NCBI GenBank assembly: GCA_030682715.1
Contig: JAUXNQ010000024.1
Coordinates: 62,001-126,000 of the forward strand
Direction: 5' to 3'
Origin: Methylotenera sp.
GTDB lineage: Bacteria > Pseudomonadota > Gammaproteobacteria > Burkholderiales > Methylophilaceae
DNA length: 64,000 nt
This document shows, in pieces, positions 1-64,000 of this stretch (its first letter is position 1; every line of letters starts with the position of its first letter). Below the pieces are notes generated by a model. That model saw only the letters and a program-made list of their open reading frames with translations, had not been told where the DNA came from and did no database searches. A program made the translations under genes and the position numbers.

Positions 1-1
1 G

Positions 2-604
2 GCTTCAGCATCTTTTGCGCGCATCTACTTAATGCCTCTTATGATGCAATTTTTAAAAAAGTATCCAAAAATTAAAATCAGTTTTGAGCTATCCGATAAA
101 GTGCTAGATATCATTGCAGAAGGCATCGACCTGGCGATACGAGGCGCACAGTTGAATGATTCCAGTTTAGTCGCAAAAAAGTTGGGACCGTCCCCAGAGG
201 TGCTATGCACAACCCAAGCCTATTTACAAAACGCACCACAGCTTAAGAGTCCGTCAGATCTGATTAATCACAACTGTATCGTGCTAAATGAAAGCTACAG
301 CTGGGAATTTAAAAATGCAGGCAAAACGATGTACCAGCGTGTTTCAGGCAGTTTTCAGACGAATTATAGTGAAGCACTAGTTGGAGCAGTAAAAGATGGT
401 TTAGGCATTGGCATGATTTGTTACTGGCAGGTGCATGATGAACTACAAAATGGTGAATTGGTTCTCGCATTACCCGAATTTACCCCTGGAAGAAACCAAT
501 GTTTATACGCAGTTTATCCTTCACGCAGACACTTACCAACTAAAACAAAACTGCTAATTGATTACATTGAAAAAAATCTTTTCGTTCCTGATTTGCTTTC
601 CTAA
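2..604 (+). CDS. LysR-family transcriptional regulator, 3' part only
   Basis: The reading frame is open from the first bases of the window, so this is the C-terminal part of a longer gene (about 200 residues visible). It matches the periplasmic-binding-protein-like effector domain of LysR regulators: the opening ASASFARIYLMPLMMQF, then FLKKYPKI, a GIDLAIRG segment, and DGLGIGMI late in the domain are typical. The N-terminal helix-turn-helix lies outside the window. An ATG at 32 is internal to the domain and is not the true start. The target genes and inducer cannot be read from here. The downstream neighbour is convergent, so there is no operon partner on this side. Confidence 0.88.
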   Translation, partial: ASASFARIYLMPLMMQFLKKYPKIKISFELSDKVLDIIAEGIDLAIRGAQLNDSSLVAKKLGPSPEVLCTTQAYLQNAPQLKSPSDLINHNCIVLNESYSWEFKNAGKTMYQRVSGSFQTNYSEALVGAVKDGLGIGMICYWQVHDELQNGELVLALPEFTPGRNQCLYAVYPSRRHLPTKTKLLIDYIEKNLFVPDLLS

Positions 605-812
605 ATGTAATCTCTAACTACTAAGTTCTAACGTCAGCTTTGAGGATTTATCTATCATTTGAATAATTCAATATCAAAAGTTTGATATCTTTGATATTTA
701 TACGCATACGTTACCCATGTACAACAAATTTGAAGTTACGTATTTATTAAGATTACCTATCTATAAATAGTGACAAATTGCTCAAAATTTACGTTTAGAA
801 GGTTACCTTGTT

Positions 813-3800
813 TTAATAAAATGACAGTCGATTACGCCCAGCTCTTTTAGATTGATACATGGCGATATCGGCTTGTTTCAATATGTCATCAACGCTATTT
901 GAATCTTTATTAAACATTGCCACGCCCATACTTGGTGTACTGATGTGCAAATAGCCATCGAAATCAAAAGCTTCATTCAAAGTATGAAGCACCTTTTCGC
1001 CAATCATTGTCACATAAGATTTGGCCTGATTCAAATCAACAGTTAAGTCTTCAATAAGAATCACAAACTCATCCCCACCTAACCTCGCAACAGTATCTCC
1101 ATCTCTAACACACAGCTTCAACCTTTTTGCGACCTCTTTTAGCAGAATATCGCCTTTATCATGGCCCAATGTGTCGTTTAACTGTTTAAAATTATCTAAA
1201 TCTATAAAAATGACAGCGCCGAATTGTTTCTTTCTACGCGCAGACGATAGGGCTTGTTGCACTCTATCTAGTAGTAATCTTCGATTAGGCAACGAAGTTA
1301 AAGGGTCATAAAATGCAAGCTTTCGAATTTCTTCCTCAGCTCTTGTGCGCATTGTGATATCTGCATTAATAGAAAAAATTGACTTAGGTTTCCCACTTGG
1401 ATCTAGCATTAAGGTCCAATGGCTTTCTACTACCAGTTGATGTCCATTTTTATGTCTTTCAGTGACATTACCTTTCCATTCACCTTTTTTCAGCAAGGTG
1501 TCTAAGGCTTTTTTAAGTATCTTGGGATCTTGATGCAAACGTGCTTGTGTAGACTGATATTGCATCTCTTCTGAACTCCATCCATAAAGCGCCTCAGCAC
1601 CTTTATTCCAATATTTGACCATCAGATTCATGTCATAAATTACAATCGCATCATTCGTTTTATCCAACAATGATGCTTGCTCTTGAATGATTAAATCGTC
1701 TTTAAGCCGCTCTAGTTCGCTCGCCGTTCGGGCAGCAAAAATTTTAAGAATAGACCGAATCAAATCCTCTGAAGAGCGCTGAATTGCCTCTTTGAAGAAT
1801 ACAAATATCAGTCCAATGTCATTTCCTTTGGAATCACGCAAACACAGACCAGCAAAAGCTTGGTAAGGATAAAACTGCATCATCGTTAAATTGGGAAAGT
1901 GTTTATCCGCATCGCACTTCACAACAATCAAATCACTATCTCCAAAGAAATTTTGAGCAATCACGTCTGGAGTATCGTACTCATAGTTCTTTTCAAACTT
2001 ATTGTCCACCGATACCGCTAGCATTGTTGCTCTGTAAGGCCGCGTTGACTGTAATTGCGCAATGTAACCTGCGTCAGCCTCTACTGTATGAGTCATGTTA
2101 ACGACCAACTCTCTAAAGAAATTAGAGCCAACTGCGCCAGTCACACTGACAGCCACCTTTAAAATAGCATCGCTTAAACGCTGCCGTTGCTTCTCGGCAC
2201 GGATATTGGTGATGCCTGCGCCTAAGTTATCAGTGAGCTCTTGCAACAAAGCAATCTCACTCTCAGCAAATTTTCGTGCCTCAGTGGTATACAAAGACAG
2301 TATACCAATAGCTTCATGCTTTTCTTTCAGTGGCAAACTTACAAGGCCGCGATAGCCATGTCGCTGGGCTAATGTTTTGTAGTAGAACGACTCATCTAAC
2401 AATAAATCTTCAATCACATGTGGCTGACCAGTCCTGATTACTTTACCAGCAGGCGCTTGGGCATTCTCGCCATTATCACCCCAGCTTAAATTAATAGTTT
2501 CAAGATAGCTTTTACCTGAAGCGCCAAAAAATGCTTGCGGACTAATCGTTTTAGCGTCGTCATGCTCGGCGTAACCTACCCAAGCCATGCAATAGCCACC
2601 AACCTCCACTGCTATACGACATATCTCGATAACCAAACCCTTCTCATCACTCATTTGAGCAATTGCATGATTGGTTTTGCTAAGCATCATCAAGGCGCGG
2701 TTGAGCCAAGCAAGGTCCATCTCAACCTTTTTACGTTCAGTAATATCCTGAAAAGCGCCCATCAGCTTTGTAACTTGACCATCAGCAACCTCTGGTGTGC
2801 CCTGTGACCTCACCCAAAGAGACTTTCCCTTTGCAGTTGTAAATGGTAACTCCATATCCCAAGGCATCTGATGGCTGACAGCCTCTTGAACGGCATCAAT
2901 AATGCGAGCCTGTGCTTCTGATGGGAAAAACGCCAACGCCTGCTCCAAACTGGGGGGCGCAAGGGTATCTAGCTCATGAATATTAAATACTTCTTTTGTC
3001 CATTGCACCGCATTATTTTGCAGGTCTAGTTGCCAGCCACCTACTTTAGCCATTTCACCAGTGAGCTCAAGAAGACTTGCTAAACTTTTGACTGCAACTT
3101 GTGCTTCTAGCTCAGCTGTAATATCGCGAGCCACGCCAATGTAGCCAAGCAACTCACCTTCATCATTTACCATCATGGTCACAGATAAGTTAACCGTTAA
3201 TTTTGAGCCATCTTTACGCAGGTACGTCCATCTTCTGCTGTCTGGATGGCCTTGCTTAGCCTTAATAACAAACACTTCAAAGTCAGGGGTCACGGTTATA
3301 CCCAGCTCCTGACTCAACGCGTGTGCATATTCATTCACTTCAGTTGGATCGTGAAAAATACTAGGTGTGTATTGATTGACCACTTCTGCTGAAGTGTAAC
3401 CAAGCATTTTTTCTGCGCCTAGGTTAAAACTAGTAATCACACCATCAGGCGTGGTAGAAATAATGGACGCATCTGCGTTATTCAATAACGCATCGTTAAA
3501 AATAGAAGCGTTCGCTAACTTAGTAGAAATATCTACACTTTTTAATAATGCTTTTCTATTGTCTAACTCAAGCATCACTTGCTTTGCAATCCGAGCAAGC
3601 GCACTTCGCTGACTATCATTAAGCGTTTTAGGCGCTTGATCAATAACACACAAAGTGCCTAATTTATTACCTTGGCTGGTGATTAATGGAAAGCCAGCAT
3701 AAAAGCGAATGTGCGGATATTGAGTAACCAGTGGATTGTCTTTAAAGCGCTCATCTTGATGCGCATCGTCAATTTCAAATAATGTTTCGTCTAAAATTGC

Positions 3801-4037
3801 ATGTCCACAAAACGAAATATCACGACTAGTTTCGGTAGCTGCTAGTCCGTAGGCACTTTTAAACCATTGTCTTGACTCATCAACAAGTGTAATGAGAGAA
3901 ATAGGCGTACCGCATATTTCTGAAGCGAGCTTAGTCAGATTATCAAAAACCTCTTCTGGCGCGGTATCTAAAATACGATAAGCCTCCAAGGCTTGGATCC
4001 GCGCTAATTCATCTATGGTCGCTTTGGGAATTTTCAA
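813..4037 (-). CDS. Multi-sensor diguanylate cyclase (GAF/PAS/GGDEF)
   Basis: A 1074-residue soluble signalling protein predicted to make cyclic di-GMP. In order I see an N-terminal GAF domain (about 20-170), two PAS domains (about 180-310 and 330-435, each followed by a PAC-like tail ending in DITAE or DITER), one or two GAF domains (about 445-780), a third PAS (about 785-905) and a C-terminal GGDEF domain (about 910-1074). The active-site loop reads RLGGDEFVIL, and RDGD five residues before it is an intact RxxD inhibitory I-site, so an active, product-inhibited cyclase is expected. There is no EAL domain and no obvious membrane segment. It stands alone between convergent LysR and the next minus-strand gene. 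The sensed signals are unknown. Confidence 0.93.
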   Translation of the reverse strand: MKIPKATIDELARIQALEAYRILDTAPEEVFDNLTKLASEICGTPISLITLVDESRQWFKSAYGLAATETSRDISFCGHAILDETLFEIDDAHQDERFKDNPLVTQYPHIRFYAGFPLITSQGNKLGTLCVIDQAPKTLNDSQRSALARIAKQVMLELDNRKALLKSVDISTKLANASIFNDALLNNADASIISTTPDGVITSFNLGAEKMLGYTSAEVVNQYTPSIFHDPTEVNEYAHALSQELGITVTPDFEVFVIKAKQGHPDSRRWTYLRKDGSKLTVNLSVTMMVNDEGELLGYIGVARDITAELEAQVAVKSLASLLELTGEMAKVGGWQLDLQNNAVQWTKEVFNIHELDTLAPPSLEQALAFFPSEAQARIIDAVQEAVSHQMPWDMELPFTTAKGKSLWVRSQGTPEVADGQVTKLMGAFQDITERKKVEMDLAWLNRALMMLSKTNHAIAQMSDEKGLVIEICRIAVEVGGYCMAWVGYAEHDDAKTISPQAFFGASGKSYLETINLSWGDNGENAQAPAGKVIRTGQPHVIEDLLLDESFYYKTLAQRHGYRGLVSLPLKEKHEAIGILSLYTTEARKFAESEIALLQELTDNLGAGITNIRAEKQRQRLSDAILKVAVSVTGAVGSNFFRELVVNMTHTVEADAGYIAQLQSTRPYRATMLAVSVDNKFEKNYEYDTPDVIAQNFFGDSDLIVVKCDADKHFPNLTMMQFYPYQAFAGLCLRDSKGNDIGLIFVFFKEAIQRSSEDLIRSILKIFAARTASELERLKDDLIIQEQASLLDKTNDAIVIYDMNLMVKYWNKGAEALYGWSSEEMQYQSTQARLHQDPKILKKALDTLLKKGEWKGNVTERHKNGHQLVVESHWTLMLDPSGKPKSIFSINADITMRTRAEEEIRKLAFYDPLTSLPNRRLLLDRVQQALSSARRKKQFGAVIFIDLDNFKQLNDTLGHDKGDILLKEVAKRLKLCVRDGDTVARLGGDEFVILIEDLTVDLNQAKSYVTMIGEKVLHTLNEAFDFDGYLHISTPSMGVAMFNKDSNSVDDILKQADIAMYQSKRAGRNRLSFY

Positions 4038-4211
4038 TTATCTACCTGGGATTTATGCAATTGATCGACAGGTAGCCATTAGCTACGCTCTGTCTTTGTT
4101 TATTAATCTATGCTGTTTCAAGCATTTTATATCATGACATTTCTAACGTGTAAATTGCAGGTGCAAACAGTACATTACCTAAGCTACAAATGTCGTGATA
4201 AACACCTACAG

Positions 4212-6821
4212 TTAACCCTGCAAACTTTTACTCACCACCTCAAACACATCGTTAGAAAGGTTCGGGGTATCCATGATCGCCTGCAGCACCTCTTTCATAT
4301 GCGCCTGTAATGTAGGGGTGTAACGCCTCCACTCACGCAAAGGTGCAACCTGACGTGCAGCAATTTGTGGGTTAATTTCATTCAGCTCAATAATCACATC
4401 TTTCAAAAGCGCATAACCTTGACCGCTTGGATCATGAAACTTCACAGGATTATTGATGGCGAATGCCGAGTAAAGCGAGCGTACGCGGTTAGGATTTTTA
4501 ATATTAAAGTCTTGATGTTGGCGTAGCTTGGCAAAGTCATCGAATATTTCACTTCTGTTCGCAATCGCCTGTAGTGAAAACCATTTATCCACGACTAATG
4601 GATAGCCATTAAATCGACGGTAAAAATCTGCGAACACCTCATCCCGTTCGGGCTGCGTGCTGTCTGAAAGGCAAGATAGCGCCGCGACAATATCTGTCAT
4701 GTTATCTGCATGGTCATAGTGTGCCTTGGCGCGCGTAGCACATCCAGTACCATTGCTTACGGTCAATAATTCAAGCACGGTATTTTGCAATGCTCTGCGC
4801 CCCATGGCCTCTGGTGATATTGCAAACGCACCCGTGCTTCTATTCTGTTCGTACAATCGCACGAGTGCATCTTTATGTGCCCGTTTAATTGCTTTGAGTA
4901 TATGCGTGCGTGCTTGATCGATGGCCGCAGGGTCTATCACATCCTGCGTTTGTGAAATAAAGGCAATAGCAGGTAATGTCAGCGCACGCGCGAGTAGTGC
5001 TTTATCGCCGCTCCCGCTAATGCCTTGGTCAACCATGATGCCAAAGTCATCTATATATTGTGAGAGATTGGCTTCGCTGTTTGCCATCACTCGCTCAATG
5101 GTACGGAGCGCTAGCGTTTGGCCTGCCTCCCACTTGTTAAAACCATCGGTATCTTTCAACTGCAATAAACGCAGGTCATCATCACTTAAGTCTGTGACTA
5201 ACTTCACAGGCGCAGAAAACCCCCGCAGAATAGACGGCACAGGGCGTGAACTTACATGATCGAAAGTAAAGCTTTGTTCACGTTCGGTCATTTCTAGTAT
5301 TTGCGTTGCATGCGTTTGCACACCTTCTATATCTAGCAACCCAACCGCAACAGGTATATGCAACGGTTTTTTATTAGATTGTCCTGATGTATCAGGCTGA
5401 GATTGCTTTAATGTGAGAGTAAATGTCTGCTGCGCTGCATTGTATGCACTGCTAACATTTAAAGTTGGTGTTCCTGCTTGCTTATACCATAAAAAGAACT
5501 GAGACATATCGCGCCCAGAAGCGTCTGCCATGCACTGCACAAAGTCATCACAGGTAACGGCATGTCCATCATAGCGTTCAAAATAAAGGTCCGTCGCTTT
5601 GCGGAATTTTTCTTCTCCCAGCAACGTATGTTGCATGCGGATAATTTCCGCCCCTTTTTCGTACACGGTTTTAGTGTAGAAGTTGCTAATTTCAATAAAT
5701 TGATCAGGCTGTACAGAATGCGCTAGTGGACTAGCATCTTCAGAAAATTGCAGGCGGCGCAAGGAGTTCACATCATCAATACGCTGCACGGCTCGCGAGT
5801 TCGTGTCTGCACTGAACTCTTGGTCTCTGAAGACCGTGAACCCCTCTTTAAGTGAAAGCTGAAACCAGTCACGGCAAGTGACGCGGTTCCCAGTCCAATT
5901 ATGAAAATATTCATGCGCGACCACGCCTTCAACGCTCATAAAGTCTGAATCGGTCGCGGTTTCCTGATGCGCAAGCACCAATGCTGTATTAAAAATATTA
6001 AGCGAAGTGTTTTCCATCGCGCCCATATTGAAGTCACTGACGGCCACGATATTAAACAAATCAAGTTCATATTCACGGCCGTATTTTTCTTCATCCCATT
6101 TCATGGATTTTTTAAGCGATTGCATTGCATGATCACACTGTTTTTCATCACCAACGCGAACATAAATATGCAGATCAACATGACGCCCAGACATGGTCTT
6201 GAACGAATCTTCGATGCGGATAAGGTCACCCGCAACTAAAGCGAAAAGATAACAAGGTTTTGGAAATGGGTCATTCCAAACCGTAAAATGGCGCCCATTA
6301 CCAAGCGCACCTGAGTCGATTAAATTGCCATTAGATAACAGTACTGGATATTTACTTTTATCCCCTTCAATGCGCACGGTAAAAGTGCTTAGTACATCAG
6401 GTCTATCTTGAAAGTACGTAATACGTCGAAAACCTTCCGCCTCGCATTGAGTGCAATAGGTTCCCTGAGATTTATACAGCCCTTCCAGCGCAGTGTTAGA
6501 GGCTGGATCAATTTCCGAACGAATCGTCAAAGTAAACTTATCACCCGCATCGGCGATTGTCATTTTATTGTCAGCAACTTTGTAGCTATGAAATGGAATG
6601 TTATTTATCTCAACAGAGATAATCGTTTGATCTTGCCCATTTAAGACGAGAACTGTTGAATCACTATCAGGGTTTTTAATGTATTGCACCTCCGATTGCA
6701 CGATTGTCTTGTCTTCTAGCAATTCAAAAGAGAGATTAACGTGCGCTACTTTATAGGGAGCAGGCGTATAGTCTTTTAGGTAAATGGTCTTAGGCGTCAC
6801 GCTAGTTTCTGGGCTCATCAT
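4212..6821 (-). CDS. pepN: Aminopeptidase N (M1 family)
   Basis: A zinc aminopeptidase that removes N-terminal residues from peptides in the cytoplasm. It has the M1 signature GAMEN (VSDFNMGAMENTSLN) followed by the zinc site HEYFHNWTGN (HExxH at about residues 303-307) and the downstream Glu within LKEGFTVFRDQEF. The length of about 869 residues matches proteobacterial PepN. Two tandem ATGs (6821 and 6818) follow an AGAG ribosome-binding site; a TTG one codon upstream is less likely. It is transcribed alone, divergent from the small gene at 7085. About 170 bases separate its stop from the start of the upstream-coordinate minus-strand gene. Confidence 0.96.
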   Translation of the reverse strand: MMSPETSVTPKTIYLKDYTPAPYKVAHVNLSFELLEDKTIVQSEVQYIKNPDSDSTVLVLNGQDQTIISVEINNIPFHSYKVADNKMTIADAGDKFTLTIRSEIDPASNTALEGLYKSQGTYCTQCEAEGFRRITYFQDRPDVLSTFTVRIEGDKSKYPVLLSNGNLIDSGALGNGRHFTVWNDPFPKPCYLFALVAGDLIRIEDSFKTMSGRHVDLHIYVRVGDEKQCDHAMQSLKKSMKWDEEKYGREYELDLFNIVAVSDFNMGAMENTSLNIFNTALVLAHQETATDSDFMSVEGVVAHEYFHNWTGNRVTCRDWFQLSLKEGFTVFRDQEFSADTNSRAVQRIDDVNSLRRLQFSEDASPLAHSVQPDQFIEISNFYTKTVYEKGAEIIRMQHTLLGEEKFRKATDLYFERYDGHAVTCDDFVQCMADASGRDMSQFFLWYKQAGTPTLNVSSAYNAAQQTFTLTLKQSQPDTSGQSNKKPLHIPVAVGLLDIEGVQTHATQILEMTEREQSFTFDHVSSRPVPSILRGFSAPVKLVTDLSDDDLRLLQLKDTDGFNKWEAGQTLALRTIERVMANSEANLSQYIDDFGIMVDQGISGSGDKALLARALTLPAIAFISQTQDVIDPAAIDQARTHILKAIKRAHKDALVRLYEQNRSTGAFAISPEAMGRRALQNTVLELLTVSNGTGCATRAKAHYDHADNMTDIVAALSCLSDSTQPERDEVFADFYRRFNGYPLVVDKWFSLQAIANRSEIFDDFAKLRQHQDFNIKNPNRVRSLYSAFAINNPVKFHDPSGQGYALLKDVIIELNEINPQIAARQVAPLREWRRYTPTLQAHMKEVLQAIMDTPNLSNDVFEVVSKSLQG

Positions 6822-7084
6822 CAAAAATCTCTTTTAGTTATTGTTATGTTACTCAACAGTATAAATAGATTGTATTTAAGTTAAATAGTTTTATAAACGT
6901 ATGTTTAAAATTAAGGTGTAATAATATTCAAGGCTTAGGCTAAAAACAGATGAAGCAATCACGTCAAAAATAGGCTTACTTCTTACGCTTTATAAATTGC
7001 CTAAAAATGGGTGAGTCTGAATCTTTCACAGCACATTAATTTTTTAACTATCCAAAAACTAAAAATCTGCTAAAATACGCAACT

Positions 7085-7414
7085 ATGTTGCAAAGACTAT
7101 TCATTCACTTAACGCTTATCCTGCTATTTGCATTTACGCAAATAGGCGTTGCTACGCATGAAATCAGTCACATCACTGATAGCACCAAGCATTCGCAGAG
7201 TGATGAAAACTCACAACAAAAAAATACGGTTGCCGAACAATGCGCCCAATGTATTAGTTATGCAAAAATCGCCAGTGGTTTATTGCCAGCCATTCTGACA
7301 GCACCAATCAACCAGACCAGTTTAGCTTCAACGCTAAGCCTGCTCGTATCTTTTCAACAATATTCATCCAGCCCCTACGCAGCAAGAGCCCCACCTCAAA
7401 TAACGAGCATTTAA
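7085..7414 (+). CDS. Small exported Cys/His protein, DUF2946-like, next to TonB receptor
   Basis: A 109-residue protein with an N-terminal hydrophobic segment (LTLILLFAFTQIGVA) that looks like a signal peptide, then a His-containing polar stretch (THEISHITDSTKH) and a CAQC pair near residue 55. The overall pattern resembles DUF2946-type small proteins that precede outer-membrane metal receptors. It lies 67 bases upstream of the TonB receptor gene, on the same strand, so the two are probably co-transcribed. The His and CxxC residues suggest metal binding, but this is inference. No strong Shine-Dalgarno sequence is visible before the ATG. A TAAAAT that could be a -10 box lies at 7071-7076. Confidence 0.6.
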   Translation: MLQRLFIHLTLILLFAFTQIGVATHEISHITDSTKHSQSDENSQQKNTVAEQCAQCISYAKIASGLLPAILTAPINQTSLASTLSLLVSFQQYSSSPYAARAPPQITSI

Positions 7415-7481
7415 TTTATAAATCACAGCAGGCTGTTATATCACCTGCTGATTACTCGTTTTAATTTTTGAGGTTATCAAT

Positions 7482-9503
7482 ATGCATTACTCCCCTAATG
7501 TACAAGTGCTTAACGCATTTGTGTTTAGACCTATATTTATTGCGGTAGCAATGACACTTGCATCACCATCCATAGCCGCAGACGCCAATACGGCGATAGA
7601 CCTACCAACCGTGCCAGTAACAGGCAACCCTCTAGGTGTGAGTTCTGACTCATTAGTTGTGCCAGTATCAGTGCTCAGCGGACGAGAGTTATCATTAAAA
7701 CGAGAAAGCACTTTAGGTGAAACACTCAATGGCATTCCTGGGGTCAGTGCAACACAGTTTGGCCCAAATGCATCACGCCCAGTCATTCGGGGGCTAGATG
7801 GTGAGCGTGTGCGCATCATGCAAAATGGTATTGGTATTTTAGATGCGTCAAGTTTAAGCTTTGACCATGCGGTAGGTATCGACCCACTCATTATCGAACA
7901 AATAGACGTCGTACGTGGGCCAGCAGCATTACTATATGGTGGCAGCGCGATGGGCGGCGTGGTCAATGCGATTGACCATCGCATTCCTAAAGAACAGTTA
8001 GACGGTGTTACTGGTCGCGCAGAAACAAGGTTTGGTGGCCCAGACAACACCCGAAATGGTGCCGCAGTCATTGACATCGGCAACGGTCAATTTGCGATTC
8101 ATGCAGATGCATATACCCGTGAAACCAGTGATTTAGACATTCCAGGCTACGCAGTCTCACGTCGAAAAAGTGAACAACTAGGTGGTCCTGCCCGCGAAAA
8201 TCGCGGGACATTAGCCAACAGTAGCGCAAAGGGTGATGGTGGCGCGCTAGGTGCAGCCTTAACCTTTGACAACGGCTATATCGGCGCCTCTTTTTCTACG
8301 TTAAGCAATAATTACGGTGTCGTTGCAGAAGAAGATGTTCGTATCGACATGCAGAGTGACCGATGGGATATCGCAAGCGAATTTACAGATTTAAGTGGCA
8401 TCATCAACCGCGTTAAATTTCGCATCGCCCATACAGACTATGAGCATCGTGAATTAGAAGATGGTGAGGTAGGCACTACCTTTAAAAATAGAGGTTTAGA
8501 AAGTAGCATTGAATTAGGCCACAGCACAATTGGACAATTAAACGGTGTCATCGGCTATCAGTTTAACAACACCAATTTTGAAGCTTTAGGCGATGAAGCT
8601 TTTGTGCCTGGCGTCAACACACAAAATCATGCAATGTATGTGTATGAAGAACTCTCTATCGACAAACATAAGCTTACTTTCGGCGGACGATTAGGTCACG
8701 CAACAGTAGATTCAAAAGCCAGTGATAATTTCCCTAGTGCACAAAAAAACAGCTTTAACCCAAATAGCTTTGCACTAGGCGGCTTATATAGCATTGATAA
8801 CAACTGGTCACTCACTGGTAACTTATCGCATAACGAACGTGCGCCAAGCTATTTTGAACTGTATGCTAATGGCGCCCATGTTGCCACAGGACAGTTTGAA
8901 ATCGGCAATACCGACTTTAGAAAAGAACGCTCCAAAGGCGTTGATGCGCAACTACGCTGGAAAGATGCAAAGAACTCTTTCAGCATTGGTACTTATTACA
9001 CTAGATTTAGCAATTTTATTGGGCTGTTTGAAACGGGAGATATTGAAGATGGCTTACCTGTCGCACAATTCAGGGCAGTTCCCGCTAGATTTAAAGGCTT
9101 AGAAGCTGAAGCCAAACTTAGCATGACAGACCATCTAAACTTGAATTTACTGGGTGACTACGTGCATGCTAAAGACAAACGTAATAATGAGTATCTACCT
9201 AGAATCGCACCATTGCGCGTAGGTGCAGGGCTACATTACCAACACAACAGTATTGGTGCAAGATTAGATGTACTCAAAGCATTTGGGCAAGATAGAACTG
9301 CCGAAAATGAGTTAAAAACTGATGGCTACACCAATGTCAGCGCACTAGTTTCTTACAAACTACCAACTAAATTGAATTTAGAACTGTTTGCAAAAGCTAA
9401 TAACCTACTTAACCAAGAAATTCGCGAGCATGCATCGTTCCTGAAGGATATCTCAGTTCAAGGTCAACGATCAATACTATTTGGACTACGTGGGGATTTC
9501 TAG
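7482..9503 (+). CDS. TonB-dependent outer-membrane receptor, ZnuD-like
   Basis: A 673-residue outer-membrane receptor. After a signal peptide (cleavage probably after SIAADA) comes a plug domain with LGETLNGIPGVSATQFG, RPVIRGLDGERVRIMQNG and the IEQIDVVRGPAALLYGG motif, then a beta-barrel ending in the aromatic C-terminus LFGLRGDF. The plug sequence resembles the zinc-receptor ZnuD group of betaproteobacteria. The substrate is inferred, and the His-rich loops known from ZnuD are not striking here. It probably forms a two-gene unit with the small Cys/His protein upstream. A strong inverted repeat follows the stop codon and probably ends transcription. Confidence 0.88.
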   Translation: MHYSPNVQVLNAFVFRPIFIAVAMTLASPSIAADANTAIDLPTVPVTGNPLGVSSDSLVVPVSVLSGRELSLKRESTLGETLNGIPGVSATQFGPNASRPVIRGLDGERVRIMQNGIGILDASSLSFDHAVGIDPLIIEQIDVVRGPAALLYGGSAMGGVVNAIDHRIPKEQLDGVTGRAETRFGGPDNTRNGAAVIDIGNGQFAIHADAYTRETSDLDIPGYAVSRRKSEQLGGPARENRGTLANSSAKGDGGALGAALTFDNGYIGASFSTLSNNYGVVAEEDVRIDMQSDRWDIASEFTDLSGIINRVKFRIAHTDYEHRELEDGEVGTTFKNRGLESSIELGHSTIGQLNGVIGYQFNNTNFEALGDEAFVPGVNTQNHAMYVYEELSIDKHKLTFGGRLGHATVDSKASDNFPSAQKNSFNPNSFALGGLYSIDNNWSLTGNLSHNERAPSYFELYANGAHVATGQFEIGNTDFRKERSKGVDAQLRWKDAKNSFSIGTYYTRFSNFIGLFETGDIEDGLPVAQFRAVPARFKGLEAEAKLSMTDHLNLNLLGDYVHAKDKRNNEYLPRIAPLRVGAGLHYQHNSIGARLDVLKAFGQDRTAENELKTDGYTNVSALVSYKLPTKLNLELFAKANNLLNQEIREHASFLKDISVQGQRSILFGLRGDF

Positions 9504-9524
9504 TCAATCCTAGCGCATCACAAA

Positions 9525-9567
9525 AGCGCAAACATAATGAAAATTTTATAGTTTATGTTTGCGCTTC
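9525..9567. terminator. Bidirectional terminator between receptor and dgkA
   Basis: A perfect 14-bp inverted repeat (AAGCGCAAACATAA and its complement) with a 15-base AT-rich loop lies between two convergent genes. A-rich sequence on the left and T-rich sequence on the right suit termination from both sides. Confidence 0.75.
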
Positions 9568-9576
9568 TTTAACTGA

Positions 9577-10002
9577 TTAAGCAAATAGCACCAAACCCCA
9601 AACCACCGCCACAATCAGCAAAGCAATAAATACCGCAGCACTACCAATGTCTTTAGCCTGCTTTGCAAGCGCGTGATGCTCAGTAGAGGTATGATCCACC
9701 GCCGCCTCAATCGCAGAGTTAAGCAACTCAACAATTAATACCAACAACACACTGGCAATCAATAAAGCTTGCTCAACTGGACTCTTGCCCAAATACACAG
9801 CAAGCGGCACCAAAACAATCGCCAGAAAAACCTCTTGGCGGAAAGCATCTTCGTGCACAAAAGCAGCTTTAAAGCCCTCAAGCGAGTATCCAAAAGCATT
9901 TATCAAGCGACGAATACCCGTTTTCCCTTTAAAAGGGCTGGTTGCTAAATGCTTTGAAGTTTGCGACTGGTCTTTAGGCTTATTGGAAGGTGTTAACATC
10001 AT
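9577..10002 (-). CDS. dgkA: Diacylglycerol kinase
   Basis: A small integral membrane kinase that phosphorylates diacylglycerol to phosphatidic acid, recycling lipid from envelope polymer synthesis. After a polar N-terminal extension, the sequence carries EDAFRQEVFLA and the catalytic ELLNSAIEAAVD motif, with three hydrophobic membrane segments; the last runs to the C-terminus. I place the start at the tandem ATG 10002/9999, which follows AGAAAG at short spacing. An ATG-like start at 10068 would add 22 residues unlike the family. It is convergent with the TonB receptor gene and divergent from yggX. Confidence 0.93.
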   Translation of the reverse strand: MMLTPSNKPKDQSQTSKHLATSPFKGKTGIRRLINAFGYSLEGFKAAFVHEDAFRQEVFLAIVLVPLAVYLGKSPVEQALLIASVLLVLIVELLNSAIEAAVDHTSTEHHALAKQAKDIGSAAVFIALLIVAVVWGLVLFA

Positions 10003-10120
10003 AGACTTTCTAAAAAATTGATCATGTAGCGTTAAATTGTTAATAGTTTGATGCATAGATTTTAACATGCGCTATCATAACGGTTTAAGCAATCACGATT
10101 AGATTAAACAAAGGACAATC

Positions 10121-10393
10121 ATGGCACGTACTGTTAATTGTATTAAGTTGGGTAAAGAGGCAGATGGTTTGGACTTCCCTCCATACCCAGGTGAGTTAGG
10201 AAAACGTATCTACATGAGCGTATCAAAAGAAGCTTGGGCCGCATGGTTAAAGCAACAAACCATGCTCGTGAATGAAAATCGCCTGAGCTTGGCAGACCCT
10301 TCAGCACGTAAATACTTAACTGAGCAAACTGAAAAATACTTCTTCGGTGACGGTGCAGACACAGCTAGCGGATACGTACCGCCGAAAGACTAA
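10121..10393 (+). CDS. yggX: Fe(2+)-trafficking / oxidative damage protection protein
   Basis: A 90-residue protein of the YggX family, which protects iron-sulfur clusters and is linked to cytoplasmic iron handling. It has the family features: one conserved Cys near the N-terminus (RTVNCIKLG), [12 protein letters not shown], and [14 protein letters not shown] in the middle. The length equals the family norm. The ATG follows AAAGGA at good spacing. It is a single gene. A short repeat element begins seven bases after its stop codon. Confidence 0.97.
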
Positions 10394-10399
10394 CAAACA

Positions 10400-10553
10400 C
10401 TATAGCTACTCCATCAAATAATTCCATGATGTGTCTCATCGCACAAATTGTCATACCGAAAAAGTCGGTGTCCAGAGTCTTTAAGTCACTGGATTCCGTG
10501 TCATGCACGGAATGACTAGGTGGTAGTAGGATTATTTAGTGGAATAGTTATAG
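10400..10553. repeat. Short non-coding element with terminal inverted repeats (copy 1)
   Basis: About 154 bp bounded by imperfect 20-bp terminal inverted repeats (16 of 20 match; left CTATAGCTACTCCATCAAAT). Inside are two modules in opposite orientation: GTCAT...CCAG at 10450-10475 with ACCGA/TCGGT arms, and CTGGATTCC...GGAATGAC at 10489-10516 with ATTCCGTG/CACGGAAT arms. No coding capacity is seen. The same architecture and a nearly identical right end occur at 23613-23806. It looks like a MITE or an intergenic repeat of the GTCATTCC/GGAATCCAG type. Confidence 0.7.
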
Positions 10554-10600
10554 ATGGTTCGTGATGGTTTCGTACAACGCTCCCATCACTTAAGCCCATA

Positions 10601-10632
10601 AAAAAACGCCAGTCAATGACTGGCATTTTTTT
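10601..10632. terminator. Bidirectional terminator
   Basis: GCCAGTCA-A-TGACTGGC flanked by an A-run on the left and a T-run on the right, between convergent yggX and the peptidase gene. This is a textbook intrinsic terminator usable from both strands. Confidence 0.88.
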
Positions 10633-10680
10633 CAGCTACTCCAAAGGCTCTATCATCCTAAACCTCTAACGCTAAATTGG

Positions 10681-11673
10681 TTAGCCACTAACAAACGTGC
10701 CAAGAGAACCCGCCTCGTTATTTTCTACCCATTTACGAATACGATTAGCATCACCAATTCTTGTGAGTTTGCCTGCTGAGTCTAACAACACAATAATGAC
10801 TGGCTGGCCTGAAATGTCAGCTTGCATCACCAAACAGCGGCCAGCTTCATTAATAAAACCCGTTTTTGATAGACCAATATCCCACTTACCCCCACGAACT
10901 AAAGCATTCGTGTTTACAAAATTAAGCGGGTTCTGGCGTCCATATAATGTAATTTCCTGAGACGGTAGCGTACTTACCTGACGGATCTCAGGATAGTGAT
11001 AAGCAGCATCCACCATTTTCACAAGATCTTGTGCAGTGGATATATTATTGCTATCCAAACCTGTTGCATCAACAAATCTTGTCGAATTCATGCCCAATAA
11101 TCTTGCTTTTTGATTCATCGCTTTTACAAATGCATGAGCGCCTCCAGGGTAATTACGGCCTAAAGCTGAAGCAGCTCTGTTTTCTGAAGCCATTAAAGCT
11201 AATTGCAACAACTCACCACGCGTCAACATTGTGCCAATACTTAATCTTGAAGTGGTGTGTTTAAGATAATCTACATCTTCATCAGAAATATAAAGCAAAT
11301 CATCCATTGGCAAATGCGCATCCAACATCACCATCGCAGTCATCAACTTAGTCACAGATGCAATTGGGGTTGGTAAATGAGTGTTTTTAGCAAACAACAC
11401 CTCACCAGTCAGCTGGTTGATCACCAATGCTTTGGCTGAAGCTAATTGTAATGGAGTTGTACCATCATAATGATCAACGGAAGCAATCGGTTTGCGAGCA
11501 GGCAAGCGAGTTTTGACCCGAGTAGAACTAGGCTTATATTTGACCGCACTATATTTATTTGAAGACTTCGTCTGCTTATGATTTTTTTCAGTCGCTGCGT
11601 CCGCGGCTACAGGCGCCAAGCTTAGCGCCAAGCTGACGTAGAGTAGAATAAATTTTCGCATCGTGGTTTTCAT
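10681..11673 (-). CDS. pbpG: D-alanyl-D-alanine endopeptidase, PBP7-like
   Basis: A periplasmic serine peptidase of the S11 family, acting on D-Ala cross-links of peptidoglycan. After a signal peptide (ending near VAADAA) and a basic linker, the three active-site motifs are present: SVTK (SxxK), SEN (SxN) and SKTG (KTG). The length of 330 residues and the ASENRAASALGRNYPGG segment fit PbpG rather than the longer DacA type, and no C-terminal amphipathic anchor is obvious. An ATG four codons in (11661) is an alternative start. It is transcribed alone towards a shared terminator with yggX. Confidence 0.9.
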   Translation of the reverse strand: MKTTMRKFILLYVSLALSLAPVAADAATEKNHKQTKSSNKYSAVKYKPSSTRVKTRLPARKPIASVDHYDGTTPLQLASAKALVINQLTGEVLFAKNTHLPTPIASVTKLMTAMVMLDAHLPMDDLLYISDEDVDYLKHTTSRLSIGTMLTRGELLQLALMASENRAASALGRNYPGGAHAFVKAMNQKARLLGMNSTRFVDATGLDSNNISTAQDLVKMVDAAYHYPEIRQVSTLPSQEITLYGRQNPLNFVNTNALVRGGKWDIGLSKTGFINEAGRCLVMQADISGQPVIIVLLDSAGKLTRIGDANRIRKWVENNEAGSLGTFVSG

Positions 11674-11850
11674 AATAGCTTATATCTCATAGAGTTACAG
11701 CACAATACTATATAAAAACTTTAGCTTTGTCATCATTATTTTTTATGATATTTCAGTTATCTATCACAGCGATTAAAAATAAATCAATTTCAACGCAATT
11801 TACGTTAGAATTTGGATAAATATCAATTAAAAAATCATAGAGTCACTTGC

Positions 11851-12231
11851 ATGCAAACACCGCAATCTTTGTTATTCAGCCCTCAACATTTGTGGATAAA
11901 ATCTACAGCAGATGGCCTATGGGAAGCCGGAATTACCGATTATGCACAAAACCTACTCGGTGACATTGTATTTGTTGAAGCGCCGACCGTAGGCACGCGC
12001 TTAACCGCGGAGCATCCATGCGGACTAGTCGAATCAGTCAAAACTGGCTCAGACTTACACGCCTTGATTAACGGAGAGGTGGTTGAGGTGAATCAGTCAG
12101 TCGTTGACTCGCCTGAACAAATTAACGACAACCCTTATAAAGCGTGGATATTCAAGTTTAAAGCTGACAAAGACACCGACACAGAAAAACTACTATCTGC
12201 TGAAGCTTATGAAGCGCTCATTAAATCTTAA
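11851..12231 (+). CDS. Stand-alone GcvH-like lipoyl-carrier protein
   Basis: A 126-residue protein of the glycine cleavage H family. The lipoyl hairpin is recognisable: GLVESVKTGSDLHA with the acceptor Lys at residue 64, matching the usual position. The N-terminal HLWIKSTADGLWEAGITDYAQ and the C-terminal AYEALI are also family features. I choose ATG 11851; a TTG at 11812 would add 13 unlike residues. No gcvT or gcvP genes are near, so it may serve another lipoyl pathway or be a paralogue. That role is inference. A conserved Cys (HPCGLVES) is unusual in a canonical H protein. Confidence 0.85.
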   Translation: MQTPQSLLFSPQHLWIKSTADGLWEAGITDYAQNLLGDIVFVEAPTVGTRLTAEHPCGLVESVKTGSDLHALINGEVVEVNQSVVDSPEQINDNPYKAWIFKFKADKDTDTEKLLSAEAYEALIKS

Positions 12232-12332
12232 TATTTAATCTAGCCAGCTTAATGTCTATTATTACAAGTGGACTACTCATGATGTATCCATGCTGAATAT
12301 GGACACAGCGTGACAACTTAAAGCTTAGAAAA

Positions 12333-13403
12333 CTAAGATGTAGAGAACACCAAACGCACAGAGCCAACAGCCTCTTCAAATTCAGCCCTGATATTAGTAG
12401 CTAATTCACGCTCTAATCTTGGCATCTCCGCTGACAGCACCTCTAGCACCTTATTGACCAAAGCTTGCTCTGTACTAGGCAACTCTGCATTTAAGCCCTG
12501 TATAAAATCATTTTTAGCACGCTCTGCGAGGGCAACAAAATCTGTTTTTAGCGTTGCTGTTAACTGATTAGACAGTTCTTCATAAAGTGCAGGAAAAGTA
12601 TCTCCTAGTTTTTGCTGTAGTGCCTGCTGAGACTGCAATTGAATCGCATCCAAATAAATATTTAGCTCAGACTGCGTGTGTTGCGTAAGCTCTTTATAAA
12701 TACCAGCCAACTCCTGTGCCAAACTTGCCTTATGTTGCGCAAGTATATCTTCATGTAGTCTCGTGATTTTACCATGCAACTCATGTGTAGCATTTTCAAC
12801 CGTCGTTTTTTCTAAATTTTGTAATGCTGCCTGTAACTCATCGGTTAAAGTCTGCTCAAGTTTAGGCAATGTAGCAGTTAAGTTTTGCTGCACATCAATC
12901 ACCACTTGCGATTGCATTTCCGTTAAACTTTGGGCCAAATCCGCCTTAATGATATCTACATTGGCGTGCACCATTTTTGGTATTTCTGTTGCGAAATCAG
13001 CCCGCGTTCTATCCACAAAAACAGACGTTTGCTCCATGATTGCTTGCTTCGCATTCATCAGCTCCACATCTATTTGGCTCTTTAATGTCAACTCCGCTTC
13101 TTGTTGCGACTGTAAAACTTTCTGAATAAATTGATTATTCTGCTGCGTTAATTCACTCAGCACATCTGCCTGACTTGCTTCTATGCTAGCTGACTGACTT
13201 GGCAGGTGCTCTAATAATGCTTGTCGCACATCGTCTTTAATCTTTTGCGCGATTGACGCCTCAACCTCACTCACGATTTGCGGCCTAATTTCGGCTGCAA
13301 TCGCTGCAATTAAATCTGGCGTGACATTAAATGTACTTGCCAAAGCTTGCGCTGGCAAAGCATGCACCTCTGTTAACAGTGGAATATCATCATGTTCTTG
13401 CAT
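12333..13403 (-). CDS. Uncharacterised helical protein of 19-residue repeats
   Basis: A 356-residue, almost wholly helical, Gln/Ala/Glu-rich protein of unrecognised family. Its centre and C-terminal half are built from a 19-residue repeat with the pattern hydrophobic-Pro at 3-4 and Leu or another hydrophobic residue at 6, 10, 14 and 18. Clear units cover residues 139-157, 177-195 and four in a row at 268-343 (for example AELPSTEQALVNKVLEVLS). No signal peptide or membrane segment is seen. ATG 13403 follows GGAGAGG at somewhat long spacing; a GTG at 13427 is possible. It lies 40 bases after holC on the same strand, so it probably shares the pepA-holC transcript. Function unknown. Confidence 0.7.
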   Translation of the reverse strand: MQEHDDIPLLTEVHALPAQALASTFNVTPDLIAAIAAEIRPQIVSEVEASIAQKIKDDVRQALLEHLPSQSASIEASQADVLSELTQQNNQFIQKVLQSQQEAELTLKSQIDVELMNAKQAIMEQTSVFVDRTRADFATEIPKMVHANVDIIKADLAQSLTEMQSQVVIDVQQNLTATLPKLEQTLTDELQAALQNLEKTTVENATHELHGKITRLHEDILAQHKASLAQELAGIYKELTQHTQSELNIYLDAIQLQSQQALQQKLGDTFPALYEELSNQLTATLKTDFVALAERAKNDFIQGLNAELPSTEQALVNKVLEVLSAEMPRLERELATNIRAEFEEAVGSVRLVFSTS

Positions 13404-13443
13404 GTAATTTAACGTCCTCTCCGCCACACCTGTTCGCTAGCAA

Positions 13444-13866
13444 TTAAGCAACAGATTCATCAGTCGACTTAATTTGATAGCCACGATCTCGATAAAACTT
13501 ATACCTTGCTCGCGCAGAAGCTCTATCTTCTTCATCCACACCAACAAGCTCAACCAAATACTTAAATCGACTAAAAAATGGCGGATGCTCTACTTTTAAG
13601 TTAATTAAAATATCATCTTGCAAAAGCTGCGCTCCATCTTTATCCAAAACAATCGAAACATCATGCTGCTCAGTAGAGCCTGGAAAAGCACTCGGCAAAA
13701 AACTGGTCGCCGAATGCTGCCAAAGTCTATCCTGAATGCGCATAGACATTGCATCATCTTGAGTAAAAATAGTGAGCTTACGCCCTTTAACAACAGCCCT
13801 GCTGCAAATATCTGCAACTTTAGCCATCTTGTCTGGGACATTAAAAAAGAACTCTACTCGCGTCAT
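13444..13866 (-). CDS. holC: DNA polymerase III chi subunit
   Basis: A 140-residue protein of the HolC family, the chi subunit that links the clamp loader to single-strand-binding protein at the replication fork. The N-terminal TRVEFFFNVPDK, the AVVKGRKLTIFTQD segment, the DRLWQHSATSFLPS stretch and the C-terminal ARARYKFYRDRGYQI are typical. The length is normal for the family. It lies 27 bases downstream of pepA on the same strand, an arrangement common in proteobacteria. Confidence 0.95.
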   Translation of the reverse strand: MTRVEFFFNVPDKMAKVADICSRAVVKGRKLTIFTQDDAMSMRIQDRLWQHSATSFLPSAFPGSTEQHDVSIVLDKDGAQLLQDDILINLKVEHPPFFSRFKYLVELVGVDEEDRASARARYKFYRDRGYQIKSTDESVA

Positions 13867-13893
13867 GATTTAAGATTTCGTATTTAATGGCAA

Positions 13894-15405
13894 TTAGCGC
13901 TTCTGACGTGTACGGCCAACTAAAAACTCCGTCAACATTGGCACTGGACGGCCAGTACCTCCTTTTTCCTTGCCTGATTTCCACGCGGTACCAGCGATAT
14001 CCAAATGCGCCCAATCATACTTTTTAGTAAAGCGAGACAAGAAACAAGCCGCAGTGATACTACCTGCCGCACGACCGCCAATATTAGCGATATCGGCAAA
14101 ATTACTATCTAACAGTGGTTGATACTCTTCCCACATTGGCATATGCCATGCACGATCCAGCGCTTGCTCACCCGCCTGCAACAGCTCTTTAGCTAAGCTA
14201 TCGTTATTACTGAATAATCCAGTCGCATGGTGACCCAATGCAATCACACATGCGCCTGTCAATGTTGCAATGTCTACCACTGCACTTGGTTCAAAGCGCT
14301 CAGCATAAGTGAGCGCATCACATAAAATCAAACGGCCTTCTGCATCAGTGTTTAACACCTCGATGGTTAAGCCTGACATGCTAGTGAGTACATCACCTGG
14401 CCTTGTTGCGCGGCCATCTGGCATATTTTCACAGGTTGGAATCACACCGATGACATTCAGTGGTAAATCCATCTCTGCGATTGTTTTGAACAGCCCGAGT
14501 ACCGTCGCTGCACCACACATATCGTATTTCATCTCATCCATTTCAGCGCCTGGCTTTAATGAAATACCGCCAGTATCAAAGGTAATCCCCTTGCCAACCA
14601 GCACCACAGGCTTTTGATCTTTATTACCTTTTAGATGTTGCAATACGATTAATTTAGGCGGCTCTTCACTGCCTTGCGCAACCCCTAGAAACGAGCCCAT
14701 CCCTAATTCTTGCATGGCTTCTCGCTCAAGCACTTCTACACTTAATCCGTAAGTTTTAGCCAATTCCTGCGCTTGCTCTGCAAGATAAGTAGGTGTGCAA
14801 ACATTAGGTGGTAAATTACCTAAATCTTTAGTTAGACTAACGCCAGCACCAATCGCCTTGCCATCTACCAAGCCAGATTTAGCCTCAGCGAGATAAGCAG
14901 CATCTGCAATTTGGATACTAAATGCTTTAATACTTTTTTTCGGCTCTTTTTCTTCCGCCGCATCTTTTTTACGCTTAATCGCATCAAAACGATAAGTGGC
15001 ATCTAAGCTTGTTTCTACAAGATGCGATACCTTTTTACGTGTTGTCATTTCACCAACAGGCAAACCAGCCAACATCGTCAGCACATCATCTGCACTGATT
15101 GCGCTCAGGGCTTTCACAGAAGCCCGCACCGCTTTACAGTATTGTTTTTCACTAAACTCAGCTTTTTTACCTAGACCCACCAACAAAATACGATCAGCTT
15201 GTACGCCTGGTACTTGATGTAGCATCAAAGTTGATTCTAACTTACCTTCTAAATCACCATGCTTAAGCACTTTACTCAGATAACCATCTGACAACGCATC
15301 AATTGCTTGTGCAGCATCTGACAACTCACGCCCCTCATACACGCCAACAACAACACAATTATGATGCTGCTTTTCCGCTGCGCTCGTTTTTATGCTAAAT
15401 TCCAT
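13894..15405 (-). CDS. pepA: Leucyl aminopeptidase (M17)
   Basis: A cytosolic dinuclear-metal aminopeptidase; in enteric bacteria the family also binds DNA for recombination and regulation. The signature NTDAEGRLIL is present, preceded by GKGITFDTGGISLKP with metal-binding and catalytic Lys/Asp residues, and followed by TLTGACVIALG. The length of 503 residues is normal. It is first in the minus-strand run pepA-holC-repeat protein, and is divergent from lptF as in many gamma- and betaproteobacteria. Confidence 0.97.
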   Translation of the reverse strand: MEFSIKTSAAEKQHHNCVVVGVYEGRELSDAAQAIDALSDGYLSKVLKHGDLEGKLESTLMLHQVPGVQADRILLVGLGKKAEFSEKQYCKAVRASVKALSAISADDVLTMLAGLPVGEMTTRKKVSHLVETSLDATYRFDAIKRKKDAAEEKEPKKSIKAFSIQIADAAYLAEAKSGLVDGKAIGAGVSLTKDLGNLPPNVCTPTYLAEQAQELAKTYGLSVEVLEREAMQELGMGSFLGVAQGSEEPPKLIVLQHLKGNKDQKPVVLVGKGITFDTGGISLKPGAEMDEMKYDMCGAATVLGLFKTIAEMDLPLNVIGVIPTCENMPDGRATRPGDVLTSMSGLTIEVLNTDAEGRLILCDALTYAERFEPSAVVDIATLTGACVIALGHHATGLFSNNDSLAKELLQAGEQALDRAWHMPMWEEYQPLLDSNFADIANIGGRAAGSITAACFLSRFTKKYDWAHLDIAGTAWKSGKEKGGTGRPVPMLTEFLVGRTRQKR

Positions 15406-15627
15406 AGTATTACATCCTTGATATTGTTGTTATTACATTAAATTATTTGCCGAAAATGCAGATTCAGCGCTGCATTAAAAGTTAACTACTCTACAATAGC
15501 GCTTTAAAAATCAGCATAAATTCAATCAAATGTTAATTAAATCATCAATCATGTTAAGTTTGATTAAATTATCGCGTGTTTTACACGTAATTCATAGTCG
15601 TAAATAAATTGGTTTTCAGTGCATCTT

Positions 15628-16752
15628 ATGCTTTTTAGGCTCTCATTAATAAAAGAATTAATTTCAACGGCAGCCGGAGCCTTCCTGATTTTAATTGGAA
15701 TCGTTATCGCACAACGTGCAGGACACCTTGTGCGCCTCGCCGCCAAAGGGATTCTGCCTAACGATGCCATCACCACCATGCTAGGTTTTAACATGGTGAA
15801 ATTTCTGCCCATGGTGCTCTCACTCGCATTGTTTTTAGCTGTATTAATGACCCTATCACGCTGGTATCGCGATTCAGAAATGGTGATTTGGTTTAGTGGC
15901 GGCCTCAGCATTAACTACTGGATTCGCCCAGTACTCACATTTATTTTCCCTGTCATTCTGCTTATTTTGACACTTAGTCTTTTTGTAATGCCATGGGCGA
16001 CCAGTAAAGGCGAACTCTACCGAACACAACTTGAATCCCGTGATGATCTGGCAACCATTAGCCCTGGTGTATTTAAAGAATCAGGCAATGGAGAACGGGT
16101 ATTTTTTATGGAAAGTTTTGACGAACTTGGCAATGTCGTCAAAAACATTTTTGTGCAAACATTACAGCATCAAAAACTAGGTGTGATTGTTGCTGCCGAG
16201 GGTAGCCGCTACACCGAGAAAAACGGCGATAACTTTGTGCTGATGGAAAATGGTAAACGTTATGAAGGCTCAAGGGGTAGCGCCGAGTTCTCGACAACGG
16301 CTTTTGAGAAGTATGCCATCCGCATTGAAGCGAATGAAGCCAAAGAAAGACCTCCAAGTACACAATCAAAACCGACAGAGGAGTTACTTACGTCTCACAA
16401 CAAAACTAACAATGCAGAATTACAATGGCGTTTCGCAATCCCAATCTCTGCATTGATTTTATGCCTACTCGCCATTCCATTAAGTGCTTTAGACCCGCGT
16501 GCAGGACGCTCTGCCAATTTTGTTCTCGCATTAATCATTTACATCATTTACAACAATCTATTAAGCATTTTTCAGGCTTGGGTTGCACAGGGAAAACTCA
16601 ATACCATTATCGGCTTATGGCCAGTGCACTTATTCTTTTTAGTGCTAACTATTTACATGTTCTACCGACGCGGTCGCCAATTACCGATACTACCAAGCGT
16701 ATTTTCAATGCGCTGGCTAAAAAAACGCCCTCAATCGGCTTTATCAAGCTAA
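15628..16752 (+). CDS. lptF: LPS export ABC transporter permease LptF
   Basis: A 374-residue inner-membrane permease of the Lpt machine that extracts lipopolysaccharide from the inner membrane. Three N-terminal membrane segments are followed by a periplasmic jellyroll-like region (around residues 130-250) and three more membrane segments, including ALILCLLAIPLSALDPRAGRSANF, which is characteristic. I use ATG 15628; a GTG three codons upstream is less plausible. lptG follows 22 bases later on the same strand. The ATPase lptB is not in the window. Confidence 0.95.
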   Translation: MLFRLSLIKELISTAAGAFLILIGIVIAQRAGHLVRLAAKGILPNDAITTMLGFNMVKFLPMVLSLALFLAVLMTLSRWYRDSEMVIWFSGGLSINYWIRPVLTFIFPVILLILTLSLFVMPWATSKGELYRTQLESRDDLATISPGVFKESGNGERVFFMESFDELGNVVKNIFVQTLQHQKLGVIVAAEGSRYTEKNGDNFVLMENGKRYEGSRGSAEFSTTAFEKYAIRIEANEAKERPPSTQSKPTEELLTSHNKTNNAELQWRFAIPISALILCLLAIPLSALDPRAGRSANFVLALIIYIIYNNLLSIFQAWVAQGKLNTIIGLWPVHLFFLVLTIYMFYRRGRQLPILPSVFSMRWLKKRPQSALSS

Positions 16753-16774
16753 CAAGTTAGCCAATTATCTTTTT

Positions 16775-17845
16775 ATGAAAATCATCACCCGTTATTTACT
16801 CAAGGAAATCACTGTCAATGTGTTGCTCATTACATTAGCGCTCATTGCGATGTTCTCGTTCTTTGACCTGGTGCAAGAGCTTGAAAGTCTAGGCCAGGGC
16901 AGTTACGGCCTAGGTAAAGTAGTATTGTTTGTCATGCTTAGCGCCCCTGGCCATGTGTATGATGTGATGCCAGTCGCTGTACTTGTTGGCTGTATGTACA
17001 GCCTAGGGCAACTTGCACGACACTCTGAGCTAGTAGTATTAAGAGTTAGCGGCATTTCGCTTTATAGCCTTGCCACTACGCTATTAAAAGTAGGTTTGAT
17101 ATTTACACTCATCACGTTTCTTATTGGCGAGCTTATTACCCCACTCAGTGAGAAAACAGCACAGCGTCTGCGTATCAGAGCGACAGACTCTGTGATTGTG
17201 CAAGACTTCATGTCGGGCTTATGGGTCAAAGATGGGCGTAGCTTTGTTAATGTAGAAGAAGTGTTGGCGGATACAACCTTATTGAACATTCATATATATG
17301 AGTTCGATGATAAGTTCAACCTACGCACCGTGAGCCATGCAGAAAAAGGGCTATTTGAAGATGAACAATGGCATTTAAAATCTGTGTCACAAACGCACTT
17401 TGAAAAAGACAATAACTACGTAAAACATCTGGATAAGGCGACATGGCGCTCGCTTATTCGTCCAGAACTATTAAATGTTTTATTGGTATTACCCGAGAAA
17501 ATGTCTGCATGGGATCTATACGCTTACATTGACCACTTATCGATTAACAAACAAAAAACAACCCGCTATAAAATGGCATTATGGGCAAAACTGATTTATC
17601 CGCTTGCCAGCCTTGTCATGGTAATTCTTGCGCTCCCATTTGCATTTATTCAGCAACGTGCAACAGGTGCTAGCACCAAAATATTTATCGGCATCATGCT
17701 TGGAGTTTTGTACCAGATTCTTAACCGAACTTTTGTTCATCTGGGCCTATTAAACGACTGGGCACCCGCATTTAGCGCGATTACACCGACAGCACTATTT
17801 CTGCTGGCAGGTCTGGCAATGCTACGTCACGTAGATCGCAGGTAA
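16775..17845 (+). CDS. lptG: LPS export ABC transporter permease LptG
   Basis: The partner permease of LptF, 356 residues. It shows the same layout of three membrane segments, a periplasmic domain (about 130-260) and three membrane segments. Family features include the opening MKIITRYLLKEI, the stretch SAPGHVYDVMPVAVLVGCMY, and ALPFAFIQQRATGASTKIFIGI near the C-terminus. It is cotranscribed with lptF. The next gene is convergent, with a gap of about 50 bases. Confidence 0.96.
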   Translation: MKIITRYLLKEITVNVLLITLALIAMFSFFDLVQELESLGQGSYGLGKVVLFVMLSAPGHVYDVMPVAVLVGCMYSLGQLARHSELVVLRVSGISLYSLATTLLKVGLIFTLITFLIGELITPLSEKTAQRLRIRATDSVIVQDFMSGLWVKDGRSFVNVEEVLADTTLLNIHIYEFDDKFNLRTVSHAEKGLFEDEQWHLKSVSQTHFEKDNNYVKHLDKATWRSLIRPELLNVLLVLPEKMSAWDLYAYIDHLSINKQKTTRYKMALWAKLIYPLASLVMVILALPFAFIQQRATGASTKIFIGIMLGVLYQILNRTFVHLGLLNDWAPAFSAITPTALFLLAGLAMLRHVDRR

Positions 17846-17898
17846 GGTAAGCAAATCAATCATGCCCTATCAAATCTTAAGGGTATGGATTGCTAGTT

Positions 17899-18339
17899 TT
17901 AAGCAATGACGATCTTGCATTTAAGCAATCGATCATGCAAAAACAATCGATTTTTATCAACCACTACCCATAAAAAACCTAGCCCTAATAGCACTAAGCT
18001 TAAACTGGCTAACACATAGCGCATCAAAGCCATCTGCATAGAAAGCGGCGCATTATTTTGAGAAACTACCTTTAAATGCCAGGATTGCATAGCAAGCGTC
18101 TGACCAGTTTTAGTCCAACACAAGACATAGTAAGCGCCTAGAATTGTCCACAAGAACATTTGTTGCGATAAGCGCTTGATTCCTTCAGTTGCATCTCCAA
18201 ATACACCATAGAATACCCCTGCAAACACAATGCACAAGGCAACAATGGTAAGTAGCTCATAGACCAAGCACGCAAATAGTTTAAGTAAACTTGGTAAGTG
18301 GTCTTTTGACAAAGAGATGGGGTGTTTTTGAGGGCTCAT
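17899..18339 (-). CDS. RDD family membrane protein
   Basis: A 146-residue membrane protein with an RDD-type fold: several hydrophobic segments and the family stretch TKTGQTLAMQSWHLKVVSQNNAPLS-like region in the middle, which matches the usual W(K)T..GQT.GM...K(L)V pattern. The function of the family is unsettled; some members affect ion homeostasis. It is the last gene of the minus-strand run sigma factor, DUF3619, DUF3106, RDD, a cluster that recurs in betaproteobacteria. The 72-base gap from DUF3106 leaves room for a separate promoter. Confidence 0.85.
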   Translation of the reverse strand: MSPQKHPISLSKDHLPSLLKLFACLVYELLTIVALCIVFAGVFYGVFGDATEGIKRLSQQMFLWTILGAYYVLCWTKTGQTLAMQSWHLKVVSQNNAPLSMQMALMRYVLASLSLVLLGLGFLWVVVDKNRLFLHDRLLKCKIVIA

Positions 18340-18411
18340 ACCATGACTATCTAAGCACTATTTTTTAAATAGTGTTTAAAAACTATTATTTAAAAAAATA
18401 GCACCGAATCT

Positions 18412-18855
18412 TTAATTCAAGTCCGCATCGGTATAGGCATCTGGAGATTCAGCGCGCAACTTAGCACGCTCTGACTCAGACAATTGTTGATATCCTAGCC
18501 ACTTCTTGCGCAGCTCACTTTTCTTATCTGCGGATAAAGCATTAAATTGCTGATGCCTTTTTCGTGCATTTTCACGCTCGTAAGGGGTCATTCGACTCCA
18601 GTTAGTCAGGCGTTTTTTTACTAACGCCTGCTTCTCCGCACTCATCTTTGGATAGTCACCAGCAATGTCCAACATTTTCTCACGTTGCCATGGACGTAAC
18701 GTATCCCACTCAGAGGCTAGCGGATTTAACACTTGTCGTTGTGCATCATTCAACTCTGCCCACGTCACATCAGCCGCTTTCACGACTGAAACGCCAAAGA
18801 TAAGCAACACACACACACAAATAAAATGTTTAAACCTCAATTGGTATCCAGCCAT
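18412..18855 (-). CDS. DUF3106 exported protein
   Basis: A 147-residue protein with a signal peptide (hydrophobic stretch about 12-26 ending VVKA) and a mature part rich in WxxL and LSxxER-like helices: WAELNDAQRQVLNPLASEW, then LRPWQREKML, MSAEKQALVKKRL, MTPYERENARKR and LSESERAKLR. These spaced motifs define DUF3106. The role is unknown, but linkage to an ECF sigma factor suggests an envelope-stress connection (inference). The start overlaps the end of the DUF3619 gene by 19 bases, so translation is probably coupled. Confidence 0.88.
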   Translation of the reverse strand: MAGYQLRFKHFICVCVLLIFGVSVVKAADVTWAELNDAQRQVLNPLASEWDTLRPWQREKMLDIAGDYPKMSAEKQALVKKRLTNWSRMTPYERENARKRHQQFNALSADKKSELRKKWLGYQQLSESERAKLRAESPDAYTDADLN

Positions 18856-19289
18856 GCAGTAAATCCCTTGTCTGCGTATGCTTCCGGCGGCAAATCAGAG
18901 GCCAGCAAGAAAGCATCGCTATTTTCTATTTGATGATTAATACTAAACTGTTGTACAGCGAAAAAGGTTAACAACATCACGCAAACTACCAATAAGGTAG
19001 AAAAAATACGATGCTGCTCAAAGTAATGTCCGAAACGTCCACCAAACCACTGCAACGTATTCCCATTTCGGTGCAATCTATGGTTACCTGCCAATTGCGC
19101 GTCCTGACTCACTAGCCGACCTATCGCTAAACTGCGTGCTTCGGCTAGGCGCACTAAATGCTCATCAGATAATTCCTGAGCGCGACTATCCAGCAAATCA
19201 ACGATATTGTGCGCTATTTGATCTTCAACGTTTGCATCTACAGATATTTGTTGGTCTATATTGTCGTGTCTAATTTTATCGGTTTTCAT
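18837..19289 (-). CDS. DUF3619 single-pass membrane protein, putative sigma-associated
   Basis: A 150-residue protein with a soluble N-terminal half, one transmembrane segment (about residues 96-112, FSTLLVVCVMLLTFFAV) and a short periplasmic tail with DLPPEAYADKGFTAWL, the hallmark of DUF3619. Position directly after an ECF sigma factor gene (25 bases) and the single-pass layout are those of an anti-sigma factor, but no zinc motif is visible, so that role is inference. It overlaps the DUF3106 gene at its 3' end. Confidence 0.86.
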   Translation of the reverse strand: MKTDKIRHDNIDQQISVDANVEDQIAHNIVDLLDSRAQELSDEHLVRLAEARSLAIGRLVSQDAQLAGNHRLHRNGNTLQWFGGRFGHYFEQHRIFSTLLVVCVMLLTFFAVQQFSINHQIENSDAFLLASDLPPEAYADKGFTAWLDTN

Positions 19290-19314
19290 TGCTCGCTCCT
19301 ATTTTTTCGAGCCA

Positions 19315-19911
19315 TTATCTAGGTCCATTTAATATAGCGTTAGATAAGCCCAGCTTATCTAAGCCTTGCTTACGCAACTCCAGAGCCAAGGCATGCACGG
19401 CTCGTGAGCAATGCGTTTTAACGCTACCATCTGAGCATCCCATGATTTCTGCTGTCTCTGCTACGTCCATTTCCTCCCAATAACGCAACACAAATGCTTC
19501 GCGTTGACGTGTCGGTAGTTTTTCTAGCGCACGTTCGATTAATGCGATGGTTTGACTACGTGCAATTTGAACTGAAGGCTCCTCACTATCATCGCCCACG
19601 TCTATTGTATCAAGGGGGTCACGGTCTTCATTGTCATCAGCACTGCCGCCGAATGATGATAAAAGTGTCGTCCATAGATTGCGCACTTTTTGTCTACGCC
19701 AGTAATCGCGCATCGTATTTTGCAAAATACGCTGAAATAGCATTGGAAACTCTGAAGCTGGTTGAGCACCATATTTGTCGGCAAGCTTCATCATGGCATC
19801 TTGCACAATATCAAGTGCAGCATGATCATCTCTAACCGCGTAAGCGGTCTGCTTAAATGCACGTCGCTCTATCGCTGCGAGAAAGTCAGAGAGTTCCTTG
19901 GGTGTTGCCAT
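19315..19911 (-). CDS. ECF-type RNA polymerase sigma factor
   Basis: A 198-residue sigma-70 family factor. Region 2 is at residues 10-85 (AYAVRDDHAALDIVQDAMMKLADKY, FQRILQNTMRDYWRRQK) and region 4 at about 125-185 (LPTRQREAFVLRYWEEMDVAETAEIMGCSDGSVKTHCSRA). The two regions are joined by an acidic linker rich in Asp and Glu (GSADDNEDRDPLDT). It is first in a four-gene run with DUF3619, DUF3106 and RDD genes. The regulon and inducing signal are not visible. Confidence 0.94.
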   Translation of the reverse strand: MATPKELSDFLAAIERRAFKQTAYAVRDDHAALDIVQDAMMKLADKYGAQPASEFPMLFQRILQNTMRDYWRRQKVRNLWTTLLSSFGGSADDNEDRDPLDTIDVGDDSEEPSVQIARSQTIALIERALEKLPTRQREAFVLRYWEEMDVAETAEIMGCSDGSVKTHCSRAVHALALELRKQGLDKLGLSNAILNGPR

Positions 19912-20243
19912 GTTAGAAATTAAACGCCATATTTAGATTGATATTTTATACTGTTACACAAATAACATGCTTAAATTGAGTAGCATATTCAGGGGCACAG
20001 TATATCAGGTTTATATTTTGAGCTAAATTTGCAACTTAACAGCGCTAAGGCTTAGCTTCCAACGGTAATGTATAAGCAAATTAGTTCGTTAGCAAAAATT
20101 ATCAACATACCTTTACTAATTGAATGAGTCTTAAATGTTAGGTCGCTTAGCCTTGGTAAACTTACGCTGATTAAAAATCAAACGAACCCAGCGCTTTTAG
20201 TTACAATCTATATTTATTATTTACATACGAGCAACTTTAGATT
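19912..20243. other. Intergenic region without recognised gene
   Basis: A 332-base divergent intergenic stretch between the sigma factor and the PP0621 gene. I see AT-rich promoter-like sequence and a short palindrome GCTAAGGCTTAGC near 20043-20055, but no coding frame with family resemblance and no RNA gene. Confidence 0.5.
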
Positions 20244-20477
20244 ATGTGGAAGTTAATTTTTTTGGGTATCGTCATTTGGTTAATTATTAAGTTGGCTAAG
20301 TATGCGTTAAAAGCCAATCAGAATAATTCCCCAGAGGTCAAAAGTTCGGAAGAAGCTAATATCGAAAATATGGTGGAATGTGATCAGTGCCATGTGCATT
20401 TGCCGCGCTCAGAGGCCTTTTTGGTAGATGGTAAATTTTACTGCACAAAAGCGCATATTAAATCGGATGTATCCTAG
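20244..20477 (+). CDS. PP0621 family small membrane-anchored metal-site protein
   Basis: A 77-residue protein with an N-terminal membrane anchor (residues 3-19, KLIFLGIVIWLIIKLAK) followed by a small domain with CDQCHVHLPRSEAFLVDGKFYC. The Cys-x2-Cys pair, the following His and the later FYC Cys form a probable zinc or other metal site typical of the PP0621 family. It lies 50 bases upstream of the histidine kinase gene, on the same strand. This PP0621-kinase-regulator order recurs in betaproteobacteria, so the three genes are probably one operon. Function unknown. Confidence 0.85.
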   Translation: MWKLIFLGIVIWLIIKLAKYALKANQNNSPEVKSSEEANIENMVECDQCHVHLPRSEAFLVDGKFYCTKAHIKSDVS

Positions 20478-20527
20478 CTAAAATTCCCTCTCAATTTTAA
20501 AGTTCATAGCAAACGAATAAAACATCA

Positions 20528-22132
20528 ATGGCCGATAATACGCTATTTCAAAATCTTACAGCGCAGAGCGAGCTATCTCTTCAAGCGCGTACAATTCGTA
20601 TTATTAATGTTTTTAGGTTCATATTAAGCTTAATATTTGTACTTTTCTCCTTATATACAGGTCAGGAAAACTGGGGTGACAATCAAGCCGCATCCTTGTT
20701 CTTTAGCCTTTCCTTAGCATACTCACTTTTCAGTCTCACCTTACTGATTGTTGCGCCACTAAAGTCTTCTGCACTGGTCTTTTTTAATCCAGTACAAATT
20801 ATTATTGATATATTTTTTATTATTTTAATTATGCATGCGTTGGGAGGCATACAAAGCGGCTTAGGCCTATTACTCATTATCACCATTGTTACCGCGAGCT
20901 TGGTCAGCAATGGCCAGCTAGCATTATTTTATGCCGCCATTGCAACGATTGGCTTACTGCTTGAGCAAAGCTATCAAATAGCAAAATGGGACTTGCCAAT
21001 TTCAGTCTATAGCCAGCCTGCCATGCTGAGCTTAAGTTGCTTTGCTACCGCATGGCTAGGATACAGCTTTGCTAAACGAATAATGCAGAGTGAAGCACTT
21101 GCTTCCGCACGTGGTGTTGACCTAGAAAATCTAGCCCAAGTTAATGCACTGATTACTGAAGAAATGCAGGATGGTGTCATTGTCATTGACCAGTCTCTGA
21201 ATATCCGCCACTACAATTCACAAGCAATGTCGCTACTCGCTTTAACCAAAAATAATAGCGATGAATCTTTTCAATTGAGTGATGACGTCACGGAAATAGG
21301 TCAATTATTTACACGCTGGATGCATGCAGAAGGCATCCATGAGAATCTCATTATTTCTATTAATAATAAAGAGTTAAAACTAAGGTTCGAACCAATTAAC
21401 CAGGAAAATCGCATTCATGGCGCCGTTGTATTTATTCAGGACTGGAGCCTAATGCAGTCAGCAGCACAGCAATCTAAGCTGGCAGCTTTAGGAAGGCTGA
21501 CAGCTAATATCGCCCATGAAATACGCAATCCACTTAGTGCGATTAGCCATGCTAACCAGTTATTGCAGGAAGAAGATTTTAGCTCGCAGAATAAGCGCAT
21601 GTTGGAAATCGTTGCGGACAATATTCAACGCATCGACCAAATTATTAAAGATGTACTAGAACTTAATCGCCGCGACCGTACTAACCAAGAAAAATTACCG
21701 CTTAACCAATTCATTCTCGATTTTTACACGCAATTTTGTGCTGTAGAAAAAATACCTCCTTCACATTTTCAGATGACATCATTTAAAGACTCATTATTTG
21801 CTACTTATGACCAACGTCATTTAATGCAGATTCTATGGAATTTGTGTAAAAATGGCTGGGAGCATAGCCATAAACAAATGGGCAGCTTAAAGTTAAACTG
21901 TACAAAAAATGGACGCGCTGGTTTAAACTTGGAAGTTATTGACGATGGTGAAGGTGTTGCAGAAGAAAATCGCAACAAGCTGTTTGAACCTTTTTACACA
22001 ACCAAGACAACAGGAAATGGTTTAGGCCTTTATATTTCACGCGAGCTTGCCGAAGCTAACGGTTCGCGCCTAAGCTACCAGAAGCTAGATTCAGGTAGCG
22101 CATTTATACTTCAGTTACAAACGATCAACTAA
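20528..22132 (+). CDS. pilS: Membrane sensor histidine kinase, PilS-like
   Basis: A 534-residue sensor kinase. The N-terminal 180 residues contain about six hydrophobic membrane segments. A PAS-like domain follows (about 195-300, with LITEEMQDGVIVIDQSLNIRHYN). The H-box ANIAHEIRNPLSAISHANQL has His330 as phosphoacceptor, and the C-terminal ATPase domain has an N-box (LWNLCKNGWEH), VIDDGEGV and GNGLGLYIS. The layout and the adjacent NtrC-type regulator 30 bases downstream match PilS/PilR, which controls type IV pilin transcription. No pilin gene is in the window, so the symbol is given with caution. Confidence 0.88.
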   Translation: MADNTLFQNLTAQSELSLQARTIRIINVFRFILSLIFVLFSLYTGQENWGDNQAASLFFSLSLAYSLFSLTLLIVAPLKSSALVFFNPVQIIIDIFFIILIMHALGGIQSGLGLLLIITIVTASLVSNGQLALFYAAIATIGLLLEQSYQIAKWDLPISVYSQPAMLSLSCFATAWLGYSFAKRIMQSEALASARGVDLENLAQVNALITEEMQDGVIVIDQSLNIRHYNSQAMSLLALTKNNSDESFQLSDDVTEIGQLFTRWMHAEGIHENLIISINNKELKLRFEPINQENRIHGAVVFIQDWSLMQSAAQQSKLAALGRLTANIAHEIRNPLSAISHANQLLQEEDFSSQNKRMLEIVADNIQRIDQIIKDVLELNRRDRTNQEKLPLNQFILDFYTQFCAVEKIPPSHFQMTSFKDSLFATYDQRHLMQILWNLCKNGWEHSHKQMGSLKLNCTKNGRAGLNLEVIDDGEGVAEENRNKLFEPFYTTKTTGNGLGLYISRELAEANGSRLSYQKLDSGSAFILQLQTIN

Positions 22133-22162
22133 TACCGCAATCCATAAGGGCCATATTTTAGT

Positions 22163-23560
22163 ATGCAACAAAGACCTAGCTGCTTAATTGTTGATGACGA
22201 AACAGATATCCGTGAACTACTAGCGATGACACTAGAGCGCATGGATGTTGAAACATATAGTGCTAGCAGCTTTGAAGAAGCTAAGGCCATGCTCAAACTA
22301 CGCACTTATGCCTTATGCCTAACCGACATGCAAATGCCAAACGGCACAGGGCTGGATCTAGTTAACTACATTAACGAATTTCACCTAGGCTTGCCAGTTG
22401 CAGTGATTACCGCCCATGCCAGTGCTGACAATGCTGTTTCTGCGCTCAAAGCGGGAGCTTTTGACTACCTCGCCAAACCGATATCACTCAAACAACTACG
22501 CCCCGTGATTGAGTCTGCACTTAAACTAAGCACAGGGGCTAACCAAAACACACCCAATACCTTAGAAATGATTGGTAATTCTGAACCAATTCAACATGTG
22601 CGTAATATGATTGCAAAAGTATCACGTAGCCAAGCACCTGTTTACATCAGCGGCGAATCTGGCAGTGGTAAAGAATTAGCAGCCAAACTGATTCATCAAA
22701 ATAGCTCACGTGTTGATGGTGCGTTTATCGCTGTCAATTGTGGCGCAATTCCTGAAAATTTAATGGAAAGTGAGTTTTTCGGGTATAAAAAAGGCGCGTT
22801 CACAGGTGCAAATCAGGATAAAGAAGGACTATTTCAAGCCGCAAACGGCGGGACACTCTTTTTGGATGAGGTTGCTGATTTACCGCTTGCGATGCAGGTA
22901 AAGCTACTAAGAGCGATTCAAGAAAAAAAAGTACGGATGGTAGGTGGTACAAACGAAGATGCAGTGGATGTGCGTATCATTAGTGCAACGCATAAAAATT
23001 TAACGGAGATGATGGATGCTGGTCAATTTAGGAAAGACTTGTATTACCGTCTGAACGTGATTCAACTTAAGATACCTGCCCTGCGCAATCGTCCAACAGA
23101 CATTCCACTACTCACCGAAATGTTACTCAACAAACTTTGTCAGGCTCAACATATTGCAACCCCTAAAATTGATGCTAAAGCACAGGCGTATATCTCAAAC
23201 CTAACGTTTCTGGGTAATGTACGCGAGTTAGAAAATATGTTGGAACGTGCGCTAGCATTATGTGATGGCCAAACCATTAATGTAGAGGATGTGCTGACTG
23301 AAGGCATCGCGCATACACAGAACAATGCTTCAAGCGCAATGTTTGACAGTAGTCATTCTGGTGAAGTCAATCTAACTGATTACCTTGAAGAGGTAGAAAA
23401 AAAGGCGATTATTCAAGCGCTGGATAAAACCAATAACAACAAAACCGCTGCGGCTAAACTACTCGGCGTCACATTTCGGACATTACGTTATCGACTTGCG
23501 AAACTGGGTCTCTCAAAAGAAAGCGACATAGATGATTTAGCTGACCCCGAAGATCAATAG
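22163..23560 (+). CDS. pilR: Sigma-54-dependent response regulator, PilR-like
   Basis: A 465-residue NtrC-family activator. The receiver domain (1-120) has the acidic pair DDE and phosphoacceptor Asp55 (LTDMQMPNG), with Lys in LAKPIS. The AAA+ domain (about 140-370) has Walker A GESGSGKE, the sigma-54 contact loop GAFTGA and Walker B GGTLFLDEVADLP. The C-terminus is a Fis-type helix-turn-helix (NNKTAAAKLLGVTFRTLRYR). Expected to activate RpoN promoters when phosphorylated by the kinase encoded just upstream. A short repeat element begins about 50 bases after the stop. Confidence 0.93.
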   Translation: MQQRPSCLIVDDETDIRELLAMTLERMDVETYSASSFEEAKAMLKLRTYALCLTDMQMPNGTGLDLVNYINEFHLGLPVAVITAHASADNAVSALKAGAFDYLAKPISLKQLRPVIESALKLSTGANQNTPNTLEMIGNSEPIQHVRNMIAKVSRSQAPVYISGESGSGKELAAKLIHQNSSRVDGAFIAVNCGAIPENLMESEFFGYKKGAFTGANQDKEGLFQAANGGTLFLDEVADLPLAMQVKLLRAIQEKKVRMVGGTNEDAVDVRIISATHKNLTEMMDAGQFRKDLYYRLNVIQLKIPALRNRPTDIPLLTEMLLNKLCQAQHIATPKIDAKAQAYISNLTFLGNVRELENMLERALALCDGQTINVEDVLTEGIAHTQNNASSAMFDSSHSGEVNLTDYLEEVEKKAIIQALDKTNNNKTAAAKLLGVTFRTLRYRLAKLGLSKESDIDDLADPEDQ

Positions 23561-23612
23561 AGCTTGAAAAGCAATAGACCTTGAAGATCAACAGAACCAA
23601 AGATCAATATAA

Positions 23613-23806
23613 CTATAGCCATTCTTTAAAAGAATCCGAGTATATATCCAATCCTTATCTTCACCCTCGTCATTCCCGCGTAGGCGGGAACCCAGCCAAG
23701 GTGGCGGTTATGAATGGTGTTTATTGTAAAAAAGCTAGCATTCACGCGACCTAGATCCCCCCCCTATCTCGTGTGAATGACTGATAGTTTAGTGGAATAG
23801 CTATAA
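23613..23806. repeat. Short non-coding element with terminal inverted repeats (copy 2)
   Basis: About 194 bp with imperfect terminal inverted repeats (13 of 18 match) and the same plan as the element at 10400-10553. Module one at 23669-23695 is the palindrome GTCATTCCCGC-GTAG-GCGGGAACCCAG, and module two at 23751-23781 is in the opposite orientation, ending GTGAATGAC. The right end TTTAGTGGAATAGCTATAA matches that of copy 1 at 17 of 19 positions. It fills most of the gap between the pilR-like gene and the antiporter gene. Confidence 0.7.
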
Positions 23807-23872
23807 TTCCAACTTTAGAAAATCAAAAAACTGATGCTGTGATATTTATTCACAGCATTATCAATCAAAAGC

Positions 23873-24874
23873 TTAAGCGAATACTAGCACCAGATAAGTG
23901 ACATAGATGGCACCATTGACTAACAAGTGCCAAACGCGCAAGCCGCCTTTATGTACCAAATAGCGTAGCCACATTGCCGCTATAAGTGTTAATACAATCC
24001 CGAGTAACACCTCACGACGAGGCACCCAAGGCGTGAGCATAATACCAATCGCTGGTAGCAATGTGCCCTGAAACACCATTGCACCTGTAATGTTGCCAAA
24101 AGCCAGTGTGTCCTTACCTTTGCGTATCCATAAAATACTATTTACTTTTTCAGGAAGCTCAGTCGCTATGGGAATAATCAATAGAGATAGCAATAAGGCT
24201 GAAATGCCAAGTAATTGAGATGCATCTTCTACCCCATGAATAAAGCCTTTAGCACCGCCTACTAGTAATGCTAATCCCAAAAACAATTGTAGTGAGATGA
24301 CCACCGTATTGTTTGGCAGACCTAGCTTGCATAAAAACATATCGCCACCAGCCTCAGTAGCGTGTCCTTCTTCAACAAGTGATTTTGATGCGCGCAACGT
24401 CAACATGACATAAACAAAGTAAATCATCACCATGCAAAAACCTAAGCCATAACGAACAACGGCTAGGCTATGTGGTACAAACATGGCTATAGCAGCAAAA
24501 CTAAATGCAATAATAAAGAAGTTAAGGTCACGCGCTAGCCCAGTACGCTCAGGTCTTAAATGTCCATGTGTACCTCTGCGGTGCCAAACTGACACAGCCA
24601 TGAGGCAAATAGAAAGTGTTGCTAACATCAACGGCGCACCCAAAATAGCACCTACACCTATCTCTTCATTGGTCGCTGCGTTCTGCGTACCTGCCAGCAA
24701 TGCTAGTAAAGGCACAGAAGTTTCTGGCAGTGCTGTGCCTACTGCCGCAAATAGAGAGCCTGTCACGCCTTCGGAAATACCTAATTTTTCACCTAAATGT
24801 TCAAGCGCATTGGTAAACACCTCTGCCGCTATCAGAATTACAATTAGCATCACTAATAGCTCTAAAAATACCAT
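23873..24874 (-). CDS. Sodium/calcium exchanger family cation antiporter
   Basis: A 333-residue integral membrane protein of the CaCA superfamily. Two homologous halves each carry the alpha-repeat motif: the first reads GLSEGVTGSLFAAVGTALPETSVPLLA in essence (key residues G-T-ALPE), the second IIPIATELPEKVNSILW with the cognate TELPE. About ten hydrophobic segments are seen. It most likely exchanges Ca2+ or another cation for Na+ or H+; the exact ion cannot be read. It is transcribed alone, divergent from ampD. Confidence 0.87.
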   Translation of the reverse strand: MVFLELLVMLIVILIAAEVFTNALEHLGEKLGISEGVTGSLFAAVGTALPETSVPLLALLAGTQNAATNEEIGVGAILGAPLMLATLSICLMAVSVWHRRGTHGHLRPERTGLARDLNFFIIAFSFAAIAMFVPHSLAVVRYGLGFCMVMIYFVYVMLTLRASKSLVEEGHATEAGGDMFLCKLGLPNNTVVISLQLFLGLALLVGGAKGFIHGVEDASQLLGISALLLSLLIIPIATELPEKVNSILWIRKGKDTLAFGNITGAMVFQGTLLPAIGIMLTPWVPRREVLLGIVLTLIAAMWLRYLVHKGGLRVWHLLVNGAIYVTYLVLVFA

Positions 24875-24951
24875 GTTGGCTTTCCCTAATTTTAAGTATT
24901 ACCTCATTAATGTTGGCATTTTAAACTGAACTCAGCATAAAATTAGCAATC

Positions 24952-25494
24952 ATGGAAAATTACGTTATCAATAATGATGGTTTCGTGGCGCAAGCGCAGC
25001 AAATTGCGTCGCCTAATTTTGACGCACGACCAGAAGAAGAGGTCAGCTTAGTTGTGATTCACAACATCAGCTTACCTCCAAGCCAATATGGGGGTAATGG
25101 CATTATTGAGCTATTTACCAATCAACTTGACCCCGATGAGCACCCTTATTACGCTGGCATTTATACACAGAAAGTGTCCGCACACTTTCTGATTAGACGT
25201 GACGGTACACTAATACAGTTCGTATCATGTCTGAATAGAGCTTGGCATGCTGGAAAATCCAGCTGGCAATCGCGTGAACGTTGTAATGATTTCTCGGTCG
25301 GAATAGAGCTTGAGGGGTCTGACTTCGAAGCTTTTGAAGAAGCGCAGTACCAAACGCTCAATAAATTAGTGGCGTGCCTCAACAGTAGCTATCCGATTCA
25401 AGCTATAGTAGGGCATTCAGACATTGCGCCAGACCGAAAAACTGACCCTGGCCCATATTTTGACTGGCAAAAATTAACACACCATCATCATTAA
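24952..25494 (+). CDS. ampD: 1,6-anhydro-N-acetylmuramyl-L-alanine amidase
   Basis: A cytosolic zinc amidase that cleaves anhydromuropeptides during peptidoglycan recycling. At 180 residues it is full length and has no signal peptide, as expected for AmpD. Zinc ligands are visible: VVIHNISLPP (His), the late GHSDIAPDRKTDPGPYFDW (His, Asp), and HAGKSSWQSRERCNDFSVGIELEG in the centre. It begins an apparent run with the RND adaptor gene, which starts 13 bases after its stop. The functional link to the efflux genes is probably only positional. Confidence 0.95.
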   Translation: MENYVINNDGFVAQAQQIASPNFDARPEEEVSLVVIHNISLPPSQYGGNGIIELFTNQLDPDEHPYYAGIYTQKVSAHFLIRRDGTLIQFVSCLNRAWHAGKSSWQSRERCNDFSVGIELEGSDFEAFEEAQYQTLNKLVACLNSSYPIQAIVGHSDIAPDRKTDPGPYFDWQKLTHHHH

Positions 25495-25507
25495 AAATAA
25501 CCAATTT

Positions 25508-26596
25508 ATGCAAAGAATTTTTAGCCTCACTTTATTATTAACCGTGTTCACCAGCATACTCTTCGGCTGTGGGGCAAACGATGAAAATGCGCAAGCACCT
25601 AATAAAAATGGGCCAAAGCCTACATTAGTAACGGTTGCATCAGTCCAAGATGCGCCTGTTGAAATAACGGAAGAGGGAATCGGCTCGCTGGAAGGCTTAG
25701 TCGACCCTACGCTTAAAGCAGAGGTTGCCGCACGTATTATTAAAGTATTTGTCAGCCCAGGTGATACTGTAAAACAAGGGCAACTCATTGCCACGCTAGA
25801 CCCTACAGCTTTTAATTTACAAGAGCGAGAAGCGCAAGCTGAGGTGGCTCGGATTGAAGCACTTCTGAATAATCAGTCAAAAACTGTTGCTAGAAATCAA
25901 GCGTTAGTCGATAAAAAATTTATTTCACAAAATGCTGTTGATACTAGTTTGGCTGATCAAAGTGTACTTAAAGAGCAACTGGTTGCAGCCAAAGCACGCA
26001 TCAATACGATTCGTAACAGCACTGGAAAAACCAGAATCTTTGCACCCACGGACGGTGTAGTGGAGAATAAGATTGTAGACACTGGCGAGTACGTGAATGT
26101 TGGTGATCCGATAGTACAAATCATTTCAAATAAGCTATTGCGTGCTTATATTCCTTTTCCAGAGCGTGTCGGGACACAGTTAAAAGCTGGCTTAAAACTA
26201 AGACTCACCACACCTACAAGCAACACCTCTGTTGAAACCGTCATTCGTGAACTTAAGCCATTAATTACGGCAAGTAATCGTACAATTATTGCAATTGCTG
26301 ACGTGAAGAATGTAGCAGGATGGCAAGCTGGCGCTAGCGTGAATGCCAGTGTCATTTTGGCAGAGCGCGCTTCTGCAATCATGATACCTGAGCAAAGCGT
26401 GGTATTACGCCCAGCGGGGCAAGTCGTCTACGTTGTAAAAGACAACATCGCCTATCAGGTAATTGTTAAAACAGGGTTCCAGAAAAATGGCTTAGTTGAA
26501 ATTACTGATGGCATCAGTGTGAACGATGTCGTTGCCGTAGATGGTGCTGGCTTCTTAACCGATCAGGCAGCGGTCAAAATTGCAAGTAATCCATAG
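25508..26596 (+). CDS. RND efflux periplasmic adaptor lipoprotein
   Basis: A 362-residue membrane-fusion protein. The signal peptide ends in a lipobox (LFGC), so it is probably a lipoprotein. The first lipoyl half (VAARIIKVFVSPGDTVKQGQLIATLD), an alpha-helical hairpin (about 105-165), the second lipoyl half (TRIFAPTDGVVENKIVDTGEYVNVGDPI) and beta-barrel and membrane-proximal domains follow. It bridges the RND pump to an outer-membrane channel. The pump gene starts 33 bases downstream. No outer-membrane factor gene is adjacent, so a shared TolC-type channel is inferred. Confidence 0.92.
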   Translation: MQRIFSLTLLLTVFTSILFGCGANDENAQAPNKNGPKPTLVTVASVQDAPVEITEEGIGSLEGLVDPTLKAEVAARIIKVFVSPGDTVKQGQLIATLDPTAFNLQEREAQAEVARIEALLNNQSKTVARNQALVDKKFISQNAVDTSLADQSVLKEQLVAAKARINTIRNSTGKTRIFAPTDGVVENKIVDTGEYVNVGDPIVQIISNKLLRAYIPFPERVGTQLKAGLKLRLTTPTSNTSVETVIRELKPLITASNRTIIAIADVKNVAGWQAGASVNASVILAERASAIMIPEQSVVLRPAGQVVYVVKDNIAYQVIVKTGFQKNGLVEITDGISVNDVVAVDGAGFLTDQAAVKIASNP

Positions 26597-26629
26597 CAAC
26601 ATCACCATAAATATTGATACTTTTACCCC

Positions 26630-29600
26630 ATGACGCTCCCTGAACTCTCTATTAAACGCCATGTGCTTGCTTGGATGTTGTCTGGCGTCATCGTGCTGTT
26701 TGGCATGATCTCGTATAACCGTATTGGTGTAGATCGCCTCCCTGCGATTGATTTCCCAATTATTATGGTAACGACCACATTACGTGGCGCTAACCCTGAC
26801 GTCGTTGACACCAGCATCACGAGTATTATTGAATCTGCTATCAACACCACGCCTGGCATTGAACATATTCAGTCATCTTCATCTCCTGGCGTTTCTAGCA
26901 TTAGCATCACGTTCTCTTTAGACAAAGATATTGATGTTGCTTATAACGAAGTACAAGCTAAAGTAAATCAGGTGTTGCGCCGCCTGCCTAACGACACCGA
27001 CCCACCATCGGTGCAAAAAGTGGATACCAACGCTGCCGCTGTGATTTGGCTAGCCCTCAGTGGTGACCGCACCATCCAGCAGCTCAACCTGTATGCAAAT
27101 AATGTATTAAAGAAAAAATTTGAAACCATTAACGGCGTGGGCGAGGTGTCCATCGGTGGACGTCGTGATCGTGTGATTCGTATTAATGTAAGCCCAGGAC
27201 GTATGGCCGCATACAAGCTTGCGGCATCGGATTTAATCAGCGCATTTAACCGCGAGCATATTCAATTACCAGGTGGGTTTTTAGTTAGCTCACAAGCTGA
27301 GCAGCTATTAAAGCTAGACCTTGAGTTTCATGATATTAACGATTTATCCAATTTAATTATCACCACCAAAGACGGCGTGCCAATTCGGCTAAAAGATGTG
27401 GCCGATATTGAAGATGGCCTCACCGACAACCGCCAAATTGCCCGATACAATGGCAAGCCTACTGTCGGCTTAGGGATGGTTAAGATTGCCAATGCCAATA
27501 CGGTAGAGATTATTAAAGAAGTAGAGCGCAGGCTAGAACAAGATATTCGTCCAAACCTGCCACCTGGCCTCAACCTAGAAATCTCGACCAATGATTCTAT
27601 CTTTATTAATCAAATGGTGGCATCACTCAAAGAGCACTTAGTAGAAGGTACTTTATTTGCGGCCTTAATTGTGCTGATTTTCATGCGTTCGTTCAGCTCC
27701 ACCCTCATGATTTGCCTAGAGATACCAGTATCACTATTAGGTGCAATTGCAGTGATGTATTTTGCAGGCTACACCTTCAACAGCATGACCTTACTTGCAC
27801 TACTACTGCTAATTGGTGTGGTGGTCGATGATGCAATCGTGGTACGTGAAAGTATTCTGCGGCATATGTCGGGAGAAGTGGGTGAGGTACTAAGCCCTGC
27901 TGACCTAAAGAACCCGAGTAAAGTGGCTTTATTCCGCTCTCAGGCCACCAAGAATGGTAGTAACGAAGTCGTGTTTGCTGTACTGGCATCATCATTATCA
28001 CTGGTATGTATATTTGCACCTGTGATTTTCATGAACGGTGTCATCGGGATGTTCTTTAAATCTTTTGCGGTTGTGGTGACATTTGGCGTGCTCGTTTCGC
28101 TATTCGTTTCACTTACACTGACGCCTATGCTTTGCTCGCGTTATTTAAGCGTCACGCATAAGGAAAATGCTGCATACCGCCTCACTGGGCGTGGCTTAGA
28201 TTATCTAGATACACAATATAAAAAGCTACTAAAGGTAACACTGAATCATCGGGGTTTTGTGCTCATATTCACCGCAGTATTTGTGGTGGTATCAGGTTAT
28301 CTATCCCTTAAATATGTAGAAAAAGACTTTGTGCCAGAATCAGATGAAAGCAGCTTTAGTATCAGTCTGAAAACACCATTAGGTTCTAGCATTGATTACA
28401 CCGACTCCAGACTCCAGATGGTTGAAACTATATTAAAAAATCGTCCTGATGAAGTAGATAGCTACTTCTCAACAATAGGCACTGGCTCGCGCGGTCAAGT
28501 CAATGAGGGGCGAGTTAACGTACGCCTAAAACCCAAAGAGTTGAGAGAAAAAAGTCAACAAGCGTTAATCAAAGAAATTAAAGTTGAACTTGATCAGATT
28601 CCTGGCGCACGTGCACTACCTGCTCCCGCATCCGTGGTGCGCGGACAACGTTCTGAGAAACTACAGTTCAATCTAACAGGGAACAACCTGCAAGAGCTAG
28701 GTCGAATTTCTAAGTTGCTACAGCAATCACTGGGCAATCATCCAGAAATGGGTAGGGTCGATTTAGACGTGCAACTAGACTTACCACAGCTCAATGTAGA
28801 AATTGATCGTGTACGTGCAGCAACACTGGGGCTCAATGCACAAGAGATTGCTTCGGCGATCAGCTTATATGCTGGTGGCGTGAATGTTGCGAAATACAAT
28901 GAAGCCGCAGGGGATGGGCAACGCTATGACGTGCGGATTAAAGCCACCGAAGGGGATTTAACTAACGTCACTGATTTAAGTAAGATTTACCTGAAAAGTG
29001 AGGGTGGTGAGTTGGTGCGCCTTGATGCTGTTGCGAAATTTAATCAGGAACTTGGCCCTGCCGTGATTGGCCGCTACGACCTGCAGTATGCAGTTAATTT
29101 TTATGCTAACCCCAATATGCCACTGGGTGAGGCCGTAGATTTAGTTAAAGTAGCAGCAGCCACTATCGTACCGCCTGAATACACCCTAAAACTCACAGGC
29201 CAGGCGGAGGAATTTGGTAAGACATTTAAAAATATACAGTTTGTATTTCTACTCGCCTTTGTTTTACTGTACATGGTGCTCGCAAGCCAGTTTAACTCAT
29301 TCGTTCAGCCATTACTTGTGATGCTAGCACAACCGCTGGCCATTATCGGTGGCCTGATTGCACTGCTCATCTCAGGAGATAGCCTCAATATGTACTCCAT
29401 GATTGGCCTAGTTCTGCTCATAGGCTTGGTGGCCAAAAATTCGATTCTCTTGGTAGATTTAACCAACCAACTGTTAGATAAAGTAAGAGAAAGTGGCAAG
29501 ATGATTAACAAAGTGGATATTAATGCAGCGTTGAGCGAAGCTTGCCCTGTGCGTCTGCGCCCAGTATTAATGACTTCTCTCACCATCATCTTAGCGTTAC

Positions 29601-29785
29601 TGCCTGCCGCAATGGGCTTGGGTGCTGGCTCTGAAACAAATAAGCCGCTATCTGTTGCCATCATAGGCGGCATGATTTCATCCACACTACTCACTTTAGT
29701 AGTTGTTCCAGCTGCCTATTCCTTGCTCATCGGGTGGATAAGTCAGCGTAGTTCTGCCCACCACAATACGGAGCAAAATTCTTAA
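26630..29785 (+). CDS. RND efflux transporter permease
   Basis: A 1051-residue inner-membrane proton-driven pump of the AcrB/MdtB superfamily. Twelve membrane segments with two large periplasmic loops are apparent. The proton-relay residues are present: the Asp pair in GVVVDDAIVVRES of segment 4 and the Lys in LVAKNSILLVDL of segment 10. It forms a two-gene unit with the upstream adaptor. The substrate is unknown. Sequence such as VDRLPAIDFPIIMVTTTLRGANP places it with the hydrophobe/amphiphile group rather than heavy-metal CzcA-type pumps. Confidence 0.93.
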   Translation: MTLPELSIKRHVLAWMLSGVIVLFGMISYNRIGVDRLPAIDFPIIMVTTTLRGANPDVVDTSITSIIESAINTTPGIEHIQSSSSPGVSSISITFSLDKDIDVAYNEVQAKVNQVLRRLPNDTDPPSVQKVDTNAAAVIWLALSGDRTIQQLNLYANNVLKKKFETINGVGEVSIGGRRDRVIRINVSPGRMAAYKLAASDLISAFNREHIQLPGGFLVSSQAEQLLKLDLEFHDINDLSNLIITTKDGVPIRLKDVADIEDGLTDNRQIARYNGKPTVGLGMVKIANANTVEIIKEVERRLEQDIRPNLPPGLNLEISTNDSIFINQMVASLKEHLVEGTLFAALIVLIFMRSFSSTLMICLEIPVSLLGAIAVMYFAGYTFNSMTLLALLLLIGVVVDDAIVVRESILRHMSGEVGEVLSPADLKNPSKVALFRSQATKNGSNEVVFAVLASSLSLVCIFAPVIFMNGVIGMFFKSFAVVVTFGVLVSLFVSLTLTPMLCSRYLSVTHKENAAYRLTGRGLDYLDTQYKKLLKVTLNHRGFVLIFTAVFVVVSGYLSLKYVEKDFVPESDESSFSISLKTPLGSSIDYTDSRLQMVETILKNRPDEVDSYFSTIGTGSRGQVNEGRVNVRLKPKELREKSQQALIKEIKVELDQIPGARALPAPASVVRGQRSEKLQFNLTGNNLQELGRISKLLQQSLGNHPEMGRVDLDVQLDLPQLNVEIDRVRAATLGLNAQEIASAISLYAGGVNVAKYNEAAGDGQRYDVRIKATEGDLTNVTDLSKIYLKSEGGELVRLDAVAKFNQELGPAVIGRYDLQYAVNFYANPNMPLGEAVDLVKVAAATIVPPEYTLKLTGQAEEFGKTFKNIQFVFLLAFVLLYMVLASQFNSFVQPLLVMLAQPLAIIGGLIALLISGDSLNMYSMIGLVLLIGLVAKNSILLVDLTNQLLDKVRESGKMINKVDINAALSEACPVRLRPVLMTSLTIILALLPAAMGLGAGSETNKPLSVAIIGGMISSTLLTLVVVPAAYSLLIGWISQRSSAHHNTEQNS

Positions 29786-30006
29786 AGACAATAAAATTGC
29801 TGGCACCGCTGTCTTAATTTAATTAACCACGTCAGCATAAATCTATCCGATTAATTATCATTAATTAACGACATTTGTCTTTACCATTCAACAAGTTGAA
29901 TGCTACTATTTGACCGCCATTTGTATTACTTGCTTATGAAAGTGATCGGTTTAATCAACAGATTAAGCATGTGTCCATATAAAAAATAATCAATAAGGGA
30001 GCATCA

Positions 30007-31339
30007 ATGTCAAATCGTCAAACGCCTGTTGTATTTACAGGCAGAGCAGGTGAGTACTTTGGTATTTGGATTGTCAATTTGCTATTGTCCATCGTCACTT
30101 TAGGTATTTATTCCGCATGGGCAAAGGTACGTCGAATTAAATATTTCTATAACAACACACTGATTGACGGTGTGGGTTTTGATTATCATGCAAGCCCAAT
30201 TGCGATTCTTAAAGGGCGCATCATCGCTGTTGTGCTGTTTGTACTTTATCAAGTATTCGCTGGTTTTAGCCCAATCGCAGCAGTTATTCTATTAGTCGCA
30301 TTTTTATTTTATTTTATTTGCTTTGCCTTGGATTGTGATACGCGGTCTAACCTTTAATGCGCGTAACGCTAGCCATCGTGTTTTAAGGTTTGACTTTGAT
30401 GGCAGTTACCTTCAGGCTGCCCTCGCATTTATTGTGTATCCAGTTTTAGTGGTGCTCACATTAGGCCTCGCTTTACCATTTGTCGCACAACGCGTTAATC
30501 AATTTGCATTTAACCACCACAAGTTCGGCCTGAGCCGCTTCCAAATGCAAGCCTTAGTAAAAGACTTTTACATGGTTTACCTGAAACTAGCCGCTGTGAT
30601 ATTGGCAATTAGTTTAGCCATCTATTTAGGGATGAGCAGTTTAATCAGTAGTGACAAACATGACACTGTCAGCGTGAAGCAACAGCAGTTACTACAAGCA
30701 CATACCACCACGGCAACCGCCGGCTTTATCAAAGTTGCCGATACAGGTGAAACACCAATAGAGGGATATAGCAATGAAGCATATGTAGCAGAGGACCAGT
30801 CTACAACAGACTACCTCAAAGACTTGAGCCCAGAGGATCGGGCTGAATTTGAGGCGCAAATGCAAGCATACGAAGCCCAAGAGGCTGAGTCCAAAGCGGG
30901 TGAAAATGTTAAAAAAGAAAATCCGATTGAGAAAATGTTTGGCCCATATGCTGCAATGCTAGGGCCTATGATATATGCCATTGTTCTGGGCATCGCCTTA
31001 CTTTATATGACAATGATTTTCTTATTAACCGCTTACATAAAATCCAGAATTACCAACCTTATCTGGAACAACACTTCGCTTGAACATATTTCGTTTAGCA
31101 GCAATCTACGCATGCGCGACTTAGTATGGTTGTATTTCTCCAATACGATTATTCTTTTCCTAACATTAGGTTTAGCCACTCCTTGGGTGCAAATCAGAAT
31201 GGCGCGTTATCGGGCTGAGCGCTTAGCATTAACAGGCGAAACAGACTGGGACAAATTTGTGGGTGAGAAAAAAGAAATGTCGCGCGCCATGGGCGAAGAA
31301 ATTGCCGAAATGTTTGATGTAGATCTTTCCTTTGGTTAA
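30007..31339 (+). pseudogene. DUF898 (YjgN-like) membrane protein, frameshifted
   Basis: A YjgN/DUF898 polytopic membrane protein split into two frames. The first part (30007-30357) starts MSNRQTPVVFTGRAGEYFGI and has the VTLGIYSAWAKVRRIKYFY motif. In-frame continuation would run into DCDTRSNL and stop. The second part is open in the +1 frame from about 30302 to 31339 and continues naturally with FALPWIVIRGLTFNARN and a second copy of the LGLATPWVQIRMARY motif. The shift lies in the T-rich tract 30301-30325 and equals one extra base. It may be a real mutation, a slippage or phase-variable tract, or a sequencing error. An M48 peptidase gene follows, a common pairing for this family. Most of the protein is otherwise intact. 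Confidence 0.8.
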
Positions 31340-31349
31340 TTCACCATAC

Positions 31350-32399
31350 ATGCAGTTTGATGCAGATTATTATGATGGCATCAGCCCTCGTGCTCAGCGG
31401 GTGCTGGTGACTATCACTAATAACGCATTTACCTTTAGTGCAACGTCGACTAGCAGTAACAATACTTCGCAAACTAATCTCACCGCTCACATTAACGATT
31501 GTCACATTCAAGCCAAGCTTGGCAGAGGTAAGCGACTTATCGATTTGCCTGATGGCGGCCGACTAGAAACTGATTTTCAGGATTTAGAACATCATCTACC
31601 GAGAAAGTCGGCGCATTTATATTGGCGCGCAATCCACTATGCAGAATCACACCTGTTTATAGTTATTTTTGCACTAATTGGCATCGTACTATCAAGCTTG
31701 TTATTATTGAAATATGGTGTGCCAGTCGCGGCAAAAGTTGCGGCGTTAGCAACACCGCCAAGCATTGAAAAAGATTTAGGCAAGCAAACACTTGAAGCTT
31801 TAGACCATCAAAAACTAGGCTACTTCACTGCATCAGAACTCTCTGATGCAAAAAAATCAGCAATCCAAGAAGCATTAAAAGATTTATGTTTAAAGACTGG
31901 TGATTGCCCAAACTACCAGCTTAACTTTAGAAAAAGTCCTACCATTGGCGCCAATGCATTTGCATTACCAGGTGGTTATTTAATCATGACAGATGAACTA
32001 GTTGCACTAGCTAAAGATAACAATGAAATTATCGCAGTGCTGGCCCATGAGCTAGGCCACGTAAAAGGCCGTCATGCGTTAAGACAAACGTTACAAGGCA
32101 CCATCTCGGGCACTATCGTCATCGCCATCACGGGCGATGTAAGCAGCATTGCCGCTGGCCTGCCAGCGATAATGCTCAACATGAGCTACTCGCGTGACTT
32201 AGAACTTGATGCCGACCACTATGCACTAAAGTCGCTTAAAGCGGCATGCATTCCAACGCAGTCATTTGCCACTTTGTTACTAAAACTAGAAAAAAGTCAC
32301 GGTGGTACAGCCGCACCTGAAATAATTTCATCGCACCCTAATACCAAACAACGGATTATGCCGTTTTTGAGCAATCCGCATCAGCAGTGTCTATCTTAA
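31350..32399 (+). CDS. M48 family metallopeptidase
   Basis: A 349-residue membrane-bound zinc peptidase. An N-terminal soluble domain is followed by a membrane segment (about 105-130, LFIVIFALIGIVLSSLLLL) and the M48 domain with zinc motif LAHELGHVKGRH and the third ligand in YSRDLELDADHYAL. I use ATG 31350; a TTG at 31332 overlaps the preceding gene. The neighbour upstream is the DUF898 gene, a recurring pair whose joint function is not known. The 3' end overlaps the convergent transferase gene by nine bases. Confidence 0.9.
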   Translation: MQFDADYYDGISPRAQRVLVTITNNAFTFSATSTSSNNTSQTNLTAHINDCHIQAKLGRGKRLIDLPDGGRLETDFQDLEHHLPRKSAHLYWRAIHYAESHLFIVIFALIGIVLSSLLLLKYGVPVAAKVAALATPPSIEKDLGKQTLEALDHQKLGYFTASELSDAKKSAIQEALKDLCLKTGDCPNYQLNFRKSPTIGANAFALPGGYLIMTDELVALAKDNNEIIAVLAHELGHVKGRHALRQTLQGTISGTIVIAITGDVSSIAAGLPAIMLNMSYSRDLELDADHYALKSLKAACIPTQSFATLLLKLEKSHGGTAAPEIISSHPNTKQRIMPFLSNPHQQCLS

Positions 32400-34031
32400 T
32401 CTCTTAGGCAGTAAAGAGGCAACAGCAGCTAGTTTTGACGTTGCGTTATCCTGTAGCACCTTATTTGTAAGCTCACATGTTTTGGTCGCTACCTCAAACC
32501 CCATTAGTAAGGTACAAAATAAATGATCATGACTTAGTGGATAATCTTTTATTGGTTTAATCTGGTCAATATTGAAATCAAAATATTTTCCCATCCACAC
32601 AATTGCAGGGATGTGCGTTTGCTCTTTAGGGGCAATCATGTACGGTGCAGCATGTAGATACATACCATGCTCACCCAGTGATTCACCATGGTCACTCGTG
32701 TATACCATCGCAGTTTCGTACTCACCGTCATATTGCTTCAGGAAGTCGATCACTTTTGATAGAAAGTAATCTGTATACAAAATCGCGTTATCGTATGCAT
32801 TATCTATTTCTTGCTGGCTACAATTTCTCAGTTCATTGCTTTTGCATGTAGGCTTAAATCGCTCGAACGCTTTAGGGTATCGACGATAATATTCAGGACC
32901 ATGATTCCCCATCTGATGCAGCACAATTAAAATATCTTTGTCAGATTTAGATTTAATATAGGCATCTAAACCACCTAACATACCAATATCTCTGCATTCA
33001 GAATCACACGCGGTATTCATGGTTGGGCTTTTAAAATTTTCATAGCGCATCCGTATTGCCACCCCTTTGGAGTCAGAGTTATTATCGCGCCATAAAATCT
33101 CGACGCCATTACGCTGAAGCACATCCAGTGCATTTTCCATATGTAAGGCTTTATCTCGGCTGAAGTCCTTGCGGTTTAATATAGAGAACATGCATGGCAC
33201 AGACTCTCCAGTGGAGGTGCCGCATGAAGAAACATTGCTAAAGCTAACCACATTTTGTTTTTTAAGCGCAGGGTTAGTTTCCTTTGCATAGCCATTCAGT
33301 GAAAAACGACCTGCCCGTGCAGTCTCGCCAACCACTAATATGATCAGTTCATTTTTATGTTTAGGTTCAGTCTCAAATGCATCCATCGCAACAGGTGTCA
33401 GACTGGTCACCTGCGTAGCGGTGATATGCTCTTTAATGTATTTAAATAAAGAATAAGAAAAATAAGTAGGGTTAAGATAAGCCCTTGTGATTTTATGTTC
33501 ACGTATAAAAGACGCATACCCTGCAGAGAAAGGCACGCTCACCACAAACATCGTCATGATACAAAGTAACAGGATGATGAGTTTAGACTTTAATTCTGAT
33601 CGCACATCATGAACAACTGGTGCATATTTTAGGATGATCCAAGCGGGTAAAACACCAAAAATAAATAGCCTAATGAACAGATTAGCATTCAGTAATCCTA
33701 AAAATTCCTGGGTGTCTGTCTGCGCAATATTGTCGATCATCACAGTATCGATAATCACACTGTACTGATCCATATAATAAGCGGCGAGTGACGCTGTAAT
33801 AAGGTACAACGCCATCAACCATTTTGCTGATTTTCCGTTACAAATGAGTAGAAAGAACGCCACGTTTGCCATTGTGAAAAATACGCTAACTGACAATATA
33901 AATAGAATATTGTTTAAACTAGGCAGATAAATTTCAAGAAAATGACGAAAGAATGAATAATTCCCCGTCAACATGATAAATAATGAAACCAGAACGATGG
34001 TACGATTTTGTGCAGTAGAAAATTTTGTCAT
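32391..34031 (-). CDS. Phosphoethanolamine transferase, EptA-like
   Basis: A 546-residue inner-membrane enzyme of the EptA/DUF1705-sulfatase family that adds phosphoethanolamine to lipid A or another envelope glycan. Five N-terminal membrane segments (about residues 1-175) are followed by a periplasmic alkaline-phosphatase-like domain with VVGETARAGRFSLNGY, the nucleophile Thr in SSCGTSTGESVPCM, and the metal-binding YTSDHGESLGEHG. Such enzymes can lower susceptibility to cationic peptides; which acceptor is used here cannot be told. It is a single gene, with about 455 bases of non-coding sequence upstream. Confidence 0.92.
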   Translation of the reverse strand: MTKFSTAQNRTIVLVSLFIMLTGNYSFFRHFLEIYLPSLNNILFILSVSVFFTMANVAFFLLICNGKSAKWLMALYLITASLAAYYMDQYSVIIDTVMIDNIAQTDTQEFLGLLNANLFIRLFIFGVLPAWIILKYAPVVHDVRSELKSKLIILLLCIMTMFVVSVPFSAGYASFIREHKITRAYLNPTYFSYSLFKYIKEHITATQVTSLTPVAMDAFETEPKHKNELIILVVGETARAGRFSLNGYAKETNPALKKQNVVSFSNVSSCGTSTGESVPCMFSILNRKDFSRDKALHMENALDVLQRNGVEILWRDNNSDSKGVAIRMRYENFKSPTMNTACDSECRDIGMLGGLDAYIKSKSDKDILIVLHQMGNHGPEYYRRYPKAFERFKPTCKSNELRNCSQQEIDNAYDNAILYTDYFLSKVIDFLKQYDGEYETAMVYTSDHGESLGEHGMYLHAAPYMIAPKEQTHIPAIVWMGKYFDFNIDQIKPIKDYPLSHDHLFCTLLMGFEVATKTCELTNKVLQDNATSKLAAVASLLPKRLR

Positions 34032-34486
34032 GAGTGTTTCGAATTAGGCCTAAAAAATAGTCAGCATTTCTTGCTCACACCCTTTAAGGCAATTCACATG
34101 CCACCGTCATATTGATATGACGTAACAAATATATGCAACACTGCTTATCTGATACTTATCAGTTAGTTAACTACCATTACTATTCAAATATAAAGAAATT
34201 CAGCTACACGACACCAATCAGAAGCTCTGCATCATTTGCAGTATGAAGACCTGATTTTCACAAAAGTTGCAGAGACTTTCCTGCAATTTTTGTGAAGTAC
34301 ACATACACCAGCTGTATAAAAAGTATCTATTTTATTTTCAACATCTAGTCACCACTTTTATTTAACCCTCGCAATCAACTGTTTCTAAACATAATTTTAT
34401 ATACCCACCTTACCTTCCATTCGTGAATCGAAATTAATGGCATATACATTGCGTTATCTAAAATATTTACGTATCAGGATTAAGCA
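34032..34486. other. Intergenic region between divergent eptA-like and methyltransferase genes
   Basis: A 455-base AT-rich stretch without a convincing gene. It must hold the promoters of both flanking genes. Its one clear structure is the inverted repeat at 34257-34296, listed separately. Confidence 0.5.
34257..34296. repeat. Strong isolated inverted repeat (hairpin)
   Basis: Two 16-bp arms (TTCACAAAAGTTGCAG and CTGCAATTTTTGTGAA) match at 15 of 16 positions, or pair fully as RNA if a G-U pair is allowed, around an 8-base loop. It lies 226 bases upstream of the eptA-like start and 190 bases upstream of the methyltransferase start. No T-run follows, so it is not an evident terminator. It may be a regulator site or a structured leader. 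Confidence 0.6.
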
Positions 34487-35146
34487 ATGTCACTCGAGTT
34501 TTCTAGTAAATATAACGATCAACATGCAATACAGTATTTTGATAAACATCAGGATGGTATTTGGCGCATGCTCTCAAATTGGCGTGACCACCAAATTGCA
34601 AGAACTGCATTACGGGCGGCTGGTAACCCACTGGAAGTGTTAGATGTGCCATGTGGTACGGGGCGATTTTGGGATGTGTTGACGGAACATCCAGACCGTA
34701 AGGTTTATGCTTGCGATTATAGCCAAAGCATGATCAATACAGGCCTAATCAAACGCGATATCAACATTACAAAAAGAATTAAAACGCTCAACGGTTCCGC
34801 TTTCGACTTACCAGTACCCGATCAATCTGTTGATAATATTTTTTGCATCCGCTTTATTCATCATTTAGGTCAATCAGAAGATAGATTGAAGCTATTAAAA
34901 GAGTTTCACCGGGTTACTAGAGATACCGTCATTATCTCCATGTGGGTAGATGGCAACATCAAAGCAGCAACACGTCAGGCGCTTGAAAGAAAGCGCCCGC
35001 AACGCACATACCAAAATCGCTTTGTTATCCCTGCAAAAACCATTGAAGCAGAGTTTTCCCAAGCGGGATTTGAGATTGTCGAACAAATTGACTTCTTAAA
35101 GTACTACCATATGTGGCGGACATATGTATTAAGAAAGACCAAGTAG
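34487..35146 (+). CDS. Class I SAM-dependent methyltransferase
   Basis: A 219-residue protein of the Methyltransf_11 type. Motif I is EVLDVPCGTGRFWDVL (SAM-binding glycine loop), followed by the acidic residue in VYACDYSQSMI, motif II around LPVPDQSVDNIFCIRFIHHL and then LLKEFHRVTRDTVIISMW. The substrate is unknown; the layout fits small-molecule or lipid methyltransferases. The ATG follows AAGCA without a strong ribosome-binding site. It is a single gene, convergent with the symporter gene downstream. Confidence 0.85.
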   Translation: MSLEFSSKYNDQHAIQYFDKHQDGIWRMLSNWRDHQIARTALRAAGNPLEVLDVPCGTGRFWDVLTEHPDRKVYACDYSQSMINTGLIKRDINITKRIKTLNGSAFDLPVPDQSVDNIFCIRFIHHLGQSEDRLKLLKEFHRVTRDTVIISMWVDGNIKAATRQALERKRPQRTYQNRFVIPAKTIEAEFSQAGFEIVEQIDFLKYYHMWRTYVLRKTK

Positions 35147-35193
35147 TAACATAGCATCCATGATAAATGCCTGATTAATACAATAAGCCGATG

Positions 35194-36453
35194 CTATGTA
35201 TTGGTGTGTAGCGACTTAGGTGTTTGTAGTGTCATTTTTTGCACGACCAAGCTACCCACAATATCGCCCTGCACATTAACGGTGGTGCGTAAAGTATCTA
35301 ATAAGCGGTCAATAGGTAGCAAAATCGCAATCGCTTCCGCTGGCAAGCCAACAGATTGCAGGACTAGCACCATCGTTACCATCCCAGCGCTCGGAATGCC
35401 AGGCGCTCCCATAGCGGCAATCATCGCTGTAAAAAACACGATCAATTGCTGCACAAAACTCAACTCTATTCCCACTAGATTGGCGATAAATAACGCTGCA
35501 ATCGCTTCATACAAAGCGGTGCCATCCATATTAATGGTTGCGCCTAGTGGAAGCACAAAGCCAGCGATTTCTGGCTTTACATTTAACTGCTGAGTGGCAC
35601 AACGCAAACTCACAGGCAAAGTTGCGCTACTTGAGCTTGTTGCAAAAGCCGTTAACAGCGCCTCTCGGTTGCCACGGACTAACCACAATGGGGTCTTACC
35701 TGTAAACACATACAATACCAGCGGCAAGATAACCACTCCGTGCAACAACAAAACACCGATCACGACGGTAACAAATTTAACTAATGTACTTAACATCGTG
35801 ATGTCTTGCACCGCCACAAGCTGAATCAACAATGCCATCACACCTAATGGGGCTAAATACATAATCCAACCCACAATTAACATCGTGACATCCAAAGCTT
35901 CTTGTAACAAATTACGAAGGTGATTAAAACGCTCACCACCGACAACTAACGCAACCCCCAAAATAAGCGCAAACATCACCACCGCCAACACATTACTTTG
36001 AGCTAGTGCTGCAAATGGGTTCACAAATAAGCCATGTAAAAACTGTGCAAAAAATGCAGACAAGGGTACTTGTTTAGCCTCAAAATTTTGCATGGCATCT
36101 GCAAACATCATGATATGTAGGCCACTACCAGGCTTAAAATAATTGGCCACCAGCAAACCTAAGCCAATCGCAATCATCATGGTTGCTGTAAAGTAAATAA
36201 GTGTTGTGACCCAAACACGGTGCATTTGCTGATGCGCGCGTAAATTGGCGATTCCCACTGAAATTGAGCAAAATACCAGCGGTATCAGAATCATTTTAAG
36301 CAGATCAATAAAGAACGTACCCGCTAAACCAGCAGTATAGAGGCCGACACTCACCAGTTGATGTTCAGTGCCTAATGTGTGGAAATACATCCCCACTAAA
36401 ACACCAATGATTGCCGCAAGTAATATCTGGAAGTTGAGGCTGGGTAATTTCAT
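35194..36453 (-). CDS. Dicarboxylate/amino acid:cation symporter (DAACS)
   Basis: A 419-residue transporter of the DAACS family, importing C4-dicarboxylates or acidic amino acids with Na+ or H+. Signatures are the serine-rich hairpin ATSSSSATLPVSL and the substrate and cation site GATINMDGTALYEAIAALF, plus PGIPSAGMVTMVLVL of the second hairpin. About eight membrane segments are seen. I place the start at ATG 36453, which follows AAGG at good spacing; an upstream start at 36495 adds unlike residues. DctA, GltP or SstT-like specificity cannot be told apart by eye. Confidence 0.92.
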   Translation of the reverse strand: MKLPSLNFQILLAAIIGVLVGMYFHTLGTEHQLVSVGLYTAGLAGTFFIDLLKMILIPLVFCSISVGIANLRAHQQMHRVWVTTLIYFTATMMIAIGLGLLVANYFKPGSGLHIMMFADAMQNFEAKQVPLSAFFAQFLHGLFVNPFAALAQSNVLAVVMFALILGVALVVGGERFNHLRNLLQEALDVTMLIVGWIMYLAPLGVMALLIQLVAVQDITMLSTLVKFVTVVIGVLLLHGVVILPLVLYVFTGKTPLWLVRGNREALLTAFATSSSSATLPVSLRCATQQLNVKPEIAGFVLPLGATINMDGTALYEAIAALFIANLVGIELSFVQQLIVFFTAMIAAMGAPGIPSAGMVTMVLVLQSVGLPAEAIAILLPIDRLLDTLRTTVNVQGDIVGSLVVQKMTLQTPKSLHTNT

Positions 36454-36680
36454 ACAACGAAGCCTTAAAAAAATTATAGTGAGAAGTTCAGCCATATCGT
36501 TTTCAAAATTAGTAAAAACAGACTGACAACGAATCTTAATCCTTTATTTAGCGATGTCTCACTTAACACGACATCAATAGCTGATACGATGTAGATAGTT
36601 ATACAGATGCGTTACTAATGCCATAAGCATCAACTGCAATATCGGACAACAGTCCACCAATAGCTTTTTTACAAAATAAA

Positions 36681-36705
36681 AAGGGTAAGATTTAATCTTA
36701 CCCTT
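36681..36705 (-). terminator. Terminator of rsmB-like gene
   Basis: A perfect palindrome with 12-bp arms (AAGGGTAAGATT) around one base lies 15 bases after the rsmB stop. On the minus strand it is followed by TTTATTTT. Confidence 0.82.
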
Positions 36706-36720
36706 GATAACTTATGCTTA

Positions 36721-38277
36721 TTACGGTTTTACCGCTTTTGTTTTTGCCGCACTGGCTTTTACAGATTTTGGCTTAGCCTCTTTCGGCTCTTTTTTCACTG
36801 GGGTCTTTTTAACTGCTGACTTCTTAACTGGTGCGTCTTTATCTGTAGTCTTTTTAACGGCAGCTTTTTTAACCTTAGCTTTCACTGGCTCATCCTCTGT
36901 AGCGCTTACATCCTCCACACTTTCTGGCGCTACCGCCAAATCAGGTGCTTCTTCAGTTGCACTTTGTTCAGCTACAGTATCAGTGCTAGTAACACTTGCG
37001 GTATCTAACTTCTCAAAAACCGCTGCAAAAAAACCATCAGTGTTGTGTAAGTGCGGTAATAACTTCAAGTAGTCACCAGTATCAAGCTGAATCTGATGTT
37101 GCGCTAAAATCTCTGCCGCATTCATCAGCTTAAAGTCAGGATGTGTTGCTAAGAACTGCTCTGCAATTTGTTCATTCTCGTCACGTAACAAACTACAGGT
37201 TGCGTAAATCAAACGCCCACCCACTTTAGTTAGCTTAGCTGCACGCGCTAAAATATTGGTTTGTTTAACATTAAGCTCGGCCACATCTTGTGGCGTTTGG
37301 CGCCATTTAAGGTCAGGGTTGCGACGCAAAGTGCCTAAACCACTGCAAGGTGCATCCACCAGCACGCGGTCAAATTTTCCATTTAGGCGTTTTAGTTTAG
37401 GGTCAGTTTCACTGCTAATGACTTGTGCATTCAGGTTGCTTAAACCTGAACGTTTTAAACGCTGCCCTAAATTATGTAGGCGCTTTTCGGACACATCAAA
37501 TGCATATAAACGGCCAGTATTACGCATTAACGCGCCAATGGCCAAAGTCTTGCCACCAGCACCAGCACAGAAATCAGCCACCATCATGCCGCGTTTAGCT
37601 GCCACTAAATGTGCCAATAACTGGCTACCTTCATCTTGCACTTCAATCTTGCCTTCGGTAAACAACACATGACGGCCAATATTCAAACGATTTGGCATAC
37701 GAAGGCCAATCGGCGAATAAGGGGTTTTAGTCACATTCATTTCGCCTGAGGTATTTTCGGCAATAAATTTTGCCATCACTTCATCACGCGTGCCTTTAAT
37801 CGTATTTACACGTAAATCCAACGTTGCTTGCTCATGCATACTACGTGCAATGGTTAAAGCTTCCGCCCCACCATATTGTGCAACCAGCTTATCCCACAGC
37901 CAGTCACGCACGTCAGCTTGCACAGCTAATGGTAAATTATCTGTAGACTTAGCTTTAATGAGATGTGCCCATTCTTTTTGCTGCTCGCTCAACATCGGCT
38001 CTAACTCACGAATACTCATGCCTTGTACGCGCAATAGCCAAGCTAAGATCAACTTACGTGCATCATCAGGGTCATTTTCATCGTTAGCGGTAACCGTGCT
38101 TAAAAAACGCAAACGGCGCAACACGCCATAAACACTTTCCGCCACAAATGCGCGCTCTTTGGTACCTAAATCACGATTATTACGGAAAAATTCACTTAAC
38201 TTCGCATCAGCAGGGCTACTAAAGGTTAGTAGATTAGATAAAACGATTGCAGCTTGCCGAATTAAATTAGGCGTCAT
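36721..38277 (-). CDS. rsmB: 16S rRNA m5C methyltransferase RsmB-like, with basic C-terminal tail
   Basis: A NOL1/NOP2/Sun family RNA cytosine-5 methyltransferase. An N-terminal NusB-like RNA-binding domain (about 1-150) precedes a SAM-binding domain with ADFCAGAGGKTLAIGAL, the catalytic VDAPCSGLGTLRRNPDLKW and the second Cys in YATCSLLRDENEQI. The core would give about 430 residues, but the protein is 518 long. The extra 75-90 residues form an acidic linker and then a tail of repeated KK-A/P-V motifs (VKKSAVKKTPVKKEPKE), resembling histone H1-type tails. The tail probably aids RNA binding (inference). The gene is monocistronic with its own terminator. Confidence 0.88.
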   Translation of the reverse strand: MTPNLIRQAAIVLSNLLTFSSPADAKLSEFFRNNRDLGTKERAFVAESVYGVLRRLRFLSTVTANDENDPDDARKLILAWLLRVQGMSIRELEPMLSEQQKEWAHLIKAKSTDNLPLAVQADVRDWLWDKLVAQYGGAEALTIARSMHEQATLDLRVNTIKGTRDEVMAKFIAENTSGEMNVTKTPYSPIGLRMPNRLNIGRHVLFTEGKIEVQDEGSQLLAHLVAAKRGMMVADFCAGAGGKTLAIGALMRNTGRLYAFDVSEKRLHNLGQRLKRSGLSNLNAQVISSETDPKLKRLNGKFDRVLVDAPCSGLGTLRRNPDLKWRQTPQDVAELNVKQTNILARAAKLTKVGGRLIYATCSLLRDENEQIAEQFLATHPDFKLMNAAEILAQHQIQLDTGDYLKLLPHLHNTDGFFAAVFEKLDTASVTSTDTVAEQSATEEAPDLAVAPESVEDVSATEDEPVKAKVKKAAVKKTTDKDAPVKKSAVKKTPVKKEPKEAKPKSVKASAAKTKAVKP

Positions 38278-38333
38278 ATTGATTCTCTTTGTATTGTTTT
38301 CTGTTGTTACTTAAATTGTTATTACTTAAATTC

Positions 38334-38436
38334 TAGTGACTAATTGTAGTGACTAAAGGCTTAATTACGATTAGATTTAATTGCTTGGCTACCAGACTAG
38401 TGTCTTATAGATTAGTGACTTAGCGTTTAGTCACTA
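38334..38436. repeat. Repeated octamer TAGTGACT with inverted copy
   Basis: TAGTGACT occurs at 38334-38341, 38347-38354 and 38413-38420, and in inverted form (AGTCACTA) at 38429-38436. The last two form a hairpin with an 8-base loop. The region separates the rsmB start from the end of the DUF3108 gene. The hairpin may end DUF3108 transcription, or the octamers may be regulator sites before rsmB. Confidence 0.45.
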
Positions 38437-38477
38437 GTTAATTAGTTCCTATTTAAATAGCCCAGCCATTAGCCTCA

Positions 38478-39233
38478 CTATTCGATACGCAATTCCGTTA
38501 AGGTTTGCTCTAACTTATGGCCGTCATCATCAATCATCAGTATGCGCACTGGCACGTAATAATGTTCTGTTGCCAACCAAAGCTCTTTGGTTTCTGACCC
38601 GTCTTTCTCTGCTGATGTTAAATGCAGGGTTTTATACTGCACACCCGCACCATCAATGATTTTCTGCTCAGGGTTCACTTTATACTGATACTGCTTTAGC
38701 TTTTTACCTGTGGTCAGTGGCAGCGTAATCGTATTTTTTAACGATGCACGCATAAACATAAACTGGTAAGCATAGCTCGCTAAATCTTGAGTACCCGCTT
38801 TAAGTTCAGCCGTTTCCTGCTTACCCTTAATTGTCATCACCAGACTGCGCTTTGCCCAATCAAAGTCTGTGAATAATGATTTCTTTTTATGGTTGCCTTG
38901 GTGTAATTCAAAATGCGTGGGCTGCAAACCTTTTGCTGTGATAACGCCAACGCTAGTTAACTTACGCTCCCCAAGTAAGGCATAAACACCCAGCCCTTTG
39001 GTTGTACTTTCTACCGTATAGGCATTTTTAGTGACCACAAATAGCTCGTGTACATTAGCAAATGGCTCACCATTTTTAGTCACTTCATAAGTGGCCTGAA
39101 TACGTTTAGGTATAGGGCTGCTTGAAATATTTTCTTTAGTAGCTTTCGTTTTAGATAAAGCAACTTGTGGCGCCAACGCTACCGCACCAATTAACAAACT
39201 AAACAACAAGCTCCATGCTTTGATTCGATTCAT
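38478..39233 (-). CDS. DUF3108 periplasmic protein
   Basis: A 251-residue exported protein. The signal peptide (AWSLLFSLLIGAVALAPQVALS) is followed by the DUF3108 domain, with ATYEVTKNGEPFANVHELF at the start, FDWAKRSLVMTIKGK in the middle and ELWLATEHYYVPVRILMIDDDGH near the end. The beta-rich fold and its frequent position after purine genes are family features; the function is unknown. ATG 39233 is preferred over a GTG one codon upstream. It follows purM after 139 bases on the same strand. Confidence 0.87.
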   Translation of the reverse strand: MNRIKAWSLLFSLLIGAVALAPQVALSKTKATKENISSSPIPKRIQATYEVTKNGEPFANVHELFVVTKNAYTVESTTKGLGVYALLGERKLTSVGVITAKGLQPTHFELHQGNHKKKSLFTDFDWAKRSLVMTIKGKQETAELKAGTQDLASYAYQFMFMRASLKNTITLPLTTGKKLKQYQYKVNPEQKIIDGAGVQYKTLHLTSAEKDGSETKELWLATEHYYVPVRILMIDDDGHKLEQTLTELRIE

Positions 39234-39372
39234 CACTAAAATTCCTTAATTTTAAGACACATCACGCTCAACGCATCAGACCTAATTTTGTTACAGAATA
39301 AGCTTTTACTACTTAAGCTTTTGTTACACATCAAGCCACTTTTTTCTAAAATGGTTTAAATCACCATGTGGG

Positions 39373-40422
39373 TTAAACCACAATGGTTGGCGCTTCACCA
39401 TCAGTTTGTGCACGAATGTGACCAATTTCAAACACTGTTTCACCCGCAGCCTCTAGCAATGCCTTTGCAGCAGCAGCGTCGTCTTTCGCCATGATAATCG
39501 CCATGCCAATACCGCAGTTGAAAGTTTTATACATTTCGCTCGGTACGATATTACCCTGTGCTTGTAGCCACTGGAACAGCGGTGGCAACTCCCAACCAGA
39601 TGCTTTGATTTCAGCGGTTAAACCTTCTGGCAATACACGTGGAATATTCTCGGTAATACCGCCACCTGTAATGTGCGCCATGCCCTTTACTGGCATTGCT
39701 TCAATCAGTTTCAATAATGATTTCACATAGATACGTGTTGGTGCCATGACCACATCTTTGAATTTTCTACCATGAAAGTCAGACTCAAAATCAATGCCTG
39801 ATTTCTCAATCAATTTGCGAATCAGTGAATAGCCGTTTGAATGTGCGCCACTTGAAGCCATGCCTAACACCACATCGCCTGCGGCAATCGTTGTACCATT
39901 AATCAAATTAGCTTTATCTACACAACCTACTGCAAAACCTGCCAAATCATACTCACCTGCTGGGTACATGCCTGGCATTTCTGCGGTTTCACCGCCAACC
40001 AATGCGCAACCAGATTGCTCACAGCCTTCAGCAATGCCTTTAATCACTTGTGCCGCAACACCAACTTCTAATTTACCGCATGCGAAATAATCCAAGAAGA
40101 AAAGCGGCTCAGCGCCTTGCACCAAGATATCATTCACGCTCATGGCCACCAAGTCGATACCTACGGTATCGTGCTTGTTTAGCTCAAACGCTAACTTCAG
40201 CTTTGTGCCAACGCCATCAGTGCCTGATACTAAAATCGGCTCGTTAAATTTTTTCGGCACGGCAAACAATGAGCCAAAACCACCAATACCACCCAACACT
40301 TCTGGGCGCATCGTACGTTTGGCAAACGGTTTAATTTGTTCAACTAACGCATCGCCCGCTTCAATATCAACGCCAGCATCGCGGTAGCTAATTGAAGTTT
40401 TATCTGAATTATTGGCGCTCAA
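39373..40422 (-). CDS. purM: Phosphoribosylformylglycinamidine cyclo-ligase
   Basis: Catalyses ATP-dependent ring closure to aminoimidazole ribotide, the fifth step of purine synthesis. The N-terminal [19 protein letters not shown], the loop [27 protein letters not shown], and [14 protein letters not shown] are diagnostic; the length of 349 residues is standard. The start must be the TTG at 40422: the frame is closed by TAG six codons upstream and no ATG lies before the conserved N-terminus. It is divergent from the perM-hda pair, a common arrangement. Confidence 0.97.
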
Positions 40423-40559
40423 GGGGGTTCTCGCTTTCTACAAAAAGTGTGTTCTATCGTTATAATGCTATTTTAACCGAAATGCTTAGTTATCTGAAAT
40501 GTTGAAAGCCTGAAAACGCAGGCTTTTCCAAATCAGCCACACTTTACTGAAAGCGCAGA

Positions 40560-41642
40560 ATGAATAAACACACAAACACCGTTTGGCTGGTGGCTGTTTT
40601 ATCGGTTTTCGTCCTTATTTATTTGCTAGGTCCAATCCTTACGCCTTTTTTAATTGCCGCAATATTGGCGTATATCGCCAATCCTTTAGTTAATAAAATT
40701 GAAGCCCTTCAATTAGGCCGTCGTCTAAGCAAATTTTCGTTTAAGCCAAGCCGTATCATCGCCACATTACTGGTACTTTTGATTTTACTGGCCGCTTTAA
40801 TCATCATTATATTAATCATGATTCCGTTATTGCAGCATGAATTTGTACAAATTTCACAAAAAATTCCTGTTTACTTAAATGCTGCCAAGGCGAACCTTGA
40901 ACCTTGGTTACAAAAGAATTTTGGCGTCAGTACGGAAATTGATCCAGCACAGATTCAAGCCATTCTCACTGAAAACTGGAAAACGACAGGAAACTTTGCC
41001 AAAAGCATTGCGCTTAGCCTAAGCGATCACGGCATGGCAGTGATTGGCTGGCTCGGCAACCTGATACTCATTCCACTCGTGTTGTTTTATTTGCTACTGG
41101 ATTGGAATATCTTCATGCGAAAAATTGGCGCATTACTGCCACGCCAACTGATTGCCAAAACACAAGAAATTGCCAGCGAGATTGACGCTGTGCTGGCTGA
41201 GTTTTTACGTGGTCAACTCACTGTCATGGTATTGATGAGTATATTTTACGCCACTGGCTTATGGATGACAGGGTTAGAGTTTGCACTGCCTATCGGCATA
41301 TTATCTGGCTTGCTGGGTTTTATTCCATACTTAGGCTTTGGTTTAGGCTTAACATTAGCCGTGATTGCTGGTGTTTTACAATTCGGCAATTTCGCGGATC
41401 TTATTCCAATGTTAGTGGTATTTGGCTTGGGGCAACTCGTTGAAAGCATGGCACTTACCCCATGGCTAGTAGGTGATCGTATCGGCCTTCACCCACTTGT
41501 TGTGATTTTTTCCCTAATGGCTGGTGGCCAGCTTTTTGGCTTTGCTGGCGTGCTACTGGCACTACCAGTATCAGCTGCAATTGCCGTTGGTTTCAGACAC
41601 GCAAAACAACAATATCTTAGCAGTAGCTTTTATTTAGGTTAG
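40560..41642 (+). CDS. perM: AI-2E family transporter (PerM-like)
   Basis: A 360-residue polytopic membrane protein of the AI-2E transporter family. About seven to eight hydrophobic segments, the amphipathic region after segment 2 (about 95-145) and the conserved C-terminal stretch VVIFSLMAGGQLFGFAGVLLALPVSAAIAV are typical. The transported solute is not known for most members. hda starts four bases after its stop, so the two are co-transcribed. Confidence 0.9.
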   Translation: MNKHTNTVWLVAVLSVFVLIYLLGPILTPFLIAAILAYIANPLVNKIEALQLGRRLSKFSFKPSRIIATLLVLLILLAALIIIILIMIPLLQHEFVQISQKIPVYLNAAKANLEPWLQKNFGVSTEIDPAQIQAILTENWKTTGNFAKSIALSLSDHGMAVIGWLGNLILIPLVLFYLLLDWNIFMRKIGALLPRQLIAKTQEIASEIDAVLAEFLRGQLTVMVLMSIFYATGLWMTGLEFALPIGILSGLLGFIPYLGFGLGLTLAVIAGVLQFGNFADLIPMLVVFGLGQLVESMALTPWLVGDRIGLHPLVVIFSLMAGGQLFGFAGVLLALPVSAAIAVGFRHAKQQYLSSSFYLG

Positions 41643-41646
41643 CCGC

Positions 41647-42303
41647 ATGAACAGTACGGACCATCATTACCAATCCCCGACCAAGCAATTATTGCTCGAT
41701 ATTCAGCCTTTGGCACCGCCAACGCTGGATAACTTCATTGTGGGTCAAAGTGCTGAAGCACTACACAGCTTGAAGCAAGCACTTACTTATGCAGAAGAGG
41801 CGCGTTTTATTTACCTATGGGGTGCACAGGGCAGTGGAAAATCCCACCTTTTGCAAGCTTGCCAACGCATTGCGGCACAGTCCGAATTACCGCTATTTAT
41901 TGCAGACGATACCCATTTATTAAATGAGGAAGCGCAGATCGCGCTGTTTGATCAATTCAATCAACTACGCGCGTCAGGTGGCATCCTTATTTCCAGCGGC
42001 ATTGCAGCACCAACACAAATGAACCTACGTGACGACATAGCCACCAGACTAGCATGGGGTTTGGTTTACCAGCTGCATCCCCTCACCGATGAAGAAAAAG
42101 CCCAAGCACTTAGAACACATGCAAAAGAGCGTGGCATGAAACTGCCAGACGAGGTGGTTGATTACTGCTTGCGCTACCTACGCCGAGACCTACCAACATT
42201 GATGGCAGTATTGGACGCACTAGATGTTTGGTCGCTGACTGAGAAAAAACCTGTGACAGTGCCGATGCTGAAAAAGCTATTATTATTGAATCTTGAGATT
42301 TAA
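41647..42303 (+). CDS. hda: DnaA regulatory inactivator Hda
   Basis: A 218-residue DnaA-like AAA+ protein that, with the sliding clamp, stimulates hydrolysis of DnaA-bound ATP and limits re-initiation. It has the Walker A GAQGSGKSHLLQACQ, a Walker B replaced by LFIADDTHLL, and the C-terminal RRDLPTLMAVLDALDVWSL. An N-terminal clamp-binding motif is expected within residues 10-16 (KQLLLDIQPL, close to QLxLx). It lacks the DNA-binding domain of DnaA. It is translationally close to perM. Confidence 0.92.
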   Translation: MNSTDHHYQSPTKQLLLDIQPLAPPTLDNFIVGQSAEALHSLKQALTYAEEARFIYLWGAQGSGKSHLLQACQRIAAQSELPLFIADDTHLLNEEAQIALFDQFNQLRASGGILISSGIAAPTQMNLRDDIATRLAWGLVYQLHPLTDEEKAQALRTHAKERGMKLPDEVVDYCLRYLRRDLPTLMAVLDALDVWSLTEKKPVTVPMLKKLLLLNLEI

Positions 42304-42351
42304 ACCAAGCCGATAAATAGCAATCAACTACCCACCATTTATCGCTTGGCT
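42303..42351 (+). terminator. Candidate terminator hairpin after hda
   Basis: Imperfect arms AACCAAGCCGATAAAT and ATTTATCGCTTGGCT pair with one bulge around an 18-base loop directly after the hda stop. No T-run follows, so it may act as an RNA 3' end stabiliser or weak terminator. Confidence 0.4.
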
Positions 42352-42411
42352 AACATACTGTAAAATCATGCTATTGGTAGATAAATACTTCCCTTATTAA
42401 AGCAACCACCT

Positions 42412-44052
42412 ATGTTACGTATTACTGAAGTCAAACTCCCGATTGAAAACGCGCAATCGCTCATCCATCAAGCCGATGAAATTAAAGCCGCATTGCTTAA
42501 ACGTTTAGAAATTCCAGAAAGTGATTTGATTCACTTCGATATATTTAAACGCGGCGTAGACGCGCGTAAATCGCATGCAATTTTGTATGTATACAGCCTT
42601 GATGTAGAAGTCAAAAATGAAGAGAGAATCTTAGCGAAATTTCGTAAAGATGCGCACATTAAACCTGCGCCTGACACTAGTTATAAGTATGTTGCAAAAA
42701 CTACATCCACACCCGAATTAAGACCTGTCATTGTGGGCTTTGGTCCAGCGGGCATTTTTGCTGCACTAATTTTGGCACAATCTGGGTTTAAACCGATTGT
42801 ATTAGAGCGTGGAAAAGAAGTACGTAAGCGTACGCAGGACACATGGGGGCTATGGCGTAAAAGTACATTAAATCCAGAATCCAACGTACAGTTTGGTGAA
42901 GGAGGCGCTGGCACTTTCTCAGATGGTAAGCTGTATAGCCAAATCAAAGACCCTAAACATTACGGTCGCAAGGTGATTCAGGAGTTTGTAAAAGCAGGCG
43001 CGCCAGAAGAAATTATGTATGTAAGCCACCCGCACATCGGCACATTTCGCTTAGTGGGTATGGTTGAAGAAATGCGCAAAACGATTACTGAATTAGGCGG
43101 TGAAATTCGGTTTGAGAGTCGTTTAGACGATATTGAAATTGAGAATAACGAAGTGAAAGCGGTCGTACTGCAAACAGGTGAGCGCCTTGCAACGAATCAC
43201 TTGGTGTTAGCGGTAGGCCATAGTGCACGTGACACGTTTGAAATGGTATATAAACGTGGCATTTATATTGAAGCCAAACCATTTTCAATTGGCTTCCGCA
43301 TTGAACATCCACAATCACTTATCGACAAGGCACGATACGGCAAAAGCTACAGTGAGGACTTACTGACCAAGCTTGGCGCGGCTGATTACAAACTTGTGCA
43401 TCATGCAAAAAATGGTCGTTCGGTTTACAGTTTCTGCATGTGCCCTGGCGGCACAGTAGTTGCCGCGGCATCAGAACCTAACCGCGTAGTGACTAACGGC
43501 ATGAGCCAATATAGCCGCAATGAACGCAATGCAAATGCTGGCATTGTAGTGGGCATTACGCCTGAGCAAGACTATCCAGATCATCCACTGGCTGGCATGG
43601 AACTACAACGTCAGTTAGAAAGTCAGGCGTTCATCGCGGGCGGCAGTAATTACAATGCGCCTGGGCAGTTAATTGGCGACTTTCTGCTTAACCAACCATC
43701 TACCCAGTTTGGTGAAGTCACACCTTCATACAAGCCAGCTGTACATCTCACGAACTTAGCCTCAGTGCTACCAGAGTATGCTATTACCGCTATCCGTGAG
43801 GCTATTCCTGAGTTTGCTAAGCAAGTAAAAGGCTTTGATTTAGCTGATGGCGTGCTGACAGGGGTAGAAACTCGCACTTCTAGCCCTATCCGAATTAAGC
43901 GTGACGATGACTCGCTACAAAGCATTAACACCAAGGGTTTATACCCTTGTGGCGAAGGTGCAGGCTATGCGGGCGGGATTTTATCAGCTGGCGTTGATGG
44001 TATCAAAGTAGCTGAAGCAGTAGCACTTAGCATCGCTGGTAGCACTCGCTAA
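42412..44052 (+). CDS. FAD-dependent oxidoreductase (NAD(P)/FAD family)
   Basis: A 546-residue flavoprotein. A small N-terminal domain (about 1-95, with KRLEIPESDLIHFDIFKRGVDARK) precedes a Rossmann FAD site PVIVGFGPAGIFAALILAQSG, the motif NVQFGEGGAGTFSDGKLY, and the C-terminal GLYPCGEGAGYAGGILSAGVDGIKVAEAV. This is the arrangement of the conserved bacterial FAD-dependent protein family with unknown substrate, sometimes annotated as dehydrogenases. It is a single gene. I cannot assign a reaction. Confidence 0.85.
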   Translation: MLRITEVKLPIENAQSLIHQADEIKAALLKRLEIPESDLIHFDIFKRGVDARKSHAILYVYSLDVEVKNEERILAKFRKDAHIKPAPDTSYKYVAKTTSTPELRPVIVGFGPAGIFAALILAQSGFKPIVLERGKEVRKRTQDTWGLWRKSTLNPESNVQFGEGGAGTFSDGKLYSQIKDPKHYGRKVIQEFVKAGAPEEIMYVSHPHIGTFRLVGMVEEMRKTITELGGEIRFESRLDDIEIENNEVKAVVLQTGERLATNHLVLAVGHSARDTFEMVYKRGIYIEAKPFSIGFRIEHPQSLIDKARYGKSYSEDLLTKLGAADYKLVHHAKNGRSVYSFCMCPGGTVVAAASEPNRVVTNGMSQYSRNERNANAGIVVGITPEQDYPDHPLAGMELQRQLESQAFIAGGSNYNAPGQLIGDFLLNQPSTQFGEVTPSYKPAVHLTNLASVLPEYAITAIREAIPEFAKQVKGFDLADGVLTGVETRTSSPIRIKRDDDSLQSINTKGLYPCGEGAGYAGGILSAGVDGIKVAEAVALSIAGSTR

Positions 44053-44187
44053 TCAAACTTCATGCTGATTATTTAGGCATATCTGTACCAGTTGCCTGAT
44101 AAGCCTACCTACTTTCATACACAACAATTTAAGCGTACACTGAATTTGCTGATTTTTCAGCTAAGGTCCATTTAAAGGAGCTATATG

Positions 44188-44379
44188 ATGAAAGCAAACG
44201 TTGGTGGAATCGATCGGATAGTACGTATTATTGCAGGGCTGGCTTTAATCGCGTGGGTATTGTTCGCAAATGGTCCTGTTTGGGCTTGGATTGGTGTATT
44301 GCCGTTAGCCACAGGACTTATTAATTTTTGCCCTGCTTACGGTTTATTAGGTATCAATACCTGCAAAACCAAAAACTAA
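44188..44379 (+). CDS. DUF2892 small membrane protein
   Basis: A 63-64 residue protein with the DUF2892 pattern: KANVGGIDRIVRIIAGLALI, a second membrane segment, and FCPAYGLLGINTC at the end. Two tandem ATGs (44185 and 44188) follow AAAGGAG; the second gives the better spacing. The same domain occurs fused to rhodanese in YgaP. Two Cys residues in the C-terminal part are typical. Function unknown. It is followed by a strong terminator shared with ahpF. Confidence 0.9.
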   Translation: MKANVGGIDRIVRIIAGLALIAWVLFANGPVWAWIGVLPLATGLINFCPAYGLLGINTCKTKN

Positions 44380-44382
44380 TAG

Positions 44383-44409
44383 AAAAGGCGGCTTAAAGCC
44401 GCCTTTTTT
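44383..44409. terminator. Bidirectional terminator
   Basis: GGCGGCTT-A-AAGCCGCC flanked by AAAA on the left and a T-run on the right, between the convergent DUF2892 and ahpF genes. Confidence 0.9.
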
Positions 44410-44416
44410 GCATCTT

Positions 44417-46000
44417 TTATTGCCTAATCAAATAATCAAATGCGCCAAGTGAAGCTTTTGCACCTTCACCCATTGCAATAATGATTTGTTTGTAAGGCGT
44501 AGTCGTCACGTCGCCAGCAGCGAACACACCTGGCAGCGATGTTGCATTGTGATGATTCACTTCAATCTCACCATATTTACTCAAGTTCAAAGTACCTTTT
44601 AACCAATCACTATTGGGTACTAAACCGATTTGCACAAACACACCGTCTAGCGCTAAATGTTTAGACTCACCAGTGACACGGTCTGTATAAGTCAGCCCAT
44701 TCATTTTATTACCATCACCAGTGACTTCTGTGGTTTGCGCGCTGGTAATAATAGTGACGTTACTCAATGAGCGTAGTTTTTTCTGCAACACTGCATCTGC
44801 TTTTAATTCAGTATCAAATTGCAATAATGTCACATGCCCAACGAAATTTGCTAGATCAATCGCAGCCTCCACACCCGAGTTACCACCACCAACCACTGCA
44901 ACAGGCTTGCCTTTAAACAACGGACCATCGCAGTGTGGGCAGTAAGCAACCCCTTTACCACGATACTCTTTTTCACCTGGCACGTTCAGCTCACGCCAAC
45001 GCGCACCTGTAGCAAGAATCACAGATTTACTTCTTAAGATTGCACCACTTTCCAACTTTAACTCGATTAAATCATCGTTTTTGTTACCGTGCTTACCTGG
45101 CTCGGTTAATGAAACAGCACGCTGTAAATTCATGATATCCACATCATAGCTTTTGACATGCTCTTCCAACGCCATCACTAATTTTGGTCCTTCAGTTTCT
45201 TTCACAGAAATAAAGTTTTCAATACCAAGCGTATCCATTACTTGCCCACCAAAACGCTCTGCAACGATACCTGTGCGTATACCTTTACGTGCTGCGTAAA
45301 TTGCCGCTGACGCGCCCGCTGGGCCACCACCTACCACCAACACATCAAAAGGTGCTTGGGCATCTAACTTTTTTGCCTCACGCGCAACTGCACCAACGTC
45401 AATCTTTGGCAAAATCTCGTCCAACTCCATACGACCCGCACCAAACACCTCTCCATTTAAGTAAGTAGTGGGTACAGACATAATATCTCTAGCTTTTACT
45501 TCTTCTTGATATAGCGCACCGTCAATCATTACATGGGTAATGTTTGGATTAATGGCCGCCATCATATTCATTGCTTGCACGACATCTGGGCAATTATGGC
45601 AACTCAGTGAAATGTAAGTTTCAAAGTGAAAGCTACCTTCAATAGCCGCGATTTGTGCAATCTTTTCAGCCTCTAGCTTCATCGGATGACCACCCGTGTG
45701 AAGTAGCGCCAACACTAAAGAGGTGAACTCATGGCCCATTGGAATACCAGCAAAACGCACGCCCACCGCTTTATGTGCTTCGGTATGTGTTGCACCACGC
45801 TTTACAGCAAATGAAGGTTTACGTGCGTCATCTTCCATTGTCAGTGTAATTTTGTCTGACATGCTCGCGATTTCTTCCAGCAATTCACGCATCTCTTGTG
45901 CAGCTGGGGTTTCATCTAATGATGCAGCCAATACAATAGGCTCACGCAACATCTGTAAATAGGTTTGCAATTGGGTTTTGATACCAGTTTCTAATGCCAT
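44417..46000 (-). CDS. ahpF: Alkyl hydroperoxide reductase subunit F
   Basis: A 527-residue flavoprotein that passes electrons from NAD(P)H to AhpC. The N-terminal double thioredoxin-fold domain (about 1-200) carries the redox pair [10 protein letters not shown] linker leads to a thioredoxin-reductase-like part with FAD site [21 protein letters not shown], the redox pair YCPHCDGP, the NADH site [16 protein letters not shown] and the C-terminal FAD site [16 protein letters not shown]. It lies 155 bases downstream of ahpC on the same strand. A hairpin in the gap may reduce its expression relative to ahpC. Confidence 0.97.
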
Positions 46001-46062
46001 GATTGCTCTCTTCTTAAATTCTTATCTGGTTGTGATTTAACGCAACCAACTTCACCTAAAAT

Positions 46063-46091
46063 AAAGGCATTATCTTTTGAATAATGCCTTT
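46063..46091 (-). terminator. Hairpin between ahpC and ahpF
   Basis: A perfect 11-bp inverted repeat (AAAGGCATTAT) with a 7-base loop, followed on the minus strand by a T-rich stretch (TATTTTAGG). It probably acts as a partial terminator downstream of ahpC. Confidence 0.65.
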
Positions 46092-46155
46092 GTTATTTAT
46101 CTGCGCTAAGAGATGTTTGCTCGTTAGCGCAGGATTGCCTTGCCTAAGCCAATAA

Positions 46156-46719
46156 TTAGATCTTACCTACTAGGTCTAATGATGGCGTTAATGTTTTAGC
46201 GCCTTCTTGCCATTTAGCTGGGCAAACTTGACCTGGGTTAGCTGCTGTGAATTGTGCAGCTTTCAATTTACGTAGTGTTTCTTTTACATCACGTGCAATT
46301 TCGTTGCTGTGTACTTCAACAGTTTTAATCACGCCTTCTGGGTTGATTACGAAAGTACCGCGCAATGCTAGACCTTCTTCATCGATATGCACATCAAACG
46401 CACGTGTCAATTGGTGCGTTGGATCACCCACTAATGGAAATTGTGCTTTACCAACCGCTGGTGATGTTTCGTGCCATACTTTGTGTGAAAAGTGTGTATC
46501 TGTTGTAACGATATAAACTTCAGCACCTGCTTTTTGGAACTCTGGGTAGTTGTCCGCAGCATCTTCAACTTCTGTAGGGCAGTTGAAAGTAAATGCAGCT
46601 GGCATAAAAATCACAACAGACCATTTACCTTTCATGCTTTCGTCACTTACTTCAATGAATTTACCGTTATGAAAAGCCTGCGCTTTAAATGGTTGTACTT
46701 GTGTATTAATTAATGACAT
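46156..46719 (-). CDS. ahpC: Alkyl hydroperoxide reductase subunit C (2-Cys peroxiredoxin)
   Basis: A 187-residue typical 2-Cys peroxiredoxin that reduces hydrogen peroxide and organic peroxides. The peroxidatic Cys lies in FTFNCPTEVEDAADNY and the resolving Cys in NPGQVCPAKWQ. The length and the C-terminal tail match AhpC. It is first in the ahpC-ahpF pair. A Fur-box-like sequence and no clear OxyR site are seen upstream. Confidence 0.97.
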   Translation of the reverse strand: MSLINTQVQPFKAQAFHNGKFIEVSDESMKGKWSVVIFMPAAFTFNCPTEVEDAADNYPEFQKAGAEVYIVTTDTHFSHKVWHETSPAVGKAQFPLVGDPTHQLTRAFDVHIDEEGLALRGTFVINPEGVIKTVEVHSNEIARDVKETLRKLKAAQFTAANPGQVCPAKWQEGAKTLTPSLDLVGKI

Positions 46720-46822
46720 CGTTTTTTCCTATCTAGTAGTTAAAAAGTGGTTATAAAAAGCTATAAATTCAAGATTTGAATTATAGAGCGTTATTTTAAT
46801 AAATCCAATATATCATATAAAT

Positions 46823-46841
46823 AATAATGATAAGTATTATT
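46823..46841. promoter_or_regulatory. Candidate Fur-like box upstream of ahpC
   Basis: AATAATGATAAGTATTATT matches the 19-base Fur consensus at 15 of 19 positions. It lies about 104 bases upstream of the ahpC start. The surrounding sequence is very AT-rich, so a chance match is possible. Confidence 0.35.
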
Positions 46842-46941
46842 TATCATTTATATGACGTAGGATAAAGTTTGATATAGTGATCTATAAACAAACATCCTAA
46901 ACCGAATTGAGATACTTTACTATCTCAAGTAGATGTGTACC

Positions 46942-47259
46942 TCAGGCAGATGTAACTGCAATGCTTTGCGTAGCGGTTTCACCTAAATTGTCATGCCATG
47001 TCACTTCCACAATATCGCCCAGTTTTGCGCCTTTTAATCTAAAGGTGAGATATGGGTTTTTGGCAATCCCAGTGCCCCATTGCGCCTGTATCACAGGTTT
47101 ACCGTTTAAGGTAGCCGTTAATAACTGCACAAAGTGAGCTGGGACTAGCTGGTCAGCATCATTTTTTCGGCGTCCTGTCTCCATCGGGTGGCTCATCAAG
47201 ACTTTAACCTCGGTGTAGTCACCTTTCATCTGAGCACGCATTTTCATGCTTTTATCCAT
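46942..47259 (-). CDS. soxZ: Thiosulfate oxidation carrier protein SoxZ
   Basis: A 105-residue SoxZ: MKMRAQMKGDYTEVKVLMSHPMETGRR-type start (key residues MSHPMETG), PAHFVQLLTATLNGKPVI, and a C-terminal GDIVEVTWHDNLGE. SoxZ pairs with SoxY in the periplasm, riding on SoxY's Tat signal, to carry sulfur intermediates. It follows soxY after 65 bases. No soxA, soxB, soxX or soxCD genes are in the window. Confidence 0.95.
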   Translation of the reverse strand: MDKSMKMRAQMKGDYTEVKVLMSHPMETGRRKNDADQLVPAHFVQLLTATLNGKPVIQAQWGTGIAKNPYLTFRLKGAKLGDIVEVTWHDNLGETATQSIAVTSA

Positions 47260-47324
47260 GCTAACTCCTTTTCGCGCAACACAATGGGCGGCTTAATGAT
47301 CTGCATCTGGTTAACGTCGATAAA

Positions 47325-47758
47325 TTAGCCACAGCCATTTTCCAATACCGTAATGTTTCTAGCATGCGTAAAATATTGACTACCAGCTTTAACCACCACT
47401 TTTAAATCAGAAGTCTCTGCCATTTTGATGCGAGTTACCACAAACGGCTCTGCACCATGACCAAACATAAAGTTAGCAATCAACGGCGTTGGATTATTCT
47501 CAACAAAAATAGCAATCGCCTCCGTATTCTGAATATTGCTTCTGATCTCAATCTGCACAACAGCACCATTCTCGGCACGCTCTGGCGCAACAATCACAAT
47601 GTCGCTACTTGGTATTTCCTCACTAACATTCAAGTGTTGCGTTGCACCTCAATTTTCACAGCTTCAAAAGCAGGGCGATTCCACAGTGCTGCCCATACTT
47701 TGATAGGCGCTAATGCAATCAAAGTGAGTACTCCCAATAAGAAACTTCTACGTTGCAT
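47325..47758 (-). pseudogene. soxY: SoxY thiosulfate carrier protein, frameshifted
   Basis: The ATG at 47758 follows AGGAGG and opens a twin-arginine signal peptide (MQRRSFLLGVLTLIALAP) and the mature start ALWNRPAFEAVKIEV. The frame then ends at TGA 47632-47630. The rest of SoxY is open in another frame (ATQHLNVSEEIPSSDIVIV ... RIKMAETSD ... ENGCG), including the C-terminal GCG that carries the sulfur-binding Cys. Joining the frames needs about one missing base near 47640-47655. A TTG overlapping the TGA (TTGA) could restart translation but would leave out the Tat signal. The cause may be a real mutation or a sequencing error. soxZ downstream is intact. Confidence 0.88.
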
Positions 47759-47766
47759 GATACCTC

Positions 47767-49284
47767 CTAAGATTTAGGCTTTTTATTATCACCCATCATT
47801 TGCCTTAGCTGCCTTAAACGCGCTTCAACAATAGATTGCTGATAAAAATCACCGTCATTGGCTTTTGCGGCTAAATCCATTTGCTCGATAGCACGCGCGA
47901 GGTCATATTTTCGATAATAGGCCTCGCTCTGCGCTTGGTGGCTAAGCAACGCTTTATTTTGCATATTGTAAGCTTTAGCTAACATGTCATACATATAAGC
48001 ATCATCAGGATAAAAACCCTGCTTCATTTTAATCAGTTGAATCGCTTGAGTGGCTTGTTTTGTGGCAAGGTAATGTTCTGCATATCCATGAATTAAAGCG
48101 CGGTTATCTGGAAAAGCTTGCAGTCCAGATGCATATTTCTCGGCTGCCGCGATAGGCTTATTTCTGGCCACTTCAAGCCGCGCTGCTAAATTTTCAATCA
48201 TAGGGTGGGATGAAGCACTTTTCTTAAGCCAAGCCAGCTCATATTCGGCTTCTGTCCATGCGCTCTTTCGCAATAAAGCGACTGCTAAACCATAATGCTC
48301 GGCGGCTACATTTGCATAACGTTGTTCGCTAATATTTTGCTTAAACAAATCAATCGCCACTTGAGGAACGCCCAGCATCGCGCGTAACTTTGCTTTCACA
48401 TATTGGAACTCAAGACCATCTGCCACCTGTTTGTATGGCATTTGCTCAACACGATTAGTGACATCGGCAATCCGTTCAGAGGTCAGTGGATGCGTGCGTA
48501 AAAAACTAGGTGCGCCACGCTCGGTGAAACGAGAACCGCGCTGTAAAGTTTTAAAGAACTGTGGCATCGCTCTTACATCAAAACCACCTGAATCTAAAAT
48601 CTGCAAACCAATACGGTCTGCTTCACGCTCATAGTCACGCGTGTAATCTAACTGGTTTTGTACACCGATTGCAGATGCTGTTGTCATTGCGCCAGAAGCC
48701 AACTGTGGATTTGACCTTGCAACCAGTAAAGCCAAAGCAATACCCGCTAAGTTCTTAAACGTGTCATATTTTTGCGAAGCAAGCATACGTGCTAAATGTC
48801 TTTGAGTAACGTGGCCAATTTCGTGCCCAAGCACACTCGCAAGCTCCGACTCAGTGTTCGAGGCAAGAATCAAACCTGTATGCACCCCGATTACACCACC
48901 TGGCATGGCAAATGCGTTAATTGAAGGATCTTGCACCACAAAGAAATTAAACTTTTGTCGCTTGTCTGGCCCATTTGCCACCAAACGTGCGCCTAGGCTT
49001 TGTAAGTAGTCAGAGACTTCCACATCACTTAGCACATCATCACTGACAGCAACCTGACGCATAATCTGCTCAGCGATTTCCTGCTCTTGCAATGGCGACA
49101 TTACCGTTGCTGATACATCGCCTAAGTCTGGCAATTCATTTGCAAGCGCCTGATGTGTGTATGCGAGTGAAGCAACAACGAGTGTAGTAGCAACTACCGA
49201 GGTCGAAACTATTGGCGCCGAGACCAGTGAAGTCGGAATAATTGAAGCAACTAATAATATAATGTGGGATAAATTTAATTTCAT
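47767..49284 (-). CDS. bepA: Periplasmic M48 metalloprotease with TPR repeats, BepA-like
   Basis: An exported zinc metalloprotease and chaperone of the BepA/YfgC type that controls outer-membrane protein assembly. After a long hydrophobic signal region it carries FVVQDPSINAFAMPGG, the zinc motif VLGHEIGHVTQRHLARM, the third ligand in YEREADRIG and a C-terminal TPR region (about residues 300-500). I prefer ATG 49284 (505 residues), with 49320 possible. It lies just upstream of soxY on the same strand, only 8 bases before its ATG, so co-transcription is likely though functions differ. Confidence 0.9.
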   Translation of the reverse strand: MKLNLSHIILLVASIIPTSLVSAPIVSTSVVATTLVVASLAYTHQALANELPDLGDVSATVMSPLQEQEIAEQIMRQVAVSDDVLSDVEVSDYLQSLGARLVANGPDKRQKFNFFVVQDPSINAFAMPGGVIGVHTGLILASNTESELASVLGHEIGHVTQRHLARMLASQKYDTFKNLAGIALALLVARSNPQLASGAMTTASAIGVQNQLDYTRDYEREADRIGLQILDSGGFDVRAMPQFFKTLQRGSRFTERGAPSFLRTHPLTSERIADVTNRVEQMPYKQVADGLEFQYVKAKLRAMLGVPQVAIDLFKQNISEQRYANVAAEHYGLAVALLRKSAWTEAEYELAWLKKSASSHPMIENLAARLEVARNKPIAAAEKYASGLQAFPDNRALIHGYAEHYLATKQATQAIQLIKMKQGFYPDDAYMYDMLAKAYNMQNKALLSHQAQSEAYYRKYDLARAIEQMDLAAKANDGDFYQQSIVEARLRQLRQMMGDNKKPKS

Positions 49285-49392
49285 TATTACTATGATAACG
49301 TTTGCAGTCGAATGTTTCATAATGCTGCGTAAATTATATCGCACCAACCTGAGCAATTTTTACACTTAAATCAAACACGCTGAGAATGACAT

Positions 49393-49872
49393 ATGACAAA
49401 CCCACTTACCCACTTTGATCAAAACGGCCAAGCCCATATGGTCGATATCGGCGAAAAAGCCGAAACCCACCGCATAGCAGTTGCAACAGGTCACATTAGC
49501 ATGCAGCCTTCAACACTAACACTTATCCAAGCTGGCAACAGTAAAAAAGGGGATGTACTTGGTATCGCCAGAATCGCTGCGATTCAGGCCGCAAAAAAAA
49601 CATCAGATCTTATCCCGCTGTGCCACCCGATTTCACTCACGCGCATTGCCGTTAGTTTTGAGGTAATTGAAACATTGTCTAGCATCAGTTGCTCAGTTAC
49701 CACCGAAACTTACGGAAAAACTGGCGTAGAAATGGAAGCACTAACCGCAGTGAGCGCTTGCTTACTCACCATTTACGATATGTGCAAAGCAGTAGACCGT
49801 GCGATGACAATTTCGGAAATCAAGCTGCTAGAAAAACATGGCGGCAAATCGGGCGATTGGTTAGCGCCATAG
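49393..49872 (+). CDS. moaC: Cyclic pyranopterin monophosphate synthase, 3' end supplied by an inserted element
   Basis: A 159-residue MoaC, which with MoaA makes cyclic pyranopterin monophosphate for molybdenum cofactor. Family motifs [47 protein letters not shown] and KSGDWLAP are complete. The last 150 bases overlap a duplication: a second, diverged copy of this end is at 56306-56458. The simplest reading is that a mobile element inserted here and replaced the native C-terminal codons with its own copy, so the gene stays functional. The C-terminus changed from VANN to LAP. Confidence 0.95.
49723..49790 (+). repeat. attL: left 68-bp direct repeat within moaC
   Basis: Identical over 68 bases to 56306-56373 (starts GGCGTAGAAATGGAAGCACT). 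The crossover core must lie inside. Sequence to the right of this block diverges between the two copies, and so does sequence to the left. Confidence 0.9.
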
Positions 49873-49919
49873 TAAGTACTAACTTATAAACACTACAAAT
49901 TAATTAAAAATGTACTCTC

Positions 49920-49936
49920 GTCCAAATCCTGTCCAA
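49920..49936 (+). repeat. Left arm-type integrase repeat
   Basis: GTCCAAATCCTGTCCAA: a pair of GTCCAA hexamers 11 bases apart, just before the integrase gene. It matches 16 of 17 bases, in the same orientation, to 56173-56189 near the other end. Confidence 0.6.
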
Positions 49937-49950
49937 CTAAAGGATAGAAA

Positions 49951-50934
49951 ATGGCGTCAATACGTTATCGCAACAATAAGTGGCAAGCACGAGTAATTCG
50001 CAAAGGACACGCACCTGTAGCACGCTCATTCTTAACCAAGCAAGATGCTGAACGATGGTCTAGAAGTATTGAGACCGAGATGGATAGAGGAGCATACGTT
50101 AGCACCAGCGAGGCAGAGCAAACTACCTTAGGAGAGCTAATTACTAGATACATGCTTGAAGTTACTCCAACCCTACGAGGTGCAAAGGAGGACTTGATAA
50201 GACTCAACGCTATCAGACATAGGTCGATTGCCAAACTTAGCCTTACAGCTTTAACCCCTAGTAAGATTGCTATTTATAGGGATGAGCGTTTAACTCAAAT
50301 CAAAGCTAATACCCTCATAAGAGAGCTAGCCTACTTATCAAGTATCATCAACCATGCCAGACGTGAATGGGGTATCAATATGACTAACCCTGTTAGTTTG
50401 GTAAAGAAACCTACTTGCCCACAGGGCAGGAGCAGGATACTCAGTGATGATGAAAGAGCAAGACTGCTCCAAGCTGCAAAGCAGATTAATAATCGCGTTC
50501 CTTGGCTAGAGCCACTTATCTTACTTGCTCTTGAGACAGGTATGCGAAGAGGTGAGCTATTAGGCCTAAATATAAAGCACCTCGACCTCAACAAACAGGT
50601 AGCGCTACTAGAGCTGACAAAAAACGGAGATAGTCGTTATGTGCCTCTGTCACTAGCTGCTGTAGCGATAATTAAGAACTTACCCCTTACTCCAGATGGT
50701 AGGTTATTTTCTATCAATGCCCATTGTGTACACCCTGTATTCAATAGAGCTAAGAATAGAGCCAAATTGGAGGACTTCCATTTTCATGACCTACGCCACA
50801 CAGCTATTACGAATATGGCTGAAAAATTACCTAATTTACTAGAGCTGTCTTCAGTTACTGGTCATCGTAGCTTAAAGATGCTTCAGCGCTACTATCATCC
50901 TGACCCTCAGAGTTTAGCTAAGAAGCTAGGTTAG
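49951..50934 (+). CDS. int: Tyrosine recombinase (integrase) of the island
   Basis: A 327-residue phage-type integrase. The N-terminal arm- and core-binding part has MASIRYRNNKWQARVIRKG and DAERWSRSIETEMDRG. The catalytic domain shows Arg in LALETGMRRGELLGL, HDLRHT with the His-x-x-Arg pair, GHRS and the tyrosine nucleophile in LQRYYHPD, so all catalytic residues are present. The ATG follows AAAGGA at good spacing. It lies 78 bases after moaC, adjacent to attL, the usual place for an integrase that targets a 3' gene end. It should catalyse integration and excision at the moaC sequence. Confidence 0.95.
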   Translation: MASIRYRNNKWQARVIRKGHAPVARSFLTKQDAERWSRSIETEMDRGAYVSTSEAEQTTLGELITRYMLEVTPTLRGAKEDLIRLNAIRHRSIAKLSLTALTPSKIAIYRDERLTQIKANTLIRELAYLSSIINHARREWGINMTNPVSLVKKPTCPQGRSRILSDDERARLLQAAKQINNRVPWLEPLILLALETGMRRGELLGLNIKHLDLNKQVALLELTKNGDSRYVPLSLAAVAIIKNLPLTPDGRLFSINAHCVHPVFNRAKNRAKLEDFHFHDLRHTAITNMAEKLPNLLELSSVTGHRSLKMLQRYYHPDPQSLAKKLG

Positions 50935-51117
50935 CTCCTTATGTGCAAGCTATAAGTCTGTAGCTCTATTCTTAAAACAGCTTACCTCCTATAGGAAGAG
51001 TATCAATTTTTATTAAACAATTTCGCGACCATACCTCGATGATATGCAGACCCTAGAAGCCCCCTTGCAGGCCTCTGGGCTTGCGTTCATATCACAGGGA
51101 TGGCATTACCTCTCCAG

Positions 51118-51219
51118 TGTACGAAAACGACCCATTACGTACATATCTTTAATGCATGTACGAAAGTAAGTTGTTTTATTTTCGGACACATTGTAATATA
51201 CGTACATCCATTTCGGACA
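51118..51219. promoter_or_regulatory. Res-like recombination region with three inverted-repeat subsites
   Basis: Three dyads lie directly before the resolvase gene: 51118-51143 (26 bp), 51157-51188 (32 bp) and 51192-51219 (28 bp). Their half-sites read TGTACGAAA, TGTACGTAA, TGTACGAAA, TGTCCGAAA, TGTAATATA and TGTCCGAAA, close to the TGTCCGAAA-type half-site of Tn3/gamma-delta resolvases, and the spacing pattern resembles that of res sites I-III. They should bind the resolvase and may also repress its promoter. Confidence 0.7.
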
Positions 51220-51235
51220 AGTACAGGAGAGCATC

Positions 51236-51820
51236 ATGTCTAGGGTATTCGCATATTGCCGTGTATCAACTACAGACCAAGTAACAGAGAATCAAGTGCT
51301 AGAGATTAAGAATGCAGGCTTTGCGTTAGAGCCTCATAGGATAGTAGAAGAAAAGATTAGCGGCTCTGTAGCTGCGTATGAACGTCCTGAGTTCAAGAAG
51401 TTATCAGAGAGGCTTGAGGCTACTGATGTACTCATAGTAACCAAGCTAGACCGCTTAGGTCGCAATGCTATAGATGTTAGGTCTACCGTTGAGAAGCTAG
51501 CAAAGGCAGGCGTAAAGGTTCACTGCCTAGCACTAGGTGGTGCAGACCTCACTAGCCCTGCTGGTAAGATGACCATGCAAGTTATCTCTGCTGTAGCTGA
51601 GTTTGAACGTGACTTACTTATTGAGCGCACGCACTCTGGGCTTGATAGGGCTAAGGCAGCAGGCAAAAAGTTCGGTAGGCCTAGCGCATTAACTGCACAT
51701 GAAAAAGAAGATGTTGTAGCATTAATCAAGTCTGGTAGTTCTATATCTGAGGTTGCCCGTAGATTTAAAACAAGCAGGCAGACTATTCTCAGAGTACGCG
51801 ATACAATAAGTGGGGATTAG
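51236..51820 (+). CDS. Small serine recombinase (resolvase/invertase family)
   Basis: A 194-residue serine recombinase. The catalytic Ser is in [11 protein letters not shown], followed by the conserved [21 protein letters not shown] and the E-helix motif [16 protein letters not shown]-terminal helix-turn-helix ([21 protein letters not shown]) follows the GRPSAL linker. The size and layout match Tn3-type resolvases and DNA invertases. The ATG follows AGGAGAG. No transposase is near, so it may resolve multimers of the excised element or be left from a transposon. Confidence 0.94.
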
Positions 51821-51890
51821 ATAAGTTTTGTACCAAAATCCTAATTATATTACTGCGTAATATTAAGTACTAATTTACAAAGAACTAAAC

Positions 51891-52730
51891 ATGGAAAATA
51901 AAGGTGTAGAAGAGTTTTCTGAGGAAGACCCAGAGCCTAGCTACGTAGCTGAACGGCAGAAGTTAGATACTACCGCTCTCATTATAGACTTCAACGTACT
52001 GGATGAGTTAGACGCCTTTGAGGCTAAACACGAATATGTGGATTACTTAAACAGTATTGAAGACGAACTACCTAATCACGGACAAGCGGATACTGACCCT
52101 CAAGCAGCTTATGCGACTAACCGTGACCTAAGAGCTGAGTTACGAAGTAGAGTAAGCAAAGCTCAACAGCAGGCTTTATTAGAGTTCTCGAAAGAGTACC
52201 CTGTAGAATCATCACAGCTTAAGCTGATAGCTAATGCGACGGTAGTCACTGCGAATAAGAACAGGATAAATTATAAAGCCACTTACTTAGCAATAATGGA
52301 TTGCTTACTTGATAGAGGCCAAACACTTAAGACGCAAAAGGACATCTTAGAGAGAGTTAAATTCATTACAGGCATCCATGAACTAACTGCAAACCTCTGG
52401 ACACGCACTTTCAGAAGCTATACTTTTACCCTACTTAATAAGCGCATCTCTGATGAAGGTCTGAAGATTTCACTAGTAAACTGTAAGACTCTCTCAGATG
52501 TACGTAAGCGAGTACAAGCGTATTTCACGTCTCTAAACGGAGAGCTTAAGCTTAAGGCTGAATTAGTAATAGCTGGTAGCAAATTAGTTGTAAATGGAAC
52601 TACTTACCCAATAACCTTAAGCGGCTCAGGTACCAGTGAATACAAAAGAATTCGCGTCAATGTAGGTGATAAGAGGCAATGGATAAGGCTCGATGCATTG
52701 GAGGCGCTGCTCGATACAAAGAATAAATAG
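51891..52730 (+). CDS. Unrecognised island protein
   Basis: A 279-residue protein I cannot assign. The N-terminal 85 residues are acidic and probably flexible (EEFSEEDPEPSYVAE). A helical middle part follows (about 85-215, with RSRVSKAQQQALLEFSK and KTQKDILERVKFITGIHEL). The C-terminal 70 residues look beta-rich (LVIAGSKLVVNGTTYPITL, then YKRIRVNVGDKRQWIRLDALEALL) and could be a small nucleic-acid- or protein-binding domain. There is no signal peptide or membrane segment. It is 70 bases after the resolvase, on the same strand. Confidence 0.65.
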   Translation: MENKGVEEFSEEDPEPSYVAERQKLDTTALIIDFNVLDELDAFEAKHEYVDYLNSIEDELPNHGQADTDPQAAYATNRDLRAELRSRVSKAQQQALLEFSKEYPVESSQLKLIANATVVTANKNRINYKATYLAIMDCLLDRGQTLKTQKDILERVKFITGIHELTANLWTRTFRSYTFTLLNKRISDEGLKISLVNCKTLSDVRKRVQAYFTSLNGELKLKAELVIAGSKLVVNGTTYPITLSGSGTSEYKRIRVNVGDKRQWIRLDALEALLDTKNK

Positions 52731-52991
52731 TACTCACTGCTAGTAAATTAGCTATTAGCAGAACATCTTTGTATCGTTACCTTGAAGCTGTATAAAACAC
52801 TTGTCTCAGTGATTGAGTGATAGCGATGTTGCGAATTTTAAAGCACCTTATGCGCGTAGACTTTTTGCCTGATACCAAAGCTAAGGCTAATCAAGAATAA
52901 TCGTTTATAGCGCGTTTCTGTAATTCGATATTATTGAGCTATTGGCTTGTAGCCTTGTTCTAAAGGCTATTTGATACAGCTAGCGCTGTGA

Positions 52992-53315
52992 CTACCTTGT
53001 AGCTTCTGCTTCAAGTAGTTCAATCATGCTACTGATAACTTCACTACGCTTAATCTCGTCTAGCTTGTTTAACGCCAAGTGCAGCTCTGTAGTATCTTCA
53101 CTACATATGAACCAAGTCACGGGTCTAGCTAACGTACTAGCAATCTTTTCTATCATTGAAAGTGGTGGTGTATGTCTGCCGCTCTCATACTGATTCATGC
53201 GTACTTTAGCGGTAGCTTCATCAATACCAACTAATACGCCTAGAGCCTCTTGAGTCAGACCTGCCGCCAGCCTAGCTTTACGCATCCTAAGTGCAAACAC
53301 CTCTTCTAGTTTCAT
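52992..53315 (-). CDS. XRE-family transcriptional regulator
   Basis: A 107-residue regulator with an N-terminal Cro/CI-type helix-turn-helix (MRKARLAAGLTQEALGVLVG, then the recognition region ATAKVRMNQYESGRHTPP). The rest is a helical C-terminal tail. The ATG follows AAAGAG at good spacing. It is the only intact gene on the minus strand of the island and faces the lipoprotein gene across a 106-base gap holding a perfect palindrome. It probably represses itself and the divergent cargo genes (inference). Confidence 0.9.
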   Translation of the reverse strand: MKLEEVFALRMRKARLAAGLTQEALGVLVGIDEATAKVRMNQYESGRHTPPLSMIEKIASTLARPVTWFICSEDTTELHLALNKLDEIKRSEVISSMIELLEAEATR

Positions 53316-53369
53316 AACTACTCTTTAAGTACTAAGAGTTAGTTTTTACACTTTTCAGCTTGCTTTTGA

Positions 53370-53386
53370 GTTAAGTTAAACTTAAC
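53370..53386. promoter_or_regulatory. Candidate operator palindrome of the island XRE regulator
   Basis: GTTAAGTT-A-AACTTAAC is a perfect 17-bp palindrome in the divergent gap, 36 bases before the lipoprotein ATG and 55 bases before the regulator start. A weaker dyad (ACTCTT/AAGAGT) lies at 53320-53339 next to the regulator start codon. Confidence 0.5.
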
Positions 53387-53421
53387 CTACACACCCTTTA
53401 TCAATTCATAAATAATAAATC

Positions 53422-53901
53422 ATGCGCAACGAGTTATTACTACTTACTTTGGCAGCTACTTTATCCAGCTGCGCCTCCAACTCAGGAATTATGCCAATAG
53501 GACGAGATACCTTCATGGTGTCACGTCAGGCAGCGACTGGCTTCTCTGGGTCAGGTACTCTGAAGGCTGAGGCTTTTCAAGAAGCTACTCAATACTGTAC
53601 TAAAGAAGGCAAGTTCATGCAGGTAGTTAACACTCATGAAGCTAGCCCACCTTACATCTTTGGAAACTTCCCTAAAGCTGAGGTTCAGTTCATGTGCCTA
53701 AGTGCAAGTGATGCTGAGCTACAACGCCCAAAACTAAAGAAAACTCCAGACCAGACTATTGAAGTCAAGCAAGTAGAAAAGGTGGGGGCTGACTCTAGCG
53801 ACTCCTATGCACAATTAAAGAAGCTTAAAGAACTACTAGACTCTGGCATCATTAATCAAGATGAGTTTAATACTGAAAAGCATAAGATTCTAGCTAACTA
53901 A
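53422..53901 (+). CDS. Lipoprotein with C-terminal SHOCT-like helix pair
   Basis: A 159-residue predicted lipoprotein. The signal peptide ends in lipobox LSSC (Cys17). The middle has a GTLKAEAFQEATQYCTKEGK region seen in small outer-membrane lipoproteins of unknown role. The C-terminal 32 residues (YAQLKKLKELLDSGIINQDE and what follows) fit the SHOCT motif, a short oligomerisation element. It is the first gene right of the palindromic operator, followed by the membrane protein gene 67 bases later. It probably works at the envelope; function unknown. Confidence 0.78.
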   Translation: MRNELLLLTLAATLSSCASNSGIMPIGRDTFMVSRQAATGFSGSGTLKAEAFQEATQYCTKEGKFMQVVNTHEASPPYIFGNFPKAEVQFMCLSASDAELQRPKLKKTPDQTIEVKQVEKVGADSSDSYAQLKKLKELLDSGIINQDEFNTEKHKILAN

Positions 53902-53968
53902 AACAAACTTAGAGCCTCATATGATTACATGTGAGGGTAGTGTTAATACTCGCGAATGGAAAGTAATA

Positions 53969-54325
53969 ATGATTTATGTGATTGCAGCTATCATGAGCTA
54001 CCTTGTTAATAATAGTATCGTGGTTAAAAAATCTACGCTTATAGGAACGCATAGCAACGCCACACTAAACGCTTTGACTGCGCTTGGCTCTTGGGGCGGG
54101 TGGCTGTGCATAATCCCCGCAGCCTTTATTGTGGGAACTTCTGATGACTACACGGCGATTAATGGTGTTCTGTTTATGGTCGCTGCATTTGTAGCTAGTT
54201 ACATTGCACCAATTGACCACATAGTAGGCCGCGTTCATGGTTATATCGTTGGGTATATACTTAGTGCATTAACACTGCCGATTAATGCAGCATTGGTCAT
54301 ATATTTGTATGTAGACCTACATTAA
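53969..54325 (+). CDS. Small polytopic membrane protein of the island
   Basis: A 118-residue protein with about four hydrophobic segments (MIYVIAAIMSYLV, ALTALGSWGGWLCIIPAAFIV, NGVLFMVAAFVASYIA, GYIVGYILSALTLPINAALV). I choose ATG 53969, preceded by GGAAAG six bases upstream; a start at 53921 would add a polar 16-residue extension. Family not recognised. It is probably co-transcribed with the lipoprotein gene. Confidence 0.62.
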   Translation: MIYVIAAIMSYLVNNSIVVKKSTLIGTHSNATLNALTALGSWGGWLCIIPAAFIVGTSDDYTAINGVLFMVAAFVASYIAPIDHIVGRVHGYIVGYILSALTLPINAALVIYLYVDLH

Positions 54326-54339
54326 GTTATTTACTAAGG

Positions 54340-54567
54340 ATGCGCGAACGTATATATCTTTTTTGGTCAGCCTATAAGTTAATCCAGGAATGGTTAGATA
54401 CTTATTTTCCTCGCTCTACTGTACACATCTCAAGCCAATGCAGACACCCAGCAAGGTACTGTTATGAGCGTAACGGAGGTGCTGTGCTTGATACAGGCGA
54501 CAATCAACACAACGGGGCTGGAGAACAACTAATAAATGACTTTGTTTGTTACCATATCAAAAGCTAA
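54340..54567 (+). CDS. Doubtful small ORF
   Basis: A 75-codon frame lying 15 bases after the membrane protein gene and overlapping the leader of the next gene. AAGG directly abuts the ATG, which is too close for a good ribosome-binding site. It has four Cys residues and no recognised motif. It could be a remnant or non-coding sequence before the HNH-like gene. Confidence 0.25.
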   Translation: MRERIYLFWSAYKLIQEWLDTYFPRSTVHISSQCRHPARYCYERNGGAVLDTGDNQHNGAGEQLINDFVCYHIKS

Positions 54568-54590
54568 CTCCGTATAGGCCTAAGAAACTC

Positions 54591-55517
54591 ATGAAAACCT
54601 GCCACCCTGCTATCCAACTACATTGCCCTTACACATCTAAACTACTGACTGAAATTGACTCAGTGAACGCCGAACACATTTTACCATTTGCCTTAGGTGC
54701 GCCTCAAAACTTTACCGTACTCGCGGATGCAAGTGAAAACTCTAGGATGGCTAATCTCATCGACACACCTTGTACAAATGACCCACTCATAAGAATGCTT
54801 GCTGTGGCCGCAGGAGTTGAATCGCGCTCGGGTCGAGTTGTACTGAAAACTTCTGGAACTAATGCAGCTACAGGCGATGAAATCCGCGCATCTATCAGTC
54901 AAGATGGACTGAAATTTCGATATCAATCCCCAGTTGATTTTGACCATACAACTGGTCTGCCAACCGCAGTAAAAGGATTCAACGATGAAGCGGCGGTGAC
55001 TGCTGAACAAATCAAAATCAAGTATGCGTCAAAAGGTATTGACTTAGAATTGGGTGATACTGTTTTATCTTCCAATCCAGATTTGCACTTTTCATTTAAT
55101 GGGAACTTGAATTTATTGCAACAAGAGCTAATAAAAATTGCTTATCTAATGACGGTCTTTGTATTCGGCGATGAAGCAATCCTATCTGATAATGGAGATT
55201 TATTCAGAACAGGCATTATGGCCAAGGACTTCGTTGAGCTAGCTAAAGTGGGAATAGGTGGAGGTTCTGGAGTTGCTGAGTCGATGGCGTTCATGCCAAA
55301 GTCACAGCCCAATAATCACGTTTTGACGTGCTTTACATCTGGAAGTAATGTTATCTCAGCAGTGAGTTTATTTGGGGTATTTTCGGCTTGCTACATAACC
55401 CCTGCTAGAGGTATCGCTTGTGAACCACTCACAGGCAAAGTAGTTACAATTAGACCATCAACCAAAGCTATAACCTGCATCTCCTATCTTGACTGGTTAA
55501 AATCACATTCATTTTGA
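54591..55517 (+). CDS. HNH-nuclease-like protein with eroded zinc ligands
   Basis: A 308-residue protein. Residues 10-60 resemble the HNH fold of mid-size HNH endonucleases: LHCPYTSKLLTEIDSV, the core AEHILPFALGAPQNF (Glu-His as in EHIIP..LGG), and ENSRMANLID in place of the usual Cys-x2-Cys-Asn. Only one of the four expected zinc Cys remains, so metal binding may be lost. The later segment LLQQELIKIAYLMTVFVFGDE matches the KIAY-type helix seen after such HNH domains. I use ATG 54591, not a TTG at 54546. It might be a defence or nicking enzyme, or an inactive relative. Assignment is tentative. Confidence 0.55.
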   Translation: MKTCHPAIQLHCPYTSKLLTEIDSVNAEHILPFALGAPQNFTVLADASENSRMANLIDTPCTNDPLIRMLAVAAGVESRSGRVVLKTSGTNAATGDEIRASISQDGLKFRYQSPVDFDHTTGLPTAVKGFNDEAAVTAEQIKIKYASKGIDLELGDTVLSSNPDLHFSFNGNLNLLQQELIKIAYLMTVFVFGDEAILSDNGDLFRTGIMAKDFVELAKVGIGGGSGVAESMAFMPKSQPNNHVLTCFTSGSNVISAVSLFGVFSACYITPARGIACEPLTGKVVTIRPSTKAITCISYLDWLKSHSF

Positions 55518-55684
55518 CGTTGCGTATTACTTAGCGACACCTAACCTTAGCTTCTTTGCTCTGAGCTATCACGCATCCATCGTTGTTAGTCAGCACTACG
55601 ACTGGAGTTGTGCGTAGGTCAGGTCTAAAAACTTTCTCACAAGACGCGTAAAACTAGTTCGCATCACAGAGCGCGAATACGGGC

Positions 55685-56101
55685 TTATTTGGGCTGGCGA
55701 ATGACATAGGTCACGACACCGAATATCACCAGCTCCTGCCCCTCTGCCAGCACGATAGGAACATGTTCTGGGTTATCAGAAAGCAGCTTAACCACATTGC
55801 CGCGTTTATATAATCTTTTGACCATCCACTCACCGTCTACGTCTGCGATTATGATGCTAGAGGACTTAGGTTTAACTGCTCTATCAACTATCACGATAGA
55901 GCCGTCATAGGTGCCAGCTCCTATCATGGGGTCGCCTTTTACTTGAAAGAAGAAGGTAGCTGGTGTGTTAGTGATGCGCCTATCATTAAGGTCTAAGAAC
56001 TTCTGTTCGTAGTCTTGATCTGAAGAAGGGAAGCGCGACTGCCCTGCTGATACGTTACCGCTGTATATCGGTCTCGCTAGTGCTGGTGGGTTGGGTAAGA
56101 C
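55685..56101 (-). pseudogene. umuD: umuD-like remnant with dead active site and no start codon
   Basis: A 138-codon frame with clear UmuD/LexA S24 peptidase similarity: PNPPALARPIYSGNVSAGQ (with the Ala-Gly self-cleavage site), FPSSDQDYEQKFLDLNDR, VKGDPMIGAG and MVKRLYKRG with the catalytic Lys. The nucleophile Ser of the usual GDSM is Pro (codon CCC). The frame begins directly after an in-frame TAA (56104-56102) with no ATG, GTG or TTG before the GDPM Met. No umuC follows. It is therefore probably a decayed gene, although the frame is otherwise intact. Confidence 0.82.
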
Positions 56102-56172
56102 TTAAGGTATGTCGAGCGACTTATCATGCTCACTAGAGGCCTTGATACTAAGTCTTCTGGCACTCGATTCCT

Positions 56173-56189
56173 GTCCAATTCCTGTCCAA
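56173..56189 (+). repeat. Right arm-type integrase repeat
   Basis: GTCCAATTCCTGTCCAA, matching the left arm repeat (49920-49936) at 16 of 17 bases with the same 11-base hexamer spacing. It lies about 117 bases inside attR. Confidence 0.6.
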
Positions 56190-56305
56190 GTCAGTCCTAA
56201 ATATACTATACTATCCACTCGATTAATCTCAGGAACAACTTGGCGAGAAGTACACCACAAATTAACTAAGCAACTGTTTATAAACAATAAACCACAGGTC
56301 AAACC

Positions 56306-56373
56306 GGCGTAGAAATGGAAGCACTAACCGCAGTGAGCGCTTGCTTACTCACCATTTACGATATGTGCAAAGC
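56306..56373 (+). repeat. attR: right 68-bp direct repeat
   Basis: Perfect copy of 49723-49790, marking the right end of the island and the start of the displaced moaC end. Confidence 0.9.
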
Positions 56374-56458
56374 GGTGGATCGTGGGATGACAATCTCAGA
56401 GATTAAGCTACTAGAAAAACACGGTGGGAAATCTGGTGATTGGGTGGCAAACAATTAG
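56306..56458 (+). pseudogene. moaC: Displaced 3' fragment of moaC
   Basis: Fifty codons plus a stop, encoding [20 protein letters not shown] and on to [13 protein letters not shown]. The first 68 bases are identical to the active moaC; the rest differs at many third positions and ends differently. It has no start signal. It is most simply the original chromosomal end of moaC, cut off by the island. Confidence 0.88.
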
Positions 56459-56519
56459 CCTATTACTATCTCAGTATATTTTTCGCATGATTACATATTG
56501 ATAGCAGACCAATATGTAA

Positions 56520-59126
56520 TCACAGCGCTAAGCCACTGATGACTAGTTTTTCAAAACTCGCAACATCAGTCGGCCTGCTAAAGTAATAACCTTGGAAATA
56601 ATCACAGCCAAAACTTCTTAACAGCTCGTATTGCTCAACTTGCTCAACACCTTCCGCGACAATATCGCAATGAATGGTTTTACCAACGGCAAGTATCATT
56701 TGAATAATCGCCGCATCATTTGAATCTGTGAGTACATCATGCACAAACGACTGATCAATTTTGATTTGAGTCACTGGCAATTTCTTGAGATACACCAATG
56801 AAGAATGCCCAATCCCAAAATCATCCAGAGAGATTCTGACACCCATCTGCTTCAATACTTTCATCTTATTGATCACATCATCAATACTATCAATCACGGC
56901 TGTTTCAGTAAGCTCCAACTTAAGCTGGTCGGGATTAATAGCGGTTGTTTCTAATATTTCACGCAACTCTTTTACAAAGTTGATATATAAAAACTGCTTA
57001 GCACTAATATTAACTGACAGCTTGATTTGACTTAAGATTGGGTCTGATTCCCATATTTTTAATTGCTGGCATGCATGCGCCAACACCCAATGTCCAATTT
57101 TAATGATTTGATTCGTTTTTTCTGCAATCGGTATAAACTCAACAGGACTCACATTACCAAGCGTTGGGTGGCTCCATCGCAATAACACTTCAGCCGCAAC
57201 CACTTGCTTATCCACATTCACAATCGGCTGGTAGTTAAAATATAACTCATGATTAATAAGTGCCACTGAAAGCGCGGACTCTAATGCAAAGTTTTTTTCT
57301 ATGCTCTCTTGCGTTAATTGATCATAAAACCGATAAGTGTTACCACCACTTTCTTTAGATAAGTACATCGCCGTGTCTGCATGCCTCAAATGATCTTCAA
57401 AAGTCAGTTGATGATCATTAAACAAGGTAATGCCGATGCTGGCACTGGTAGCAAACTCAAACAAACTTAAATAATAATTTTTATTAAGCTCCGCCAAAAG
57501 TTTCTGGGCTATTTCACTCACCTGTTGATAAGCAACTGTGGCACTAGAGTCTAAATTTTCTAAAATCACCACAAACTCATCACCGCTGAGTCTCGCAACG
57601 GTGTCTCCAGCCCTCACCGTATTTTGTATTCTTTTAGCCACTTCAATCAGCAACTGATCGCCTACATCATGACCTTTAGTGTCATTGAGTGCTTTAAACT
57701 TATCTAAATCAATAAACAATAACCCACAGTAAGTGCCTACCCGTTGCGCAATTAAAATCGCATGCTGATAACGATCAATCAACAAACGTCTATTAGGCAA
57801 AGCCGTCAGCGAGTCATAATAAGCAAAATTCTCGATCTCCCGCCTAGCTTTTTTCTGTTCAGAAATATCGCGTATAAATCCAGTGACCAACCACAAATCA
57901 GCATCTTTTAAAGCAGTTAGCGTTAACTCTATCGGAAACTCACCACCATCTGCACGCATTGCAACCATTTCAATGCGTTGGTTAAAAATATGCTTCACAC
58001 CAGACTTAACATATTGCTGGTGTCCAGCCTGATGGGCAGTTCGGTATCTTTCGGGAATAATCAATTCCGACATCGGCTTCCCTAAGACGTCTTCCTTTTT
58101 ATACCCAAAAATACGCTCTGCTGCTGGATTAAACTCAACCAACAGGCCTGCTGCATCAATCGTTAAAATGGCGTCGAATGATCCATTAATCACTGCGCGT
58201 AGCTTCTTATCGTGTTTTTGTATGGTCTTAAGTGCTAAATTTCGCTCAGATTGCAAGGCAGAAATTAACAACATGGTCACCACTAATGCCACCATAAACG
58301 TCCACAGTGAGAAGACACCCTCACTGATGTTATGACTATAAAAATTACCAGTGCCCTGCGAAGTAAGCCATACAGCAATGCTGGATAAAATAATGACAAA
58401 GAAAGACCCACCGACAATACCAAAGTTCATCGAAGCCCATATGAGCATGGGCAAAATCACAAACATGGATAAAATAAATTGTTTATTTAAATCAGGCACA
58501 AAGCTCACAATAATGAGCTCAACGCATATAAATAAAATAATCCACGCCAGCAACTGATAGCACTTATTATCGCAAGAAAACGTACCTTCTCTACCGATAT
58601 TAAGCACTAAGGGCAACGCCAATAAAACGCCTAAGCTATCGCCCAGCCACCAGATAAACCAAATACTTAACAGATGATCAGCACTTGCTATCTCAGTGAC
58701 ATATAAGCTAAATATACCGCCTGTGGCACACACCAGCATGCCAAGTAGCGCCACCACAATCATTAGTAAAATATCTTTTTGCTTGTATAGGTGATGATTA
58801 AAATGAAATTTAGGTAAGAAGTATGCAACCAGAACTGGGCCCAGCGTGTTTGTAATTGCAATTAAGATGCTGGCAGAGAAGGGTAAAACTGTTAATTCAA
58901 CCAGTAATGACGCGATAAAAATAGCGGGGATGCTGATTTTTCCCCAGCGCATAATCGCCCCAACAGCAATGCCAGTGGGAAGCCAAATCAGGGTAGCTAC
59001 AGACTCTTTGTAAGGCACCATCAGCCCAAGTTTAGCTGTTACAAAATAAGCCAGTGCCACTAAAACAAAAGTCATCAACTTTGTTTTAAACGTTGATGAC
59101 CGATACTGAGTGGCAATGTTTTTCAT
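56520..59126 (-). CDS. MASE1-PAS-GGDEF-EAL cyclic di-GMP protein
   Basis: An 868-residue membrane protein for cyclic di-GMP turnover. An N-terminal MASE1 sensor with about eight membrane segments (about 1-295) is followed by PAS (about 305-430), GGDEF (about 435-600) and EAL (about 610-860). The cyclase loop is SGDEF instead of GGDEF, with an RAGD I-site before it. The EAL signature is EVLLRW, and the metal and catalytic residues in DDFGIGHSSLVYLKKL and KIDQSFV are present, so phosphodiesterase activity is likely. It starts nine bases after the trpE stop on the same strand, probably by read-through. Confidence 0.93.
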   Translation of the reverse strand: MKNIATQYRSSTFKTKLMTFVLVALAYFVTAKLGLMVPYKESVATLIWLPTGIAVGAIMRWGKISIPAIFIASLLVELTVLPFSASILIAITNTLGPVLVAYFLPKFHFNHHLYKQKDILLMIVVALLGMLVCATGGIFSLYVTEIASADHLLSIWFIWWLGDSLGVLLALPLVLNIGREGTFSCDNKCYQLLAWIILFICVELIIVSFVPDLNKQFILSMFVILPMLIWASMNFGIVGGSFFVIILSSIAVWLTSQGTGNFYSHNISEGVFSLWTFMVALVVTMLLISALQSERNLALKTIQKHDKKLRAVINGSFDAILTIDAAGLLVEFNPAAERIFGYKKEDVLGKPMSELIIPERYRTAHQAGHQQYVKSGVKHIFNQRIEMVAMRADGGEFPIELTLTALKDADLWLVTGFIRDISEQKKARREIENFAYYDSLTALPNRRLLIDRYQHAILIAQRVGTYCGLLFIDLDKFKALNDTKGHDVGDQLLIEVAKRIQNTVRAGDTVARLSGDEFVVILENLDSSATVAYQQVSEIAQKLLAELNKNYYLSLFEFATSASIGITLFNDHQLTFEDHLRHADTAMYLSKESGGNTYRFYDQLTQESIEKNFALESALSVALINHELYFNYQPIVNVDKQVVAAEVLLRWSHPTLGNVSPVEFIPIAEKTNQIIKIGHWVLAHACQQLKIWESDPILSQIKLSVNISAKQFLYINFVKELREILETTAINPDQLKLELTETAVIDSIDDVINKMKVLKQMGVRISLDDFGIGHSSLVYLKKLPVTQIKIDQSFVHDVLTDSNDAAIIQMILAVGKTIHCDIVAEGVEQVEQYELLRSFGCDYFQGYYFSRPTDVASFEKLVISGLAL

Positions 59127-59135
59127 CACATTTTC

Positions 59136-60617
59136 TTAGCTGATATCAAGTCCATCTTGAACCAGCTCTGCAGCACGTAGCACTGCCCGTGCCTTGTTCT
59201 GCGTTTCCATCCATTCACTTTCTGGAACAGAGTCAGCCACAATACCAGCGCCTGCTTGTACATAAAGCATATTATTTTTTATCACGCCAGTACGGATAGC
59301 AATCGCAACATCCATGTCGCCATTAAAGCCTAAGTAACCCACCGCGCCTGCATAAATGCCACGTTTGCTTGGCTCTAATTCATCGATAATTTCCATCGCA
59401 CGCACTTTAGGCGCACCACTGACCGTACCTGCAGGGAACGTTGCTTTAATTACGTCAATCGCATCCATTCCTGGTTTCAGTTTTCCTTCTACATTACTCA
59501 CAATATGCATGACGTGAGAGTAACGCTCTATCATCATATTGTCAGTCACCCGAACAGAACCTGTAACGGCCACTCGGCCCACATCATTGCGGCCAAGATC
59601 CATCAACTGCACATGCTCTGCACGCTCTTTAGGATCAGCCAACAACTCTTCAGCCAGTGCAACATCCTGTTCACGAGTTTTGCCGCGCGGACGTGTACCC
59701 GCAATCGGGCGTGCTGTCACCGTGCCGTTCTCAAGGCGCACTAAAATCTCAGGTGATGCTCCCACTACGTGGTGATCGCCCATGTCGTAATAGAACATAT
59801 AAGGTGATGGGTTTACGCTACGTAGTGCGCGGTAAAGTGACAATGGCGGCCCAGAAAACTGCTGTGACATACGCTGCGACAACACCACCTGCATAATATC
59901 GCCATCCAGAATGTATTGCTGAGCACGCTTAACCGCTGCTTTAAAGTTATCTTCACCAAATTCTGAAGTCGCCACAGTTTTATCTGTAGCAATAGATTTT
60001 GGAATCGTGACCGTATTTCTTAATTTTTTCACCAGGTCACTCAGGCGCTGTTTAGCTTGTTCGTAGGCGCCAGGTTCTGCTGAATCAGCATAAACAATAA
60101 AATAAAGTTTACCGCTTAAATTATCAACCACCGCCAACTGCTCAGACACCATCAATAAAACATCGGGAACATCTATCGCATCAGGTTTTACAGTATCGGC
60201 TAAGCGCTTCTCAATATAACGTACGGTTTCATAGCCAAAATAACCAGCTAAGCCACCAGTGAATCTTGGCAAGCCTTCGTAGGGTGGCGTTTTAAAGCGT
60301 GCTTGGTAACTTTTTACGAAATCTAATGGGTTTATATCTTCAACTGACTCGACTACTTTGTCGCCATCCAACACCTGTATTTTTCTGCCATAGGCAACAA
60401 TGCGTATTTTTGCAGGCAAGCCAATGATTGAATAGCGGCCAAAACGTTCGCCACCCTGCACAGACTCAAGCAAGTATGAAAATGGCTGATTCGCCAGTTT
60501 TAAATAGAGGGATAACGGGGTATCGAGATCGGCAAAGGTCTCTAGTACTAAAGGGATGCGGTTGTAGCCTTGTGCTGCCAAGGCGTTAAATTCATCTTGA
60601 TTAATCGTATTTAACAT
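59136..60617 (-). CDS. trpE: Anthranilate synthase component I
   Basis: A 493-residue chorismate-using enzyme, the first step of tryptophan synthesis; it needs a TrpG glutaminase, which is not in the window. The N-terminal part has [20 protein letters not shown] with the Ser of the Trp feedback site (LLES). The catalytic part has [38 protein letters not shown] and [18 protein letters not shown]. It follows gph after about 195 bases, in the common order rpe-gph-trpE. No trp leader peptide was recognised in the gap. Confidence 0.97.
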
Positions 60618-60812
60618 AAACTTCCTAAAACTTTATCATCGTGTTCTTTAAAGTGAGGCAGCTTGATCACCTGTGAGTGACGCTGCTATATGAGTATTTA
60701 ATTAGCTTTGCCAAGAGCATCGCCAACTGAAAGACCCACTAAGAATCTGATTGTAAAAATGATCGCGTGCTACGTTCATCATATTTGAAGTTATGTATTA
60801 GCTAAGAGATTA

Positions 60813-61478
60813 CTAGGTTAATAAATTAAGTAAATCGGGTAAATCAGCAATCGTAGCATCCACCATACGCTCGTCAATTACTCTACCTTGATTATACCCA
60901 TAAGGCACAGTAACAATATAACATCCTGCGGCATGTGCTGCTACAACATCTGTTTCAGAATCGCCCACCAGCATAGCCTCAGCTTCCAGCACGTTAAACG
61001 TTTTGCAGATATGATGCAATTGCATCGGGCTAGGTTTCTTTTTCGGCAAAGTATCACCAGAAACAACCACCTCAAAAAAATCTGCCAACCCTGTCGCATC
61101 GAGCAAAGGGTGCGTGAATCTTTCGGGCTTATTCGTTACACATGCTAACTTAAAACCTTTGCCCTTTAAATGACTTAAGGTTTCTAGCACACCCTCATAC
61201 GGCTGGCTACGCGTGACGTTATTAGCATAATGCTCAAAAAATAAAGCTTGGGCATCGTTAAGTAAATCATCATCAGGTTCAACACCTGATTCACTCATCA
61301 CGCAACGCTTAATCAGCATTTGCGCACCTTCACCGATATAGCGTTCTATCTGTATTGGTGATTTATTTGGCAAATCTAACGAGCTAAGCATCTGATTTGC
61401 CGCAAAAGCAATTTCGGGCGCAGTGTTAACCAATGTGCCGTCAAGATCAAATATGACGGCTTTGACATTAAACCCCAT
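60813..61478 (-). CDS. gph: Phosphoglycolate phosphatase
   Basis: A 221-residue HAD-superfamily phosphatase that hydrolyses 2-phosphoglycolate formed by oxidative damage or oxygenase activity. HAD motif I is VIFDLDGTLVNTAPE (nucleophile Asp), motif II CVTNKP, the Lys is in KKKPSPMQL, and motif IV is MLVGDSETDVVAAHAAG. The helical cap (about 18-85) fits Gph. It follows rpe on the same strand, with a strong hairpin in between. Confidence 0.93.
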   Translation of the reverse strand: MGFNVKAVIFDLDGTLVNTAPEIAFAANQMLSSLDLPNKSPIQIERYIGEGAQMLIKRCVMSESGVEPDDDLLNDAQALFFEHYANNVTRSQPYEGVLETLSHLKGKGFKLACVTNKPERFTHPLLDATGLADFFEVVVSGDTLPKKKPSPMQLHHICKTFNVLEAEAMLVGDSETDVVAAHAAGCYIVTVPYGYNQGRVIDERMVDATIADLPDLLNLLT

Positions 61479-61531
61479 GGTGATTTACTTTAATTTACGC
61501 TGGATTAAAGACGCTGGATTAAAACACAGTC

Positions 61532-61570
61532 ATAAACCCGTCTAGTCAATCAGTCACTAGACGGGTTTAT
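61532..61570 (-). terminator. Hairpin after rpe
   Basis: A perfect 15-bp inverted repeat (ATAAACCCGTCTAGT) with a 9-base loop in the rpe-gph gap. A short T-rich stretch follows a few bases later on the minus strand. It may attenuate read-through into gph-trpE. Confidence 0.7.
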
Positions 61571-61581
61571 GTAGACTGTAT

Positions 61582-62292
61582 TTATTTTACAGTTGCCAAA
61601 GATGCACGCATTTCAGCCACAACAGTGTTGTAACGGTTTGCATCAGTGTCTTTTGGTGAGCCAAAAATTGCTGAGCCCGCAACAAACGTGTCCGCGCCAG
61701 CACGTGCAATTTCTGCAATGTTTTGTGCGTTCACGCCACCATCTACTTCAAGCCAAATTTGACGGCCAGTTTTTTCGTAGTACGCATCGATTCTAGCGCG
61801 AGCTAATTTTAGTTTTTCCAATGTTTCAGGAATAAATTTCTGACCGCCGAAACCTGGGTTCACTGACATCAGTAGAATCATATCTACTTTGTCCATCACG
61901 TGATCAAGATAGCTTAATGAAGTAGCAGGGTTAAACACCAAACCAGATTTACAGCCTAAATCACGCACCATCGCCAAGCTACGGTCAATATGCTCTGAAG
62001 CTTCAGGGTGAAAAGTAATGATGTTTGCACCAGCTTTTGCAAAGTCAGGAATAATACGGTCAACAGGTTTAACCATTAAATGCACGTCAATCAACGCGCC
62101 TACTTTTTTTGCAGTTTCGCGAATGGCATCACAAACCAATGGGCCAATGGTTAAGTTAGGCACATAGTGGTTGTCCATTACATCAAAATGCACGATGTCT
62201 GTGCCTGAAGTAATCACGTCATCAATCTCTTGACCAAGTTTGGCAAAGTTCGCAGAAAGAATACTTGGGGCAATTCTAAAAGTTTTATCCAT
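61582..62292 (-). CDS. rpe: Ribulose-phosphate 3-epimerase
   Basis: A TIM-barrel epimerase interconverting ribulose 5-phosphate and xylulose 5-phosphate; important for pentose recycling, also in ribulose monophosphate methylotrophy. Motifs are [62 protein letters not shown] and [13 protein letters not shown] use ATG 62292; a TTG at 62307 adds five residues. It is divergent from hemA, with roughly 117 bases between the starts. Confidence 0.97.
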
Positions 62293-62409
62293 GGCAATAT
62301 CCGTCAAATTAAATTTATTAATCAGTTTAAAGCGTTATTTTAACCTTATTTCACACTAATAAGATGATGCTTCTTGCTTAAGATAGGCCAATCCCTCAAA
62401 ATTACACTT

Positions 62410-63654
62410 ATGCAGTTATATGTTATAGGCGTGAACCACACAACCGCCCCCATCCAAATCCGCGAGCATGTTGCTTTTAACAGCGATCATCTTGGTAGCG
62501 CCCTGCGCGATCTCACCACGCACAACGCTTCTGAAGCTGCGATTTTGTCTACCTGCAACCGCACAGAACTGTATTGCAGTACAGACAACCCGCAAAAAGC
62601 ACTGGCCTGGTTGTCGCAATATCATAAAATTGAGCAAACCGAAATCGCCCCCTACATTTACACACTGCCAGATGATGAAGCCGTTAAACATGCATTTAGA
62701 GTAGCCTCTGGTCTAGATAGCATGGTGCTAGGCGAGCCACAAATTCTTGGTCAATTTAAGCAATCGGTTAAAATTGCACAGGATGCTGGCACGTTGGGCA
62801 CGCTGTTACATAAGCTATTTCAACGCACGTTTGAAGTGGCTAAAGAAGTCCGCACCAACACAGACATTGGGGCTAATTCTATCTCTATGGCCGCTGCCGC
62901 AGTAAAGCTCTCCCAACGGATATTTGGCGACATCAGCGAGCAAAAGGTATTGTTTATCGGCGCGGGAGAAATGATTGAGCTTTGTGCAGACCATTTTGCC
63001 GCGCAAAAGCCAAAAAGCATGACCATTGCTAATCGCAGTATCGAGCGCGGCTCAAATCTAGCGCAAAAAATTAATGGCGAGGCGATTTTACTCAATGATT
63101 TGCCTGCGTATTTTGCAAACTTTGATATTGTCATCACTTCAACAGCAAGCACCTTACCAATTATCGGCTTAGGCATGGTAGAAAGCGCTATCAAAACGCG
63201 GCGCCACCGCCCGATTTTCATGGTTGACTTAGCCGTACCACGCGATATTGAACCTGAAGTTGCAGAACTGGACGACGTATTTTTATATACAGTAGATGAT
63301 TTATCACAAGTCGTTTCTGATGGGATTGAAAACAGACAAACCGCAGCGGTTGAAGCGGAAATGATTGTCGCCACGCGTGTTGAAAACTTTATGCAATGGT
63401 TTAAAAAGCGCGATGCGGTGCCGACCATCAAAGCACTGCGCGACCAAGCCGAGCATATGCGTAAATCTGAACTAGAAAAAGCGCTAAAACTGCTACAAAA
63501 AGGTGAGCATCCAGAAAAAGCCTTAGAAGCGCTTAGCGTCGCACTCACCAACAAGTTTCTACATGCGCCTAGCCATGCGTTAAACAAATCACATGGTGAT
63601 GAGCACGCAAAACTCGAAGAGATTTTAAAAAACTTATATCAAATTAAAAGTTAA
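62410..63654 (+). CDS. hemA: Glutamyl-tRNA reductase
   Basis: Reduces glutamyl-tRNA to glutamate-1-semialdehyde, the first step of C5 heme synthesis. It opens [20 protein letters not shown], has the catalytic Cys in [10 protein letters not shown], then [15 protein letters not shown], the NADPH site [12 protein letters not shown] and [14 protein letters not shown]. The 414-residue length is normal from ATG 62410; a TTG at 62374 is less likely. prfA follows, as in many bacteria, but here a long inverted repeat fills the gap. Confidence 0.97.
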
Positions 63655-63670
63655 GTAGTATTTAGATACT

Positions 63671-63766
63671 CCTATTCTAAATCATTCGTGTCTAGGCGAC
63701 GAAGCGAAGACAGTGCTGTAGCACGGCGAGCCGAAGACAACAACGACACGAATGATTTAGAATTGG
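63671..63766. repeat. Long inverted repeat between hemA and prfA
   Basis: Perfect 19-bp arms (ATTCTAAATCATTCGTGTC at 63674-63692 and its complement at 63745-63763), extended outwards by CC/GG after one mismatch. The 52-base interior holds GTGCT-GT-AGCAC and two copies of a CGAAGAC-type motif. No coding capacity. It resembles a dispersed intergenic repeat or MITE. Confidence 0.75.
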
Positions 63767-63797
63767 AATTAAGCAATAAAACCTTGAGAAACACATA

Positions 63798-64000
63798 ATG
63801 AAACCAAGCATGATGACTAAGCTCGCCAACTTGAGCGAGCGCCTAGATGAAATTGACCGTTTGATGAGTAGTGAAGGCATCACTAACGACATGGACAATT
63901 ATCGTAAACTAACACGTGAGCATGCCGAAATCACGCCTATCGTCGAGCAGTATCGGGCTTTTGAGCAGGCTGAGTCTGACATCAGCGAAGCGCAATCCAT
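63798..64000 (+). CDS. prfA: Peptide chain release factor 1, 5' part
   Basis: Starts at ATG 63798 and runs off the window after 67 codons ([20 protein letters not shown], then [20 protein letters not shown]). This is the N-terminal helical domain of RF1, which terminates translation at UAA and UAG. Position after hemA supports the call. The PxT and GGQ motifs lie beyond the window. Confidence 0.93.

Follow-up and report, generated by a model that had tools for sequence, protein, structure and literature searches.

A 6.6-kb genomic island in the 3' end of moaC of Methylotenera sp. and its integrase relatives at moaC and pntB

The window analysed here, a 64,000-nt stretch of a Methylotenera sp. 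contig (Methylophilaceae; GCA_030682715.1, JAUXNQ010000024.1), carries a 6.6-kb genomic island whose own tyrosine integrase, with a probability of about 92%, placed it site-specifically in moaC. A perfect 68-bp direct repeat (attL identity block, 49723-49790; attR identity block, 56306-56373; forward strand unless noted; offset 6583) sits within a longer repeat of the moaC 3' end (148 nt at 89% identity) and brackets 6,583 bp, which bears out the first-pass annotation of a ~6.6 kb island in the moaC 3' end with a perfect 68-bp repeat. At the moaC side lies the gene of a tyrosine integrase of 327 aa (49951-50934; Phage_integrase 7.5e-28; phrog_1 integrase 4.2e-59), whose start is 78 nt 3' of moaC. 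The terminal integrase, the direct repeats and the unoccupied site of a relative are those of a site-specific tyrosine-integrase island. The G+C content of the island (42.4%) equals that of the flanks (42.6%), thus composition gives no support to a foreign origin; no tRNA gene was found by ARAGORN within the 64-kb window.

Judged by sequence comparison, the intact moaC (49393-49872; Pfam MoaC 6.8e-57) is a hybrid of a host 5' part and a 3' end delivered by the island: the 5' part is identical to moaC of a close relative (G026) at 309 of 330 positions, while the last 82 nt (49791-49872) match the G026 moaC end at 59 of 82 positions, versus 76 of 82 for the displaced copy beyond the island (56374-56455, within the displaced native 3' end at 56374-56458 with its stop TAG). 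As the displaced end is the native one and the last 82 nt of the intact gene are the island's, insertion would repair moaC. An empty site, which the first-pass annotation had proposed to seek in relatives, is present in G026: there moaC is followed directly by the same downstream EAL/GGDEF gene (56520-59129 in the window, reverse strand), and G026 agrees with the predicted join segment by segment (309/330, 66/68, 76/82 and 64/68). This gene adjoins moaC in eight island-free relatives (G026 and seven more) among the 29 other moaC loci, the remainder being followed by an integrase (one, G017), a relic (one, G009) or other or unread neighbours (19). An identical 68-bp repeat of a gene end, where a relative shows an empty site, is not a product of chance. 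The repeat is asymmetric by origin, its left 3' end being the island's and its right 3' end native.

A local duplication or homologous recombination could also have left the right-hand moaC piece, the adjoining integrase then being incidental, and the ends, homologous over ~150 nt, would be long enough to recombine. Several lines of evidence render this origin extremely improbable: i) the empty site in G026; ii) the recurrence of this gene junction in 13 further genomes, where second ends that share a contig with the first lie 4.5 to ~37 kb from it; iii) the divergence between the left and right copies of the moaC 3' end (window, G017, G815 and G909); iv) the clustering of target genes on the integrase tree, where 0 of 500 shuffles scored as low. 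The displaced moaC end was located for 12 of 14 moaC insertions: eight within the fetched stretch around the locus, that of Ottowia on the same contig 37 kb off, and those of G017, G167 and G661 on other contigs, which we infer to belong to the islands of these genomes; in G449 and G855 a clear second moaC end was not found. The displaced pntB end was found in all four genomes with pntB insertions, two of the sequences (L005 and L006) being near-identical.

Insertion by the island's own integrase, the preferred reading, is shared in its target by relatives of the enzyme. A tree of 53 integrases (71 integrase loci minus 16 of <38% identity and the fragments L009 and L010; 13 of 43 and 3 of 23 rows of the match lists had no locus and were left unclassified) contains a supported group of 18 rows (98/92), 14 of which stand after moaC (11 in Methylophilaceae, one in Ottowia, one elsewhere in the order and one outside it) and four after pntB, the latter forming a branch nested inside the group (100/99). 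Outside the group, 14 of 35 rows lie beside a tRNA gene (ARAGORN labels) and the rest beside other or unidentified neighbours, with upstream sequence too short to name the neighbour of L013 and L091. An integrase of the same family beside moaC, a second pattern suggested for checking, thus occurs in 13 other genomes, so that both proposed checks favour the first-pass interpretation, plus a relic in G009 that consists of an integrase stump and a regulator start after moaC, near the contig end. As to the proposal that moaC may be a distinct niche, the lineage is not restricted to this gene: four of the 18 group members stand after pntB, and more distant relatives are found by tRNA genes or unidentified neighbours. 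Nor is the site special for lying outside the usual tRNA-type targets, since protein-coding targets are common, at 43.4% of ~1.75 million mapped islands according to the available text of PMC12424338. Phage integrases were similar over the full length, with a top identity of 36.8% (Mannheimia phage) among the best 15 of 555 matching records; none of the 555 was at least 60% identical to the island integrase.

In the proposed mechanism, the integrase would recognise a ~20-bp core, GAYATG-NNN-AARGC-N-RYNGA, that falls on the codons for DMCKAVD, a conserved MoaC motif, and would exchange strands inside ~7 bp, TGTGCAA. This putative crossover (overlap) region, in the M-C-K codons (49781-49787, same letters at 56364-56370), was placed by intersecting the left/right identity blocks of 14 att pairs, 13 of which are identical across all 7 bp; the one mismatch in the G875 pair may be a later mutation or may mean that the overlap is placed slightly off, and the G449 pair, which begins past the core, was excluded from the intersection. 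As the crossover lies 82 nt ahead of the moaC stop codon, within a conserved motif, a long gene end has to travel with the island: attP would include a moaC 3' end of the island's own, and insertion would thereby leave moaC complete and slightly altered, with the native 3' end shifted to the far side.

The core form stands ahead of the integrase in 17 of the 18 group members, the exception (L102) being cut by the contig end, and the end of pntB is a near match to the 20-bp core of moaC. In a scan of 498,590 positions, which was made after this likeness was noticed and hence is a post hoc test, 13 positions reached the lowest pntB score, all of them moaC or pntB sites; the moaC of G014 (L064), included in the scan, fell below this threshold. 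These sequence relationships suggest that an integrase lineage specialised on the moaC motif is found in several proteobacterial families, and that one branch probably jumped to the unrelated pntB via the shared core, since the final PntB codons, for DMVKAVE, nearly reproduce these 20 bp. If true, a natural switch of target gene would be explained by a common core, and the integrases as well as the att sites on either target are available. The nested pntB branch would then be a natural experiment in integrase target change, the moaC and pntB enzymes being close enough to ask which residues set the target. Moreover, the codons at both targets are constrained at the level of the protein, and this may keep the site available in different species.

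Candidate arm-type sites of the island integrase were tentatively placed at both ends: CGTCCAA-N4-TGTCCAA on the left (49919-49936; pattern search, one mismatch) and TGTCCAA-N4-TGTCCAA on the right (56172-56189; exact match to the pattern). The TGTCC pair pattern was found on the left for 11 of the 18 integrases in the group (the window is among the seven misses) versus 3 of 35 others; on the right it was found in only 3 of 10, and random windows gave 25 of 2000.

The annotated resolvase and regulator, like the integrase, were supported by Pfam matches (Resolvase, HTH_31 and Phage_integrase), and the expectation of unfamiliar cargo was met by two proteins of no matched family. The serine resolvase/invertase (194 aa, 51236-51820; Resolvase 1.3e-37) was 72.5% identical to plasmid-borne recombinases, the best among the matches listed. 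The Xre-type regulator (52992-53315, reverse strand; HTH_31 8.6e-9, HTH_3 1.6e-8) also matched a PADLOC control-protein model (1.1e-26); the PADLOC matches, which are to helix-turn-helix proteins, were not read as a defence system. A 279-aa protein (51891-52730), accessory or cargo, matched no Pfam, NCBIfam or PADLOC family, and a 308-aa cargo protein (54591-55517), with an HNH-like N-terminus by eye only, had no family match either. Neither has a relative among the 51 further genomes of the genus or in viral contigs, nor the 279-aa protein in plasmids. For both, PDB sequence searches gave nothing usable, and single-sequence structure predictions were of low confidence (mean pLDDT 37.0 and 31.9, respectively). 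Between them lie a SHOCT-domain protein with a lipoprotein-like N-terminus by eye (53422-53901; SHOCT 7.2e-10) and a small protein, membrane-like by eye, of no convincing family (53921-54325). The right end of the island holds a decayed umuDC remnant (55540-56100, reverse strand, ends approximate; Peptidase_S24 3.5e-16; phrog_811 UmuD-like 6.8e-23): its umuD lacks a start codon and reads GDP where UmuD has GDS, and umuC is, by eye, an N-terminal stump with a stop.

Such decay bears on whether the island still moves. It may by now be a fossil, inserted by the integrase long ago and immobile since, its mobility gone with the loss of an excision factor and the decay of the right end; such a state is compatible with insertion by the island's own integrase, and we consider it a serious possibility, though somewhat short of even odds. 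The decayed umuDC, the reduced remnant in G009 and the failure to recognise an excisionase in the eight ORFs scanned are in its favour, but the integrase ORF is of full length, the 68-bp block is free of mismatches between its two copies, and the 279-aa or the Xre protein could be an excision factor. In a mobile island, the integrase would be active and the element would be predicted to excise as a circle.

The eight island ORFs scanned (a 75-aa ORF at 54340-54567 and smaller or overlapping ones were left out) contained no recognised relaxase or conjugation gene by Pfam, as would mark an ICE or mobilizable element, and no phage structural, packaging or lysis gene against PHROGs, as would mark a prophage; the sole packaging-family match (phrog_1482, E 0.001) was to the resolvase helix-turn-helix, a terminase family cross-match. 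Transfer between cells would need the help of another element, because neither a relaxase nor a phage structural gene was recognised in these ORFs. A helper phage might package the island as a satellite. Satellites such as P4 carry primase/helicase genes, and related moaC/pntB islands have RepB_primase, DUF5906, D5_N and PriCT_1 genes; but in the eight window ORFs no primase-replication module of a P4-like or PICI satellite and no capsid or terminase gene was recognised, which makes this origin unlikely for the window island.

The island is a common kind of element, for which moaC as a target was not found described in the open-licence literature, a weak test of absence from print; apart from one paper, the moaC passages found there treat the gene in unrelated settings. 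In the available part of PMC7019866, moaC (Rmet_4428) stands at the border of the Cupriavidus island CMGI-A; this remains a lead, since tblastn against the plasmid collection gave, among the best 25 of 2288 records, none above 41.2%. The accessible text of PMC12884075 has 0 mentions of moaC. Small islands can be predicted to land in moaC in Methylophilaceae and some relatives, and can therefore be found and exactly delimited.

Among known systems, SGI1 in thdF resembles the window island in having a tyrosine integrase and a gene-end repeat at both sides, and e14 and phage 21 insert in the icd 3' end. In contrast to these three, the window island and its relatives target moaC (one branch pntB), with the crossover 82 nt ahead of the moaC stop codon. 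For SGI1 the target is the final 18 bp of thdF, and a second site of related sequence is possible (PMC2297512, available part). SXT in prfC is alike at the level of a protein-gene target, and its preferred secondary site is reported to be pntB (same part of PMC2297512). However, SXT enters prfC and pntB at their 5' ends, whereas the moaC/pntB islands use the 3' end of pntB, and conjugation genes were not recognised in the window island (eight ORFs scanned). The elements of G017, G875, G894 and L004 share the integrase group and the core with the window island, but carry primase/helicase genes, none of which was recognised in it. The flexible islands of Methylophilaceae in the available text of PMC10872708 are also small and variable and have integrases, and xerC-bordered insertions occur among them, although the three main ones are tied to tRNA genes; placing the window island in this family would be a guess, as no tool assigns it there; the terms moaC, moa and molybdenum are absent from the main text of that paper. 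Some of these flexible islands could nonetheless be moaC islands.

The intact moaC (49393-49872) is followed 78 nt downstream by a tyrosine integrase gene (49951-50934) and then by a serine resolvase gene (51236-51820), past which the island encodes an unknown 279-aa protein, an opposite-strand Xre-type regulator, a SHOCT-domain protein, two unknown proteins and, at its right end, a decayed umuDC (55540-56100, minus strand). Beyond the latter lie a second moaC 3' end and an EAL/GGDEF gene (56520-59129). Within a 148-nt repeat of 89% identity, both moaC ends share a 68-bp block (49723-49790 and 56306-56373) without mismatch. The decayed umuD lacks a start codon and reads GDP where we would expect the motif GDS, while umuC is an N-terminal stump plus a stop. 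In the eight island ORFs scanned, we recognised neither a relaxase nor a phage structural gene; thus transfer would need the help of another element. ARAGORN found no tRNA gene in the window. Immediately 5' of the resolvase gene (51118-51235), repeated GTACGAAA and TTTCGGACA motifs were seen by eye, which look like a res site.

Integration into the 3' end of moaC, as proposed in the first-pass annotation, predicts relatives in which moaC runs directly into the EAL/GGDEF gene, and such an empty site was found in G026, the nearest by MoaC identity (94%) among 60 relatives. In this genome no island separates the two genes, and the flanking proteins are 97% (M48) and 96% (EAL) identical to those of the window over the covered parts. 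When the island's flanks in the window were joined at the repeat, they matched G026 segment by segment (309/330, 66/68, 76/82 and 64/68). moaC also adjoins the EAL gene at seven more loci (L034-L038, L040 and L042). The displaced right-hand moaC end is the one that matches G026 at 76/82 positions, while the final 82 nt of the intact copy match at just 59/82; thus the intact moaC terminates in a piece supplied by the island. Most differences between the two moaC ends of the window are silent; at the protein level they affect one internal residue and the last few.

Fourteen pairs of left and right ends were compared, in two sets of 6 and 10 that both include the window and G288 (another moaC-island genome). 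Their identity blocks have in common positions +5 to +11 of the core starting GAYATG (window 49781-49787, TGTGCAA), the putative crossover region, whose lower limit is set by G661 and upper limit by G909; 13 of the 14 pairs agree over these 7 bp, and G875 has one internal mismatch. Seven bp is a usual overlap length in this enzyme class. The pattern GAYATG-NNN-AARGC-N-RYNGA precedes the integrase in 17 of the 18 members of the group of integrases found after moaC or pntB, the 18th being cut by a contig end. At the protein level the core is the motif DMCKAVD, whose D and K align with positions 128 and 131 of E. coli MoaC (1ekr). We take these two to be active-site residues; a literature search on such a role found no paper. 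In the most likely reaction, the attP of the circular island would carry the core inside the moaC 3' end that the island brings along, the integrase would pair it with the chromosomal core, strand exchange would fall in the M-C-K codons, and moaC would read on into the island copy, so that the gene stays whole. The products expected of this reaction are present in many genomes; the integration reaction itself, excision and its control are what we infer.

TGTCCAA-N4-TGTCCAA pairs, candidates only for arm sites, occur exactly at 56172-56189 and with one mismatch at 49919-49936; when up to two mismatches are allowed, the window holds 3 matches versus 0.49 expected, and 2 of 100 shuffles reach 3. 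Ahead of the integrase, a TGTCC pair pattern was present in 11 of the 18 group members, the window being one of those that lack it, versus 3 of 35 others; close to the right end it was present in 3 of 10 versus 25 of 2000 random windows.

The integrase was searched for in 61 relatives, 52 genus genomes and 187 family genomes, in evenly drawn samples of the order (399 genomes), the class (369) and the phylum (398), all of these sets with the window's own genome included, and in genome and viral collections; the upstream neighbour of every located integrase was read by script. Integrases of this family follow moaC in 14 genomes, 13 of them besides the window's own, which is the outcome of a check proposed in the first-pass annotation. 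Those in Methylophilaceae are G000 (the window's own), G017, G449 (assigned from 26 moaC codons at a contig end), G855, G894, G288, G910, G909 and G913 (closely similar integrases), and G875 and G877 (likewise); those beyond are G167 from the same order, Ottowia beijingensis (G815, L008) and G661 from the same class. At E <= 1e-85, 12 of the 187 family genomes had a match, which stood after moaC in 11, G868 being the exception; the phylum draw gave no match besides the own genome. More distant relatives lie beside tRNA genes or unidentified neighbours. After moaC in G009 (L063; L009 7710-7945), an integrase stump (84%, 32 aa) and a regulator start (82%, 50 aa) are, judging from these matches, the relic of a window-type island. 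The Ottowia locus has, directly behind the moaC stop codon and ahead of the integrase, a 29-bp stretch that repeats an internal part of moaC in inverted orientation (96.6%; L008 9910-9938). The window's own genome also carries, on other contigs and away from moaC, a second integrase (34%; L065, G000:C15:524-1411) and an integrase fragment (L066, G000:C49:3412-3828).

At four further loci (L003-L006) the integrase follows a gene that, from its translation, we take to be pntB: two are from Polynucleobacter, one from a beta proteobacterium and one from a contig labelled as Thermoflexus hugenholtzii (Chloroflexota). The last is probably mis-binned, since it is nearly identical to the beta-proteobacterial contig over the pntB-integrase region (L005 versus L006). 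The last pntB codons at the insertions (e.g. GACATGGTCAAAGCAGTTGA) resemble the window moaC core (GATATGTGCAAAGCAGTAGA), with G288 moaC (GACATGGTGAAAGC) intermediate. After this likeness had been noticed, a matrix of six moaC cores (ad hoc pseudocount) was run across the window and 14 loci, 498,590 positions in total: 13 scored at least as high as the weakest pntB site, and each of these is a moaC or pntB site, one being the G026 empty site; some scanned moaC (G014) fell below that threshold. The 18 moaC and pntB rows grouped together (98/92) in a tree of 53 integrases, with the pntB rows a nested subgroup (100/99); an earlier 45-row tree gave 98/83 and 100/100. Three target labels required two changes on the tree, the minimum possible, and 0 of 200 shuffles were as low. 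The simplest reading of the 53-row tree would be a single change from moaC to pntB, a direction that depends on rooting among the tRNA-type relatives; the tree is midpoint-rooted, with support of 95/63 at the nearest outside branch and 54/54 at the root fork.

Displaced gene ends accompany most of these integrases, at varied distances. The second moaC end lies 6.6 kb from the first in the window, 4.5 kb in G894, 7.6 in G877, 7.8 in G875, 7.9 in G288, 9.7 in G910, 12.8 in G913, 13.6 in G909 and ~37 kb downstream in Ottowia; in G017, G167 and G661 it is on another contig, in G449 the end pieces are ambiguous, and in G855 6 kb were read. A second pntB end is present in all four pntB genomes, 7.1 and 7.6 kb away in the two loci with both ends. 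L004 (G817) and G818 each have three pntB 3' ends, and in L004 non-pntB DNA precedes the pntB piece on the integrase side, which suggests two tandem elements at pntB. Cargo varies between the islands examined: primase/helicase genes in G894, G875, G017 and L004, a glycosyltransferase also in L004, and in the G909 moaC island a protein (L149 3088-5250) matching the PADLOC candidate defence model PDC-S46 (3.1e-220). A second tyrosine recombinase lies close to the far end of the G909 island (L149 13864-15099).

moaC as an integration target was not found in print among open-licence papers; the xerC-bordered insertions of Methylophilaceae in PMC10872708 might include some moaC islands. Protein-coding genes are frequent targets, accounting for 43.4% of mapped islands (PMC12424338), and islands that restore the gene they enter have been described before (PMC12884075). 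The kind of element is itself already known, and the part worth following is the switch from moaC to pntB.
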